DNA from: an uncultured Roseburia sp.
Lineage (GTDB): Bacteria > Bacillota > Clostridia > Lachnospirales > Lachnospiraceae
Assembly: GCA_947088675.1 (NCBI GenBank)
Contig: CAMUHN010000013.1
Span: 1-56,726 of the forward strand
Reading direction: 5' to 3'
Length of the DNA stretch: 56,726 nucleotides
Part shown: piece after piece, positions 1-56,726 of the stretch
Layout of the letters: the number at the start of each line of letters is the position of its first letter
How positions within the stretch are numbered: position 1 is the stretch's first letter
Notes under the pieces: generated by a model
Database searches by the model: none
What the model was told of the DNA's origin: nothing
Seen by the model: the letters and a program-made list of their open reading frames with translations, nothing else
Position numbers and translations under genes: made by a program

Positions 1-91
1 GGAGACGTACCGAAGTGGCCGTAACGGGGCTGACTCGAAATCAGTTTATCGGTGTTTAGCCGGTACGAGGGTTCGAATCCCTCCGTCTCCG
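1..91 (+). tRNA. tRNA-Ser (anticodon CGA)
   Basis: The acceptor stem GGAGACG (1-7) pairs with CGTCTCC (84-90), with G91 as discriminator. The anticodon arm pairs around 29-33 and 41-45, and its 7-nt loop places CGA at 36-38, reading codon UCG. A long variable arm (about 46-63) and the T-loop GTTCGAATC are typical of a class II serine tRNA. No CCA is encoded. Confidence 0.95.
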
Positions 92-96
92 TTTTT

Positions 97-123
97 AAAG
101 CGTTGGTTATCAGCGCTTTTTTG
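97..123 (+). terminator. Intrinsic terminator of the tRNA-Ser gene
   Basis: AAAGCGTTG (97-105) pairs with CAGCGCTTT (111-119), with one G-U pair, and runs into a T-rich tract. It lies six bases after the tRNA, so it should end that transcript before the nuclease gene at 199. Confidence 0.75.
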
Positions 124-198
124 ATTTCCCGTAAAAGTAAAATCACTGCAATCGTGACTGCCGGTATCGCGGCAAAACAGCTGTGAAAGGAGAATGCC

Positions 199-1188
199 AT
201 GAGTGAATTTCTTATGAAGCCCAAAATTGATTTTGCATTCAAAGAGATTATGACAGATGAAAAAGCACGAATTGGTTTTTTGTCCGCAATGCTCAAAATC
301 TGTCCGGATGATATCAGAGAAACCATGCTGTTAGAGACAAATTTACGTAAAACTTATGCAGATGATAAGCTTGGCGTTTTGGATGTCAGAGTCCTTATGA
401 ATGATAATACAGAGATTGATATTGAAGTGCAGCTTTCCAGGCTTACGGTGTGGGCGGAGCGCTCTTTGTTTTATCTGTCCAAAATGTATGTTGACCAGAT
501 TGGGCCCGGCGGTGATTACAGTACATTTAAAAGATGTGTCAGTATCAGTATTCTTGATTTCAGGCTGCTTGATGATTCAAACGATTTTTATTCCTGTTTC
601 CATATTGCAGAGGACACGAGACATACATTGCTTACAGATAAAATGGAATTTCATGTTGTGGAACTTCCGAAACTTCCAAAAGAGCTGAAAGAGGATAGCA
701 GTGATATTCTCCTGTGGGCAAAATTTATTAATGCAGAGCGCAAGGAGGAATTTGATATGATTGCAGAAAAAAACGCTTATATTGACAGTGCTTATCAGAA
801 ATTGCAGATCATCAGTCAGGACAGACAGAAGCGGCTGGAATATGAAGCGCGTGAGAAAGCTGTCAGGGATCATAACCAGTTTATTCTTGAGGCTGAGAAT
901 CGTGGAATAGCGCAGGGAATAGAAAAAGGAATGGTGCAGGGAATAGAAAAAGGAGTGGCGCAGGGAATAGAAAAAGGAATGGCGCAGGGAATAGAAAAAG
1001 GAATGGCGCAGGGAATAGAAAAAGGAATAGCGCAGGGAATAGAAAAAGGAATGGAAAAAGGTGTTGCGGCCATGTTTGCACTTCTTATGGATATCAGTAC
1101 TCCATACCAGGAAGCAATAAGTGTAATAGCCGAAAAATTCAGTCTGCCGAAAAGCAGAGTGGAGGAGATTACGGAAAAATACAAATAA
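199..1188 (+). CDS. Rpn family PD-(D/E)XK nuclease / putative transposase
   Basis: This 329-residue protein begins MKPKIDFAFKEIM-like and reads as the Rpn (recombination-promoting nuclease, PDDEXK_2) family. The likely catalytic motif is D74-x-E76-x-Q78 (IDIEVQ), followed by an aromatic-rich helix (AERSLFYLSKMY). Characterised Rpn proteins are DNA endonucleases that raise RecA-independent recombination, and many annotated relatives are called transposases. Residues 237-284 are six tandem copies of an 8-residue unit (consensus MAQGIEKG), then a short C-terminal helical region. The start has a good ribosome site (AAAGGAG). It sits alone between tRNA-Ser and a two-component system. Family assignment is confident; the cellular role is inferred. 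Confidence 0.85.
   Translation: MSEFLMKPKIDFAFKEIMTDEKARIGFLSAMLKICPDDIRETMLLETNLRKTYADDKLGVLDVRVLMNDNTEIDIEVQLSRLTVWAERSLFYLSKMYVDQIGPGGDYSTFKRCVSISILDFRLLDDSNDFYSCFHIAEDTRHTLLTDKMEFHVVELPKLPKELKEDSSDILLWAKFINAERKEEFDMIAEKNAYIDSAYQKLQIISQDRQKRLEYEAREKAVRDHNQFILEAENRGIAQGIEKGMVQGIEKGVAQGIEKGMAQGIEKGMAQGIEKGIAQGIEKGMEKGVAAMFALLMDISTPYQEAISVIAEKFSLPKSRVEEITEKYK
907..1062 (+). repeat. In-frame 24-bp tandem repeat in the Rpn gene
   Basis: Six consecutive 24-nt units (907-1050), nearly identical in DNA, encode [MVI]-[AV]-QGIEKG. A half unit (ATGGAAAAAGGT) follows at 1051-1062. The low divergence between units points to recent expansion by slippage or recombination. As 24 is a multiple of three, copy changes would alter protein length and keep the frame. 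Confidence 0.95.
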
Positions 1189-1240
1189 GAAAAAAACGTG
1201 TTGAGTTTTAAAATACGGGCGGCGCAAAAGAGGGGAGATT

Positions 1241-1960
1241 ATGAAAGATTGTCTGAAGATGGGATTGTGCGATGATGATATAGAAGCTTTTATTATTTTG
1301 GAGCAGTATATTGCCGAATATGCAAAGAAAAACGCAATTACATGCAAACTTGTGTATTTTTCTTCCGGGAAAGAGCTGTTGTCGCAGGCAGAGAAGACAA
1401 AAGATCTTGATATTTTGTTTTTAGATATTGAAATGCCGGAGATCGACGGTATCGCGGCGGCATTTCAGCTATTAAAAAACGAGATTTCCTACAGGATCAT
1501 CATGCTGACTGCGAGAACAGAGCGTTTCAAGGAGGCGTTTCGGATTGGCGCTTTTCGCTTTGTGACAAAGCCGATTATGCAGCAGGAATTATTTGAGGCG
1601 GTTGATGCGGTTCGAAAACGAATGCTTGGAAATGATGAGCTGCGTGTTTATCGTGACGGAAGAAGCCATACTATTCTGCAGAAAGATATCTGCTATATTC
1701 TTGCAGAGAGCGCAGCGACTATGATTTATACAAAAAAATATGAATTTCGCAGTGAAGTACCGTTAAAGAAATGGGAGGAAGTGCTGGACAACAGGCTGTT
1801 TTTTCGCTGCCATAAGGCATATATTGTGAATCTTGGCGCAGTGCGTACAATAGAGAAAGAAGTAGTTCATCTGACTACAGGGGAGAAGATTCTGGTTTCC
1901 AGGCGTAAAAAAAATGATTTTGAAAAAAAATATATGGAGTTTGACACAAAGTATTGCTGA
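1241..1960 (+). CDS. LytTR-family response regulator
   Basis: This 239-residue protein has an N-terminal receiver domain with acidic pocket D11-D13 (LCDDD), predicted phospho-acceptor D62 (LFLDIEMP) and conserved lysine in the FVTKP motif. A C-terminal LytTR DNA-binding domain spans about 140-235 (ILAESAATMIYT, FFRCHKAYIVNL). The order is that of AgrA/VirR-type regulators, which bind direct repeats upstream of virulence, bacteriocin or surface genes. Its TGA stop overlaps the ATG of the kinase gene, so the two are translationally coupled. The start has a strong site (GAGGGGAG). No AgrB or AgrD gene is near. Targets are unknown; the ABC operon at 3540 is a candidate only by position. Confidence 0.92.
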   Translation: MKDCLKMGLCDDDIEAFIILEQYIAEYAKKNAITCKLVYFSSGKELLSQAEKTKDLDILFLDIEMPEIDGIAAAFQLLKNEISYRIIMLTARTERFKEAFRIGAFRFVTKPIMQQELFEAVDAVRKRMLGNDELRVYRDGRSHTILQKDICYILAESAATMIYTKKYEFRSEVPLKKWEEVLDNRLFFRCHKAYIVNLGAVRTIEKEVVHLTTGEKILVSRRKKNDFEKKYMEFDTKYC

Positions 1961-3237
1961 TGCAAACCTATTTGAGAGAATTACTGTTTGGAGCAGCAGA
2001 ATGGGTTATATTCTGCTGTATGGTATGCGGAGAAAAACCTGCGCTTCTTACGGCAAAACGAGTCGTAAGTATGTTGATTGTGGGGATTTTAGTTGTTTTT
2101 GACATTTATTATTTTAACGCCGTGGGATGCTATCAGCTGGGAATGCTGTTCGTTATTTATTTTGTGTTTCAGTTTTCTTTTTGGGAGGGTGTCCGCGTAT
2201 GGATTGTGGTTTATTCGGTTTTGGGCATCTGCCATCAGTGCCTGCAGTTTGTACTGCGTAATTTTCTCTGGCGCAGCCAGTGGAAATGGACTGCGACCAT
2301 CAGTAAAATTATAGTCAGCGTTTTATGTCTTCTCTTATATAAACTGATTCCCGGACACAAGAGGATCAGAATAGGGCAGATGCCGTTTCGTTTCTGGAGT
2401 ATAGTTGCCGGCGCGCTGTTTGCGCTCCATGCGATGATGGTTTATCTCGGAATAACTTCTTTCTATATCAGGGGCAGGCGCGGTTCTGTAGTCTGGGCGG
2501 CGGTGATTATTTTTGGAGTAATCGGAATTTTCCTGATATTAGTGCTGTGCATTTATTATTACAGAATGTACGGAGTATTACAATTGCAGAACGAGTATGC
2601 CGAAAAATTTAATGCGCAGCAAAAAGAATACTTTGACAGGCTGATTGAAAAAGAACAGGACACAAGAAATTTCCGGCATGAGATCAGTAACCATCTGGTC
2701 AGTATCAGCGGTATGGCGAATCGGCATGAGTATGAAGCTTTAAATTTATATGTCAAAGAGCTTCTGGGAGAATTGCATGACATTGGCATCAGGCAGTATG
2801 ATCTGGGCAACCATATGATGAATACGATTGTCAATTATTATTTTTTGCCGATTCGTGATACCTGTGAGCTTACGGTGAGCGGTTATGTGGACGAGATAGA
2901 TGCCATATCCGGTCCTGACCTGTGTGTGCTTGTATCGAATCTTGTCAAAAATGCCGTTGAGGCGGTAGAACAGATTATCATACAGGAAAAGAAGATACGA
3001 TTCGAGGTTGACTGTGGAAAACAGTATTTTCATATCTGTGTACAAAACACAATGCTGCAGGAGAAAAAGGAGGAATCCGGCTTTCTGACAGTAACCAGCA
3101 AGCAGGATAAGAAAAATCATGGGATTGGTCTTTATAATGTTCGCAAGATTGTGGAAAAATATGACGGGAAACTGGAATATGGGCAAAGGGAGGGTGTATT
3201 TATCGCAGAGGCTTATCTGAAACTGAATTCAAAATAG
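1960..3237 (+). CDS. GHKL-domain membrane sensor histidine kinase
   Basis: A 425-residue kinase with about six hydrophobic helices in the first 210 residues, a short coiled linker, then a DHp-like segment with phospho-acceptor His in RNFRHEISNHLV. The GHKL ATPase follows, with N box VSNLVKNAVEAVE and G box GIGLYNVRKIVEKYDG. This is the AgrC-like layout and matches the LytTR regulator upstream. The ATG at 1960 overlaps the upstream TGA; a TTG at 1954 is in frame but less likely. The membrane half has no recognised sensor domain, so a peptide or envelope signal is inferred only from related systems. A strong terminator lies 30 bases downstream. Confidence 0.9.
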   Translation: MQTYLRELLFGAAEWVIFCCMVCGEKPALLTAKRVVSMLIVGILVVFDIYYFNAVGCYQLGMLFVIYFVFQFSFWEGVRVWIVVYSVLGICHQCLQFVLRNFLWRSQWKWTATISKIIVSVLCLLLYKLIPGHKRIRIGQMPFRFWSIVAGALFALHAMMVYLGITSFYIRGRRGSVVWAAVIIFGVIGIFLILVLCIYYYRMYGVLQLQNEYAEKFNAQQKEYFDRLIEKEQDTRNFRHEISNHLVSISGMANRHEYEALNLYVKELLGELHDIGIRQYDLGNHMMNTIVNYYFLPIRDTCELTVSGYVDEIDAISGPDLCVLVSNLVKNAVEAVEQIIIQEKKIRFEVDCGKQYFHICVQNTMLQEKKEESGFLTVTSKQDKKNHGIGLYNVRKIVEKYDGKLEYGQREGVFIAEAYLKLNSK

Positions 3238-3266
3238 ACAGGATGTCAGGTTCTTTTTTTAGTTTT

Positions 3267-3309
3267 GGGGAACCAGTGGCTGGAATCAGTCACTGGTTCC
3301 CCTTTTTTT
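3267..3309 (+). terminator. Strong intrinsic terminator after the two-component operon
   Basis: A perfect 12-bp stem, GGGGAACCAGTG (3267-3278) with CACTGGTTCCCC (3291-3302), is followed by seven T residues. It separates the two-component operon from the ABC transporter operon. Confidence 0.93.
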
Positions 3310-3371
3310 CGGACAGTCCTTTTGTCGCAGAACCGTTTATTGGTCTGTATGACCGTTTGCCGTTGTGTGTA

Positions 3372-3400
3372 TTGAAAAACATATTTTTCAATGTTAATTT
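3372..3400 (+). promoter_or_regulatory. Candidate promoter with overlapping palindromic operator
   Basis: TTGAAA (3372-3377) and TAATTT (3395-3400) are 17 bp apart. A perfect inverted repeat, TTGAAAAA-CATA-TTTTTCAA (3372-3391), covers the -35 and most of the spacer, a place where a bound repressor would block RNA polymerase. It would serve the transporter operon, with a leader of about 130 nt. The rest of the interval 3310-3539 shows no gene or other clear structure. Confidence 0.5.
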
Positions 3401-3539
3401 AAAAACAGCATCTGTGGGAACAGGCCAAATTTGATTCGCACAAAAGTATGCGGTTTCGGTTGCAGGATATGTGGCTGTACACTGTCTGCCATATACCTGA
3501 AATGTGCAAAAAGCGGTGCAGAAATGGAGGAAAAAGGAA

Positions 3540-4943
3540 ATGAAGAAAAAAAGGAAAAGAAGAACATGTTTTATCCTGTTTGTCATGTTAGGAGTTTTTT
3601 TTGTTCTGCCGGTTGCCTGTGCAAAAGAGAGCTCTGAAAATCTTGGAAAAAGTGACAGGGAAAATAGTGAGAGCTGCAAACAGCAGGAAGAAGATGACTG
3701 GAAAGAGGAAGAAGCGGAGTTGATGATTTACTATGTAAAAGATCATCCATATTTTGGTACTGCGATGGGCAGATATATCAGCTCTCACAGACATGTGAAG
3801 ATTAAGCTGACACCGTTTGAATCGGATGAGGAGCTGATGAACCGGCTTGCAACGGAGATTGCAGCCGGCAGTGGGCCGGATGCCGTACTGCTGTCATCGT
3901 CAAGTGCATTTGATGTGTACAAAGCGGTACAAAGCGGGAATATTGCGGAACTGTCTGCTTATTTTGACCAGGATGAGAGCTTTCGGAGGGAAGACTACTA
4001 TGAGGCGGTTCTTGAGGGAGGGAAACTGTTCGGCGGTCAGTATCTGGTTCCGTTTGAATTTGTGATAGATTCGTTTATTGTAAGACAGTCCACACTGAAA
4101 GAAATCGGGTACCGTGAGGAAGATCTGAACAATTTTTATGATATGTCAGATATGCTGATGGCTGCAGCGGAATCTGCGGACGAAAATACATGGATGCATA
4201 TACTGTCCGGGGGCGGCGAATCGCAGCCGGAGCGAGCCGCCATTCTGATGGAGACGAGCGCCATTTTGCTGACAGAGGAGGATAAACGGGCTCCGGAGGA
4301 CATGGACGATTTTGCGCTTCTTCTGGAATTGAGCAAAACGCTTCAGGATGATTATGACGAGAAACCGGCTCTTCAGGAAAAAATGAAAAGCGATCCGATC
4401 GGTATGTTAAGGGACAATATTCTGGTTATTTCTTATACGGCTAATTATTTGAAAGCCCGAATGTATATGGAACAGATGGAACAGACTTTATGGGGGACAG
4501 AATGCGCAATTCTTCCCTGGCGGAACAGGCAGGGGAAAGTACAGCCGGTACTGCGCGGTTTTGGATTTGTCAATCAAAACAGCAGGCATCCGTATGAGGC
4601 ATATCAGATTCTGCGTTACATCATGGATTACGATGATACATGGAACACGAATTTATCTGTAAAAAAATCTATTGTATCGAAACAGATGGAGTCGCTTACT
4701 TATTACGAAATTGTCGCCTATGAAGATCCTGAGACGGGAGAGGAAATCTATACGCCCAAAATGGATGATGAGATACGTGCAGAGACGGAAGCAGTGCTCG
4801 GCGACATGGGGCCTGCCATTTTACACAACACAGGTTATTACAAAATTGCAACGGAAGGACTGATTGATTACTGTCAGGGTATGGATAAGGAGGCAGTGCT
4901 TGCGTCTGTGCAAAAAGAAATTAACCGATATCTGAGGGAGTAA
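3540..4943 (+). CDS. ABC transporter extracellular solute-binding lipoprotein (sugar type)
   Basis: This 467-residue protein has a very basic N terminus (MKKKRKRR), a hydrophobic segment and a lipobox-like LPVAC, so it is probably a lipoprotein. The mature part resembles family 1 solute-binding proteins of carbohydrate importers: a segment with TEIAAGSGPDAVLL, a central LVPFEFVIDSF region and a C-terminal helical lobe. The ATG at 3540 was chosen because GGAGG lies 9 nt upstream; an in-frame GTG at 3504 lacks this. It is the first gene of a four-gene operon with two permeases. No ATPase gene is present, as is common where a shared MsmK-type ATPase serves several importers. The substrate is not evident. 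Confidence 0.87.
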   Translation: MKKKRKRRTCFILFVMLGVFFVLPVACAKESSENLGKSDRENSESCKQQEEDDWKEEEAELMIYYVKDHPYFGTAMGRYISSHRHVKIKLTPFESDEELMNRLATEIAAGSGPDAVLLSSSSAFDVYKAVQSGNIAELSAYFDQDESFRREDYYEAVLEGGKLFGGQYLVPFEFVIDSFIVRQSTLKEIGYREEDLNNFYDMSDMLMAAAESADENTWMHILSGGGESQPERAAILMETSAILLTEEDKRAPEDMDDFALLLELSKTLQDDYDEKPALQEKMKSDPIGMLRDNILVISYTANYLKARMYMEQMEQTLWGTECAILPWRNRQGKVQPVLRGFGFVNQNSRHPYEAYQILRYIMDYDDTWNTNLSVKKSIVSKQMESLTYYEIVAYEDPETGEEIYTPKMDDEIRAETEAVLGDMGPAILHNTGYYKIATEGLIDYCQGMDKEAVLASVQKEINRYLRE

Positions 4944-4949
4944 GTGTCC

Positions 4950-5873
4950 ATGGAGAAGAAACAGAGAAAAAAGGCAGTCGGATCCAAAAAGCGGATGAAA
5001 ATCAAAAAAGCCGCAGCGGGGTATCTGTTTGCGTCTGTCAGTATCGTTGGTTTGATGGCATTTTATATAGTTCCGTTTTTGCGCAGCGTCGTGCAGACTG
5101 TTATAAAGACGGACCGGGAAGGAGTACGCTGGATCGGATTTCGTTCGTATACAGAGCTGTTTTTGTACAGTATTTTTGGAGAGGCGCTTGGCAATACGAT
5201 AAAACTTGCGTTGGCAGGCTTGCCGCTGCTGCTTTTTTTTGCCATATGTCTGACGTATTTTATGAACCGGCTGGCAGTAAAGAAATCCGGAGGCGTTTCT
5301 TTCTGGTTTGCGGTGCACCTGCTGCCAATGATCCTGCCTTCTGTTGTGGTTGCTACCGTGGTAAAGCTGTTTTTTGAAAAGTATGGCGTTATAAACGGTA
5401 TTCTGGTGAATCTGGGAAAAGAACCGGTCGACTGGCTGAACTCGCAGTGGGCATGTGTGATGTTATGCGCAATTTTTTTGTGGAATAATACCGGAGATTC
5501 GATGGTGGTTGTATTTGGAGGGATAAGCGGAATTGAGAAAGAGCAGCTGGAGGCGGCTGCTCTGGACGGCGCAAATGAGCGATATACATTTTTCCGTATC
5601 ATATTGCCGCAGCTTGGCATTTTTTTTCGCTTTGTCCTGATCATGGGGATAATTGGAATATTTAAACTATATCGTGAATCCTATCTGTTGCTGGGAGATT
5701 CGCCGACAGACGAGGCTTATCTGATTCAGAATTTTTTAAATAATAATTTTGTATCGTTAAATTACGACAGGACAGTGATCGCGTCGGTTTTTTTATTTTT
5801 ACTGATAGGAACCGTATTGTTTTTCCTGTTCTGGTTTTCAGAGGAGAGGCATGAAAGGAAGAAAAAGAGATAG
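4950..5873 (+). CDS. Sugar ABC transporter permease (MalF-like)
   Basis: A 307-residue protein with a lysine-rich cytoplasmic N terminus and six predicted membrane helices. The cytoplasmic EAA loop, which docks the ATPase, is seen near residues 200-215 (EAAALDGANERYTFF). This is the first of the two permeases usual in carbohydrate importers. ATG 4950 has GAGGGAG 9 nt upstream; the GTG at 4944 is too close to that site. The gene follows the binding-protein stop by six bases and overlaps the next permease by 23 bases, so the four genes are surely one transcript. Confidence 0.88.
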   Translation: MEKKQRKKAVGSKKRMKIKKAAAGYLFASVSIVGLMAFYIVPFLRSVVQTVIKTDREGVRWIGFRSYTELFLYSIFGEALGNTIKLALAGLPLLLFFAICLTYFMNRLAVKKSGGVSFWFAVHLLPMILPSVVVATVVKLFFEKYGVINGILVNLGKEPVDWLNSQWACVMLCAIFLWNNTGDSMVVVFGGISGIEKEQLEAAALDGANERYTFFRIILPQLGIFFRFVLIMGIIGIFKLYRESYLLLGDSPTDEAYLIQNFLNNNFVSLNYDRTVIASVFLFLLIGTVLFFLFWFSEERHERKKKR

Positions 5874-6756
5874 AAGAAAAAATAAAGGAATAGTTCTGGC
5901 ACAGTTTGTGGTGTATCTGACAGGGGCGGTAACGCTGCTGATGATTTTGTACATTGGTTGTCTTTCGTTGTTCAGCGTGAGCGACCTGACAAAATCTTAT
6001 GGGGGCGTCTTAAATCCCGGCGTGGTTTCGCAGTATGCATCTTTTACCGTGATACCAGAACACTTAAGTATTACACAGTACCGCAGTACTTTATGGAACA
6101 ATTCAGATTTCTGGTATTATTTCTGGAACAGTGTGAAAATCAGTCTGCCAGTAACGCTGGCAGTCTGTCTGACTGCAACCTGCGGCGGCTATGCGTTTGC
6201 ACGTTTTCGGTTTCCAGGGAAAAAAGCGCTGTTATTTTTGTTTATCCTTTTTATGATGATACCGAGCCAGGTAATGATACCGTCACAGTTTCGTCTGATG
6301 TATGAGATGGGGCTTTTAAACAGTACGGTTTCTGTGATCCTGCCGAATGTGTTTGCGCCGTTTGGCGTTTATCTGATGTACCAGTATGCATTAAAATTAC
6401 CGGGAGATATTTTTGAGGCGGCGGCAATAGACGGCGCGGGAGAACTGCGTATCTTTTTTTCCGTTGTGCTGCCGGATCTGATCAGTGGAATAGCGGCGCT
6501 TTTTCTGCTGACTGTGATTGATGCCTGGAATTTCATTGAGCAGCCGCTTGTCTTCTTTCTGGACCCGTTTCGTCTGCCGCTCTCCGCGGCAATGAATCGG
6601 ATCGGAGAAGCGCGTGTGCTCTCCCTTTGCGCCGGCTGTATTGTTTTTATGATACCGGTGTTTCTTGTATTTTTACTTGGCAAAGACCGTTTGGTTGAGG
6701 GAATCGGACAGTCAGTGATAAAAGCGGATTCGTCTGTTAAGGGGAGGAAAGGATGA
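5851..6756 (+). CDS. Sugar ABC transporter permease (MalG-like)
   Basis: This 301-residue protein has six predicted membrane helices, an extended periplasmic-side loop after helix 1 (about residues 45-90) as in MalG-type permeases, and the EAA loop at about 188-205 (EAAAIDGAGELRIFF). It overlaps the upstream permease and its stop overlaps the start of the next gene by 4 bases (ATGA), showing tight coupling. With its partner it forms the membrane channel of the importer; the ATPase must come from elsewhere. Confidence 0.88.
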   Translation: MKGRKRDRRKNKGIVLAQFVVYLTGAVTLLMILYIGCLSLFSVSDLTKSYGGVLNPGVVSQYASFTVIPEHLSITQYRSTLWNNSDFWYYFWNSVKISLPVTLAVCLTATCGGYAFARFRFPGKKALLFLFILFMMIPSQVMIPSQFRLMYEMGLLNSTVSVILPNVFAPFGVYLMYQYALKLPGDIFEAAAIDGAGELRIFFSVVLPDLISGIAALFLLTVIDAWNFIEQPLVFFLDPFRLPLSAAMNRIGEARVLSLCAGCIVFMIPVFLVFLLGKDRLVEGIGQSVIKADSSVKGRKG

Positions 6757-7412
6757 AAAAAAGGGTTTACCGCATCGCGGTATGGGCTGCGCTGATGATA
6801 TATTTTGGAATGGCGGTTTTTTTGACCTTTTTTTCGCAGCGCAATTATTTTAGGAACTGTATCCGGGTGGAACTGCTGAAAAATACGTCTTCCGGTTCGT
6901 TAATCATACATAAGAGCAGCTTTGCGATATGTGAGATGGAGACGGACGGGACATTTACGTTTTGCTGGAACGATTACGAGGTTTATGAAAATATAGCGAT
7001 TGGCGATACGATCCGCGTAGAGATTTTGGGGCAGTTTGCGGATGCGGCAATTTTAAACCGCTATGAGATTGAGGGCAGAAAAACGTTTACGGCGAGGACA
7101 GGAGCGTTAATCGGTGATGTACTCGCCATGCAGCCGGGTGGATTTACTGTAATCGCAGATTTCCGTGGACCGAGCCGGGCCTATGTCATTCCGGCATCCT
7201 GTGTAAGGGAAAATGACGGCTCTTACGAGGTTGCGGTCGCTGCGGCGGAAAAAAAGGCCTGGGGTACGGCATATAAAGTGAACTATGTGACAGTGAGGAT
7301 CCATGAAATCAACGAGGAACAGTGTTCTCTGCAGGGGCTTCCGGTGGAGGGCGAGATCATTTATGACGGACACGGCAAGCTGCGCGAGGGGGCGGATATT
7401 TTAATCAATTAG
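6753..7412 (+). CDS. Membrane-anchored protein of unknown function, last gene of the ABC operon
   Basis: A 219-residue protein with one N-terminal membrane helix (about residues 8-28) and a soluble, beta-rich remainder with no family I recognise. Its start overlaps the permease stop (ATGA), so it belongs to the transporter operon and may be an accessory extracytoplasmic subunit; that role is inference. Its TAG stop overlaps the TAA stop of the convergent HNH nuclease gene by four bases, leaving no room for a terminator between the operons. Confidence 0.75.
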   Translation: MKKRVYRIAVWAALMIYFGMAVFLTFFSQRNYFRNCIRVELLKNTSSGSLIIHKSSFAICEMETDGTFTFCWNDYEVYENIAIGDTIRVEILGQFADAAILNRYEIEGRKTFTARTGALIGDVLAMQPGGFTVIADFRGPSRAYVIPASCVRENDGSYEVAVAAAEKKAWGTAYKVNYVTVRIHEINEEQCSLQGLPVEGEIIYDGHGKLREGADILIN

Positions 7413-8638
7413 CGCTGCTTTTGCCGGTAAAATTTTTCGATTTTTTGGTTCAGGGCGTCGAAATCCAGATCCGCTACATCGGAAAATTCGCTGGTGCCAA
7501 AACCGATATTTAAAACGGTCTGGTATGTGTGAAAATCATAGATTACCGGCATACCGTGACCGCCAAGCAGGTTGTCCCGGATCGAATCTGTCTTTGCAAG
7601 CAGACATAAATACTGGTAATGTCTGTCGATATACTGCGTATTGTTATTCGGGTGCGCATAAGAAAAATGCTGCGTGGGTGTCAGTGCAATCAGATTTTCC
7701 GGGCAGTCTGCAATCGGTCCAAATTCATTGACCGGAAAGATATGATGCATCTGCGTGGCAGGATCCTGCATATGCCGCGGGTCATACAATTCGGTTTTGC
7801 TTTTGCGGTACCGGTCGTTAAAACGGCGCAGATTTTTCTTGGCGCGGTTGATCCGGTAGGCGCTTACGATATCATCTCCCGCATCCGGGAGTGCAGCGGC
7901 ATGTTCGACTCTTGTGATGTCTTTTGGTTTGTCGGATATGATATCGCGCCAGTTCTTTTGATTGTAGAGAATCATGTCCTGCGTGATGATGCTTTTGGAA
8001 AGATGACCGCGTTCTGTCCCGCGTTTCCGGTACTGATATGCCAGCGGGTTTAATATTTTTGTAAAAATACGGCCGCACTCCAATGTTCCGTTGATCGGCG
8101 TCTGTGCGATCGTAAAAGCGGTGAAAGCGTCTTTTAATTCTTTAAAGCTGTTCTTATCCTGCAGTTGGAAAAATTTTTCAAACGGCTCGTAGATTCCGCT
8201 GTCTTTTAACACTTTTTCAATGTAGAGACATAAAAATTTCAGACAGTTTCTCTCACGGAAACTGATATATTCGAGCAGTTTTTCTTCTCTGAGAAAATAG
8301 AGAATGTGGTTTCCGTTTTTCTGGCCATGGATGATTCCGGCGGCGTCCAGCAGTTTGATCGGCTGGCCGAAATATTTGTCATATTCGTTGGACGCTTTTT
8401 GGGACGGATCTGGCTTGCAGAAAATCTGCCTTACATTTTCGATTGTATAGCTGCTGTACCAGATATCTTTCACGGTAAAAGCAGAGCCTTTTTGATTTCC
8501 AGTGTATTCTGCAATACAGTCGGCCACCAGGCAGATGACATCCATGGTACATTTCTGGTCAATCCATCGCGCATTGTGCGTTTTTCGAATGTCGTAGTCA
8601 TGTCTGTTCAAAAAATCCTGTATCGTCGTATCGTTCAT
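7409..8638 (-). CDS. HNH restriction endonuclease partnered with the fused methyltransferase
   Basis: A 409-residue protein with a C-terminal HNH (beta-beta-alpha metal) motif: H298-H299 in MHHIFPVNEF, N315 in CPENLIALTP, then H324 and H329. The first 280 residues are helical, with no other family seen, and probably hold target recognition. The gene lies just after the methyltransferase stop, and AAAGGAG within the end of that gene gives a good 8-nt spacing to ATG 8638; a GTG at 8644 overlaps the stop. This tight order fits a type II restriction-modification operon in which modification is made first. The recognition site cannot be read from sequence. Other HNH roles are possible but less likely here. 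Confidence 0.82.
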   Translation of the reverse strand: MNDTTIQDFLNRHDYDIRKTHNARWIDQKCTMDVICLVADCIAEYTGNQKGSAFTVKDIWYSSYTIENVRQIFCKPDPSQKASNEYDKYFGQPIKLLDAAGIIHGQKNGNHILYFLREEKLLEYISFRERNCLKFLCLYIEKVLKDSGIYEPFEKFFQLQDKNSFKELKDAFTAFTIAQTPINGTLECGRIFTKILNPLAYQYRKRGTERGHLSKSIITQDMILYNQKNWRDIISDKPKDITRVEHAAALPDAGDDIVSAYRINRAKKNLRRFNDRYRKSKTELYDPRHMQDPATQMHHIFPVNEFGPIADCPENLIALTPTQHFSYAHPNNNTQYIDRHYQYLCLLAKTDSIRDNLLGGHGMPVIYDFHTYQTVLNIGFGTSEFSDVADLDFDALNQKIEKFYRQKQR

Positions 8639-8640
8639 GC

Positions 8641-11154
8641 TCACTGCTCCTTTCGTATCCCATAAAAAAATACGCTTGCCGCGTCTACATTTAGAGAGCG
8701 TGTCTGGTAATTTCTTGCGATCTGGTAAAACTGACGATATTCTTCTGACGAAAAATATGCCATCTGCGTCTCGGTCAGTTCGATTTTTTCTCTTGGAATC
8801 AGAACCGCGACTGACCCGTTTACCAGCATATTGCCGGAATTTCTCATTACTCTTGGTTTGTAGGTCATATTTGGCGTCAGGTAGACGTTCTCATCCCCGA
8901 CATATTTGTAAGCGCTCAATCGTTTTGCGTCTTTTTCTTTGATATAGGTATCGTAACCCGGGATATCAATAATTTCTTTGCCGTCGTCACTGATATTTCT
9001 TGCGCGTATCACGCGAAGACAGTCCGTTCCGTTTTGCTGCGTCGTCTTGGAGTTTGTTACCTGCCTGTCCCGAAATACCGTGAATTTGTCGAAATCCAGC
9101 TGTTTTGCAATCTGATCAAAGAAATCGTTTCGATAGATAAGCCAGTACGGAAATGTGGGATCGGTGATATAGGTTTGTTTTTGCAGCAGATTTTTTTTTC
9201 GCGGGAGCGATTGTACTTTTGTTTTTTTGGGTTGCCCGTTTGTGTCGATAAACAGACAGACAGTCTCCACAAGGACGCCCCGAAAGCCATGTTCCCCAAA
9301 ATCCTGAATGCAGTCTATTTTTTTGGAGGAGAGCAGTTTCCGCGTTTCGATAAATTCCGGCGTATTCAATATGGCTTTTGGTACAATCATCACCACATAG
9401 TCGGAGATTCGAATTGCTTTCTCCAGAAAAAATTCAAAGGTATTCGTCGTGTGCTGGTTGTGATTTTGCTTGAGGTAGAGAGCGGCGTCTTTTGCTTTCA
9501 GTTTGGAAAACGGAGGATTGCCGATCACAAGATCGTATCGTTTCCCAAAATCGTACAGCAGAGAATCCCCGCGGATAAAATGCAGCGTGACATTGGGCGG
9601 TATCTGCTGTTTGTCCAGCAGTAGCTGAAGAATCTTTAAATTGTTCGGGTCAATATCCGCAACGTCAATTGTCACCTTTTTTATCGCTTCATATTTTCGG
9701 AATAAAAAGGGCAAAAAATTTCCGACTCCGACAGACGGCTCCAGTATGTTGATTTCATCCTTATCAAAAACGGGAAGTTCTTTATAAATTTCATTGATAA
9801 TAAATTTGTTTGTATAGTAAGCGGCGTTGTTTTCCCGTCTGGCGTTTGTCAGTTCCGCAATGCGCGCCAATGTGGCATTCCCCAGGTGAAGCGGGTTGTC
9901 TTCGAGAAAAGGGATCAGATTTTCTGTCCGGATGAGATTGTGATCCGCAATTATTTTTTTGAGCGCGGCATTCGAAAAATGCTTCTGCATAAGAAAATCA
10001 CGCATATAACAGGCAATCCGAAAAAAGATCCCGGTAGGTACCGCTTCGCCGATGCTCTGCCTGATATTCATTTCTTCCTTTTTCAGGAGCGCTCTTTTCT
10101 CGTCCTCCGGCAGGGCGTTGAGCTTTTTAAGCGGCAGGGCAGTCCACTGAAATTCGTCAGGAATTGTCATAAAATGCATTAACTCGCGGATGGAAAAAAC
10201 GCGGTCTTCCTGCGGATGAACCGTATTCTGGCTTGCAAGCAGATCGTTTCTGGTATGTACGCACGGCGCTGTCTTCTCCCAGTACTGGCGCGTATATTTG
10301 TCGCCGTTTTTTCGAATATTCGGAATGTGTTTTCCGTTTACTACACGGTGCGGACGTTTGCATTCGTCCTCGTTGTCAAAGGCGCATCCGCCTTCTTTGA
10401 GGTCATGGATCCAGCAGCGCATTTCTTCCGGGTAAGTGCGGAATGCATGGTAAAAATCAGTTGGGCAGATTTCCCCCCAGTTCAGTTTTGGAAGAGAGCC
10501 GATGACTTCCCTTAAGGTATGTTCTTTTTCATAGGAAGGAAATAATTCAATCGGAGCAATATATTCATCCAATGATTTATCGACTCCGATCACAATGGTA
10601 CGTGTACGGGAGGAGTTTGCGCCATAGTTTTTGAAATTAAGGATACGGCTTAAAATGGTATAGGAGCTGCCGAGTTCTTCGCCGATGACCTCGCCGATGT
10701 ATTTTACGGTTCCGTCGGGCGCCGTGCAGCCTGTTTTGGTAAAGGATGCTACATTTTCAAACAAAAAAAATCTGGGGCGGATGGATTGAATCAGACGGAT
10801 GGAATCTACGACCAGACTGTTTCTTACGATTTCGTGTTCGGTTTTTTTATGGTTGGCTACAGACATGCCCTGGCATGGCGGGGTGGCGATTAACACGTCA
10901 ACCCTGTCATTGCCAAGCTTTTTCCATTTTTTGATTTCGTCAAAAATACGGTTTTTGATTTCTTCGTTTGTAATATCGCCGCAGATATATCCGGAATCGA
11001 AGCTGCATTTCCTGTTTAGTTTTTGAATATTTAAACGCCGTTCCAGAAGCTCGTTGGTCGCGATACATGCAAAGCCGGCTTTTTTAAATCCGTAGCAGCC
11101 GACTCCCGCACAGCTGAACAGACTGATGTATGTCAAAGTTTTATCTTTTAACAT
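8641..11154 (-). CDS. Bifunctional DNA methyltransferase: m5C domain fused to N6-adenine (Eco57I-like) domain
   Basis: An 837-residue protein with two complete methyltransferase halves. Residues about 8-390 carry m5C motifs: SAM loop FSCAGVG (13-19), catalytic PPCQG (92-96), ENV (133-135), and a late motif with IRELMHFMTIPDEF. Residues about 400-837 carry a gamma-type adenine enzyme: SAM loop EPSVGVGNF near 472, catalytic NPPF at 546-549, then an Eco57I/TaqI-like C-terminal region likely to bind DNA. Both catalytic motifs look intact. Such a fusion could modify both strands of an asymmetric site, cytosine on one and adenine on the other. ATG 11154 has GGGG about 10 nt upstream; an alternative GTG lies at 11163. 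The HNH nuclease gene follows immediately. Confidence 0.9.
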   Translation of the reverse strand: MLKDKTLTYISLFSCAGVGCYGFKKAGFACIATNELLERRLNIQKLNRKCSFDSGYICGDITNEEIKNRIFDEIKKWKKLGNDRVDVLIATPPCQGMSVANHKKTEHEIVRNSLVVDSIRLIQSIRPRFFLFENVASFTKTGCTAPDGTVKYIGEVIGEELGSSYTILSRILNFKNYGANSSRTRTIVIGVDKSLDEYIAPIELFPSYEKEHTLREVIGSLPKLNWGEICPTDFYHAFRTYPEEMRCWIHDLKEGGCAFDNEDECKRPHRVVNGKHIPNIRKNGDKYTRQYWEKTAPCVHTRNDLLASQNTVHPQEDRVFSIRELMHFMTIPDEFQWTALPLKKLNALPEDEKRALLKKEEMNIRQSIGEAVPTGIFFRIACYMRDFLMQKHFSNAALKKIIADHNLIRTENLIPFLEDNPLHLGNATLARIAELTNARRENNAAYYTNKFIINEIYKELPVFDKDEINILEPSVGVGNFLPFLFRKYEAIKKVTIDVADIDPNNLKILQLLLDKQQIPPNVTLHFIRGDSLLYDFGKRYDLVIGNPPFSKLKAKDAALYLKQNHNQHTTNTFEFFLEKAIRISDYVVMIVPKAILNTPEFIETRKLLSSKKIDCIQDFGEHGFRGVLVETVCLFIDTNGQPKKTKVQSLPRKKNLLQKQTYITDPTFPYWLIYRNDFFDQIAKQLDFDKFTVFRDRQVTNSKTTQQNGTDCLRVIRARNISDDGKEIIDIPGYDTYIKEKDAKRLSAYKYVGDENVYLTPNMTYKPRVMRNSGNMLVNGSVAVLIPREKIELTETQMAYFSSEEYRQFYQIARNYQTRSLNVDAASVFFYGIRKEQ

Positions 11155-11201
11155 TTCATGCACCCCGTTTTATCAGGTTTTCCCCTGTTACTGTACGTAT
11201 T

Positions 11202-11230
11202 ATTATAGGCAGTTCCTCGGATAAATTCAA
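11202..11230 (-). promoter_or_regulatory. Promoter of the restriction-modification operon
   Basis: On the minus strand TTGAAT (11225-11230) and a perfect TATAAT (11202-11207) are separated by 17 bp, about 48 bases before the methyltransferase ATG. It lies between the upstream hypothetical gene and the methyltransferase, so the operon has its own promoter. No separate controller (C-protein) gene is present. Confidence 0.75.
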
Positions 11231-11257
11231 GTTCTTTTTGCCAAACATTTGTTTTGC

Positions 11258-11731
11258 TCAGCAGAGAACAACGATTTTTCGGGGTGTTGTCTGCGGGGGA
11301 ATACTGCGAGTTGTCGTCGAATAATAGGCGAGCAGCGTTCTTCCGGAGAGGCTGCAGTTAAAATTTTGTCCGTTTAACGTCTCTGTATTGGTACTTCGGG
11401 ATACGGTAATCTGCAAAGAATTGTCGCGTGCGGTAAGGTTTCGGTCAAACTCGCCGATCATGACCTGTTCATTGCGCATCAGAACGGTGACAATCTGTGC
11501 CTGGTACTGCGGAGGGAAAATCAGCGGTACAGGAAGCGTGCGGTCATAAAATGCCGCGACGAAAAGTCCGGGACGAAGCCGCCTGTTTTCTATTACGTGT
11601 GTATCCGGCGTTATCATAAAATTGACAATGCCATTATTGGTGTTTACCGCCATCATCTGGCTGCAGCAGTCGCTGCCGTTTGTAATGCTGACTATCGTAC
11701 CTGTGATTGGTTCCAAATCTGTATATGCCAT
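11258..11731 (-). CDS. Conserved-looking hypothetical protein, beta-rich
   Basis: A 157-residue protein starting MAYTDLEPITGTIVSI, with a pair of cysteines (GSDCCSQ) and a predicted all-beta fold. I do not recognise the family. The ATG at 11731 has AAAGGA 8-9 nt upstream; a longer reading to 11803 lacks a site. It has no signal peptide or membrane helix. The 208-base gap upstream (11732-11939) has TTGACT and TATACT elements, but 19 bp apart, so that promoter is weakly supported. Nothing connects it to the restriction genes beyond position. Confidence 0.65.
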   Translation of the reverse strand: MAYTDLEPITGTIVSITNGSDCCSQMMAVNTNNGIVNFMITPDTHVIENRRLRPGLFVAAFYDRTLPVPLIFPPQYQAQIVTVLMRNEQVMIGEFDRNLTARDNSLQITVSRSTNTETLNGQNFNCSLSGRTLLAYYSTTTRSIPPQTTPRKIVVLC

Positions 11732-11939
11732 AATGTTTCCTTTTATGAAAGATATGCTTTCTTTTATATTATGTTTCAGCTGCTTATCCGGTGACGTTTC
11801 CACGCCGCTTCGAAAGATTTTTAACCGGCGTTCTTACCGCGGTATGCCGGGATGGCCCGGAACATAAATTCCGCTGTTCCTTTGCCGTGATATTTACAGT
11901 ATAAACTATGACGTAAGGTCAGAGTCAAACAGGTAAAAT

Positions 11940-13316
11940 TTAATTCAGGTTATCTTCCGCCATCATTAAAATGCTGAGTAAAAAGATTCCGTCTTTTAAT
12001 TCAATGGCGATATCTCCGGCATAGTTTTTTGCTACTCTTCTAATGTTAGACAGACCATACCCATGTCCCCCTGTTTTTTTCTTTGAGGTTACAGGAAGTA
12101 CGCTCTCTGTATCCCATTGTAAGCAGCCGTTGAAACTGTTGCCGATTTCAATCATGTAGGCGTTGTCCTGGCGATAAGAAAGAACAGAGACAAATTTTTC
12201 GTCTCCTGTGGCGTATTCCATTGCGTTATGCAGCGCATTATTTAAGATTACGCTGAGATCAAACGCATCGATATTCGTATTGACAGGATAATGAAAATCC
12301 AGATCAAGTCGTATCTGCCTTTTTTGAGCCTCGCTTTTCATTTCCTGTAAAATAACATCGGTTACGGGGTTGCCGCTGTTGATCTGACCTGTCGCTTCCG
12401 CAAATACTGTAAGCAGTTTCTTACGGTATTCGGTTGCTTCTGTTGTCAGGTTTTCTGCAGAAAGCCGTTCGAGCGTGATCATGTGATTGGCCATGTCGTG
12501 TTTGATGCTGCGGATATTCTGATAGTAAAGTTCGACTCTCCCGATATGATGCCTGATATTTGTAAGCTGCATAGCAAGCAGTTCATTCTGCAGTTTTTCC
12601 TCCTGTCCGGTCCGGATACTTTGACAGAGTAAAATCATGACTAAGATAGTGATCACTGCCGCGGCATAAAAAAGCAGTGACAAAGCGTCATAGAAACCAG
12701 ATAGCTGTCCTGTTTTGCCGATATAAAAGTTACGGTAGCACCCTGTAATTTCATATCCGGCTATCCCCATAAAAGAGGGAATCGTCAGTACCAGAGCCTC
12801 TTTTTTTGACATCTGCGTCTGTTTATACGTGAAATGCCTGATGATGAAATGAATGCTGATCATGGTAAAGATAAATCCGGCCAGCAGATAAAACAGGCAT
12901 ACCCCAATGTACAGGGGGAAAAACATAGCCGGGTGATCCGCCATATAGTCTGTATTTTCTGCAAAGCGGTATATCCGGTCGTACAATATTTCCGCCATTG
13001 CAAAAGTGAATCCGCGCAGCGCAAAAAAGGTTACTGCAAGGAATGCTTTTTGCTCATAATTATTCCGGTCAGTCAGACACAATATCAGAAAAGCGAAAAA
13101 AACGCCGACCCCAAAGGACGTAAAATGATCGAATGGCAGCGGGGACAGATAGAACAGCAGCATCGTAAGAGCATATGCTGTTCCGGCGGCAAATTTTCCT
13201 TTGCTGTTTTTCATAAACGGATTTAAGAGCCGATTGAAACAATATCCGGCAAGAAAGATTTCTGCAACCGGGACTGTAAAGTAGATTATGTTCCAGTATA
13301 TTTCATGATTTGGCAT
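11940..13316 (-). CDS. Orphan GHKL membrane sensor histidine kinase
   Basis: A 458-residue AgrC-like kinase. The first 230 residues hold six or seven membrane helices. A DHp-type segment has phospho-acceptor His in RSIKHDMANHMI, followed by a GHKL ATPase with N box SVILNNALHNAMEYA and G box GHGYGLSNIRRVAKNYAG. No response regulator adjoins it; the nearest LytTR regulator is about 10 kb away and has its own kinase. It may act on a distant regulator. It is divergent from the two unknown genes at 13580-14513, sharing a 263-base intergenic region. Confidence 0.88.
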   Translation of the reverse strand: MPNHEIYWNIIYFTVPVAEIFLAGYCFNRLLNPFMKNSKGKFAAGTAYALTMLLFYLSPLPFDHFTSFGVGVFFAFLILCLTDRNNYEQKAFLAVTFFALRGFTFAMAEILYDRIYRFAENTDYMADHPAMFFPLYIGVCLFYLLAGFIFTMISIHFIIRHFTYKQTQMSKKEALVLTIPSFMGIAGYEITGCYRNFYIGKTGQLSGFYDALSLLFYAAAVITILVMILLCQSIRTGQEEKLQNELLAMQLTNIRHHIGRVELYYQNIRSIKHDMANHMITLERLSAENLTTEATEYRKKLLTVFAEATGQINSGNPVTDVILQEMKSEAQKRQIRLDLDFHYPVNTNIDAFDLSVILNNALHNAMEYATGDEKFVSVLSYRQDNAYMIEIGNSFNGCLQWDTESVLPVTSKKKTGGHGYGLSNIRRVAKNYAGDIAIELKDGIFLLSILMMAEDNLN

Positions 13317-13579
13317 TTTTTTCCTGTTCCAGGTTGATTTGATCAGTAGCGATTCCTTATAGTATTATACTGTTTGGGTCAGAAAGTATTTGATCCTGAT
13401 GTCATATTATATCAGAAAATTTTGGGTTTTACGATAGGAAACGTTGTGAATCGAATTATTTTTGCTGTAAATTTGTAGCAAATAGTCATTCGCTTTCTCT
13501 TAGAAATCACAGAGAAAAACCGATAATTAATTCAGAACAGAAATTCAGAGAAAGAAATCAAGCGAGACAGGAGGGAAAT
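13317..13579. other. Divergent intergenic region between the orphan kinase and the 13580 gene
   Basis: This AT-rich stretch has TATAAT-like hexamers on the minus strand (ending near 13420 and near 13365) that could start the kinase transcript, but neither has a convincing -35. A strong ribosome site (AGGAGGG) precedes the plus-strand gene. No palindrome or small gene stands out. Confidence 0.4.
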
Positions 13580-13864
13580 ATGGTAATTGGTGATATGAAA
13601 GAATTTCGCCTTTCGCAGATGAGCAAGGTAGAGCGGTGTAAAAAAGAGGCCGAGCGCATTAAAAAAGGAATTTTTCAGACAAAAGTAATGATAGACAATG
13701 CATGCACCGAAACATTGTCGGGCGAATGTGATAAAAACCAGAATCCGGATAAGAATGTGCAGTCAGAAAGCGGGGCGGAAGAAAAAAAGAAAGAGACGAG
13801 AAAGCCGGATATCAGGCAGGAGATGGAAAAAATGATTGCTGCGGGGGGACGCTATGTACAATAA
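13580..13864 (+). CDS. Small hydrophilic hypothetical protein
   Basis: A 94-residue, highly charged protein, mostly predicted coil, with a basic helical N-terminal half (KVERCKKEAERIKKG) and an acidic, Glu/Lys-rich C-terminal half. No family is recognised and there is no membrane segment. AGGAGGG lies 7 nt before the ATG. Its end overlaps the next gene by 11 bases, so the two are co-translated and probably work together. Confidence 0.65.
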   Translation: MVIGDMKEFRLSQMSKVERCKKEAERIKKGIFQTKVMIDNACTETLSGECDKNQNPDKNVQSESGAEEKKKETRKPDIRQEMEKMIAAGGRYVQ

Positions 13865-14513
13865 GGCGATACAGGTTAATCAGACAACACGAGCTTTCGG
13901 GAATTTTTTTCAGATTTGCGGGAAAGAATACGATGAAAAGACAGCAAAAGATTTTCGAAGCTGGATGGCCGATAAATATGCGGCCAAAGAAACATTACCC
14001 GCTCCGCGAAAGGCAGCGGAAGACATGACAATGGAGGAATACAGGCAGTATATTTCCGGCTGTATTTCTTCCCTGACGACAGACCCGTCCAATGCGCTGG
14101 ATTCGGTTTCTGTCTATATTTCGGACGCCGGGTTTGCGGCGATGAAAAAAGATCCGGAATATGAGAAATGGGTTTTGGATACCATTCAGTCCAGCTTCAA
14201 TTGCAGCGATCCGTGGAGCGGCGTCTGCGGCGGAAAGTATATGATTTTTCGATTTGGGGCGTCCAGAGAGGAAGCGCATGCAGACATCTGGCGGGCAGGG
14301 TTTGGCGCCGGAAAGGGTGAGCGTAATGTTTCTGGAAAATCGGAGGACGGTTTCTGGGAATTGCGGGCGAAACGCAGAAAATATTATCAGGAGCAATATG
14401 AAATGTTAGAGGAAAAGCGTGCGATCGCAGAGAAAATTGCACTGCAGCACAATGAGATTCCTGCTGTAATGCAGGCGTTTTTTCAGCTCACCTGGAATTT
14501 GCCGAAAGAATAG
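13854..14513 (+). CDS. Hypothetical cytoplasmic protein, second gene of the pair
   Basis: A 219-residue soluble protein starting MYNKAIQVNQTTRAFGNFF. It has a helical N-terminal third, a Trp/Gly-rich centre (DPWSGVCGGKYMIFRFG) and a charged helical C terminus. I have the impression that similar proteins occur in several copies in Lachnospiraceae genomes, but I cannot check this and assign no function. ATG 13854 is preceded by a run of G residues that serves as ribosome site inside the upstream gene. Confidence 0.7.
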   Translation: MYNKAIQVNQTTRAFGNFFQICGKEYDEKTAKDFRSWMADKYAAKETLPAPRKAAEDMTMEEYRQYISGCISSLTTDPSNALDSVSVYISDAGFAAMKKDPEYEKWVLDTIQSSFNCSDPWSGVCGGKYMIFRFGASREEAHADIWRAGFGAGKGERNVSGKSEDGFWELRAKRRKYYQEQYEMLEEKRAIAEKIALQHNEIPAVMQAFFQLTWNLPKE

Positions 14514-14514
14514 A

Positions 14515-14552
14515 AAAAAGCTGCCGAAACTTTAAGTTTCGGCAGCTTTTTA
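14515..14552. terminator. Bidirectional terminator
   Basis: A perfect stem, AAAAAGCTGCCGAAAC (14515-14530) with GTTTCGGCAGCTTTTT (about 14536-14551), has A residues on one side and T residues on the other. It can stop transcription from the plus-strand pair and from the minus-strand esterase gene. Confidence 0.93.
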
Positions 14553-14629
14553 TGCGCAGGGATGCGTATAGAAGTCAGCTGCTGACACAGCACGCACCCC
14601 GCTCGATTTCATTCCTGCAGCCCGAATTA

Positions 14630-17600
14630 TTATTCGGCTGTATAGCGGATACCGAAATTGTCAAGTATCTGCGGAGATGCGGAATAACCGTATTCTGCGT
14701 TTAACGTGGCAAGATTTGCGGCTTTTGTCAGAGACGTCTCTGCAAGAGCCGTTTCTGTTCCTGTTGCCAGGTTAAACAGCGTACCGGATATTTTTTTCGA
14801 TTCAAAATCAAGTTCAAGTTTGACACGAATCCATTCTCCCGCGTTTGCCGCTTTGACGCCTGTCTCTGCAGCCGCTTCATTTGCGGCAAACGTTACGCCT
14901 TTGGCGCCGTTTCCGTAAAGCGAGAATACGATATTTCCGCTGGAATCTTTCAGGTTAAAGAACGAGAAACGGGTTTTGCCGATTTCTGTATCGCATCTCC
15001 ATTCAAAGCGTACCGAAATTTTCTTTGCCGACGAAATATCCGAAGACAGCGTTTTCTGGTCTGGCGATTCTTTTTTGACGCCCGCATTCAGGAAAAGGCC
15101 TAAGGCATTTTCTTTTTGCGCTACATTTCCGGAGGATCCTTCCGTAAATCCCCATCGTTCCGGCGTTAAGGTATCTTTGTTAAAGTCTTCAAATTCATCG
15201 TATATCCCGTCCAGGTCAAAGATCAGGTTGATTTCGTTGGCGCCTTTTGTTCCGAGCGAGGCTATGGATGTATTTCCTGTGGCGGTATCATTGTATAAGT
15301 ATAATTTTGTCCGGCCGCCGTCTGCAATTGTTAACTGCGATTTGTAGGAGTCGTCCAGTGCAAACGCCTGCCCTTCGTACAGCTCTACGCCTTCGGATGC
15401 CGAGATAACGGCAGGATCCTGAATGGGAGCGCCGTCTTTATCCTTGAAGTTTATGGTTACGTCTGTCTTTACTCCGACCAGGAATTTGGCTTTCAGATCG
15501 ATATTTTTATAGGCGCGGAATGAAATTTTCGGTTTGGTCGAATACTGCGTATCGCCCATATACCAGCCGAGGAAAGCGGTACTGCCCTGCGTCAGTGCTT
15601 CTGCGGTAACAGTAGAAGCGAGCGGGACGTTTACAGAGCCGGTTTCCTGCCCGTTTATTTTAATCGTTCCTTCTGCATTGCCTGTAAGGTCTGCCTGAGC
15701 CGTTACTGTCACTTCTGTCCCGGTGTCCCTGAGTTTTGCTACAGTCAGATTGGACAGCTGTGCGGAAAATACGGATCTGTTTGCCGTCTGTGTGATTGCA
15801 AGATGGCGGAACGTATTGACGGTTACGTCCTCCAGTGTGGCAAATTCAGGTACTTCCACTGTCTGAGGCGCACTGTTTCCCACGGTGACGGTTGCCGTTC
15901 CGGAATCCATATGAAGCACGTATCTGACATGTGTCCATTCGTTTGTTTTCAGTTTTGCACTGAGCGCTGTTCCGTGTGAGCTCAAAGCGCCGCCGGTACC
16001 TATTACGAGTGCGTCTAAGATCGCGCCCTCGATAAACGGAGACTGAAAGCGGTTAGTCGTTTTCTCGACAAATGAAAATTTCAGGTTGGAACCCGAGATA
16101 TACTTCAGATCCGCATCTATCATATAGCTGCCGGTGTTGCCGGTTCCGATGTTTTCCCCGTTTGCGTCTGCAAGATTTTCGAAAGCGCGCGCAAGGCACC
16201 AGGAACCTTTTGCGTTAGTTGTCTTCAGGTTTGTGTAGGTTCTTCCGTCCGCGTCTTTTCCAAGAGAGAGATCGCGGTCGCTGCTGCCGCCAAAAAGCCA
16301 TTTGCCGGAACCGTCAAGCTGAGTCTGCGAAAAGTGGTTAAAATCCTCGACGTCACCGGTTTCGCCCGGGAGCAGGTATGTATCGATTTCCGAAATGTCC
16401 TCCGCCGTAAATTCCTCCGAATACCGGATATTGCCGTCGTCCGGCACCAGTATGTTCTGTTCGTTTCTATGAGCTTTTAACACAACAGCGGAATATGAGT
16501 CGCCGGCATCAAGCGTGAGTTTGTCTGTGGCTGTTCCAGAGGCGTTTACCGCACGGAAGTTCAAAATTGTCTGTGCGCCGAATCCGGTTGAATTATCTAC
16601 CTGGTCAGTCGCATAGAGTGTTCCCTTTACGCCGTTTGTGCCGCGGATGGTGACGGCAATGATTCCATAGGAAGACATTTCTGTCTGAGCCTGCTGTACG
16701 GTTACTTTGACAGAGGAAAGGGTTCCGTCTTTGTCAAATTGGATGTCTTTAATTGCCACCGGATATTGTTCGTCTATCGGCAGCTGATAAACGGGCCATG
16801 CATCGTTTGGAGCAGAACCGAGAGAGGTAATGGATTCCGGAACAGCGTTTGGCTTTTCTTCGCGAAGCCCGGTTAACAGTCCGTTAAGAACCGCTTTCTG
16901 TGTATCATCTGTAACTGCGGAGGCCGCTTCAAAGAAACACCAGGCCAGATTTTCCGCACCCGTATCGTTTGGATGGGTTGTGTCGGTATTGCCCTCCCGT
17001 TTCGTACAGAAATAGAATTTGATCATATCGGGATTGCCGCCGTTTTCTTTTGTGATCCGATTGTAAAATTCGTAACTGGTCTTATTCAGATCGACAAAAG
17101 CTATATTTGTCTTACCCGCAGCAATTTTTTCTTTTACATACGTCTCTCCTGTCCTTGCATAATTTTCGAGAGAATGTTTGTATTCATTGTCTGCAAATGT
17201 GTTAATTCGTTCAATCGGACTTACGATAATCAGGTTTGCTTTTGCATTTTCACAGACATCAAAGTATTTATCAAGGCAGGATTTATACTCTTCTGTGCTG
17301 TTGTGGTTGTGGCCGTATTCGACATATAGATAGTCGCCTTCTTTGATTCTGTCTTTTACGACATTAAAGTGGTTATTGTCGCCGGCTGCAAGCCCGCCCT
17401 CGCCCTCGTTTACCATGGCAATGTCTTTCGGCAGATATTTTGTAAGTCCCGTGCCGACGCCGGTATAATTTTGGAGGCGGAAGAACGGAAGTGTGGTATT
17501 TCCGTCTGTTACGGTAGAATCACCGAGTACCCACAGTGTCGGGGCGCTCTCAATCTGTTCGATCTTTAAGGCCGCAAGCGCGGTGTTGTCGCCTGCTACG

Positions 17601-19039
17601 CAGACATTTACCATTTCATCTGCGATCAGTCCTTTCGGATCCGATTTTTCATAGTAGATCGGTGTGACGCGAATCGTAAATACGGTTGTTTCTGTCTGTC
17701 CGGCTGCAATTTTTTTGTCTGTATAAATCGGGTGTTTGCGCTCGGTGTAGAGTGTTGCAGTGGCGTCTTTGGCAGGATCAAGCGTTGTTACTGCGGCTGT
17801 TACCCTGTAATAGGTATCGTCTTTCACTTTCAGGGCAAAACGCGTCGGGTAATATTCGTCGCCGAGCGGATCCAGGTCATTTTCTGCGGGCTGGCTGCCG
17901 TCACGGTTTTGTATGCCAACCGATCCGATCGCGTCACACAGGCCGTTTCCGCCTCCTGTGCGCAGATCCTGTATCTGTCCGAGCTGATTGCCAAATCCGT
18001 CAAATCGGTTGCTTGCCCGCCAGGAATCCGGATTGATGCCAAGGAAGCCGTATCCGTCGGTATTTTCAGAATCATAAAAATCTTTATCCGCCGTTACTGC
18101 CGTATAACCATCGGCAACATCTTTTGCCGAACCGAAATCGAATTTCCATGTTTTGACGGCATTCGGATCGTCTTCGCCCATATCAATGCTGCCCGGGGTT
18201 TCGGTGCCGCCCGGGGTTTCGGAACCACCCGGGGTTTCGGTGCCGCCCGGGGTTTCGGAACCGCCCGGGGTTTCGGTGCCGCCCGGGGTTTCGGTGCCGC
18301 CCGGCGTCTCGGAACCGCCCGGGGTTTCGGTGCCGCCCGGCGTCTCGGAACCACTTGGTGTCTCGGTTGTTCCTGTGTCGTTTGGCGGCGTCTGTGTGTC
18401 GTTCGGCTGATCCGATTTGTTTTTGACAACAACAGTAAGTTTTAAGGAATAAACTTTGTCGCTTTTCTTTTTCTTTTTTGTTTTAACTGTCAGTGTAGTC
18501 TTGCCGGATTTTATCCCAGTAAGTTTGCCCTTACCTGTGACTGTGGCAATTTTTTTGTTGTTAATCGAATAAGTATAGCCGGAAACCTTAACGCTTTTGG
18601 GATTCATCGTTGGTTTAAGCGTTACGGATTTATTTTCGTCTATGGTCAGAACGCCCTTTACGGCATCTTTCACGACGATACCGGCAACGGTAACTTTACA
18701 TGTCGCCTTTACGGATTTTTTTGTGGCGGAGGTAACTGTGATTTTGGCGGTTCCTGCACTGACGCCTTTTACCACGCCTTTGTTTGTTACGGTCGCAACT
18801 TTTTTGTTGCTGCTTTTAAATTTTACTTTTTTGGAGGCTGTCTTTGGGGTGACGGATTTTACTTTGAGTGTAAATTTGTCACCCACTCCAATGGTTTGTT
18901 TGGAAACGCTTAGTCTGATTTTGGACGGCGCTCCTGAAGCGGCAGACACATCGGTGGCGGGAGCCGCGAAAATACTGCCGATAAAAAGCAGCAGGGCGAG
19001 TCCAAAGGACAGCGTTTTCCTGTGTAGTTCGTGTTTCAT
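14630..19039 (-). CDS. Large secreted SGNH (CE12-like) rhamnogalacturonan acetylesterase
   Basis: A 1469-residue exported protein: signal peptide (about 1-34, cut near VSAAS), two BIG2 Ig-like domains (about 38-210), a ten-unit Thr/Glu/Pro/Gly linker (about 225-284), an FDFG-type beta module (about 300-500), then an SGNH esterase domain. The esterase shows GDSTV (506-510, nucleophile Ser508), a YGHN block and D-T-T-H689, as in rhamnogalacturonan acetylesterases, which remove acetyl groups from pectin RG-I. Two LamG-like segments lie in the C-terminal half (about 890-1090 and 1280-1469), around a short repeat domain. No LPXTG motif is seen. The RG-I lyase gene diverges across the GrpB gene, supporting a shared substrate. 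AAAGGAG precedes the ATG. Confidence 0.85.
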   Translation of the reverse strand: MKHELHRKTLSFGLALLLFIGSIFAAPATDVSAASGAPSKIRLSVSKQTIGVGDKFTLKVKSVTPKTASKKVKFKSSNKKVATVTNKGVVKGVSAGTAKITVTSATKKSVKATCKVTVAGIVVKDAVKGVLTIDENKSVTLKPTMNPKSVKVSGYTYSINNKKIATVTGKGKLTGIKSGKTTLTVKTKKKKKSDKVYSLKLTVVVKNKSDQPNDTQTPPNDTGTTETPSGSETPGGTETPGGSETPGGTETPGGTETPGGSETPGGTETPGGSETPGGTETPGSIDMGEDDPNAVKTWKFDFGSAKDVADGYTAVTADKDFYDSENTDGYGFLGINPDSWRASNRFDGFGNQLGQIQDLRTGGGNGLCDAIGSVGIQNRDGSQPAENDLDPLGDEYYPTRFALKVKDDTYYRVTAAVTTLDPAKDATATLYTERKHPIYTDKKIAAGQTETTVFTIRVTPIYYEKSDPKGLIADEMVNVCVAGDNTALAALKIEQIESAPTLWVLGDSTVTDGNTTLPFFRLQNYTGVGTGLTKYLPKDIAMVNEGEGGLAAGDNNHFNVVKDRIKEGDYLYVEYGHNHNSTEEYKSCLDKYFDVCENAKANLIIVSPIERINTFADNEYKHSLENYARTGETYVKEKIAAGKTNIAFVDLNKTSYEFYNRITKENGGNPDMIKFYFCTKREGNTDTTHPNDTGAENLAWCFFEAASAVTDDTQKAVLNGLLTGLREEKPNAVPESITSLGSAPNDAWPVYQLPIDEQYPVAIKDIQFDKDGTLSSVKVTVQQAQTEMSSYGIIAVTIRGTNGVKGTLYATDQVDNSTGFGAQTILNFRAVNASGTATDKLTLDAGDSYSAVVLKAHRNEQNILVPDDGNIRYSEEFTAEDISEIDTYLLPGETGDVEDFNHFSQTQLDGSGKWLFGGSSDRDLSLGKDADGRTYTNLKTTNAKGSWCLARAFENLADANGENIGTGNTGSYMIDADLKYISGSNLKFSFVEKTTNRFQSPFIEGAILDALVIGTGGALSSHGTALSAKLKTNEWTHVRYVLHMDSGTATVTVGNSAPQTVEVPEFATLEDVTVNTFRHLAITQTANRSVFSAQLSNLTVAKLRDTGTEVTVTAQADLTGNAEGTIKINGQETGSVNVPLASTVTAEALTQGSTAFLGWYMGDTQYSTKPKISFRAYKNIDLKAKFLVGVKTDVTINFKDKDGAPIQDPAVISASEGVELYEGQAFALDDSYKSQLTIADGGRTKLYLYNDTATGNTSIASLGTKGANEINLIFDLDGIYDEFEDFNKDTLTPERWGFTEGSSGNVAQKENALGLFLNAGVKKESPDQKTLSSDISSAKKISVRFEWRCDTEIGKTRFSFFNLKDSSGNIVFSLYGNGAKGVTFAANEAAAETGVKAANAGEWIRVKLELDFESKKISGTLFNLATGTETALAETSLTKAANLATLNAEYGYSASPQILDNFGIRYTAE
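18188..18367 (-). repeat. 18-bp in-frame tandem repeat encoding a TETPGG/SETPGG linker
   Basis: Ten consecutive 18-nt units encode [TS]-E-T-P-[GS]-[GS], a flexible linker between the Ig-like and catalytic parts of the esterase. Units are nearly identical in DNA, so copy number probably varies between strains without breaking the frame. A long antisense reading frame with FGAARG-like repeats here is a by-product. Confidence 0.95.
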
Positions 19040-19055
19040 GTAATTCTCCTTTCTT

Positions 19056-19085
19056 AAAAAAATATGTTACCATTAAGGTAACATA
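19056..19085 (-). terminator. Hairpin plus T-tract: GrpB-gene terminator or esterase-gene attenuator
   Basis: Read on the minus strand, TATGTTACC-TTAAT-GGTAACATA (perfect 9-bp arms, 19085 to 19063) is followed by seven T residues (19062-19056). It lies after the GrpB-family gene and only 17 bases before the esterase start codon. Any esterase promoter must lie upstream of it, so the hairpin would sit in the esterase leader. Confidence 0.7.
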
Positions 19086-19152
19086 CTTTGACAGGATTTT
19101 CTACCGTATTATTTTGCGTTTTGCCGGATGGGTTCAAAGAAAACGGATGTTG

Positions 19153-19713
19153 TCAATATCTGGTTCCGTACAGCATTTTGGCTTTCTTCGTATATTTTTG
19201 GACAAACTCCGTTTTTGCGTTTGTATATCCGTCTCTGTTGTGCTCAAATTTTTTCCATAACAGCAGTTTCATTTTTTCGTACGCGAGAGCTGCATCGTCA
19301 TGTTCGTTGAGATAATCTCGAAAATATAATTCGTCATTGTCTCCAAAGTATCTCATATGTATATGAAATACTTTTTCAGAAAATCCATTTTCTGTGTATC
19401 CTTTGTTGAAAGAAATCCTGTTTTTACTTTGGTTCATACAGATGTATCTGTCTTTTAGCAAATCTTTGAAAGTTATTAAATTGAAGTCTGAAGGGATTTC
19501 CACAAGGATATCAATTATGGGTTTTGCCCATATGGAGCAAATTGCGGTACTGCCAATATGACTGATTCTTGCAGTCTGTGGAACGATTTGTTCCAGAACA
19601 TTTTTTTCGTCAGCATACCAGTCTTTCCAGCAGTCCTGATGTTCTGTTAAATATATGGGGAACAATGCCCAGAGTTCTTCCAGACTCATTTCCGATAATT
19701 TTTTGCCCATCAT
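19153..19713 (-). CDS. GrpB family protein (UPF0157, nucleotidyltransferase-like)
   Basis: A 186-residue protein matching the GrpB/UPF0157 family: HIGSTAICSIWAKPIIDILVEI is the nucleotidyltransferase-like core with the G-S and D-x-x-V pattern, and the C-terminal LYFRDYLNEHDDAALAYEKMK segment is also typical. The family resembles minimal nucleotidyltransferases, but the reaction of most members is unknown. It lies between the two pectin genes, on the same strand as the esterase, with no evident link to pectin. GAGG precedes the start; ATG 19713 and 19710 are adjacent. Confidence 0.85.
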   Translation of the reverse strand: MMGKKLSEMSLEELWALFPIYLTEHQDCWKDWYADEKNVLEQIVPQTARISHIGSTAICSIWAKPIIDILVEIPSDFNLITFKDLLKDRYICMNQSKNRISFNKGYTENGFSEKVFHIHMRYFGDNDELYFRDYLNEHDDAALAYEKMKLLLWKKFEHNRDGYTNAKTEFVQKYTKKAKMLYGTRY

Positions 19714-20017
19714 GTACCTCGCGTTTTTTTATTGATTATATAGATGAAAAACGAGCACTCAGTCAGGGGTATTATACTTCCGTCCGGAGAAATCGGCAAG
19801 TATCACTTTTCATTCCATGCAGCGACCTTTCATCGCTTTATAACTTGCAGATCCGCTTTTTACGTGTATAGCGTATTTTCGCCATCAGGGAGGGACATGG
19901 GATACCAGCTTATTGTGTACTCTGTAAGTGCGGAAGGTAACAGCACGTTTGTGCAAAGTGCTTAAATAACAGGGACATGCAAAATCGGGCCCTTGTATAC
20001 GTGCATTAATTTTGACA

Positions 20018-20046
20018 AAAATATGTACAAAATATGTACAAAATAA
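20018..20046 (+). repeat. 11-bp tandem repeat upstream of the lyase promoter
   Basis: AAAATATGTAC occurs twice in direct succession (20018-20028, 20029-20039), then a partial third copy (AAAATAA). The 11-bp spacing is about one helical turn, so a regulator would contact one face of DNA just upstream of the -35 at 20048. It is a candidate activator site for the pectin lyase gene. Confidence 0.7.
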
Positions 20047-20047
20047 C

Positions 20048-20075
20048 TTGCAAAGATGGGAAAGCGTGTTATAAT
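20048..20075 (+). promoter_or_regulatory. Promoter of the PL11-like lyase gene
   Basis: TTGCAA (20048-20053) and a consensus TATAAT (20070-20075) are 16 bp apart, with an extended -10 TG at 20067-20068. The start codon lies about 40 bases downstream. Confidence 0.8.
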
Positions 20076-20116
20076 GAAAAATGATAATCATTAATTTTTT
20101 CAGAAGGGGGAAAAAT

Positions 20117-23100
20117 ATGAAGAGAAAAATTGTGGCTTGTTTGTTGGCGGCAGCGATGACTGCTTCCAGTTTCGGACAGGTGGACGGTTCTTTGCTCGCA
20201 GCAGAGACGGAAAACGGTTCGGGATCAGACAACACAGAAAATGACAGACTGGGAGATGCAAAGGCAAACAGTCCGGGGACGGGCACAGAGGTTTCTCAGC
20301 AGGAAGGCAGAGAACGCTATAAAGACCGTGCGCTGGTAGCAGTCAATCTCGCCGGTAAAGACGGGGCGGAGACACTGGTATCCGCAACCGGTCCGGATGG
20401 CAAAGAATATACTTCCGGCGCTTATCTGAGCTGGCGAAGCTTTGAGAGTGATTTTGACAAAGACGGCAATCAGTCGACGACATTTACCGTATACAAAAAC
20501 GGCAGTGTTCTGGACGAGAACCTTAAGGTGACAAACCTGATTGATCCGGCGGGAAAAGCCGAGGATGTTTACAAAGTAGTCGGAAGCAATGATCAAAGCA
20601 TTGGAGTAGCTGCAAAGGATACAAAAGTCTGGAAAGAAAAATATCTGGAACTTTCCCTCTTTGCGCCGGCAGATGAGACGATGCCGGACGGCAGTACATG
20701 TAATTATTCTGCGAACGATATGTCGGTAGGCGATGTGGACGGCGACGGCAGTCTGGAGTTGATTGTAAAATGGTATCCTTCCAATGCGCAGGATAATTCG
20801 AATGGAGGTTACACAGGAGAGACATTTCTGGATACATATGATGTGGATTATGCGACTGGCGATGCAGAGCTTCTGACGCGAATCAATATGGGAGTCAACA
20901 CAAGATCAGGCGCGCATTATACACAGTTTCAGGTCTGGGACTTTGACAATGACGGCAAAGCTGAAGTCGCAGTCAGGACGGCTGACGGTACGACAACGTA
21001 TGTGAGCAAAGACGGAACGGCTTCCGGGCTCGAGAGAGTTGACTGGGTAGGAGCGTGCTCTGATGAACAGCTTCCGGTAGATAAACTGAGCGCTCAGCAT
21101 GACTATCGCAAGACAAATGCTGATCTGGGGAAAGATATCGGATATATAAACGGACCGGCAGATCAAAACTATGTATATCCGGAGTACTTTTCCGTATTTA
21201 ATCTTGATGATGGAACAAAAGCAGCGAAGGATGTAAAATATATTCCGGACGGCGATACCTCAACTGCATGGGGCGATGCCAGAGTTACCTATCGTAACCG
21301 TGTCGACCGTTTCCTCTCCGCAACGGCGTATGTGGACGGCAAAACGCCTGCTGCCGTATTCTGCAGAGGATATTATACCAGAATCGTAATGGCCGCTTAT
21401 TATCTGAAAGATACCAACGGCGATAAGATCGGTGATACGATTGATACAAAGTGGGTGTTTGATACAAAGGATATTCAGGATGAAACGCTTCGGAAAAAAG
21501 CGGAGTCACAGGGAAATCACGGGCTGTCAGTCAACGATACCGACGGAGACGGATTTGACGAAATCGTTTACGGTTCTCTTGTTGTCGATCATAACGGACA
21601 GATGGCTTATACCACAGGATACGGACATGGCGATGCAATGCATGTATCCGACTGGATTTCATGGAATCCGGGACTTGAGATCATGGATGTGCATGAGCAT
21701 GACGACGCACCGCTTCATGTGGAAGTGCATGATGCGAAGACCGGCAAGATGCTGATGGGTTATTTTACCGGAAAAGATACCGGGCGCGGCGTGATGGCTG
21801 ATATTGACCCGACCTCTGAAGGCGCTGAGTGGTGGTCCATTGCAAGTCCGACCTATGAGAGTAATGATGAGCCTTCCTGGGATTCCACAGACGGCGAGGT
21901 ATATTCCAGCTGGTCTTCCATTCAAATGTCCAATGCAGATACAAAGGTGGAAGAGAGTAATCTGATCAAACTGTCAGATTCCAACCCGGCAGCAAACTTC
22001 TCGATTTTCTGGGACGGCGATTTATTAAGCGAGATTCAGGACCACAGATTTAATAATAAGGGAACGAATTATTTCCCGATTGCCGCTACCATTTATAAAT
22101 GGGATTACGAAAACCAGAAGCAGGTTCCGCTGTTAGACTCTACCGAAATCTGGTCAAACAACGGAACAAAAGGAAATATGGGACTTGTCGCTGATATTTT
22201 AGGAGACTGGCGTGAGGAGATTATCACAAGGACAAACGATTCGGCAGGCCAGCCAAATAACAAAGTGCGAATCTATTCCACGACGATTCATACCGATTAT
22301 GTTGTTCCCTGTCTGCTTGAGAACCTTGCCTACAGAGAAGGCGTGGCATGGCAGAATGTCGGATATAATCAGCCGGCCAATCTGGACTATATGCTTTCGC
22401 AGGGGCTGGTAACGGCACAGCTTGTGCAGACGGAGGACATAAAGAACAGTCCGAGCCAGGTTTCTGTTTTATTCAGCAAGGCGAATGACGGATTATATGG
22501 CCATGAAGTGACCGGATACGAAGTTTATCGTGCGAAAATGACAAAAGGAGCGGACGGTAAGCTGACGGAGACGGCGGAAGGGTATCAGAAGATTCAAACG
22601 ATTCAGAACAGCGAGCTGGAAACATATACCGGCGACGTACCAGAAGATCTGTTTGTAACAGCGCCAAAGACGGATGTTTACAAATTTACAGATGCAACGG
22701 TAGAAGAAAATACAAATTATGGCTATAAAATAGCCGCAATTGTTGATGCTAAGACTTCCTATAAATCAAAGAGACTGGACGTGCTTACCGCAATTGATAT
22801 CCAGAAAGTGGAAGAGTTTGCGCTTGCGGACATCGTACAGGATGTTCAGCTCAAAGGCGGCCAGACCGTATCTGATATTGTGACGACAAAAGACGGAAAA
22901 CGCACCGTTACCGTAACAGATAAGAAAGGAAACAAAGCGGAAGCTGCAGTAGTATGGGATGCGTCAGCAGTGAATGTCAGCAAGCCCGGACTTTATGATG
23001 TAGTCGCAACGCTGCAGGGTTATGCGGAGCCGATTACGAAAAAGGTAAAGGTGGTTCCAAATACGGTTACAGCGCAGAGCATAACAGAGGTTCAGATCTT

Positions 23101-25528
23101 AAAAGATTCAAAACCGGAAAATGAGCTGCCGAAAAAAGTGGAACTGACATTCTTAAACGGTACAACAAAAGAGGCTGCTGTCACTTATACAGCGGAAGCG
23201 TTAGCTGGTCTTGATACGACGACTGAGACAGAAGATACGCCCCGGACCATTCAGGCTGACTGCCGCGATATTATGATTGATAATGAAGACGGTTCTGCAA
23301 AGACGCCGTACAGTTTTGAACTCAAAGTGCATGTAAGGGCGGATTTCATAGTCAGTATAGAAGAGGTTTCTGTGCTGATTCCAAACAGCGTATCTGATTT
23401 TAAGGAGTATCTGCCGTTAAGGGCAACTGCTGTATACAAGACAGGCGTTAAAAAACGTCTTCCGATTAAATGGAATGAAGAAGATCTGGCAAACGTAAAT
23501 GTTGCGAAACCGGATACTTATCCTGTTCGTTTTGAACTGGATGGCGTTGAGGCGGTTGCAGCGGTTAAAATTGACTGGCCGATCGCGGCACAGTTTGACT
23601 TTGGTATCAAAGCAGGTGTTGTGGATGCCAACTGGACGGAAGTTGTTGTAAACGGCAAGGGCGGATCGTCCACATATGGAGACCTTGGCAGCAACTATAC
23701 GGCACAAAGGGGTTATGGATTCCTGAATGTAAAAGACACGGATAAGGCGATGGAGGGAAGAGACGAGAATTTTACGGCCATTAATGACGCGGACGGAGTC
23801 CTTCCGAAAAACGCATACCGCGATTTTGCACTTCCGGGAAGTGATTCAAATTTTGCAGTGGATTTAAAGAACGGCAAATATCAGGTTACAATTGTAATCT
23901 CAAGCAGCGGAAATTCCAATACAGCAACCGGAACCATTGAAACAGATACGGCATTTAAACTGAGCAATCCAAAGGGCGGTTATATTGCGGGAGTATATGA
24001 TAATATCAATGTTGCGGACGGGCAGCTGAATGTAGTATTTGGAGGAGGTACGATACGTGTTGCGGCGATTATTATAAAAGCTGTCGACGTAGAAGGGTTT
24101 GAGACAACGATTCTTCCGGAAAAACCGGTTGCAGGTGATGCGACAGAACTTAAGGCAAAGATTGAGGCGGCTCAGGCATACGATGCGAAGAAAGATTACA
24201 TCACAGCAGAAAGCTACCAGACATTACAGGCGGCAATTAATGCAGCGCTGGCGGAGACAGACGGAACGGCGGACAGCAGCGAGATCGCAGCGGCAATGAA
24301 GACGCTTGACGATGCGGTAAAAGCGCTTGCGGCGGATCCGACAAATCTTAATAATGCGATCGCTACATCAAAAACGCTTGTAAAAGAAAACTACACGGCG
24401 GAGAGTTATGCAGGGCTTGAAAAAGCAATTCAGAATGCGGAGGCTGCAGTCGGCAGCGCGGATATTGATGCGCTTTATACAGCAGGGCTGGCGTTAGAGA
24501 CGGCAATCAAAGAGTTAGTGCCTGTTACACCGCCGACAGCGGCGGATAAAGCGGCTCTTGTACTTGCAATCAATGCAGCGACAGCGATCAATGCAGCAGA
24601 GTACACGGCAGAAAGCTATGCGGCTGTAACGACGGCGCTTGCAAAAGCCAACGAGGTAAATGCGAATGCGGGAGCGACACAGGCAGAGGTGGACGCGGCA
24701 GCAAAAGCGCTGAACGATGCGGTGGCTGCATTACAGAAAAAGCCAGGAACATCGAATCCGGATCAGCCACAGAATCCGGATCAGCCAGGTACGTCTACCG
24801 TGCCTGCAAAAGGTCAGCCGGTGAAAGCAGTTACAGGTGACAGCAACGCCAAATACACGGTAACAGGCAGCGGCACGACAAATACGGTAGCATTTGCCGG
24901 AACAACTTCCAAGAAGATTGATATTCCGGATACGATAAAGGATGCTAACGGAAATGTTTACAAAGTAACATCCATTGCCGCAAAGGCGATTACTTCAGGC
25001 AACAAGAAGAATGTTACGTCGATTAAGATCGGAAACAATATTACAAAGATTGATAAGAAACAGTTCGCCGGATTTACAAAGCTTACAACAGTAACCATCG
25101 GCAGCGGCGTTACATCGATCGGCAACGATGCGTTCAGTGGCGATAAGAAGCTGGAAAAAGTAACGATTGGAAAGAAAGTAAAAACGATCGGTAACAATGC
25201 ATTTAAGAATTGTGCTGCATTAAAGAATGTTTCGATTCCAAACAGCACAACAAAGATCGGAACAAGCGCGTTTGCAGGATGTTCCAGGCTGAGCAAAGTG
25301 ACGATCGGAACAGGACTTACAACGATTGGTAAAGAGGCGTTTAAAGGCGATAAGAAACTGGCGAATATCAAAATTACATCAAAGAAGATCAAATCGGTTG
25401 GCAAAAATGCATTTAAGAGCATTAAATCAAATGCGAAATTTGTGGTACCAAAAGGAAAAGCATCTACTTACAAGAAGAAATATTTTAATTCCAAAGCAGG
25501 TGTGACAAAGAAAATGTCTGTCAAGTAA
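20117..25528 (+). CDS. Large secreted rhamnogalacturonan lyase (PL11-like) with FIVAR and LRR_5 modules
   Basis: A 1803-residue secreted protein. After a signal peptide (about 1-32) comes a PL11-type lyase region (about 65-770), recognised by ALVAVNLAG, GAYLSWRSFESD and FTVYKNG at its start, repeated D-x-D-x-D calcium-type loops, and the closing ENLAYREGVAWQNVGYNQP. PL11 enzymes cleave the RG-I backbone by beta-elimination. Then follow Ig-like or fibronectin-like segments (about 780-1170), an FDFG beta module like the one in the esterase (about 1170-1335), three FIVAR repeats (about 1340-1545), a Pro/Gln linker and BspA-type LRR_5 repeats (about 1610-1785) ending in a basic tail. No sortase signal is seen. 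ATG 20117 has GAAGGGGG upstream. Confidence 0.88.
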   Translation: MKRKIVACLLAAAMTASSFGQVDGSLLAAETENGSGSDNTENDRLGDAKANSPGTGTEVSQQEGRERYKDRALVAVNLAGKDGAETLVSATGPDGKEYTSGAYLSWRSFESDFDKDGNQSTTFTVYKNGSVLDENLKVTNLIDPAGKAEDVYKVVGSNDQSIGVAAKDTKVWKEKYLELSLFAPADETMPDGSTCNYSANDMSVGDVDGDGSLELIVKWYPSNAQDNSNGGYTGETFLDTYDVDYATGDAELLTRINMGVNTRSGAHYTQFQVWDFDNDGKAEVAVRTADGTTTYVSKDGTASGLERVDWVGACSDEQLPVDKLSAQHDYRKTNADLGKDIGYINGPADQNYVYPEYFSVFNLDDGTKAAKDVKYIPDGDTSTAWGDARVTYRNRVDRFLSATAYVDGKTPAAVFCRGYYTRIVMAAYYLKDTNGDKIGDTIDTKWVFDTKDIQDETLRKKAESQGNHGLSVNDTDGDGFDEIVYGSLVVDHNGQMAYTTGYGHGDAMHVSDWISWNPGLEIMDVHEHDDAPLHVEVHDAKTGKMLMGYFTGKDTGRGVMADIDPTSEGAEWWSIASPTYESNDEPSWDSTDGEVYSSWSSIQMSNADTKVEESNLIKLSDSNPAANFSIFWDGDLLSEIQDHRFNNKGTNYFPIAATIYKWDYENQKQVPLLDSTEIWSNNGTKGNMGLVADILGDWREEIITRTNDSAGQPNNKVRIYSTTIHTDYVVPCLLENLAYREGVAWQNVGYNQPANLDYMLSQGLVTAQLVQTEDIKNSPSQVSVLFSKANDGLYGHEVTGYEVYRAKMTKGADGKLTETAEGYQKIQTIQNSELETYTGDVPEDLFVTAPKTDVYKFTDATVEENTNYGYKIAAIVDAKTSYKSKRLDVLTAIDIQKVEEFALADIVQDVQLKGGQTVSDIVTTKDGKRTVTVTDKKGNKAEAAVVWDASAVNVSKPGLYDVVATLQGYAEPITKKVKVVPNTVTAQSITEVQILKDSKPENELPKKVELTFLNGTTKEAAVTYTAEALAGLDTTTETEDTPRTIQADCRDIMIDNEDGSAKTPYSFELKVHVRADFIVSIEEVSVLIPNSVSDFKEYLPLRATAVYKTGVKKRLPIKWNEEDLANVNVAKPDTYPVRFELDGVEAVAAVKIDWPIAAQFDFGIKAGVVDANWTEVVVNGKGGSSTYGDLGSNYTAQRGYGFLNVKDTDKAMEGRDENFTAINDADGVLPKNAYRDFALPGSDSNFAVDLKNGKYQVTIVISSSGNSNTATGTIETDTAFKLSNPKGGYIAGVYDNINVADGQLNVVFGGGTIRVAAIIIKAVDVEGFETTILPEKPVAGDATELKAKIEAAQAYDAKKDYITAESYQTLQAAINAALAETDGTADSSEIAAAMKTLDDAVKALAADPTNLNNAIATSKTLVKENYTAESYAGLEKAIQNAEAAVGSADIDALYTAGLALETAIKELVPVTPPTAADKAALVLAINAATAINAAEYTAESYAAVTTALAKANEVNANAGATQAEVDAAAKALNDAVAALQKKPGTSNPDQPQNPDQPGTSTVPAKGQPVKAVTGDSNAKYTVTGSGTTNTVAFAGTTSKKIDIPDTIKDANGNVYKVTSIAAKAITSGNKKNVTSIKIGNNITKIDKKQFAGFTKLTTVTIGSGVTSIGNDAFSGDKKLEKVTIGKKVKTIGNNAFKNCAALKNVSIPNSTTKIGTSAFAGCSRLSKVTIGTGLTTIGKEAFKGDKKLANIKITSKKIKSVGKNAFKSIKSNAKFVVPKGKASTYKKKYFNSKAGVTKKMSVK

Positions 25529-25560
25529 GAGACGTTTTTTAGATGATTGGTAAAACAGCA

Positions 25561-25605
25561 AAAACTGCCGCATTATGGGAAAAAACCATAATGCGGCAGT
25601 TTTTT
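25561..25605 (+). terminator. Strong intrinsic terminator of the lyase gene
   Basis: AAAACTGCCGCATTATGG (25561-25578) pairs perfectly with CCATAATGCGGCAGTTTT across a 7-nt loop and ends in six T residues. Confidence 0.95.
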
Positions 25606-25688
25606 GTGGAAAGAATTTACAGAAAGCCGTATCCCCCTGATTATCCTTAGAATTTCCTTAATATTTGTAAAAGATATGTCAAATTGAC

Positions 25689-25716
25689 TTGTTTTTTTAA
25701 ACGTATTTGATATACT
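25689..25716 (+). promoter_or_regulatory. Candidate promoter of the phospholipid operon
   Basis: TTGTTT (25689-25694) and TATACT (25711-25716) are 16 bp apart, about 50 bases before the PAP2 start codon. The TTGACT at 25684 is a better -35 but is 21 bp from this -10. Confidence 0.5.
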
Positions 25717-25767
25717 TTGAATGTACTAAAAAAAAGGGAATATATGTAGCAATAAAGGTGGAATTCA

Positions 25768-26484
25768 ATGACGAAAAAACGAAAATCCATTACTTCCATT
25801 GTTCCGGCGTATGGCTTATTGTCCCTGATTGTTGCTGTAGTGTATGATTTTTTGATTTATTGCGGTTCCAGGCGCATTGCCGGGGGCTGGCGCCATTATA
25901 ATATTGAATGCGGCCTGGATGACTGGATTCCGTTTTGGCCGCCCTCTATTATAATCTATTTCGGATGTTATCTGTTCTGGATCGTAAATTATATTCTGAT
26001 CGCACGTCAGGGGAAAAGAGAAGTAAGTCAGTTTTTTTCCGCGGAACTTCTCTCCAAAACAGTTTGTCTGGTGTTTTATCTGCTGTTTCCGACAACCAAC
26101 CAAAGACCGGCAGTTGAACCGAACGGTATTTGGAATCAATTGATGATTTTTTTATATGAGACGGATGCTGCGGACAACCTCTTTCCGTCAATCCACTGTC
26201 TGGTGAGCTGGTTCTGTTATATCGGGATTAAGAAGAAACCGCAGATCCCGGTATGGTATCAAAGATTTTCCTGTTTTGTGGCGATATTGGTTTTTATCTC
26301 TACGGTAACGACAAAACAACATGTAATCGTAGATGTATTTGGGGGCATTCTCACAGCGGAGATCTGTTTTTGGATTGGAAAAAGGCAGAGGGTATATGGT
26401 GCATATGAGAAATTTTTGGACAGGACAGACAAATTATTTTTTGCGAGAGGCAGGAGCGTAAAATGCAGTCAAAAAAGAAAATGA
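25768..26484 (+). CDS. PAP2-family membrane phosphatase
   Basis: A 238-residue protein with about six membrane helices and PAP2 motifs: PSIHC (LFPSIHCLVSWF) and a later TTKQHVIVDVFGG, giving the two catalytic histidines. The usual first motif (K-x6-RP) is weak, with TNQRPAVEP the closest match. PAP2 enzymes remove phosphate from lipid phosphates or pass it to another acceptor. It overlaps the flippase-like gene by 22 bases and heads an operon with pssA and psd, so a lipid phosphate substrate is likely. The start has AAAGGTGG upstream. Confidence 0.83.
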   Translation: MTKKRKSITSIVPAYGLLSLIVAVVYDFLIYCGSRRIAGGWRHYNIECGLDDWIPFWPPSIIIYFGCYLFWIVNYILIARQGKREVSQFFSAELLSKTVCLVFYLLFPTTNQRPAVEPNGIWNQLMIFLYETDAADNLFPSIHCLVSWFCYIGIKKKPQIPVWYQRFSCFVAILVFISTVTTKQHVIVDVFGGILTAEICFWIGKRQRVYGAYEKFLDRTDKLFFARGRSVKCSQKRK

Positions 26485-27536
26485 TCGGGAATGCCGTTTT
26501 TCTGGTTGTCATATTCGCAGTGACAATTTACGGTGTTTTTCATGGGGAAGATCTGGATAAAATGATAAATGCGATCAGACAGGTGAATGCATTCTGGCTG
26601 ATCCCGGGAGTTTTCTTTGCGCTTCTGTGTGTTTGGGGAGGATCCATTATTATATGGTATCTGATGCGTTCCTTTGGCATAGATGTGAAAAAGCGCGTTT
26701 GTTTTCTGTTTTCAGCTGTGGACTATTTTTTCTGTTATATTACGCCATCAGCGACCGGTGGGCAGCCGATGCAGATTTACTATATGAAAAAAGAAAATAT
26801 TCCGATTCCGGTTTCTTCGGTTGTACTGATGGTTGTTACAATTACTTATAAATTAGTGCTTGTTGTGACAGGAATCGGGATTCTGATTTTAGGCAGAGGA
26901 TTTACACAAAAATATCTGACCGGAATTTTGCCTGTATTTTATCTGGGACTGCTGCTCAATGTGTTTTGCATTGTATTTATGACCATGCTGCTGTTCCATC
27001 CGGTGATGGCCGAAAAAATACTGGTAAAAGGGATGCGTCTCCTGGAAAAGCTTCATTTTATGAAAAAGAAAAAAGAGCGCCTTAGAAAGCTTCGGGACGG
27101 GATGCAGGTATATCGTGAGACGGCGGCATATTTGAGCAGTCACAAAAAGGTACTTGTCAATGTGATCTGGATCACATTTGTCCAGCGATTTATGCTGTTT
27201 GCAGTTACATGGACGGTGTATAAGGCATTTGGGCTTTCCGGTACGCCGGTATGGGAAGTGATACTGCTGCAGGCCGTAATTTCCATTTCGGTTGACATGC
27301 TTCCGTTTCCGGGCGGAATGGGGATCAGTGAAAGTTTGTTTTTGCGGATTTTTCCAACCGTTTTCCAGTCGCTGCTTTTGCCGGCGATGGTTCTTTCAAG
27401 AGGAATCGGATTTTACAGTCAGCTTCTGTTCAGCGCGGTTTTTACGGCGGTGGCACAGATTTATTACACATACAGGCGTCCGGATGCCGGCGTGGCAGTG
27501 GGACGGATGCAGCAGTTGAAGAAAGGATACAAATGA
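26463..27536 (+). CDS. Flippase-like UPF0104 / LPG-synthase membrane-domain protein
   Basis: A 357-residue integral membrane protein with about eight helices, similar to the flippase-like domain of MprF/AglD (LPG_synthase_TM). Diagnostic segments include FCYITPSATGGQPMQIYYM and DMLPFPGGMGISES. It has no C-terminal aminoacyl-transferase domain, so it cannot be a full lysyl-phosphatidylglycerol synthase. It may move or regulate a lipid across the membrane; its place between PAP2 and pssA supports this. It overlaps PAP2 and ends exactly before the pssA start. Confidence 0.83.
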   Translation: MQSKKKMIGNAVFLVVIFAVTIYGVFHGEDLDKMINAIRQVNAFWLIPGVFFALLCVWGGSIIIWYLMRSFGIDVKKRVCFLFSAVDYFFCYITPSATGGQPMQIYYMKKENIPIPVSSVVLMVVTITYKLVLVVTGIGILILGRGFTQKYLTGILPVFYLGLLLNVFCIVFMTMLLFHPVMAEKILVKGMRLLEKLHFMKKKKERLRKLRDGMQVYRETAAYLSSHKKVLVNVIWITFVQRFMLFAVTWTVYKAFGLSGTPVWEVILLQAVISISVDMLPFPGGMGISESLFLRIFPTVFQSLLLPAMVLSRGIGFYSQLLFSAVFTAVAQIYYTYRRPDAGVAVGRMQQLKKGYK

Positions 27537-28205
27537 ATGATAGGATTTTATGATTATACTGTGATTTTGACATATATCAGCCTTGCGTCTTCGCTGATCG
27601 GCATATTCTGTGCGGTTTCTGCGCAGCCGCGCTGGGCGATTTTTTTCCTTGCATTCTCCGGACTGTGCGATATGTTTGACGGCAAAATTGCGCGAACGAA
27701 AAAGGACCGCACGGAGGATGAAAAAAATTTCGGGATTCAGATAGATTCTCTCTGTGATGTGGTCTGTTTTGGCGTATTTCCGATTGTAATCTGCTATAAG
27801 CTGGGAATGAATCATATTTACAGTATGGTGATTTTAATCTTTTATGGACTTGCCGGCCTGATCCGGCTTGCCTATTTTAATGTGCTGGAGGCAAAGCGCC
27901 AGCGTGAGTCGGATGAGGCAGGGAAGTTTTACCGTGGACTGCCGATTACTTCCATGGCAATCGCTCTGCCGATCTTTTTTGTTGTGTCTCCGCTGCTGCC
28001 CAGTCAGCAGATTTTTATGGTGATACTTCATATTCTGGTTGCTGTGATCGGTATTTTATTTATCACGGACTTTAAGCTGAGAAAGCCCACCACGATAGAG
28101 GTATTGATCACGGTCGCAGTGGTATTTGCTGCGGTTGTAGTAATCGTATTTGTGTGGCATGAATGGTGGCGCCTGCTTCGCTTCGGATCTTTATTCAAAT
28201 ATTAA
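27537..28205 (+). CDS. pssA: CDP-diacylglycerol-serine O-phosphatidyltransferase
   Basis: A 222-residue membrane enzyme with the CDP-alcohol phosphotransferase motif D-G-x2-A-R-x8-G-x3-D-x3-D, seen as FDGKIARTKKD then GIQIDSLCDVV. It joins serine to CDP-diacylglycerol, making phosphatidylserine. Its ATG follows the upstream TGA directly. The decarboxylase gene next to it identifies serine as the alcohol, in preference to glycerol or inositol. Confidence 0.9.
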   Translation: MIGFYDYTVILTYISLASSLIGIFCAVSAQPRWAIFFLAFSGLCDMFDGKIARTKKDRTEDEKNFGIQIDSLCDVVCFGVFPIVICYKLGMNHIYSMVILIFYGLAGLIRLAYFNVLEAKRQRESDEAGKFYRGLPITSMAIALPIFFVVSPLLPSQQIFMVILHILVAVIGILFITDFKLRKPTTIEVLITVAVVFAAVVVIVFVWHEWWRLLRFGSLFKY

Positions 28206-28253
28206 TCAGCTGCCGTATTGCCGAATGTACAGGAGGGAAAGGAGAGGGTTGGG

Positions 28254-29123
28254 ATGCATACTGTTTCTGATCGAAGAGGGAATATCACAATAGAAAATTC
28301 AATACAGGATCGTCTGCTGGAGGCGGCATATAATCACACGACAGGAAGGATTCTGCTCAGGCCGTTCCTTTCCCCCCTGTTTTCAAAAGCAGGCGGGGCC
28401 GTGCTTCGCACAGGTTTTTCGAAAATATTGATTGCACCGTTTGTGCGCAGTCATGCTATTGATATGAGCGAGTATGAAGCGCGGGATTATCATTCCTACA
28501 ATGATTTTTTTACCAGAAAAATAAAAGCGGGCGCAAGGAAGATTGACCGGGCGGAGCATGTACTGATCAGCCCCTGCGACGGCAGGCTCTGCGTCTATCC
28601 GGTCAGTGAAAACAGCGTAGTCACGATTAAGCATACGCCGTATACAGTTGGGAGCCTGGTAAGAAATCAGAAGCTTGCCGGACGCTATGCGGGCGGATAT
28701 CTTTGGGTATTTCGTCTGTGTGTAGAGGATTATCATCACTATGTCTATGCAGACAGCGGAAAGGTATCCGCACAGGTGCAAATACCGGGCGTATTTCATA
28801 CGGTTAATCCGGTTGCCAATGACAATTTTCCGATCTACAAAGAGAATACGCGGGAGTACGCGCTGCTTAAGTCCGAACAGTTTGGGACGATACTGCAGAT
28901 GGAAGTCGGCGCGATGCTGGTGGGAAAGATCAGGAACCGGCCGGGAAACCGGTTGGTACAGCGGGGAGAGGAGAAAGGAAATTTTGCTTTTGGAGGATCT
29001 ACCGTAATTTTGATCACCCAAAGGGGGAAAGTTTGTCCGGATTCGGATATTCTGTCTCAGTCAGAGCGGGGGATAGAGACCAGGGTACGTATGGGAGAAC
29101 AGGTTGGAAAAAAGCAGATATAA
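28254..29123 (+). CDS. psd: Phosphatidylserine decarboxylase
   Basis: A 289-residue enzyme that turns phosphatidylserine into phosphatidylethanolamine. The family core is clear: YNDFFTRKIKAGAR, an SPCDGRLCVYPV segment, DYHHYVYAD and the C-terminal self-cleavage site FGGST, in which Ser249 would become the pyruvoyl cofactor. The ATG at 28254 follows GGAGAGG; an in-frame TTG at 28218 is less likely. It is the last gene of the operon, before a bidirectional terminator. Confidence 0.9.
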   Translation: MHTVSDRRGNITIENSIQDRLLEAAYNHTTGRILLRPFLSPLFSKAGGAVLRTGFSKILIAPFVRSHAIDMSEYEARDYHSYNDFFTRKIKAGARKIDRAEHVLISPCDGRLCVYPVSENSVVTIKHTPYTVGSLVRNQKLAGRYAGGYLWVFRLCVEDYHHYVYADSGKVSAQVQIPGVFHTVNPVANDNFPIYKENTREYALLKSEQFGTILQMEVGAMLVGKIRNRPGNRLVQRGEEKGNFAFGGSTVILITQRGKVCPDSDILSQSERGIETRVRMGEQVGKKQI

Positions 29124-29124
29124 A

Positions 29125-29157
29125 AAGGGGGCAGGAAGACCTGCCCTCTTTGTTTTG
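29125..29157. terminator. Bidirectional terminator between psd and pyrG
   Basis: GGGGGCAGG-AAGA-CCTGCCCTC has a T-rich tract on the plus side (TTTGTTTT) and, on the minus strand, CCCCCTTTTTAT. It separates the convergent psd and pyrG genes. Confidence 0.85.
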
Positions 29158-29180
29158 CACGCGGAAAGGATAAATCATCT

Positions 29181-30791
29181 CTACTCGATTTTTGCATTTT
29201 GAATGGAAGCTTCAATAAAACCGCGAAACAGCGGATGCGGCCGGTTCGGTCTGGATTTTAATTCGGGATGCGCCTGCGTTGCAATAAACCACGGATGATT
29301 CGGTATCTCGATCATTTCGATAATTCTTCCGTCCGGCGAAATGCCGCAGAGTTTCATACCGTGTTCGGTCAGAGTGGTACGAAAATCATTGTTGACCTCA
29401 TAGCGGTGTCTGTGCCGCTCTGCAATCTGTTCTGTTCCGTAAACTTCATATGCCCTGGAGGATACATCCAGCATGCATGGATAGGAGCCGAGGCGCAGCG
29501 TGCCCCCGATGTCTTCCACACCGTTTTGGTCCGGCATCAGCGCGATGACGGGATGCGTGGTGTTCGGATCGAGTTCCACGCTGTTGGCATCGTGGAATCC
29601 GCAGACATTGCGCGCGTATTCGATAATGGCAACCTGCATGCCAAGGCACATGCCAAGATAAGGAATGTTGTGCTCTCTTGCGTATTTTGCGGAAAGAATC
29701 ATGCCTTCGACGCCGCGGGAACCAAAGCCGCCGGGTACGATAATGCCGGATACGTCTTTTAAGATATCGTCAATGGTGTTTTCGTTGACGGATTCGGAAT
29801 CCACCCATTTGATATTTACGGTTGCACGGCTTGCAATTCCGCCGTGTTTTAATGCCTCCACAACCGAAATATAAGCATCGTGCAGTGCGATGTATTTTCC
29901 GACAAGAGCAACCGTAACCTCCTTGTCCGGATGGTACAGCGCATCTACCATAGATTCCCAGTCTTTTAAATCCGGTTCGGGGCATGGTAAATGAAGAGAG
30001 TCGCATGCGACTCTGGCGAGATGTTCCTTTTCCATTGCAAGAGGCGCTTCATAGAGATATTCCACATCCAGATTCTGCAGCACATGATCGCACGGTACAT
30101 TACAAAACAGCGCGATTTTGTCTTTTAAATTCTGTTCTAACGGCTGTTCGCTGCGGCATACAATGATATCCGGCTGGATGCCCATTCCCTGCAATTCTTT
30201 AACGCTTGCCTGTGTCGGCTTTGTTTTCAGTTCGCCGGACGCTTTGATATAGGGAATCAGCGTAACATGGATTAAAATTGCGTTTTCCCTGCCGACTTCG
30301 TGCTGAAACTGACGGATTGCCTCCAAAAACGGCTGGCTCTCAATATCTCCGACAGTGCCGCCGACTTCAATAATTGCAATGTGCGTCTCTTCCGATGTGA
30401 AGTTGCGGTAAAATCGGCTTTTGATCTCGTTTGTGATATGTGGAATCACCTGAACGGTGCCGCCGCCGTAATCGCCGCGCCGTTCTTTCTGTAAGACGGA
30501 CCAGTAAATTTTTCCGGTTGTTACATTGGAATTTTTGGTCAGGCTCTCATCGATAAATCGTTCATAATGTCCTAAGTCCAGATCCGTTTCCGCCCCGTCG
30601 TCCGTGACGAAAACTTCGCCGTGCTGGATTGGGTTCATGGTGCCGGGGTCAATATTGATATAGGGATCGAATTTCTGCATGGTCACTTTGTATCCGCGCG
30701 CTTTTAAAAGTCTGCCGAGCGAAGCGGCGGTAATCCCCTTGCCAAGACCCGAAACAACGCCGCCGGTGACAAAGACATATTTTACAGGCAT
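29181..30791 (-). CDS. pyrG: CTP synthase
   Basis: A 536-residue enzyme of normal family length. The N-terminal synthetase domain starts [16 protein letters not shown] with its P-loop and continues through [14 protein letters not shown]. The C-terminal class I glutamine amidotransferase has the nucleophile loop LGMCLGMQ and a late HPE ([11 protein letters not shown]). It makes CTP from UTP, ATP and glutamine. GAGG precedes the ATG. It is a single gene, divergent from ftsH. Confidence 0.97.
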
Positions 30792-30953
30792 AGGTTTTTT
30801 TCCTCCTCAAATGCGTATTATAAATCATATAATTCATATAGTATACAACGAAGTAAGCGTAAAATCCAGAGAAATTTAAAAGAATCGTCCATTTTGCTTC
30901 GGGTATTTTAGAAAGAATTTATAAAATTACAACAAAAGTTCACCAACTGTGTA

Positions 30954-30982
30954 TTGCTTTTAGGACACGTTTTCAATATAAT
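30954..30982 (+). promoter_or_regulatory. Promoter of ftsH-uvrC
   Basis: TTGCTT (30954-30959) and perfect TATAAT (30977-30982) with a 17-bp spacer, 35 bases before the ftsH ATG. Confidence 0.8.
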
Positions 30983-31017
30983 GAAAGAAGCGCTTACCGC
31001 AGGAAAGGATAAAAAAG

Positions 31018-33039
31018 ATGGAAAACCAGAATAATTCAAATCATAACGGGAATAACGGCGGGAACGGGAACCGCGGAAATAAAGATAATCACAACGGACA
31101 GCTTGTCATGGCCTTTATTCTGATTTCCCTGGTTGCTCTTTTTATTATGAGCATGGTTTCGAACCGTTTTAACCAGATGAGTACGCAGGAAGTCTCCTAC
31201 TCCGAATTTCTTTCGATGGTAAAAGGAGAGGGGGAATGGAAAGGCAAAAAAGTTGAGTCGGTTGAGATCGGCGCTTACGAGATCAATATTGTTTTGGAGA
31301 CGGATGAGAAGAAGCTGCATCAGACCAAATATTACTGCGGCAGGGTTGCGGATGAAGAAATGATTCCGATTTTAAAGCAGTACGGTGTCGAAATTTACGG
31401 CGTCATCCCGGATAATACTTCTGCCTGGATTTATAATATATTAAGTTATCTGATTCCGGTTGTTTTAATCTGGATTGTTTTTGGTATTGTAATGCGTCGT
31501 ATGGGAGGAGGCGCAATGGGTGTTGGCAAGAGCAACGCCAAGATTTATGTGGAGCGGCAGACAGGTGTTACGTTCAAAGATGTGGCAGGGCAGGACGAAG
31601 CGAAAGAATCGCTGCAGGAGGTTGTGGACTTTTTGCACAATCCCGGAAAATACAGAGAGATCGGCGCAAAACTTCCAAAAGGAGCGCTTCTTGTAGGGCC
31701 TCCCGGTACCGGAAAAACACTTTTGGCAAAAGCAGTCGCAGGTGAGGCGCATGTGCCGTTTTTCTCTCTGGCGGGTTCCGATTTTGTTGAAATGTTTGTC
31801 GGTGTGGGAGCGTCGCGTGTGCGTGATTTATTTAAGGAGGCGCAGAAGCAGGCGCCATGTATTATCTTTATCGACGAGATCGACGCGATCGGCAAGAGCC
31901 GTGATAACCGTTACGGCGGCAATGATGAGCGCGAGCAGACGCTAAATCAGCTGCTTGCGGAAATGGATGGTTTTGATACGTCGAAAGGTCTTTTGATACT
32001 TGCGGCGACAAATCGTCCGGAAGTGCTCGACAAGGCGCTGCTGCGTCCGGGGCGCTTTGACCGCCGTATTATTGTCGATAAACCGGACTTAAAAGGGCGT
32101 CTTGAAACGTTAAAAGTACATTCCAAAGGCGTGCTGATGGATGAAACAGTTGATCTGGATGCACTGGCGCTTGCCGCTGCAGGGCTGGTCGGATCGGATC
32201 TTGCGAATATGATTAACGAGGCTGCGATCAACGCGGTAAAAGGAGGCAGGAAATTTGTAAACCAGTCGGACTTATTCCATGCATTTGAGCTTGTCGCAGT
32301 CGGCGGAAAGGAAAAGAAAGACCGCGTTATGAGCGAGAAAGAGCGAAAAATTGTCTCGTATCATGAGGTTGGCCATGCTATGGTGACTGCACTGCAGAAA
32401 AATACCGAACCTGTGCAGAAGATTACCATCGTGCCACGCACGATGGGGGCGCTTGGCTATACGCTGCAGACGCCTGAGGAAGAGAAGTATCTGCAGACAA
32501 AGGACGAGCTGCTTGCCAAAATTACAACTTATATGGCAGGACGGGCGGCGGAGATGCTGGTGTTTGCGTCCGAGACAAGCGGTGCGTCCAACGACATTGA
32601 GAATGCGACAACGATTGCGCGCGCGATGGTAACACAGTACGGGATGTCGGATAAGTTTGGAATGATGTGCCTTGCGACGGTTGATAATCAGTATCTGGAT
32701 AACAGGGCGGGGCTGATCTGCGGCGAGGAAACGGCGGCGCAGATTGACGGCGAAGTGCTCTCTATCATTAATGGCTGCTATAACGAGGCGATGCGCCTGT
32801 TAAAAGAAAACCGGGAGGTTTTGGATAAGATTGCGGAATACCTGTACGATCATGAGACGATTACCGGAAAGGAATTTATGACTATTTTCCGTGAATTGAA
32901 AAACATTCCGGAACCGGAAGAACAGGAAGAAAAAAAGACATTTTTTGAACAGGCCGAGGAGGCGCGCCTGGATCTTGAAAATAAAGGGAAAAGGGTAGAT
33001 TGTACTGTTTCGGACGAGTCGGGGAATAACAATGTTTGA
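31018..33039 (+). CDS. ftsH: ATP-dependent zinc metalloprotease FtsH
   Basis: A 673-residue membrane AAA+ protease that removes misfolded membrane proteins and regulators. It has an Asn/Gly-rich N terminus, a membrane helix near 27-47, an extracytoplasmic domain, and a second helix near 140-160. The AAA domain has Walker A GPPGTGKT (227-234), Walker [10 protein letters not shown] and the second region of homology with RPGRFDRR. The zinc site is H449-E-V-G-H453, and the C terminus is acidic and charged. The stop overlaps the uvrC start by 8 bases. Confidence 0.97.
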
Positions 33040-34918
33040 TATTGCAGAAGAACTGAAAAAAGTTCCGGATTTGCCGGGCGTTTATATTATGCACGACAAA
33101 AGCGACACGATAATCTATATCGGGAAAGCGGTAAGCCTGCGCAAGCGGGTGCACCAGTATTTTCAGCCGAGCCATAACGAGGGTATAAAAAAAGCGCAGA
33201 TGGTAAAGCAGATTGCGCGTTTTGAGTATATCATTACCGATTCGGAACTGGAAGCGCTTGTGCTGGAATGTAATTTAATCAAGGAGCATCATCCAAAATA
33301 CAATACGATGCTGCGCGACGACAAAACATATCCGTATATCAGAGTGACTCTTGGGGAGGACTTCCCGAGAGTCCTCTTTTCACGTCAGCAAAAAAAGGAC
33401 AGGTCGCGCTATTTCGGGCCATATACGAGCGGCGGCGCGGTCAGAGACACGATTGAGCTTGTGAACAGGATTTACCGTCTGCGCACCTGCAGCAGAAATC
33501 TGCCGAAAGATATCGGAAAAGAGCGCCCATGTTTAAATTACCACATACATCAGTGCAGCGCGCCCTGCCAGGGGTATGTCACAAAGGAGGATTACCGCAG
33601 GCAGGTTGCGGAAGTAACCGAATTTTTAAATGGAAATTACACCGGAGTCTTAAAGATGCTTGAGGAGAAAATGCAGAAAGCTTCGGAGGACATGGAGTTT
33701 GAGAAAGCGATCGGATATCGGGAACTGATTGCCAGCGTAAAGCAGATTGCCCAGAAGCAGAAGATGACAAATACGGACGGCGAGGACAAGGATATTATCG
33801 CAGCGGCATACGACGATCAGGATGCCGTTGTGCAGGTGTTTTTTATACGGGGCGGCAAATTAATCGGACGTGATCATTTTTATATACGAATCGGTGCCGA
33901 GGATACCAAAAGCCAGATTCTGACTACGTTTATCAAACAGTTTTATGCAGGGACGCCGTTTATTCCGCGTGAGATTATGCTGCAGGGAGAAATAGAAGAG
34001 CAGGATATTTTAACTGACTGGCTGTCAAAAAAGCGCGGCGGAAAAGTTTATATCCGCGTGCCGCAAAAAGGCATGAAAGAGAAGCTGGTAGAGCTGGCGG
34101 AGAAAAACGCGCATCTTGTGCTCTCGCAGGATAAAGAAAAGATAAAGCGCGAGGAGGGACGCACGATCGGGGCATTAAAAGAGATTGGGAAACTGTTGGA
34201 GTTAGAGCAGCTTGTCCGCGTCGAGGCGTACGATATTTCAAATATCAACGGATTTGAGACAGTCGCTTCTATGGTTGTCTTTGAGAAAGGAAAGCCAAAG
34301 CGCAGCGATTACCGGAAGTTTAAGTTAAAGACTGTCCTGGGACCGGATGACTATGCTTCCATGCATGAGGTTTTAATGCGCCGTTTTTTGCACGGGATAA
34401 AAGAGCAAAAGGAGCTTGCCGACAAGGAGATCTCGGAGGAATACGGCAGTTTTACACGTTTTCCCGATTTGATTATGATGGACGGCGGAAAGGGGCAGGT
34501 CAATGTCGCTCTTGCTGTTCTTGATGAACTGCGGTTAAATATTCCTGTCTGCGGGATGGTAAAAGATGATAATCACCGTACAAGAGGGTTATACTATCAC
34601 AATGTAGAGATCCCGATCGACAGGCGCAGCGAGGGATTTAAGCTGATTACAAGAGTACAGGATGAAGCGCACCGGTTTGCCATTGAATATCACCGGTCGC
34701 TGAGAAGCAAAGAGCAGGTGCATTCCATACTGGACGATATCGCGGGGATTGGACCGGCGCGCAGAAAAGCTCTGATGAAAAAATACCAGTCTCTGGAAGC
34801 AATAAAAGCTGCAGATGAAGCGGATCTTGCGGCGACAGATTCCATGAACGAACAGGCGGCAAGGGCAGTGTATCAGTTTTTCCACTCGCAGTCGCAATCA
34901 CAGAAAGGCATGAGTTGA
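33032..34918 (+). CDS. uvrC: UvrABC system protein C (excinuclease)
   Basis: A 628-residue excinuclease subunit that makes both incisions in nucleotide excision repair. It has an N-terminal GIY-YIG nuclease domain ([24 protein letters not shown]), a Cys-rich linker, a UVR motif near 205-235, the RNase H-like UvrC domain ([21 protein letters not shown] then [10 protein letters not shown]) and C-terminal helix-hairpin-helix motifs ([13 protein letters not shown]). The ATG at 33032 is inside ftsH, so it depends on coupling; no strong ribosome site is seen. Confidence 0.97.
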
Positions 34919-34943
34919 AAGAGAACGGATAGTATGCTATAAT
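34915..34943 (+). promoter_or_regulatory. Promoter of the hprK operon
   Basis: TTGAAA (34915-34920) overlaps the uvrC stop; 17 bp later is a perfect TATAAT (34938-34943), 55 bases before the hprK start. Confidence 0.85.
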
Positions 34944-34998
34944 GGCAGCAGTGTGAGGCGTAATCATCTGTGGTATCACAAAAACTGGGAGGTTTTAT

Positions 34999-35934
34999 AT
35001 GGGAAATATGGTAAAGCTAACAAAAATGGTAGAGGCGATGGGACTCTATAATTTTCTGCCTGACATGGATTTAAAAGACCACCGTATTACGGTCAGTGAT
35101 GTCAACCGTCCTGCACTGCAGTTAAGCGGTTATTTTCAGCATTTTGAGCAGTCGAGGGTTCAGATTATCGGGATGGTGGAATATACGTATTTACAGCAGC
35201 TGGATGCGGAGAAAAAAGAGAGTATTTATCGGGAATTTATGAGTTATGATGTTCCGTGTGTGATCATCTGCCGCGACTTAAAGCCGGATGAGATGTTTTT
35301 AAAGTTGGCAGAAGAGAATGGGATTCCGATTTTTGGTACAAAACGGGGGACATCCGAATTTATGGCGGAGCTGATCTACTGGTTAAGCGAGCAGCTTGCG
35401 CCCAGCATCACAATTCACGGTGTGCTCGTAGACGTATACGGCGAGGGCGTTCTGATTATGGGCGAGAGCGGTATAGGCAAAAGCGAAGCCGCACTGGAAC
35501 TGGTGCGCAGGGGGCACCGGCTTGTGACAGATGACGTCGTGGAGATTCGAAAGATCAATGATCATGTACTGATGGGCACATCGCCGGATATCACACGCTA
35601 TTTTATTGAACTGCGAGGAATCGGCATTATTGATATCAAGACATTGTTTGGCGTAGAAGGCGTAAAAGAAAAACAGCAGATTGACCTGGTCATTAAACTG
35701 GAAGACTGGAAAAAAGATAAAGAATACGACAGGCTTGGTCTGGAGGAAGAATATACGGAATTTCTGGGCAACCGTGTGGTATGCCAGTCGCTTCCGATTC
35801 GGCCCGGCCGTAACCTTGCAGTAATCTGTGAGGCGGCTGCCGTAAACCACAGACAAAAGAAGATGGGGTATAATGCGGCGCAGGAACTGTACCGCCGTGT
35901 GCAGGAGAATCTGACGAAGCAGCCCGAAGTGTAA
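34999..35934 (+). CDS. hprK: HPr kinase/phosphorylase
   Basis: A 311-residue bifunctional enzyme that adds and removes phosphate on Ser46 of HPr and so sets catabolite repression. The P-loop GESGIGKS is at 155-162 and the signature LRGIGIIDIKTLFG follows. Length and N-terminal domain are standard. It opens a run of six closely spaced plus-strand genes to 40999. GGGAGG precedes the ATG. The ptsH gene for its target is not in this window. Confidence 0.96.
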   Translation: MGNMVKLTKMVEAMGLYNFLPDMDLKDHRITVSDVNRPALQLSGYFQHFEQSRVQIIGMVEYTYLQQLDAEKKESIYREFMSYDVPCVIICRDLKPDEMFLKLAEENGIPIFGTKRGTSEFMAELIYWLSEQLAPSITIHGVLVDVYGEGVLIMGESGIGKSEAALELVRRGHRLVTDDVVEIRKINDHVLMGTSPDITRYFIELRGIGIIDIKTLFGVEGVKEKQQIDLVIKLEDWKKDKEYDRLGLEEEYTEFLGNRVVCQSLPIRPGRNLAVICEAAAVNHRQKKMGYNAAQELYRRVQENLTKQPEV

Positions 35935-35958
35935 GAATGAGAATGGAGGAGTGAAAAG

Positions 35959-37362
35959 ATGGATAGAAAAAATGCCTGGGAGAAGTATCCTGCGGGAGAA
36001 AAGCGGGAGCGCGTTTACGAGTTTGCGGAAAAATACCGCAAATTTTTGTCTGAATGTAAAACGGAGCGTGAATGCGTCGGGGCATTTGTCAGGAAAGCCG
36101 AGAAAGAAGGCTTCGTAAGTCTCCAGAAAGTGACAGGAGAGAACAAAAAATTAAAACCGGGCGACCGGATTTATGCGAATAATATGGGGAAAGGAATGGC
36201 GCTTTTCGTAATCGGGACAGACGGATTAGAGTGCGGCATGAATATTCTGGGCGCGCATATCGACTCGCCCAGACTGGACTTAAAGCAGGATCCAGTCTAT
36301 GAGGACAATGATTTTGCGATGTTTGACACGCATTACTATGGCGGCATTAAGAAATATCAGTGGGTGACGCTGCCGCTTGCGCTGCATGGCGTGATCGTCA
36401 AAAAGGACGGGACAGCGATACCGGTTAATATCGGCGATAAGCCGGAGGATCCGGTGTTCGGAATCAGCGACTTGCTGGTGCACCTCTCGGGCGAGCAGAT
36501 GGAAAAAAAAGCCGCAAAAGTAATTGAGGGGGAAAAACTGGATCTTCTGATCGGCAGTATTCCGTTTTCCGGAGAAGAGAAAGACGACAAAGAGAAACGA
36601 AAAGAAAAAGTAAAAGCCAATATCCTGGCGTTGTTGGAAAAAGAATATGAGATTGAGGAGGAGGACTTCCTCTCCGCCGAAATTGAGGTTGTTCCGGCAG
36701 GCGCTGCAAGGGATTACGGTTTTGACCGCAGTATGATTATGGGGTATGGCCATGACGACAGAGTATGCGCCTATCCATCTTTTATGGCAATGCTGAAAAT
36801 GAAAGAGCCAAAGCGCACAAGTGTGTGCCTGCTTGTGGACAAAGAGGAAATCGGCAGTGTCGGGGCAACCGGAATGCAGTCGCGTTTCTTTGAAAATACG
36901 GTGGCGGAACTAATAAATGCAATGGGATGCTATTCGGAACTTACACTGCGGCGGGCTATGAAAAATTCCGACGTGCTTTCCTCTGATGTCTCCGCCGCAT
37001 TTGACCCGAATTATTCGTCGGTGATGTTAAAACAAAATACCGCGTATTTTGGGCGGGGGCTTGTCTTTAATAAGTATACCGGCGCCAGAGGCAAATCCGG
37101 TTCAAATGATGCAAATGCAGAATATGTGGCAAAACTTCGTCATATTATGGATAAAAATGAGGTGGCGTTCCAGACGGCGGAGCTTGGCAAGGTTGATCAG
37201 GGCGGCGGCGGAACGATCGCTTATATTCTGGCGAATTACGGCATGAATGTCATTGACAGCGGTGTTGCAGTATTAAATATGCATGCACCGTGGGAGATCA
37301 TCAGCAAAGTAGATCTGTATGAGGCATATCGCGGTTATATTGCATTTTTAAATGAAGCATAG
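35959..37362 (+). CDS. M18 family zinc aminopeptidase
   Basis: A 467-residue metallopeptidase of the M18 (aspartyl aminopeptidase-like) family. Metal and core motifs visible are GAHIDSPRLDLK, THYYGGIKKYQWV, GYGHDDRVCAYPS and VDKEEIGSVGATGMQS, with a last metal histidine in LNMHAPWE. It trims N-terminal residues from peptides in the cytoplasm. It is 24 bases after hprK with GGAGG upstream, so it is co-transcribed, though no functional tie to hprK is obvious. Confidence 0.92.
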   Translation: MDRKNAWEKYPAGEKRERVYEFAEKYRKFLSECKTERECVGAFVRKAEKEGFVSLQKVTGENKKLKPGDRIYANNMGKGMALFVIGTDGLECGMNILGAHIDSPRLDLKQDPVYEDNDFAMFDTHYYGGIKKYQWVTLPLALHGVIVKKDGTAIPVNIGDKPEDPVFGISDLLVHLSGEQMEKKAAKVIEGEKLDLLIGSIPFSGEEKDDKEKRKEKVKANILALLEKEYEIEEEDFLSAEIEVVPAGAARDYGFDRSMIMGYGHDDRVCAYPSFMAMLKMKEPKRTSVCLLVDKEEIGSVGATGMQSRFFENTVAELINAMGCYSELTLRRAMKNSDVLSSDVSAAFDPNYSSVMLKQNTAYFGRGLVFNKYTGARGKSGSNDANAEYVAKLRHIMDKNEVAFQTAELGKVDQGGGGTIAYILANYGMNVIDSGVAVLNMHAPWEIISKVDLYEAYRGYIAFLNEA

Positions 37363-37397
37363 AAGCCCGGCGCAATGCAAAAAGCAGGGGGAGAAAC

Positions 37398-38306
37398 GTG
37401 AGTTTGGATTTTTTTCAAAAATTAAGTGAAATTGCGGGGGATGCCCCCCATTGCAAAAACGAGCCGATGAGCCGCCATACAACCTTTCGTGTCGGCGGTC
37501 CTGCAGAATATTTTGTGCGGCCTGACACAGGACAGCTGCCCGATATCTTAAAACTTTGCAGACAGTACGGCGTACCCAGTTATATTATCGGAAACGGCAG
37601 CAATCTTCTGGTCGGAGACGGCGGGATGGACGGACTTGTCATCGAGATGGGTGCAGATGAAACGGAGATCACGATCAGAGACACCGTTATGGAAGTTCCG
37701 GCGGGTGTGCTTCTGACGAAAGCGGCAAACGCGGCGGCAGAAGCCGCGCTTGGCGGAATGGAATTTGCGGCGGGGATACCGGGCACGGTCGGCGGCGCTG
37801 TTACAATGAACGCAGGCGCATACGGAAGCGAGATGAAAGATATCGTTTCTTCCGTTACGGTTTATGATTCATATGGCGCAAAGAAACGGATCATGGCGGA
37901 AGATATGGCATTTGGCTACCGCGCCAGCTGTATCCCTGCCAATCATTTTATTGTGGTTTCCGCCGAACTGAAACTGTATCCAGGAGACAGAGAAGAAATT
38001 TTTGCCAGGATGGGGGAACTTCGAAAAAGGCGCATGGAAAAGCAGCCGTTGGAGTATCCGAGCGCCGGAAGTACCTTTAAGAGGCCGGACGGTTACTACG
38101 CAGGCAAGCTCATTATGGATGCCGGACTTTCGGGCTACCGTGTCGGCGGTGCGATGGTATCCGAAAAGCACTGCGGGTTTGTGATTAATGCAGACGGCGC
38201 GACAGCATGTGAGATCAGACAGCTGATGGAGGATGTGATCCAAAAGGTAGAACAGGTTTTTCATGTCACACTCGAACCGGAAGTGAAACTGATCGGAAAG
38301 TTTTAG
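37398..38306 (+). CDS. murB: UDP-N-acetylenolpyruvoylglucosamine reductase
   Basis: A 302-residue FAD enzyme that reduces UDP-GlcNAc-enolpyruvate to UDP-MurNAc in peptidoglycan synthesis. It shows the type II MurB pattern: HTTFRVGGPA, the FAD-binding YIIGNGSNLLVGDGG, GIPGTVGGAVTMNAGAYG and the catalytic serine in YPSAGSTFKRP. Translation starts at GTG 37398, with GGGGGAG upstream. The murB-rapZ-whiA order is common in Firmicutes. Confidence 0.96.
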   Translation: MSLDFFQKLSEIAGDAPHCKNEPMSRHTTFRVGGPAEYFVRPDTGQLPDILKLCRQYGVPSYIIGNGSNLLVGDGGMDGLVIEMGADETEITIRDTVMEVPAGVLLTKAANAAAEAALGGMEFAAGIPGTVGGAVTMNAGAYGSEMKDIVSSVTVYDSYGAKKRIMAEDMAFGYRASCIPANHFIVVSAELKLYPGDREEIFARMGELRKRRMEKQPLEYPSAGSTFKRPDGYYAGKLIMDAGLSGYRVGGAMVSEKHCGFVINADGATACEIRQLMEDVIQKVEQVFHVTLEPEVKLIGKF

Positions 38307-38367
38307 CGAAAAATCCTGTCTGTGCCGGAGCATGGAGAGCCGCTTTTGCGGCAGAATGAGAGGAAAA

Positions 38368-39243
38368 ATGAAATTTGTGATTTTAACCGGAATGTCTGGG
38401 GCGGGAAAGAGCACGGCGATCAAAATTATGGAAGACATCGGTTTTTATTGCGTAGACAATCTGCCGATTCCGCTCTTGGAGCAGTTTCTGGAACTGACGG
38501 AACAGCGAGTTGTGGAATTAAAGAACGTTGCAGTCGGGATTGATATTCGAAACGGCCGTTCTCTTGACGAACTGAAAGAAGTATTGGAGCGTATCCGTAA
38601 GAGAGGAACGAATTATGAAATTCTGTTTCTGGATTCCAATGATACTGTGCTTGTGCGCCGTTACAAAGAGACGCGCAGGAACCATCCGCTTGCCGGTGGA
38701 GAGCGCGTTGACAGGGGAATTAATGAGGAGCGTAAGCGGCTTGCCTTTTTAAAAGACAACGCGGATTATATCATAGATACAGGCAGGCTTTTAACCAGAG
38801 AATTGAAAGCGGAGCTTGAGAAGATTTTTATTTTGGATCAGGATTATAAAAACCTGTTTATCACGATATTGTCTTTTGGATTTAAATACGGGATTCCTGC
38901 TGATTCGGATCTCGTCTTTGATGTGCGTTTTTTGCCGAATCCCTATTACATACAGGAACTTCGCCCGAAAACAGGGAACGACGAGGAAATACAAAATTAT
39001 GTGCTTCAGTTTCGCGAGTCGCATGAGTTTCTGGATAAAGTGGAAGATCTGCTGACGTTTTTGATTCCGAATTATTCGGCGGAAGGAAAAAATCAGCTGG
39101 TAATCTCGATCGGCTGTACCGGCGGCAAACATCGTTCCGTTACGCTTGCCAATGAAATCTATAAAATGCTTTCTGAGAAAAAGGGGTACGGGCTTAAGAT
39201 TGAACACAGGGATATCGAAAAAGATGCAAAGAGGGGCAAATAA
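38368..39243 (+). CDS. rapZ: RNase adapter protein RapZ (YvcJ-like nucleotide-binding protein)
   Basis: A 291-residue protein with Walker A GMSGAGKS (8-15), the segment FYCVDNLP, and the C-terminal domain signature IGCTGGKHRSV. In E. coli RapZ controls glucosamine-6-phosphate synthase through small RNAs; in Firmicutes the homologue YvcJ binds nucleotides and its exact role is less clear. ATG 38368 was chosen over 38332 because GAGAGG lies just upstream and the protein then begins at the usual KFVILTG. Confidence 0.93.
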   Translation: MKFVILTGMSGAGKSTAIKIMEDIGFYCVDNLPIPLLEQFLELTEQRVVELKNVAVGIDIRNGRSLDELKEVLERIRKRGTNYEILFLDSNDTVLVRRYKETRRNHPLAGGERVDRGINEERKRLAFLKDNADYIIDTGRLLTRELKAELEKIFILDQDYKNLFITILSFGFKYGIPADSDLVFDVRFLPNPYYIQELRPKTGNDEEIQNYVLQFRESHEFLDKVEDLLTFLIPNYSAEGKNQLVISIGCTGGKHRSVTLANEIYKMLSEKKGYGLKIEHRDIEKDAKRGK

Positions 39244-39245
39244 AA

Positions 39246-40115
39246 ATGTCATTTTCCAGTGATGTAAAACAGGAACTCTGCGGCCGTATGGGGGCGGGCA
39301 GGCACTGCCAGCTTGCAGAGCTTGCCGTATTATTTGCATTTGACGGAGAAATTTCAAAGACAAATCATCCTCTCATAAAACGAAAGTACGAATCTCTGGC
39401 AGCGGAGCTTTTTGCCGGGGAAGATCCTTATTCGGAACAGACCGTCCGCAAATTACTGCGCGCGGTAAAGATGTGGGATGAAAATCAGTCCCACGCCTGT
39501 ATTTTTGATACGGTTGACGGACTTTTGATACAAAAAGACTGCTGCAGGCGTGCGTTTTTGCGCGGTGCGTTTCTGATTGCGGGATCCATCAGCGATCCGG
39601 AAAAATCATATCATTTTGAGATAGTCTGCAGAAGCATGCAGCAGGCAGGACAGATCCAGGATGCCGTCAACAGTTTTGAGATGGATGCAAAGATTGTAGA
39701 GCGAAAGAAACATTATATTGTATATCTGAAAGAAGGCGCACAGATTATTGATATTTTGAATGTCATGCAGGCGCATGTGGCGCTGATGAATCTGGAAAAT
39801 GTGCGTATTTTGAAGGGAATGCGCAATACAGTGAACCGTAAAGTCAACTGTGAGACGGCAAATATCACAAAAACGGTCGGAGCGGCCGTAAAGCAGATTA
39901 ATGATATCAACTATATACGCGAAGTTGCAGGTATGGAGTATCTGCCTGACAATTTAAAGGAAATGGCGCGGCTTCGGCTTTTATATCCGGATGCGCCCTT
40001 AAAGGAACTTGGAACTTATTTAAACCCGCCGGTCGGGAAGTCAGGCGTTAACCACAGGTTGCGCAGAATCGGAGAAATCGCAGACAATCTGCGAAACAAC
40101 AGGGAAACATTATGA
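39246..40115 (+). CDS. whiA: DNA-binding protein WhiA
   Basis: A 289-residue protein combining an N-terminal LAGLIDADG homing-endonuclease-like domain with a C-terminal helix-turn-helix (LPDNLKEMARLRL, then GKSGVNHRLRRI). WhiA controls sporulation septation in Streptomyces and affects division and chromosome segregation in Firmicutes. It starts two bases after rapZ, and its stop overlaps the next gene by four bases (ATGA). Confidence 0.95.
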   Translation: MSFSSDVKQELCGRMGAGRHCQLAELAVLFAFDGEISKTNHPLIKRKYESLAAELFAGEDPYSEQTVRKLLRAVKMWDENQSHACIFDTVDGLLIQKDCCRRAFLRGAFLIAGSISDPEKSYHFEIVCRSMQQAGQIQDAVNSFEMDAKIVERKKHYIVYLKEGAQIIDILNVMQAHVALMNLENVRILKGMRNTVNRKVNCETANITKTVGAAVKQINDINYIREVAGMEYLPDNLKEMARLRLLYPDAPLKELGTYLNPPVGKSGVNHRLRRIGEIADNLRNNRETL

Positions 40116-40999
40116 GGAAGCTATTATTTATTTTTAATCCATTTTCCGGAAAAGCCCAGATTAAAAACAGGCTTCTGGAAATTGTAGATACTATGGTGAA
40201 AGCCGGGTATGAGGTGACAATTTATCCGACGCAGTCGTGCGGAGATGCCGCAAATAAAACGGAACAGGCGGCAGGCGACTACGATCTGCTGGTAGTCAGC
40301 GGCGGAGACGGTACGCTTGACGAGGCGGTCGACGGTATGATGCGCCGGAAACAGAAAATCCCGATCGGATACATACCGGCGGGCAGCACAAATGATTTTG
40401 CCGTTTCTCTGAACATTCCAAAAGATATGGGAAAATCGGCGTATACGGCAGTTAACGGAATACCGTTTTTGTGTGATGTAGGGGCATTTGGCAGCAAGCA
40501 TTTTGTCTATGTGGCCGCGTTTGGCCTTTTTACAGGCGTATCCTATTCGACCAGCCAGGAGCGCAAAAACTTGCTGGGTCATGTCGCCTATCTGCTGGAG
40601 GGCGTCAAAAGCCTGCATGAAATCACGTATTACCGGATTCGTGCGGAATATGAAAATATTCGTCTGGAAGATGAATTTATGCTGGGAATGATTACCAACT
40701 CTACTTCGGTAGGAGGGTTTAAGGGGATGACAGGGAGAGACGTACGGCTGGACGACGGTGTTTTTGAGGTGACGCTGATAAAAAAACCGCGTAATCCGCT
40801 GGAACTCAACCGGATTATCCAGTCGCTGCGACAGAAAGTCGACAGCACGGATATGGTGTATTCGTTTAAAACCGATCATATCCGTTTCTTTTCGGAGGTG
40901 TCGATTCCATGGACACTGGATGGAGAATACGGCGGCAGCCATACCGAGGTTGAAATTCAAAATATCTGCAGAGCGGTTGAGATTATCGTTCCGTCGTAG
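40112..40999 (+). CDS. YegS/DgkB-type diacylglycerol (lipid) kinase
   Basis: A 295-residue cytoplasmic lipid kinase with the family motifs NPFSGKAQIKN at the start and SGGDGTLDEAVDGM, plus GSTNDFAVSLNIP. Such enzymes return diacylglycerol to phosphatidic acid, or phosphorylate related lipids. In many Firmicutes ptsH follows whiA; here this kinase is coupled to whiA. It is the last gene of the hprK operon. No clear terminator follows; there is only a small GC hairpin near 41010. Confidence 0.9.
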   Translation: MRKLLFIFNPFSGKAQIKNRLLEIVDTMVKAGYEVTIYPTQSCGDAANKTEQAAGDYDLLVVSGGDGTLDEAVDGMMRRKQKIPIGYIPAGSTNDFAVSLNIPKDMGKSAYTAVNGIPFLCDVGAFGSKHFVYVAAFGLFTGVSYSTSQERKNLLGHVAYLLEGVKSLHEITYYRIRAEYENIRLEDEFMLGMITNSTSVGGFKGMTGRDVRLDDGVFEVTLIKKPRNPLELNRIIQSLRQKVDSTDMVYSFKTDHIRFFSEVSIPWTLDGEYGGSHTEVEIQNICRAVEIIVPS

Positions 41000-41085
41000 A
41001 ACAGAAAAACGGGTGAACCGTAACCAGGTCTGCAGATTCGTCTGTTTGTACCGAAAATAAGCTTTATTTTTTGGAAAGATTCAGT

Positions 41086-41091
41086 TATAAT
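41086..41091 (+). promoter_or_regulatory. Candidate -10 element of the fba promoter
   Basis: A perfect TATAAT lies 49 bases before the fba ATG. The -35 at 17 bp (TTTATT, about 41063-41068) is poor, so assignment rests on the -10 and on the gap between operons. Confidence 0.5.
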
Positions 41092-41139
41092 AGGATTATC
41101 ATTTGAATTGCGCAGTAAGTGCGCAGGATTGGAGGAAAA

Positions 41140-42003
41140 ATGTTAGTATCTGCAAAGGAAATGCTTGACAAAGCAAAAGCCGGCCATTATGCGGTAGGCC
41201 AGTTTAACATCAACAACCTGGAGTGGACAAAGTCTATTCTGCTCACAGCCGAGGAGTGCAAATCTCCGGTGATTCTTGGAGTTTCCGAAGGCGCGGGCAA
41301 ATATATGACCGGCTTTAAGACCGTAGCGGCAATGGTAAAGGCAATGATCGGTGAGTTAAATATTACGGTTCCGGTTGCGCTCCATCTGGATCATGGCACA
41401 TACGAAGGCTGCATGAAATGTGTGGAAGCCGGATTTTCGTCCATAATGTTTGACGGATCTCATTATCCGATTGACGAGAATGTGGCAAAAACGACGGAGC
41501 TTGTTGAGATTGCACATAAAAACGGCATGTCGATTGAGGCGGAAGTGGGTTCCATCGGCGGCGAGGAAGACGGCGTTGTGGGAATGGGAGAATGTGCCGA
41601 CCCGCAGGAATGCAAGAAAATTGCTGATCTTGGTGTGGACATGCTTGCCGCAGGAATCGGCAATATCCATGGAAAGTATCCGGCAAACTGGGCTGGGCTC
41701 AGTTTTGAAACGCTTGATGCCGTACAGAAGCTGACCGGCGATATGCCGCTTGTACTTCACGGCGGCACGGGTATTCCGGAAGATATGATCAAAAAGGCAA
41801 TCTCACTCGGCGTTGCAAAGATCAATGTAAATACCGAGTGCCAGCTTTCTTTTGCCGATGCTACGCGCAAATATATTGAGGCCGGAAAAGATCAGCAGGG
41901 CAAAGGCTTCGACCCGCGCAAACTGCTTGCGCCGGGCGCGGAAGCGATTAAGGCAACTGTAAAGGAAAAGATGGAACTGTTCGGCTCCGTCGGAAAAGCA
42001 TAA
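41140..42003 (+). CDS. fba: Class II fructose-1,6-bisphosphate aldolase
   Basis: A 287-residue zinc aldolase of glycolysis, splitting fructose-1,6-bisphosphate into the two triose phosphates. Metal and substrate motifs are VALHLDHGTYEG, the EAEVGSIGGEEDG segment and VLHGGTGIPEDM, with the phosphate-binding AKINVNTECQ. Length matches short class II enzymes; tagatose-bisphosphate aldolase is an alternative, but this gene stands alone as the glycolytic enzyme usually does. ATG 41140 has GGAGG upstream. Confidence 0.94.
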   Translation: MLVSAKEMLDKAKAGHYAVGQFNINNLEWTKSILLTAEECKSPVILGVSEGAGKYMTGFKTVAAMVKAMIGELNITVPVALHLDHGTYEGCMKCVEAGFSSIMFDGSHYPIDENVAKTTELVEIAHKNGMSIEAEVGSIGGEEDGVVGMGECADPQECKKIADLGVDMLAAGIGNIHGKYPANWAGLSFETLDAVQKLTGDMPLVLHGGTGIPEDMIKKAISLGVAKINVNTECQLSFADATRKYIEAGKDQQGKGFDPRKLLAPGAEAIKATVKEKMELFGSVGKA

Positions 42004-42114
42004 AAATTTCACAAAAAAAATAAAATATTTCTGAATTCTTTGTGAAAAATATGTCTTGCGGTGCGTCAGAAAAAGTATTATCTTAAATAGCAACAAGACA
42101 GGTAAGCGATGAAC

Positions 42115-42149
42115 AAGGGTGTTCCAACAGGATTGGAATACCCTTTTTG
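42115..42149 (+). terminator. Intrinsic terminator between fba and glnN
   Basis: AAGGGTGTTCCAA (42115-42127) pairs with TTGGAATACCCTT (42133-42145) around a 5-nt loop, followed by TTTGATTTTT. A second stem, TTTCACAAA (42007-42015) with TTTGTGAAA (42039-42047), lies right after fba but has no T-tract. A TTGCGG-17 bp-TATCTT pair near 42056-42084 could start a short transcript through this terminator. Confidence 0.75.
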
Positions 42150-42246
42150 ATTTTTCCGGTTGATCTTACGGCCAGAATCGCGTACCATATAACAGACACA
42201 ATCAATAAAATGTGATGCTGTGTGCAGAGAGAAAGGATGGATCAGT

Positions 42247-44361
42247 ATGGGCGAATTTGTGAATGTAGCAGAAATTTTCGGTGAAAACGTGTTTAACGAC
42301 GCGGTGATGCAGGCGCGTCTGCCGAAAAAGGTATACAAAAAACTGAAAGAGACAATCAAAGAGGAAAAAGAACTTGACCTTGAGACAGCGGATGTCGTGG
42401 CGCACGAGATGAAAGAGTGGGCCATTGAGAAAGGGGCGACGCATTATACGCACTGGTTTCAGCCGCTGACCGGAGTGACTGCGGAAAAACATGATTCCTT
42501 TATTACCGCTCCGATGGAAAACGGCAAGGTACTGATGAGTTTCTCCGGAAAAGAACTGATCAAGGGCGAACCGGATGCATCCTCGTTTCCGTCCGGCGGT
42601 CTGCGCGCGACGTTTGAGGCAAGAGGGTATACGGCGTGGGACTGTACATCGCCGGCATTTGTAAGGCAGGATGCGGCGGGCGCGACTCTTTGCATCCCTA
42701 CGGCATTCTGTTCCTATACAGGCGAAGCATTGGACCAGAAGACGCCGCTGCTGCGTTCCATGGAGGCAATCAACGAACAGTCGCTGCGTCTGATCCGTCT
42801 GTTTGGAAATACGACCTCGACAAAGGTGACGCCGTCTGTAGGGCCGGAACAGGAATATTTTATTGTGGACAGAGAGAAATATCTGCAGCGGAAAGACCTG
42901 ATCTTTACAGGCCGCACACTCTTCGGGGCTATGCCGCCTAAGGGGCAGGAGATGGAAGACCACTATTTTGGGGCGATACGCGAGAGGATTGCAGCGTATA
43001 TGAAAGATGTGAACAAAGAGCTCTGGAAGCTTGGCGTAACGGCAAAAACACAGCACAACGAGGTTGCCCCGGCGCAGCATGAGCTTGCATCTATTTATTC
43101 GGAGGCGAATATAGCGGTTGACCACAACCAGCTTGTCATGGAGACATTAAAAAAAGTTGCAGGTCGTCACGGGCTGCAGTGTCTGCTTCATGAGAAACCG
43201 TTTGCAGGCGTCAACGGTTCCGGCAAGCACAACAACTGGTCGATTACAACGGACGACGGTATCAACCTTCTGGATCCCGGCAAAACGCCGCATGAAAACG
43301 TGCAGTTTCTGCTTGTGCTCACCTGTATCTTAAAGGCAGTTGACAAACACGCCGATCTTTTGCGCGAGTCGGCGGCGGATGTCGGTAACGATCACAGGCT
43401 TGGGGCAAATGAGGCTCCTCCCGCAGTGATTTCCGTGTATCTGGGCGAGCAGTTACAGGATGTGCTTTCACAGCTGATCAGCACGGGCGCTGCAACGCAC
43501 AGCATCAGCGGAAAGAAGCTGGAGACAGGGGTAAAAACGCTTCCGGAATTTATGAAAGACGCGACAGACCGCAACCGGACATCGCCGTTTGCGTTTACGG
43601 GAAATAAATTTGAATTTCGTATGGTTGGTTCCCAGGATTCCATTGCGCAGCCTAACGTCGTATTAAATACGATTGTGGCGGAATCATTCAGCGAGGCGTG
43701 CGATATATTGGAGAAAGCGGAGGATTTTGAGACAGGTGTGCATGACCTGATCAAACAGTATGCGACAGACCACCAGAGAATCGTTTTCAACGGAAACGGA
43801 TACTCTGACGAGTGGCTGGAAGAAGCAGAAAAACGCGGTCTGCCGAATATCACATGCATGGTAGATGCCATTCCTGCGCTCAATACGGAAAAATCAGTAA
43901 GGTTATTTGAGAAGTTTAAAGTGTTTACAAAAGCGGAACTCGATTCGCGTGTGGAGATTGAATATGAGACATATGCGAAAGAGATGAATATAGAGGCAAG
44001 GGCGATGATTGACATTGCGACAAAACAGATTATTCCGGCCGTGATCAAATATACGACTGTGCTGGCAGATTCCATTGTAACAGTCAAAGAGGCCTGCGGC
44101 GCCGATGTAAGCGCACAGACTGAAATATTGACGGAGGTATCGGATCTGCTTGCGCAGTCAAGAAAAGCGCTTGTCAAACTGCAGGAAGTATCCGATCAGG
44201 CGTCTGCGATGCAGGACGGCAGGGAGCGCGCGGTCTATTATAATGACGAAGTGAAACGCGCAATGGACGAACTGCGTACGCCGATTGACAAACTGGAGAT
44301 GCTGGTTGACAAATCCATGTGGCCGATGCCCTCCTATGGCGATCTGATTTTTGAGGTATAA
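42247..44361 (+). CDS. glnN: Type III glutamine synthetase
   Basis: A 704-residue glutamine synthetase of the long GSIII (GlnN) class, which makes glutamine from glutamate, ammonia and ATP. Recognisable segments are [41 protein letters not shown], the [18 protein letters not shown] stretch and the glutamate site [12 protein letters not shown]. Its length is well above type I enzymes (about 450 residues). AAAGGA lies 9 nt before ATG 42247. It precedes the ammonium transporter gene, forming a nitrogen assimilation unit. Confidence 0.96.
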
Positions 44362-44457
44362 TTGATATGGTACATTGTTAATTTAATATTTGCTGCGGCA
44401 GATGTTTTTCCGGTGTGCAGGTCGGTTTTGAGTCTGCATCGGAAATCATGTCAGAAC

Positions 44458-44515
44458 CAGCGGCGCTTTTTTCGGACCACAAAGCAGTGGGAACAGGGAA
44501 AAGTGCCGCTGTTTT
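44458..44515 (+). terminator. Long hairpin with T-tract between glnN and amt (terminator or attenuator)
   Basis: CAGCGGCGCTTTTTTC (44458-44473) pairs with GGGAAAAGTGCCGCTG (about 44496-44511) using a few G-U pairs. The loop holds a nested CCAC/GTGG stem, and TTTTG follows. It is 80 bases before the amt start, in a 233-base gap with no gene, and may end glnN transcription or control read-through into amt. Confidence 0.65.
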
Positions 44516-44594
44516 GATGCACAGCCCCATGCAGAAGAGGCATACCCCGCAGAGGCGGCGCAGTATAAATAAGCAAAACGAGGAGGAAAGAAGT

Positions 44595-46343
44595 ATGACA
44601 GAGGAGACAATGATGCAATTGGTATCGGACAATGTGTTCGGCGTATGGTTTTTAATCGGGGCCGCGCTTGTTTTTTGGATGCAGGCCGGCTTTGCAATGG
44701 TGGAGGCCGGGTTTACCAGGGCGAAAAACACGGGGAATATCCTGATGAAAAATCTGATGGATTTTTGTATTGGTTCGGTGGTGTTTATCCTGATCGGTTT
44801 TTCACTGCTGTTGGGCGAGGATCTGGTCGGCCTGATCGGGAAGCCGGGGTTTGATATATTTACGGCTTATGCAGACTTTGATTTTTCATCTTTTGTATTT
44901 AACCTTGTGTTTTGTGCGACGACAGCGACAATCGTTTCCGGCGCAATGGCGGAGCGGACGAAATTTTTGTCCTACTGTATTTATTCGGGAGTGATCTCCG
45001 CGCTGATTTATCCGATCGAGGCGCACTGGATCTGGGGCGGCGGATGGCTTGCGCAGCTCGGGTTTCATGATTTCGCGGGTTCCTGCGCGATTCACATGGT
45101 CGGCGGAATCTCGGCATTGATCGGTGCGGCGATACTTGGGCCGCGTATCGGAAAATTTGAGAAAGACAAAATAGGGAAAGTAATTAAAGTCAATGCGTTT
45201 CCGGGACATAACCTTGCGCTTGGATGTCTTGGATGCTTTATATTATGGTTTGGCTGGTACGGGTTCAACGGGGCGGCATGTACGAGTATCGAACAGCTCG
45301 GTTCTGTTTTCCTTACGACGACAGTAGCTCCTGCGACGGCAACCGTTGTATGTATGGTTTTTACCTGGATAAAATTCGGGAAACCGGATGTTTCGATGTG
45401 TCTGAATGCATCGCTTGCCGGGCTTGTCGCAATTACGGCGCCCTGTGACGTAACGGACTGCCTGGGGGCTGTGGTCATCGGGTTTGTGGCCGGACTGCTT
45501 GTCGTATTTGGCGTATGGCTTTTGGATTATAAACTTCATGTGGATGACCCGGTCGGCGCCGTAGCGGTACATATGATGAACGGAATCTGGGGAACGATTG
45601 CGGTCGGTCTGTTTGCAACGACCAGCGCTCCGGGAAATGATACGGTGATCGGACTGTTTTACGGAGGCGGTTTTCATCAGCTTGGGCTTCAGCTGGCAGG
45701 CGTGGCGTCAGTCGGCGCATGGGCGGCTGTGTGCATTACCATTACATTTCTGGCAATTCGTGCGGCGATCGGGCTGCGTGTAAGCGAGGAAGAAGAAATT
45801 ATCGGCCTTGACGCAACGGAGCATGGTCTTGTCTCCGCTTATGCCGGATTTTCGATTATGGATATTTCCAATACCATGACAATGGAAGTAAACGAGAATA
45901 CAAATCTTGGGTCAGACGACTATGTGGAGGCGACAGAGGCGCAGAAAAATGCAGCCGTTAAAGTGCAGGCAATGCCGGTATCGTCAACCGGTATCTACAA
46001 GGTTGTGATTGTTTCAAGATTATCAAAATATGATACGTTAAAGAAAGCTATGAACGAAATCGGCGTGACGGGAATGACTGTGACACAGGTGATGGGATGC
46101 GGCATACAGAAAGGAGCCGGTGAGAAATACCGCGGCGTCGAGGTTGACGCAACGCTGCTGCCAAAGGTGAAAGTGGAAGTGGTGGTCAGCAGTATTCCGG
46201 TCGGGAAAGTTGTAGAGACAGCAAAGAGGGCGCTGTACACCGGACATATCGGAGACGGCAAGATCTTTGTCTATGATGTGGCAAAGGTAGTGAAAGTGCG
46301 CACCGGTGAGACGGATGTGGATGCTCTTTTGGATGTGGAATAG
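44595..46343 (+). CDS. amt: Ammonium transporter fused to a C-terminal PII (GlnB-like) domain
   Basis: A 582-residue protein. Residues about 1-415 form an Amt/Mep channel with eleven membrane helices and signatures FWMQAGFAMVEAGFTR, HWIWGGGWLAQLG, FGWYGFNGAA and DDPVGAVAVHMMNGIWG. A linker leads to a full PII domain at about 470-575 with IYKVVIVSRLSKYDTLKKAM, a T-loop with Tyr near 511 (EKYRGVEV) and a C-terminal HIGDGKIFVYDV. PII proteins normally block Amt in trans when nitrogen is plentiful; here the sensor is covalently attached. ATG 44595 has a perfect AGGAGG. It pairs with glnN upstream. Confidence 0.95.
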   Translation: MTEETMMQLVSDNVFGVWFLIGAALVFWMQAGFAMVEAGFTRAKNTGNILMKNLMDFCIGSVVFILIGFSLLLGEDLVGLIGKPGFDIFTAYADFDFSSFVFNLVFCATTATIVSGAMAERTKFLSYCIYSGVISALIYPIEAHWIWGGGWLAQLGFHDFAGSCAIHMVGGISALIGAAILGPRIGKFEKDKIGKVIKVNAFPGHNLALGCLGCFILWFGWYGFNGAACTSIEQLGSVFLTTTVAPATATVVCMVFTWIKFGKPDVSMCLNASLAGLVAITAPCDVTDCLGAVVIGFVAGLLVVFGVWLLDYKLHVDDPVGAVAVHMMNGIWGTIAVGLFATTSAPGNDTVIGLFYGGGFHQLGLQLAGVASVGAWAAVCITITFLAIRAAIGLRVSEEEEIIGLDATEHGLVSAYAGFSIMDISNTMTMEVNENTNLGSDDYVEATEAQKNAAVKVQAMPVSSTGIYKVVIVSRLSKYDTLKKAMNEIGVTGMTVTQVMGCGIQKGAGEKYRGVEVDATLLPKVKVEVVVSSIPVGKVVETAKRALYTGHIGDGKIFVYDVAKVVKVRTGETDVDALLDVE

Positions 46344-46369
46344 GGATATATTTTACACTCTGATAAAGC

Positions 46370-46398
46370 TTTACACTTTTTTCAGAATCTGATATGAT
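46370..46398 (+). promoter_or_regulatory. Promoter of the small gene at 46447
   Basis: TTTACA (46370-46375) and TATGAT (46393-46398) have a 17-bp spacer. A second TTTACACT copy begins 18 bases further upstream (about 46352). Confidence 0.7.
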
Positions 46399-46446
46399 AA
46401 AAATGTAACAGTTCATACAGAGAATATTTCAGAAAGAGGTGATGAT

Positions 46447-46638
46447 ATGCCAAATGGTGCAGAAATTGTTGAAAGAGCGGTGTATGATTTTCAAAAAGTA
46501 CAGGCTCATATGAAAAATGCAAAAAAAGAAAACGCTACCGTAACATACGATGGATTAAAAAAAGATTACCAATCTATAAAAGCGGTTTTAACATCATTGG
46601 GTGTAAATCTCACAGATATTGACGAAATAAAAGAGTAG
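46447..46638 (+). CDS. Small hypothetical protein (63 residues)
   Basis: A short, charged, helical protein with no membrane segment and no recognised family. It has its own promoter, a good ribosome site (AGAGGTGAT, 4-8 nt before ATG) and a very large hairpin terminator, so it appears to be a real single-gene transcript. Codon use looks normal for the window. The function is unknown. Confidence 0.72.
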   Translation: MPNGAEIVERAVYDFQKVQAHMKNAKKENATVTYDGLKKDYQSIKAVLTSLGVNLTDIDEIKE

Positions 46639-46673
46639 CGGCTGCAGAGAGAGCGGCGGTCATTATTTGCCGC

Positions 46674-46751
46674 AAGATGTAAAGTTTTATGCGCTGCCAG
46701 GAAACAGCAGATTGCGTTGTTGTTTCCTGGCAGAAACTTTGCATCTTTTTT
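46674..46751 (+). terminator. Very long two-part hairpin terminator
   Basis: AAGATGTAAAGTTT (46674-46687) pairs with AAACTTTGCATCTT (46734-46747), and inside it CTGCCAGGAAACA (46694-46706) pairs perfectly with TGTTTCCTGGCAG (46721-46733). A six-base bulge separates the two stems, and six T residues end it. It works only in the plus direction. Confidence 0.85.
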
Positions 46752-46782
46752 GTTTGCCAATCAGGATCAGAGGTTTGGTTCG

Positions 46783-47367
46783 TTATGCGGTAAGCGTCAT
46801 GTTCCAATCCAGCGCGCATGCGCCGTCCGGCTTGTTCAGATGCTTCCGGCAGAGCTGCTCACGGGCTTTGATATCCTGCGCAGCGCCGTCTCCGATGCCG
46901 TTACGCCAGTCGGCATAGCCTTTTGCATAGCTGTCAAACAGCTCGCTCCAGGAACGGTAACGTTTTTGCATAATCCGGCCGACGTTTACCGACTCTTTTG
47001 TCATCTCCTGCCGGTCTATATAGCCGCCGATATATGCCATGGCAAGGATCTGGCATGCACGGCACAGATCCCAGGCTCCAAGTACAAGGTCTTCCTCTTC
47101 GCAGTCGTCTGAGTCGTAGAGCGCAGTCAGAAGGCCTACCTGTTCCATCAGCGCTTCCCGGTTGGAAATGCCCCAGTCCCTGCGCAGCATGGTGCGCATA
47201 GACGCACCCTCCTGTTTATTTTTCTCGACAGAGCCGGCGATATATCTCGCATCGCCCTCGGCATATTCTGACCACATGGCGTAAGTGCCGGTCAGCCATT
47301 TTTCTGTGTCATTTGCCGGCAGTGTGCTTTCTGTCTCTTTTTTTCCGAATAATCCAAATAATCCCAT
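46783..47367 (-). CDS. DUF1266 domain-containing protein
   Basis: A 194-residue cytoplasmic protein starting MGLFGLFGKKE. The C-terminal two-thirds match DUF1266 by pattern: GAWDLCRACQILAMAYIGGYID, then RSWSELFDSYAKGYADWR. The function of this domain is unknown. It starts 12 bases after the end of tex on the same strand, so it is probably the second gene of a tex operon. AAAGGAG precedes the ATG. Confidence 0.83.
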   Translation of the reverse strand: MGLFGLFGKKETESTLPANDTEKWLTGTYAMWSEYAEGDARYIAGSVEKNKQEGASMRTMLRRDWGISNREALMEQVGLLTALYDSDDCEEEDLVLGAWDLCRACQILAMAYIGGYIDRQEMTKESVNVGRIMQKRYRSWSELFDSYAKGYADWRNGIGDGAAQDIKAREQLCRKHLNKPDGACALDWNMTLTA

Positions 47368-47378
47368 TTTTTTCTCCT

Positions 47379-49526
47379 TTACCCGTTTATTTTCATTGTC
47401 AGCTGAATGCGCTGTTTTTTTTCATCGACACTTAATACTTTTACATCCACAATATCGCCGACGCTGACAACCTCAAGCGGATGTCTGATAAATTTGTCAC
47501 AGATCTGGGAGATGTGCACCAGACCGTCCTGGTGGACGCCGATATCTACAAATGCGCCGAAGTCTATGACGTTTCGCACAGTTCCTTTTAACACCATGCC
47601 GGGGGATAAGTCTTTGATTTCCAATACGTCGCTTCTTAAAATCGGTTTTGGCATATCCTCACGCGGATCACGTGCCGGTTTTTCCAGTTCTTTTACAATA
47701 TCAGAAAGTGTCAGAGCGCCAATTTCAAGTTCCGCTGCAAGTTTTTCGCAGTCGGAAATTTTCCTGGAGATTCCGGCGGCGCGTTTCTCTCTGATGTCGT
47801 CTAATGTAAGTCCCAGTTTTTCCAGAAGCTTTTTTGTGGCGTCATAGCTTTCCGGGTGGACGCCTGTTGCGTCAAGCGGGTTGTCTCCGTCCGGAATACG
47901 TAAAAAGCCGGCGCACTGTTCATAGGCTTTTGGCCCCAATTTTGAGACTTTCAAAAGTTCTGAGCGCTTTGTAAACCTGCCGTTTTCCTCCCGGTATGTA
48001 ACAATGTTTTTTGCAACAGTTTTACTGATGCCCGAAATGTATTCGAGCAGTGAGGCGGATGCCGTATTTAAATCCACACCGACTTTATTTACGCAGTCCT
48101 CAACGACGCCGCCAAGTGTTTCACTTAATTTTTTCTGATTCATATCATGCTGATACTGTCCGACGCCGATTGATTTCGGATCAATTTTGACAAGTTCCGC
48201 CAGCGGATCCTGCAGACGGCGCGCCATGGAAGCCGCACTGCGCTGCCCAACATCAAAATTCGGAAATTCTTCGGTCGCAAGCTTGCTGGCGGAGTAGACG
48301 GACGCCCCGGCTTCATTTACAATAATATAGCGCAGATCGGCATGGCTTTCCTTGATGAAATCCACAATAATCTGCTCGGATTCCCTGGATGCTGTGCCGT
48401 TTCCCAGGGAAATCAGCGTGATATGGTATTTGTCAATCAGTTTTTTCAATACGGCTTTTGCTTCTGCGATTTTATTTTGCGGAGCAGTCGGATAGATTAC
48501 AGTGGTATCAAGTACTTTTCCGGTCTGATCGACGACGGCCAGCTTGCAGCCGGTGCGAAAAGCCGGGTCCCAGCCAAGGACAACCTGTCCTGCGATCGGA
48601 GGCTGCATCAGCAGCTGTTCTAAATTTTTACCGAATACTTTAATGGCGCCGTCCTCGGCTTTTTCCGAGAGGGCGCTTCGGATTTCGCGCTCGATGGCCG
48701 GAGCGATCAGACGCTCATAGGCGTCTTTCACCGTACTTTTCAATATATCGTTTGTCTGTGCGTTGTCACGTGTGATGACTTTATGTTCCAGATAGCGCAG
48801 AATATCATCCACAGGCGCTTCCACTTTTACTGTTAAAAATTTTTCTTTTTCCCCGCGGTTTAGCGCAAGCGTCCGATGACCGGCCATTTTTGCGACCGGC
48901 TCGTCAAATGCGTAATACATTTCATAAACGGACTCTGCTTCTTCGTCTTTTGCCGTCGAGACAATACGTCCTTTTTTTGTTGTCAGATCGCGTATCCTTG
49001 TGCGGAAGTCCGCTTCGTCAGAGATAGATTCCGCGATAATATCTTTTGCGCCTTCGATGGCCTCGTCGGCGCTTAAGACGCCTTTTTCCTCATTGATGAA
49101 TTTAGCGGCTTCTTCGGTCAGCGGCGTATGAATCATCTGCAGTGAGATGATTGCCGCAAGCGGCTCAAGGCCTTTTTCTTTTGCGACGGTCGCGCGCGTC
49201 CGGCGCTTGGGTTTATAGGGGCGGTACAGATCTTCTACTGCAACCATTGTCTCTGCGTTTGCAATCTGAGCTCTCAGTTCTTCGGTCAGAGCGCCCTGCT
49301 CTTCGATGCCTGCGAGAACCGTTTCCTTGCGCTCCTCCAGATTGCGCAGATAATTCAGCCGCTCCAGAAGATTTCGGAGTATTTCATCATTTAACGCTCC
49401 GGTTGCTTCTTTGCGGTAGCGGGCAATAAACGGGATTGTGTTGCCCTCGTCAATCAGTTCGACCGCTGCAAGAGCCTGTTGGTGTCTGATTCCAAGCTCT
49501 GCAGCGATTTTTGCGATAATGTCCAT
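47379..49526 (-). CDS. tex: Tex-family RNA-binding transcription accessory protein
   Basis: A 715-residue protein with the full Tex layout: N-terminal helical region (PFIARYRKEATGALND), YqgF/RNase H-like domain (LGWDPAFRTGCKLAVVD, then ISLGNGTASRESE), helix-hairpin-helix domain (NTASASLLEYISGIS) and a C-terminal S1 domain (GMVLKGTVRNVIDFGAFVDIG). Tex binds nucleic acids and affects transcription, stress survival and toxin gene expression in several bacteria. ATG 49526 was preferred to 49538 because GAGGAAC lies just before it and family members begin MDII. Confidence 0.95.
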   Translation of the reverse strand: MDIIAKIAAELGIRHQQALAAVELIDEGNTIPFIARYRKEATGALNDEILRNLLERLNYLRNLEERKETVLAGIEEQGALTEELRAQIANAETMVAVEDLYRPYKPKRRTRATVAKEKGLEPLAAIISLQMIHTPLTEEAAKFINEEKGVLSADEAIEGAKDIIAESISDEADFRTRIRDLTTKKGRIVSTAKDEEAESVYEMYYAFDEPVAKMAGHRTLALNRGEKEKFLTVKVEAPVDDILRYLEHKVITRDNAQTNDILKSTVKDAYERLIAPAIEREIRSALSEKAEDGAIKVFGKNLEQLLMQPPIAGQVVLGWDPAFRTGCKLAVVDQTGKVLDTTVIYPTAPQNKIAEAKAVLKKLIDKYHITLISLGNGTASRESEQIIVDFIKESHADLRYIIVNEAGASVYSASKLATEEFPNFDVGQRSAASMARRLQDPLAELVKIDPKSIGVGQYQHDMNQKKLSETLGGVVEDCVNKVGVDLNTASASLLEYISGISKTVAKNIVTYREENGRFTKRSELLKVSKLGPKAYEQCAGFLRIPDGDNPLDATGVHPESYDATKKLLEKLGLTLDDIREKRAAGISRKISDCEKLAAELEIGALTLSDIVKELEKPARDPREDMPKPILRSDVLEIKDLSPGMVLKGTVRNVIDFGAFVDIGVHQDGLVHISQICDKFIRHPLEVVSVGDIVDVKVLSVDEKKQRIQLTMKING

Positions 49527-49612
49527 GTTGTTCCTCATTTCTTAGCTGCCGTTTTGATTCCGGTTACATGCGGCCGGTACCGGACAGCACGCGATACGGG
49601 CTGCATTTGATT

Positions 49613-49641
49613 ATTATAGCGTACTTGTATGCGCGATTCAA
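49613..49641 (-). promoter_or_regulatory. Promoter of tex
   Basis: On the minus strand, TTGAAT (49636-49641) and TATAAT (49613-49618) have a 17-bp spacer, about 87 bases before the tex start. Confidence 0.8.
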
Positions 49642-49660
49642 GTTTAACCTGATAGGTCTG

Positions 49661-49689
49661 TTGTTTTTTTTCTGCAGGCGTGTTACAAT
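49661..49689 (+). promoter_or_regulatory. Promoter of the DUF4190-like gene
   Basis: TTGTTT (49661-49666) and TACAAT (49684-49689) have a 17-bp spacer. The promoter is back to back with that of tex. Confidence 0.65.
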
Positions 49690-49760
49690 AAATCTGTTTT
49701 GAATTTCAGTGCCAGGAGCCAGTATTTTGTGCGGCCTGGGCAGGGATGGAGGATTTTAAA

Positions 49761-50159
49761 ATGGAGAATCAGTCGTTTCGGCAGTCAGGGTCAGGCAAAC
49801 GCCGTTCACTGTGGATGGAAAACGCTTCCTTTGTCTGCGGTCTCATTGCAGTTTCCTGTGTTTGTGCAGTTTATCCCGCTTTTGTTGCAGGATCTCTTGG
49901 AATTGTCTTTGCTCTCTTATCAAGGGGCGGAGAGATGACTTTAACCGGCAAATCAAGGGCCGGGCTGATTATGGGGAGCGTGGGCCTTGCGATCGTGCTT
50001 TTGCTGATGACTTATGTTATTATTGTTGCTTACGTATACTTCGGGGGCATTGAGGAAATGATGGAATTTATGTACGAAAGGATGGAGCTTGATTACAACA
50101 GACTGATGTTTGAAACTGCAAAATGCAGCAATGTGATTACAAGCGCAGTCCACAGATAG
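49761..50159 (+). CDS. DUF4190-like small membrane protein
   Basis: A 132-residue protein with two or three hydrophobic helices (NASFVCGLIAVSCVCAVYPA, and SRAGLIMGSVGLAIVLLLM), in the repeated G-x-x-x-G pattern of DUF4190-like proteins. The C-terminal tail is soluble and acidic. ATG 49761 has GGAGG 8 nt upstream. The last 67 bases overlap the end of the convergent DUF2752 gene. Its function is unknown, but DUF4190 and DUF2752 genes are often neighbours. Confidence 0.72.
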   Translation: MENQSFRQSGSGKRRSLWMENASFVCGLIAVSCVCAVYPAFVAGSLGIVFALLSRGGEMTLTGKSRAGLIMGSVGLAIVLLLMTYVIIVAYVYFGGIEEMMEFMYERMELDYNRLMFETAKCSNVITSAVHR

Positions 50160-50497
50160 CAGTTGCGGTAATGCATTCCGACCGGCAGTTTTCCGTTGGA
50201 GAGTTTTTCTACCGTCTGACTGATCATAAAGCAGCCGCCGACTGCTGCCGTATAGCAGACGATCGGATGATATAAAAAAGACGAAAGCCAGTCTCCCCGG
50301 AAAAAGGCGGCGACTGCGCGTGTTCCGCCGCATCCGGGACAGTAAAAGCCTGTCACGCGATGAAACAGGCAGGGCCTGATCCATTCGGTCAGAGAAATGT
50401 CTGCGGTTTTGAGAAAAATTGCGATAAGCGCAATGACAGCAAGAATACACCAGCCGGCAATATAGCAGATCCGGTCCGTTTTTTTGTCAGTTTTCAT
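50093..50497 (-). CDS. DUF2752 membrane protein
   Basis: A 134-residue membrane protein with the DUF2752 signature FYCPGCGGTRAVAAFFRGDW flanked by helices: one N-terminal (residues about 12-30) and two further C-terminal. The family's function is unknown. GAGG precedes the ATG, and TTGTCA (50563-50568) with TAACCT (50540-50545), 17 bp apart on the minus strand, is a plausible promoter. Its 3' end lies inside the convergent membrane-protein gene. Confidence 0.83.
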   Translation of the reverse strand: MKTDKKTDRICYIAGWCILAVIALIAIFLKTADISLTEWIRPCLFHRVTGFYCPGCGGTRAVAAFFRGDWLSSFLYHPIVCYTAAVGGCFMISQTVEKLSNGKLPVGMHYRNCYLWTALVITLLHFAVSNISLL

Positions 50498-50606
50498 AGG
50501 GAACCTCGTGATTTAAGCTGTGGGAAAGTTGCAATATGCAGGTTAGCATGTTTTTGTCCGAATGACAAGAGATTTTCAAAAAATATGTGTAAAAAAGATA
50601 GTTTTA

Positions 50607-50615
50607 TGATATAAT
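50607..50615 (+). promoter_or_regulatory. Extended -10 promoter of the SprA-like gene
   Basis: TG (50607-50608), one base, then TATAAT (50610-50615). No good -35 is visible, but extended -10 promoters can work without one. The start codon is 37 bases downstream. Confidence 0.6.
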
Positions 50616-50652
50616 GAGTAAAATTATCTGATTAAAATGAAGGAGTGATCGT

Positions 50653-51183
50653 ATGCCAGTAGGACAGGTTTTTGGGTATAGTCCGTATTCCACAGGATTT
50701 TATATCGGAGCAATGCCCCAGGCGGGTATTACAGATGAAAAAGCAGCGGCCGCGGACAGCTCCAAAGGAGCTGCGTTCGGTGCAGAGGAAAGAGAAAGCG
50801 CCGGACGTTTAGCCGGTAAGTCTTCTCCGGAAGAATGTCAGACATGCAAGAACCGCAAATATGTGGATGGTTCGGATGAAAATGTTTCGTTTAAATCAGC
50901 ATCCCATATTGCGCCGGAAGCGGCAGGGGCAAGGGTGCGCGCCCACGAGGGGGAACATGTTTCCAATGCATACAGCGATGCCGAAAAGAACGACGGCAAA
51001 GTATTGCGCGCCTCCGTATCGCTGAAGACAGAGATCTGTCCGGAATGCGGGCGCACGTTTGTGGCGGGCGGAACCACAAATACGATGATAAAATATACCG
51101 ATGAATCAAATCCGTATCAGAAAAACCAAAAGTCGCTGGATGCTGCACGGTTTGTCGGCAACCATATTGATTACGCAGCCTAG
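50653..51183 (+). CDS. SprA-related putative metallopeptidase
   Basis: A 176-residue protein. The N-terminal 55 residues are low-complexity. The rest fits the SprA-related/putative metalloprotease family known mainly from proteobacteria: C62-x-x-C65 in ECQTCKNRKYVDGS, then VSFKSASHIAPEAAGA, a metal site H98-E-G-E-H102, and a second pair C129-x-x-C132 in ICPECGRTFVAGGTT. The two Cys pairs could hold a zinc, and HExxH suggests catalysis. There is no signal peptide. A strong ribosome site (AAGGAG) precedes the ATG. Family recognition is from memory of the motif, and the activity is not shown. Confidence 0.72.
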   Translation: MPVGQVFGYSPYSTGFYIGAMPQAGITDEKAAAADSSKGAAFGAEERESAGRLAGKSSPEECQTCKNRKYVDGSDENVSFKSASHIAPEAAGARVRAHEGEHVSNAYSDAEKNDGKVLRASVSLKTEICPECGRTFVAGGTTNTMIKYTDESNPYQKNQKSLDAARFVGNHIDYAA

Positions 51184-51228
51184 GGTGTTTTTGATTCGTT
51201 CGGGCGGGTAGACGGAGCAGGACTTGAA

Positions 51229-51963
51229 ATGAAAAGAGCATCAAAAGAATTAAAGCGCATTGCGCGCGATCTGTTAAACGACCGTTACAGTATACCAATC
51301 GGGGCTTTCTTAACCGCAGGACTTATCCCTGCGGTTTTAGAGATTCCTTTTTTGTTGTCGTCAGGAACCGAACCCTCCGCGATGCAGATGACGATTCATC
51401 TGATTGCGCGGTTTTTGATCTTGCTGATTGCGCATGTGCTGGAAACGGGCGTTATCTATATGCATTTAAATATGACAAGAAAAAAAGCGTATACGCTGTC
51501 GCAGATTTTTTATCCGTTGAAAAACGGTACGGAGCGATACTTCGGGGCGGCTTTTTTGCTGTGTCTTTTTCTTGTAATAAGCTGTCTGCCTGCGGCAGTC
51601 GGCGGAATTTATTTCTATCTCACAAAGATGAGTATAAAAACAGGAGTGATTTTTGCAGGCGCGGCGCTTGCGTCCCTGATTCTTGTGGCAGCTTGCCTGC
51701 TCAATTTTAATTTTGTATCTTTTTTTCTTCTGGATTATCCAAAGATGAAAGTGTGGGATTCTTTTTTGGAGTGCCGCCGGATGATGAAAGGGAACAAAGG
51801 GAGGTTCCTGTTTCTTGCCTTAAGCTTTCTCGGGTGGGGCTTTTTGATTTTCTTTTCCTTTGGAATTGCTTCACTTTGGGTGAGGCCGTATCTGACGCAG
51901 ACGATGGTAAATTTTTATCTGGACTGTACAACGGAGCTTGATCGGATTCCGGTCAGGGGTTAG
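51229..51963 (+). CDS. DUF975 family membrane protein
   Basis: A 244-residue protein with about five membrane helices and the DUF975 pattern: N-terminal ASKELKRIARDLLNDRY, then LDYPKMKVWDSFLECRRMMKGNKGRFLFL near residue 170 and a C-terminal helix. The function is unknown. It follows the SprA-like gene by 45 bases and may share its transcript. Its last codons and stop lie in the first copy of a 19-bp direct repeat. Confidence 0.82.
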   Translation: MKRASKELKRIARDLLNDRYSIPIGAFLTAGLIPAVLEIPFLLSSGTEPSAMQMTIHLIARFLILLIAHVLETGVIYMHLNMTRKKAYTLSQIFYPLKNGTERYFGAAFLLCLFLVISCLPAAVGGIYFYLTKMSIKTGVIFAGAALASLILVAACLLNFNFVSFFLLDYPKMKVWDSFLECRRMMKGNKGRFLFLALSFLGWGFLIFFSFGIASLWVRPYLTQTMVNFYLDCTTELDRIPVRG

Positions 51964-52111
51964 CGTGAGAAGAACTTCTAATCGCTCACAGCAAAGGCTG
52001 TTTCACGAAGAAGTTCTAAGTCTCACACAGGAGAATCCCTGTAAACAAGGGATTCTCCGCCCGGATATGAGTCGCAGCGAAGCTGCGACATGGGGGTTAG
52101 CGTGAGAAGAA
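51956..52111 (+). repeat. Palindromic intergenic element bounded by 19-bp direct repeats
   Basis: GGGGTTAGCGTGAGAAGAA occurs at 51956-51974 and 52093-52111. Between lie three hairpins: GTGAGA-AGAACTTCT (51965-51979) with AGAAGTTCT-aag-TCTCAC (52009-52026), enclosing CAGC-AAAG-GCTG; GGAGAATCCCT (52030-52040) with AGGGATTCTCC (52048-52058); and GTCGCAG (52071-52077) with CTGCGAC (52083-52089). There is no coding frame and no T-tract. It resembles a REP-like or small non-autonomous element. Confidence 0.75.
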
Positions 52112-52129
52112 ATATAGAATAAGTTTCTG

Positions 52130-54721
<2,592 letters not shown>

Positions 54722-54797
54722 AGCATACCTCGCTTTCTAAATAAGATCATAGTGTGAGAAGAAGTTCTGGCATAAAAGTTGGTCTGTTGATAATTGT

Positions 54798-54826
54798 GTT
54801 ATAACACGTATTATTAGCACTGTCAA
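54798..54826 (-). promoter_or_regulatory. clpB promoter overlapping CIRCE
   Basis: On the minus strand a consensus TTGACA (54821-54826) and TATAAC (54798-54803) have a 17-bp spacer, about 77 bases before the ATG. The -35 lies inside the CIRCE element. Confidence 0.88.
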
Positions 54827-54840
54827 GAGGTGAGTGCTAA
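54814..54840. promoter_or_regulatory. CIRCE operator (HrcA binding site)
   Basis: TTAGCACTG-N9-GAGTGCTAA matches the CIRCE consensus TTAGCACTC-N9-GAGTGCTAA with one mismatch. HrcA bound here would cover the clpB -35. The hrcA gene is not in the window. Confidence 0.95.
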
Positions 54841-54859
54841 TATTTTCAGATAATTTTTG

Positions 54860-54963
54860 CAAACCCTTGATTTCAGCGGGTTTGCGGGTTTCTAAAATCT
54901 TTATAAAGTGCTGTTTTCGGTGTTTTACACCATTTTTACACCATTTTTTTTATTTTTGGTGTA
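54860..54963. other. Probable end and attachment region of the integrative element
   Basis: Between the CIRCE site and the int stop lie CAAACCC (54860-54866) with GGGTTTG (54878-54884), then GGTGT-TTT-ACACC (54919-54931), two adjacent copies of TTTTACACCAT (54923-54933, 54934-54944), and an inverted GGTGTA near 54958-54963. Such repeats next to a tyrosine recombinase gene are typical arm-binding sites. The core att site cannot be fixed without the other end or an empty locus. Confidence 0.55.
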
Positions 54964-56178
54964 CTAAATATTTACGGTTTTGTCGAGTTTGGCAATCTCT
55001 GCTTTTATATCCACTGCTTTCGTGAGATGATTGTAAACGTCTAACGTTACATCACTATGGGCGTGTCCCATAATGTATTGTGATATTTTCACGTTCATGC
55101 CCTGCCTTGCCATATTGGTACAGGCGGTGTGACGCATATTATGCGCGGAAATCTTAGGCAGTAATTCTGCCCTGCGGTGTTCTTTTTTTGCCCTGCCTGC
55201 TTCTTCCCTGTTGTATGCATCAATGATATTGTAAATAACATTATTGACCGCGCCAGGCATAAGCGGTCTGCCCGTCTTTGCTAAAAAGATAAAATCCGTA
55301 TAGCCGTCAATATCTTCCGTACAGCGTCTGCCGAGCATGAAGTTTACCTTTTTCTGCTCTGTAAAGGCCTTGTATGCTTTTCGCGACAGTGGAATCAGAC
55401 GGATTCCTGCTTCGGTCTTTGGTGTTCCTGCATGGAATTTATAGCCGTCCCCCAGATCCTTATAAATTAACTGATGGTTGATGGACAGCTCTTTATTTTC
55501 CAGATCTATGTCATTCCATGTCAGGCCGATCAGTTCGCCGCACCTTACCCCTGTTTCCAGCATAACCGTAATCATGGGTACATATACATTGTAAACATTG
55601 CTGTCACTCATGAACCCCAGCAGTCTGTCCTGCTGTTCCGGTGTCAGCACGTCCTTTTCCTTTGCCGTTTCCCCATAATCACCGGACAACGCTTTTCTGG
55701 CAGGATTCTTACGGATAATATCATCATCCACAGCCATCTCCAGCGCCGGAAATAAGAGCGCGTGAATCATTTTTATAGTGCTGTGGGAATATTCTGCCCT
55801 TGACATCTTTGCATAAAAAGCCCTGACGTGTGAAGAGCGTAACTGCACCACCCTTATACTGCCGATTTCGTCTTTCGCGTGGTTATTCCACATTTTCACA
55901 TAATTCACTCTGGTTGTGTCAGATATCTCTTTTGTTTCCATATATCTTTCAAAAAGCGTGTTGACCGTCATTTTTTTTGCCGCACTGTCTGACAGGATAT
56001 CATCATCCATATCTTTTGCTATCTGCTTTTCCTGTGCCCTTAAATCCTGTAAATCCTTTGCATATACCGTCTGGCGTTTCCCGCTTCTTGGGTCTGTGTA
56101 CCGGTACATGTATGTGCCGTCTTTCCGCTGTGACTCCCCTGTGTGTAAATTGCGTCCCCTGCTGTCTTTCCTTGCCAT
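54964..56178 (-). CDS. int: Tn916-type tyrosine site-specific integrase
   Basis: A 404-residue tyrosine recombinase. The start MARKDSRGRNLHTGESQRKDG closely resembles the arm-binding N-terminal domain of Tn916 integrase. A SAM-like core-binding domain (about 75-170) and the catalytic domain follow. Active-site residues seen are R212 (GVRCGEL), H346 and R349 (HNMRHT), a GH in YIMGHAHSD and the nucleophile Y382 (DVYNHL), all intact. It would integrate and excise the element whose edge lies at about 54.85 kb. ATG 56178 was chosen since AAAGGA lies 10 nt upstream; a longer frame reaches 56265. Confidence 0.95.
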   Translation of the reverse strand: MARKDSRGRNLHTGESQRKDGTYMYRYTDPRSGKRQTVYAKDLQDLRAQEKQIAKDMDDDILSDSAAKKMTVNTLFERYMETKEISDTTRVNYVKMWNNHAKDEIGSIRVVQLRSSHVRAFYAKMSRAEYSHSTIKMIHALLFPALEMAVDDDIIRKNPARKALSGDYGETAKEKDVLTPEQQDRLLGFMSDSNVYNVYVPMITVMLETGVRCGELIGLTWNDIDLENKELSINHQLIYKDLGDGYKFHAGTPKTEAGIRLIPLSRKAYKAFTEQKKVNFMLGRRCTEDIDGYTDFIFLAKTGRPLMPGAVNNVIYNIIDAYNREEAGRAKKEHRRAELLPKISAHNMRHTACTNMARQGMNVKISQYIMGHAHSDVTLDVYNHLTKAVDIKAEIAKLDKTVNI

Positions 56179-56291
56179 ATCAAACCATTCCTTTCCATGC
56201 GCACCCCTTTCTTCCGGAATGGTTTCCGGTCTTTGTTCCATAACAGAATTATACCAGAAATCCATTCCGGATAACAGGGGGAACTGCTTTT

Positions 56292-56489
56292 TTATTCCGC
56301 CAGATCATTGATGTACTGCCGTACTTTTTCGACGGAATATAAAACACGTCTGCCGATTATGATTCTTGCCCCTGCCTGTTCCCCGATTCTGCGCGCGGTT
56401 GCATGACCGCAGGAAAGCATGGCGGAAAGCCTGCCTATGTCTGCGGCTATATACTGATCTGTTTCGCTTTTTTTCGTTTTATTCATCAT
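56292..56489 (-). CDS. xis: Excisionase (Tn916 Xis-like, winged-helix DNA binding)
   Basis: A 65-residue protein with an N-terminal charged stretch, then a helix-turn-helix-like segment (RLSAMLSCGHATARRIGEQAG) and a C-terminal YSVEKVRQYIND. Size, pattern and position just upstream of int match Tn916-type excisionases, which bend DNA at the element ends and favour excision. It starts at adjacent ATG codons with GGGGTAA upstream. The 113-base gap to int contains no gene. Confidence 0.88.
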   Translation of the reverse strand: MMNKTKKSETDQYIAADIGRLSAMLSCGHATARRIGEQAGARIIIGRRVLYSVEKVRQYINDLAE

Positions 56490-56496
56490 TTACCCC

Positions 56497-56709
56497 TTAT
56501 CCGGAAATCTGTTTTTTCTGTATCCTGTTTTTCAGTTTTCGGTAATTCGGTTTCTGGGTAATTCGGATTTTCGGTATTCGGTATTCGGTATCTGGGTAAT
56601 TCGGGTTTTCGGTAATTCGGTATCTGGGTAATTCGGGTTTTCGGTAATCCGGTTCTGCGTCCGGAGTTGCACTTTTATTTTCCGGCCATGAGGGCGCGGA
56701 ACGTTTCAT
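56497..56709 (-). CDS. Doubtful small reading frame over a tandem repeat
   Basis: A 70-residue frame, very rich in Pro, Tyr, Arg and Asn, runs through a 32/38-bp repeat array. The repeat unit is not a multiple of three, so successive units are read in different frames, which argues against selection on a protein. An in-frame TAA lies two codons before the GTG/ATG start, so it does not continue a longer gene. I keep it only as a low-confidence possibility. Confidence 0.2.
   Translation of the reverse strand: MKRSAPSWPENKSATPDAEPDYRKPELPRYRITENPNYPDTEYRIPKIRITQKPNYRKLKNRIQKKQISG
56536..56652. repeat. 32-bp tandem repeat array upstream of xis
   Basis: Three units and a partial fourth begin TTTTCGGTA: 56536-56567 (32 bp), 56568-56605 (38 bp, with an extra 6 bp), 56606-56637 (32 bp) and 56638-56652 (partial). 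Each is built from smaller GGTAATTCGG-like motifs. It has no spacers and so is not a CRISPR array. Confidence 0.9.
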
Positions 56710-56726
56710 CACTGATTATATTTCCG

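Follow-up and report, generated by a model that had tools for sequence, protein, structure and literature searches.

Gene Structure of the Locus

The window, by which we mean the whole analysed stretch of 56,726 nucleotides from an uncultured Roseburia sp., carries a methyltransferase gene and a restriction endonuclease gene in tandem, with a promoter-like sequence ahead of them:

8641 to 11154, minus strand: fused DNA methyltransferase, 837 amino acids (open reading frame from the ATG at 11154, Pfam, PADLOC PDLC03277, invariant motifs)
7409 to 8638, minus strand: HNH-type type IIS restriction endonuclease, 409 amino acids (PADLOC PDLC03488, H299/N315/H324 spacing)
11202 to 11230, minus strand: possible sigma-70 promoter, TTGAAT-17-TATAAT (10 of 12 matches, about 48 nt upstream of the methyltransferase ATG)

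The methyltransferase stop codon occupies positions 8643-8641, and a gap of 2 nt separates it from the nuclease ATG (8638), which has an AAAGGAG sequence upstream. With GTG starts the frames are slightly longer: 8641-11163 (minus strand, 840 amino acids) for the methyltransferase and 7409-8644 (GTG at 8644, 411 amino acids) for the nuclease. Promoter-like sites number 5 across the whole region versus 6.2 expected by chance, so the candidate promoter is weak evidence; the scan of the region for promoters and terminators together also stays at chance level.

The flanking regions 4944-7412 and 11258-13316 contain further open reading frames; judged by reading alone, those at 4944-6756 resemble ABC-transporter permeases. 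About 5 kb of the window (1959-7430) lies between the restriction-modification (R-M) pair and the sequence shared with locus L039 of a second genome, G603, and is missing from L039. In an empty-site comparison, the two genes next to the system were not found in the 23 other genomes of the same genus that were searched.

The methyltransferase consists of an m5C half (residues ~1-385), a linker (~386-425), and a gamma-type, Eco57I-like m6A half (~426-837). Pfam places a C5 methylase domain at residues 11-340 (E = 3.2e-36) and an Eco57I domain at 538-624 (E = 1.6e-12). In an alignment of 40 fused proteins (the window protein and 39 relatives out of 63 candidates, with 24 left out), the invariant residues are P92-P93-C94-Q95, E133-N134-V135, R183, and R185 in the m5C half and E472-P473, G476, G478, F480, and N546-P547-P548 in the m6A half. 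The linker (386-425) is the least conserved region, with a median identity to the window of 32.5%. Solved structures match the protein by halves, and all of these matches are other methyltransferases: C5 enzymes and, weakly, lmo1582 and TaqI. As far as the sequence can tell, both halves are intact.

No Pfam or NCBIfam family matched the nuclease above cut-off, and solved structures gave no match to it at E values up to 10. Because Pfam gave no nuclease family, the HNH label rests on the H299/N315/H324 motif and the PADLOC match (523 bits). Among 52 aligned nucleases (the window protein and 51 relatives out of 82 candidates, with 31 left out), H298, H299, and H324 are invariant and N315 is nearly so. 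The His-Asn-His spacing of 16 and 9 equals that of H295/N311/H320 in HpyAV, a comparison made by spacing and published residue numbers. Both window proteins are presumably catalytically active. A first-pass annotation had proposed an 837-residue protein starting at 11154, with both methyltransferase types in one chain and an HNH partner gene directly after it. The open reading frame, the two Pfam domains with their invariant motifs, and the 2-nt gap to a nuclease with this motif and PADLOC match bear out that description.

Assignment to the HpyAV/Hin4II Family

The methyltransferase matches PADLOC model PDLC03277 (823 positions) with 951 bits over residues 4-838 of the 840-residue form. Its m5C half matches PDLC03370 (387 positions; 529 bits, residues 8-385), its m6A half matches PDLC03382 (445 positions; 421 bits, residues 405-838), and the nuclease matches the REase_II model PDLC03488 (430 positions) over residues 3-407. 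The three methyltransferase models have the published lengths of M.HpyAV (823 amino acids), M1.Hin4II (387), and M2.Hin4II (445; PMC2816704 Table 2), so they probably stand for these proteins. The best of 119 Helicobacteraceae genomes (L140) scores 1869.5 bits on the 823-position model, which fits its standing for M.HpyAV. The length of PDLC03488 equals neither that of the HpyAV nuclease (419) nor that of the Hin4II nuclease (418).

The window methyltransferase is 50.8% and 51.5% identical to the Helicobacteraceae copies L140 and L141, and the family order recurs in the window: m5C, then m6A, then an HNH nuclease directly downstream on the same strand. By these sequence criteria the pair is a member of the HpyAV/Hin4II type IIS family, a type already known. 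Weak partial matches of the methyltransferase to PglX of BREX (33.7 bits versus a cut-off of 500) and to DrmMII of DISARM (90 bits) were also recorded. The first-pass annotation had regarded the locus as a candidate for an unusual defence system. This view is not supported, since the architecture is already published for HpyAV and, in Table 2 of the same paper, for 10 further systems with fused methyltransferases (PMC2816704).

Fusion and Distribution

A contig scan with an alignment of five nucleases gave 150 related stretches, the best 80 of which were named and analysed. Among these best 80 of 150, the methyltransferase is fused in 58 and split in 7; the other 15 could not be classified, the usual cause being a contig end or a broken frame. 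Fusion is therefore the rule in the family, and the earlier suggestion that a single m5C-plus-m6A chain is much less usual finds no support here. On a tree of 73 nucleases, 66 from fused and 7 from split loci, at least four changes between these states are required, 3 of which are forced by well supported branches.

The window assembly is fragmented (122 contigs, 87.6% complete), which could favor an assembly chimera or two genes joined recently by accident. Misassembly at residue 390-400 had in fact been named earlier as a possible source of the fusion. However, the same fusion with an open junction occurs in 58 of the best 80 of 150 related loci, and L039 has the same methyltransferase-nuclease arrangement at the same chromosomal place, so an assembly error is not tenable. 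The M.HpyAV junction was moreover re-sequenced by its authors, who describe a true fusion of C5 and N6A methyltransferases (PMC2816704). We give a chimera or accidental joining practically no credence. L039 is 89-90% identical to the window in the methyltransferase and 86% in the nuclease.

The nuclease matched in 7 of the 291 genomes searched in the window's class, where a full-length fused methyltransferase occurs in 3 genomes (the window genome included) and split pairs occur in 2; a further genome of the class, G195, has the two methyltransferase halves on contig pieces. Within the sampled genus the nuclease is present in the window genome and in one of 59 others (G603), and outside the genus but within the same order it was found in 0 of 38 genomes. 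Carriers from the window's clade include Blautia schinkii MSK.6.26 and Velocimicrobium porci (loci L040 and L041). Copies also lie on three plasmid records and in two unannotated 'Bacteriophage sp.' records. A search of 140 Pasteurellaceae genomes for the split m5C gene returned one family-like copy, truncated, which was that of G293 itself.

Several relatives depart from the two-gene layout. A gene of 165-174 amino acids lies between the methyltransferase and the nuclease in four loci (L057:4490-4987, L068:3899-4405, L070:4461-4985, and L072:4446-4970). The L057 and L070 copies are 40% identical, and neither Pfam (above cut-off) nor PADLOC assigned a family to those of L057, L068, and L070; the gene may have an accessory or immunity-like role in the system. 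A different 104-residue open reading frame at the same position in L065 (4666-4980) gave no family above cut-off. In L057 a second family nuclease (6199-7461), about 40% identical to the first, follows directly after it. Genome G236, which lies outside the 7 of 291 in which the nuclease matched, has a full fused methyltransferase (L004:1492-4011) with no family nuclease in the 5.5 kb covered; it is possibly an orphan or anti-restriction methyltransferase.

Two loci hold the m5C methyltransferase, the m6A methyltransferase, and the HNH nuclease in one open frame, of 1248 amino acids stop to stop in L044 (272-4015) and 1265 in L049 (2433-6227). Both retain a Shine-Dalgarno-like stretch and the nuclease ATG inside the frame. 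The same junction is out of frame in L045 and in the window, and a one-base error at the L044 or L049 junction is possible because both are metagenome assemblies. It is conceivable, if unlikely, that fusion in this family extends to a single-chain machine and that a cell could make both free nuclease and a chain with three active sites. Production of both would mean that a type IIC-like enzyme which sets two different marks exists in nature. A man-made nuclease-methyltransferase fusion of Eco29kI is functional (PMC3039593), and a limited literature search found no report of a natural m5C-m6A-HNH chain.

Predicted Recognition Site

The putative recognition domains (TRDs, with residue limits set by us) of both methyltransferase halves show roughly the same conservation as the catalytic cores. 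The median identity to the window is 61.0% in the TRD versus 63.0% in the core for the m5C half, and 52.8% versus 51.3% for the m6A half. For 33 other m5C methyltransferases aligned to the window, the TRD has 27.1% identity versus 33.7% in the core. That TRDs within the family diverge no faster than cores speaks for one shared specificity. Evidence on the other side comes from L140, the copy nearest the HpyAV model, whose m5C-TRD identity of 54% is the lowest of the set. The idea that the Eco57I-like half brings the recognition domain thus holds in part: a putative TRD is present there, but the m5C half has one of its own.

The word CCTTC was chosen from HpyAV before any counting. Of the 512 five-mers, it shows the strongest depletion in the window (37 observed versus 71.7 expected). 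Elsewhere in the window genome (G000), over 400 kb of further contigs, it ranks second (264 versus 519.7 expected; O/E 0.51), and in the second carrier, G603, it ranks first (270 versus 506.9 expected; O/E 0.53). Two larger non-carrier genomes of the same genus have slightly low O/E values of 0.89 and 0.88 (ranks 38 and 37), and nine non-carriers of the genus, with 20-400 kb each, range from 0.84 to 1.04. A second-order model gives 0.41 (rank 6 of 511) and 0.45 (rank 7 of 512) in the carriers versus 0.94 and 0.91 in non-carriers. The two carriers are close relatives, so their avoidance does not amount to two independent cases.

Flanking sequence extends the comparison to carrier loci with ten phylum labels; 4 of the 79 loci L040-L118 were dropped because they had no usable nuclease coordinates or flanks. 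In pooled flanking DNA, CCTTC has an O/E of 0.37 (rank 2 of 509) for 17 carrier loci related to the window and 0.65 (rank 20 of 512) for 58 others; 24 control loci, taken from genomes in which the nuclease gave no match, have 0.96 (rank 170 of 433). The window's clade thus shows strong avoidance, and the other carriers show less. Another word, CTCAG, is depleted as strongly as CCTTC, regardless of the R-M system (O/E 0.43 in the window genome and 0.48 in the non-carrier G598), which means that depletion alone is no proof of an R-M site.

The first-pass annotation had compared the locus with HphI, whose site is GGTGA. That word is not depleted in the window genome (O/E 1.01), and the PADLOC matches are to HpyAV/Hin4II-type proteins; HphI was consequently rejected as the nearest relative, and the comparison points to a different system.

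The system could instead belong to the same family with a site that has drifted to a near-neighbor of CCTTC, such as CCTTS or a 4-base core, and so have a new specificity. Chan et al. raise the possibility that distant nucleases have sites differing by 1 bp (PMC2816704 section 10), and normalizing counts by base composition only puts CCTTG, CCTTA, and CCTAC in carriers at 0.50-0.59 of the non-carrier values as well. Under a Markov expectation, however, CCTTG and CCTTA each stand at 1.14 in the window genome. When the two carriers are set against the six non-carriers with 80 kb or more, CCTTC alone stands out among 502 five-mers, with a difference of -0.51 log units versus -0.10 for the next word. 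This comparison dropped 10 of 512 five-mers for low counts and left out G599 (3.4 kb fetched), and three non-carriers of 20-25 kb enter the range above only. We consider a drifted site very unlikely. Homology and the avoidance of CCTTC together suggest that CCTTC is the site of the window system, which supports the earlier proposal that the site is asymmetric and that its two strands are marked differently.

A further alternative is that the methyltransferase works only in protection while the nuclease is inactive, and that the avoidance of CCTTC is a relic of the past or a product of m5C deamination. Relatives with broken nucleases exist: that of L140 is frameshifted, that of L079 is in pieces, and that of the N. 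meningitidis GAAGG system is interrupted (PMC7973814). Carriers have 1.13 times as much CTTTC, the product of deamination at the second C, but TCTTC is not raised (0.86), so deamination could explain a small part of the CCTTC loss; the gain in CTTTC is too small for a 3.6-fold loss. In addition, the window nuclease has an intact frame with its catalytic residues present, and the nuclease is kept at 86% identity in L039. An inactive nuclease is therefore unlikely.

Proposed Function

With a probability of about 0.93, we interpret the window pair as a working type IIS R-M system of the HpyAV/Hin4II family that recognizes CCTTC, marks both strands, and cuts with an HNH nuclease. This reading is supported by the gene structure, the conserved catalytic residues in three active sites, the family membership, and the depletion of CCTTC. 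Within the methyltransferase, the N-terminal half would add m5C to the CCTTC strand, and m6A on the GAAGG strand would come from the C-terminal half. With both strands marked, each daughter duplex would, we propose, stay protected once the DNA has been replicated. Translation of the HNH nuclease begins just past the methyltransferase stop; this enzyme would bind unmodified CCTTC and cleave a short distance from it, as HpyAV does at 6/5. For the window system, protection from phage is a prediction, as are the positions of methylation and cleavage, and an equal dosage of the two marks as the advantage of fusion is a guess.

The locus thereby drops out of the candidates for new defence systems; it can be named, and both a mechanism and a site can be proposed for it. 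It is ordinary as a system and of some use as a worked example: no gap in the word list is more specific to carriers than CCTTC, which had been picked in advance from the H. pylori enzyme, and the same five-mer avoidance test could serve for other R-M systems known only as sequence. The repeated fusion and splitting of the two methyltransferases in this family also bears on why such fusions are kept.

Comparison with Known Systems

HphI and MnlI have separate methyltransferases and sites other than CCTTC. They resemble the window system in being type IIS enzymes with HNH-type nucleases (PMC2816704). A search of the literature on Nanopore sequencing and Lachnospiraceae found nothing on a system of the window type; the relevant passages of PMC13343189 concern other motifs.

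The marks and nuclease class of the window system also differ from those of FokI. In FokI both marks are m6A and the nuclease is of the PD-(D/E)XK class. The likeness is that two methyltransferases for an asymmetric site are joined in one chain (PMC4081073).

Other known systems share the predicted site. In H. influenzae, Hin4II (CCTTC) has the same methyltransferase types, nuclease family, and gene order, but its methyltransferases are two separate genes rather than one chain (PMC2816704). A distant fused relative in N. meningitidis, NEIS0295, which we match to the FAM18 entry of Chan's table because of its locus number, gives 98.7-99.9% m6A at GAAGG, and m6A is the one mark reported at the GAAGG/CCTTC site of these strains in the relevant passages of that paper (PMC7973814).

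HpyAV itself recognizes CCTTC and cuts 6/5, and H295, N311, and H320 of this HNH nuclease were examined by mutation (Chan et al. 2010, PMC2816704). Detection of both marks, which had been suggested as a check on the window system, has been done on M.HpyAV (hp0054) with the predicted result: m5C was found at 1198 of 1304 CCTTC sites and m6A at 1252 of 1304 GAAGG sites (Krebes et al. 2013, PMC3936762 Table 1). In H. pylori P12, the figure at GAAGG is 96% (PMC3983042). Like the window system, HpyAV has a single-chain m5C-plus-m6A methyltransferase (823 amino acids versus 837 in the window) and a downstream HNH nuclease in the same direction (419 versus 409) with the same active-site spacing (PMC2816704). 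The two differ in host phylum and in sequence, with a methyltransferase identity of about 51% between the window and the Helicobacteraceae copies, and the CCTTC site that is predicted for the window system has been measured for HpyAV.
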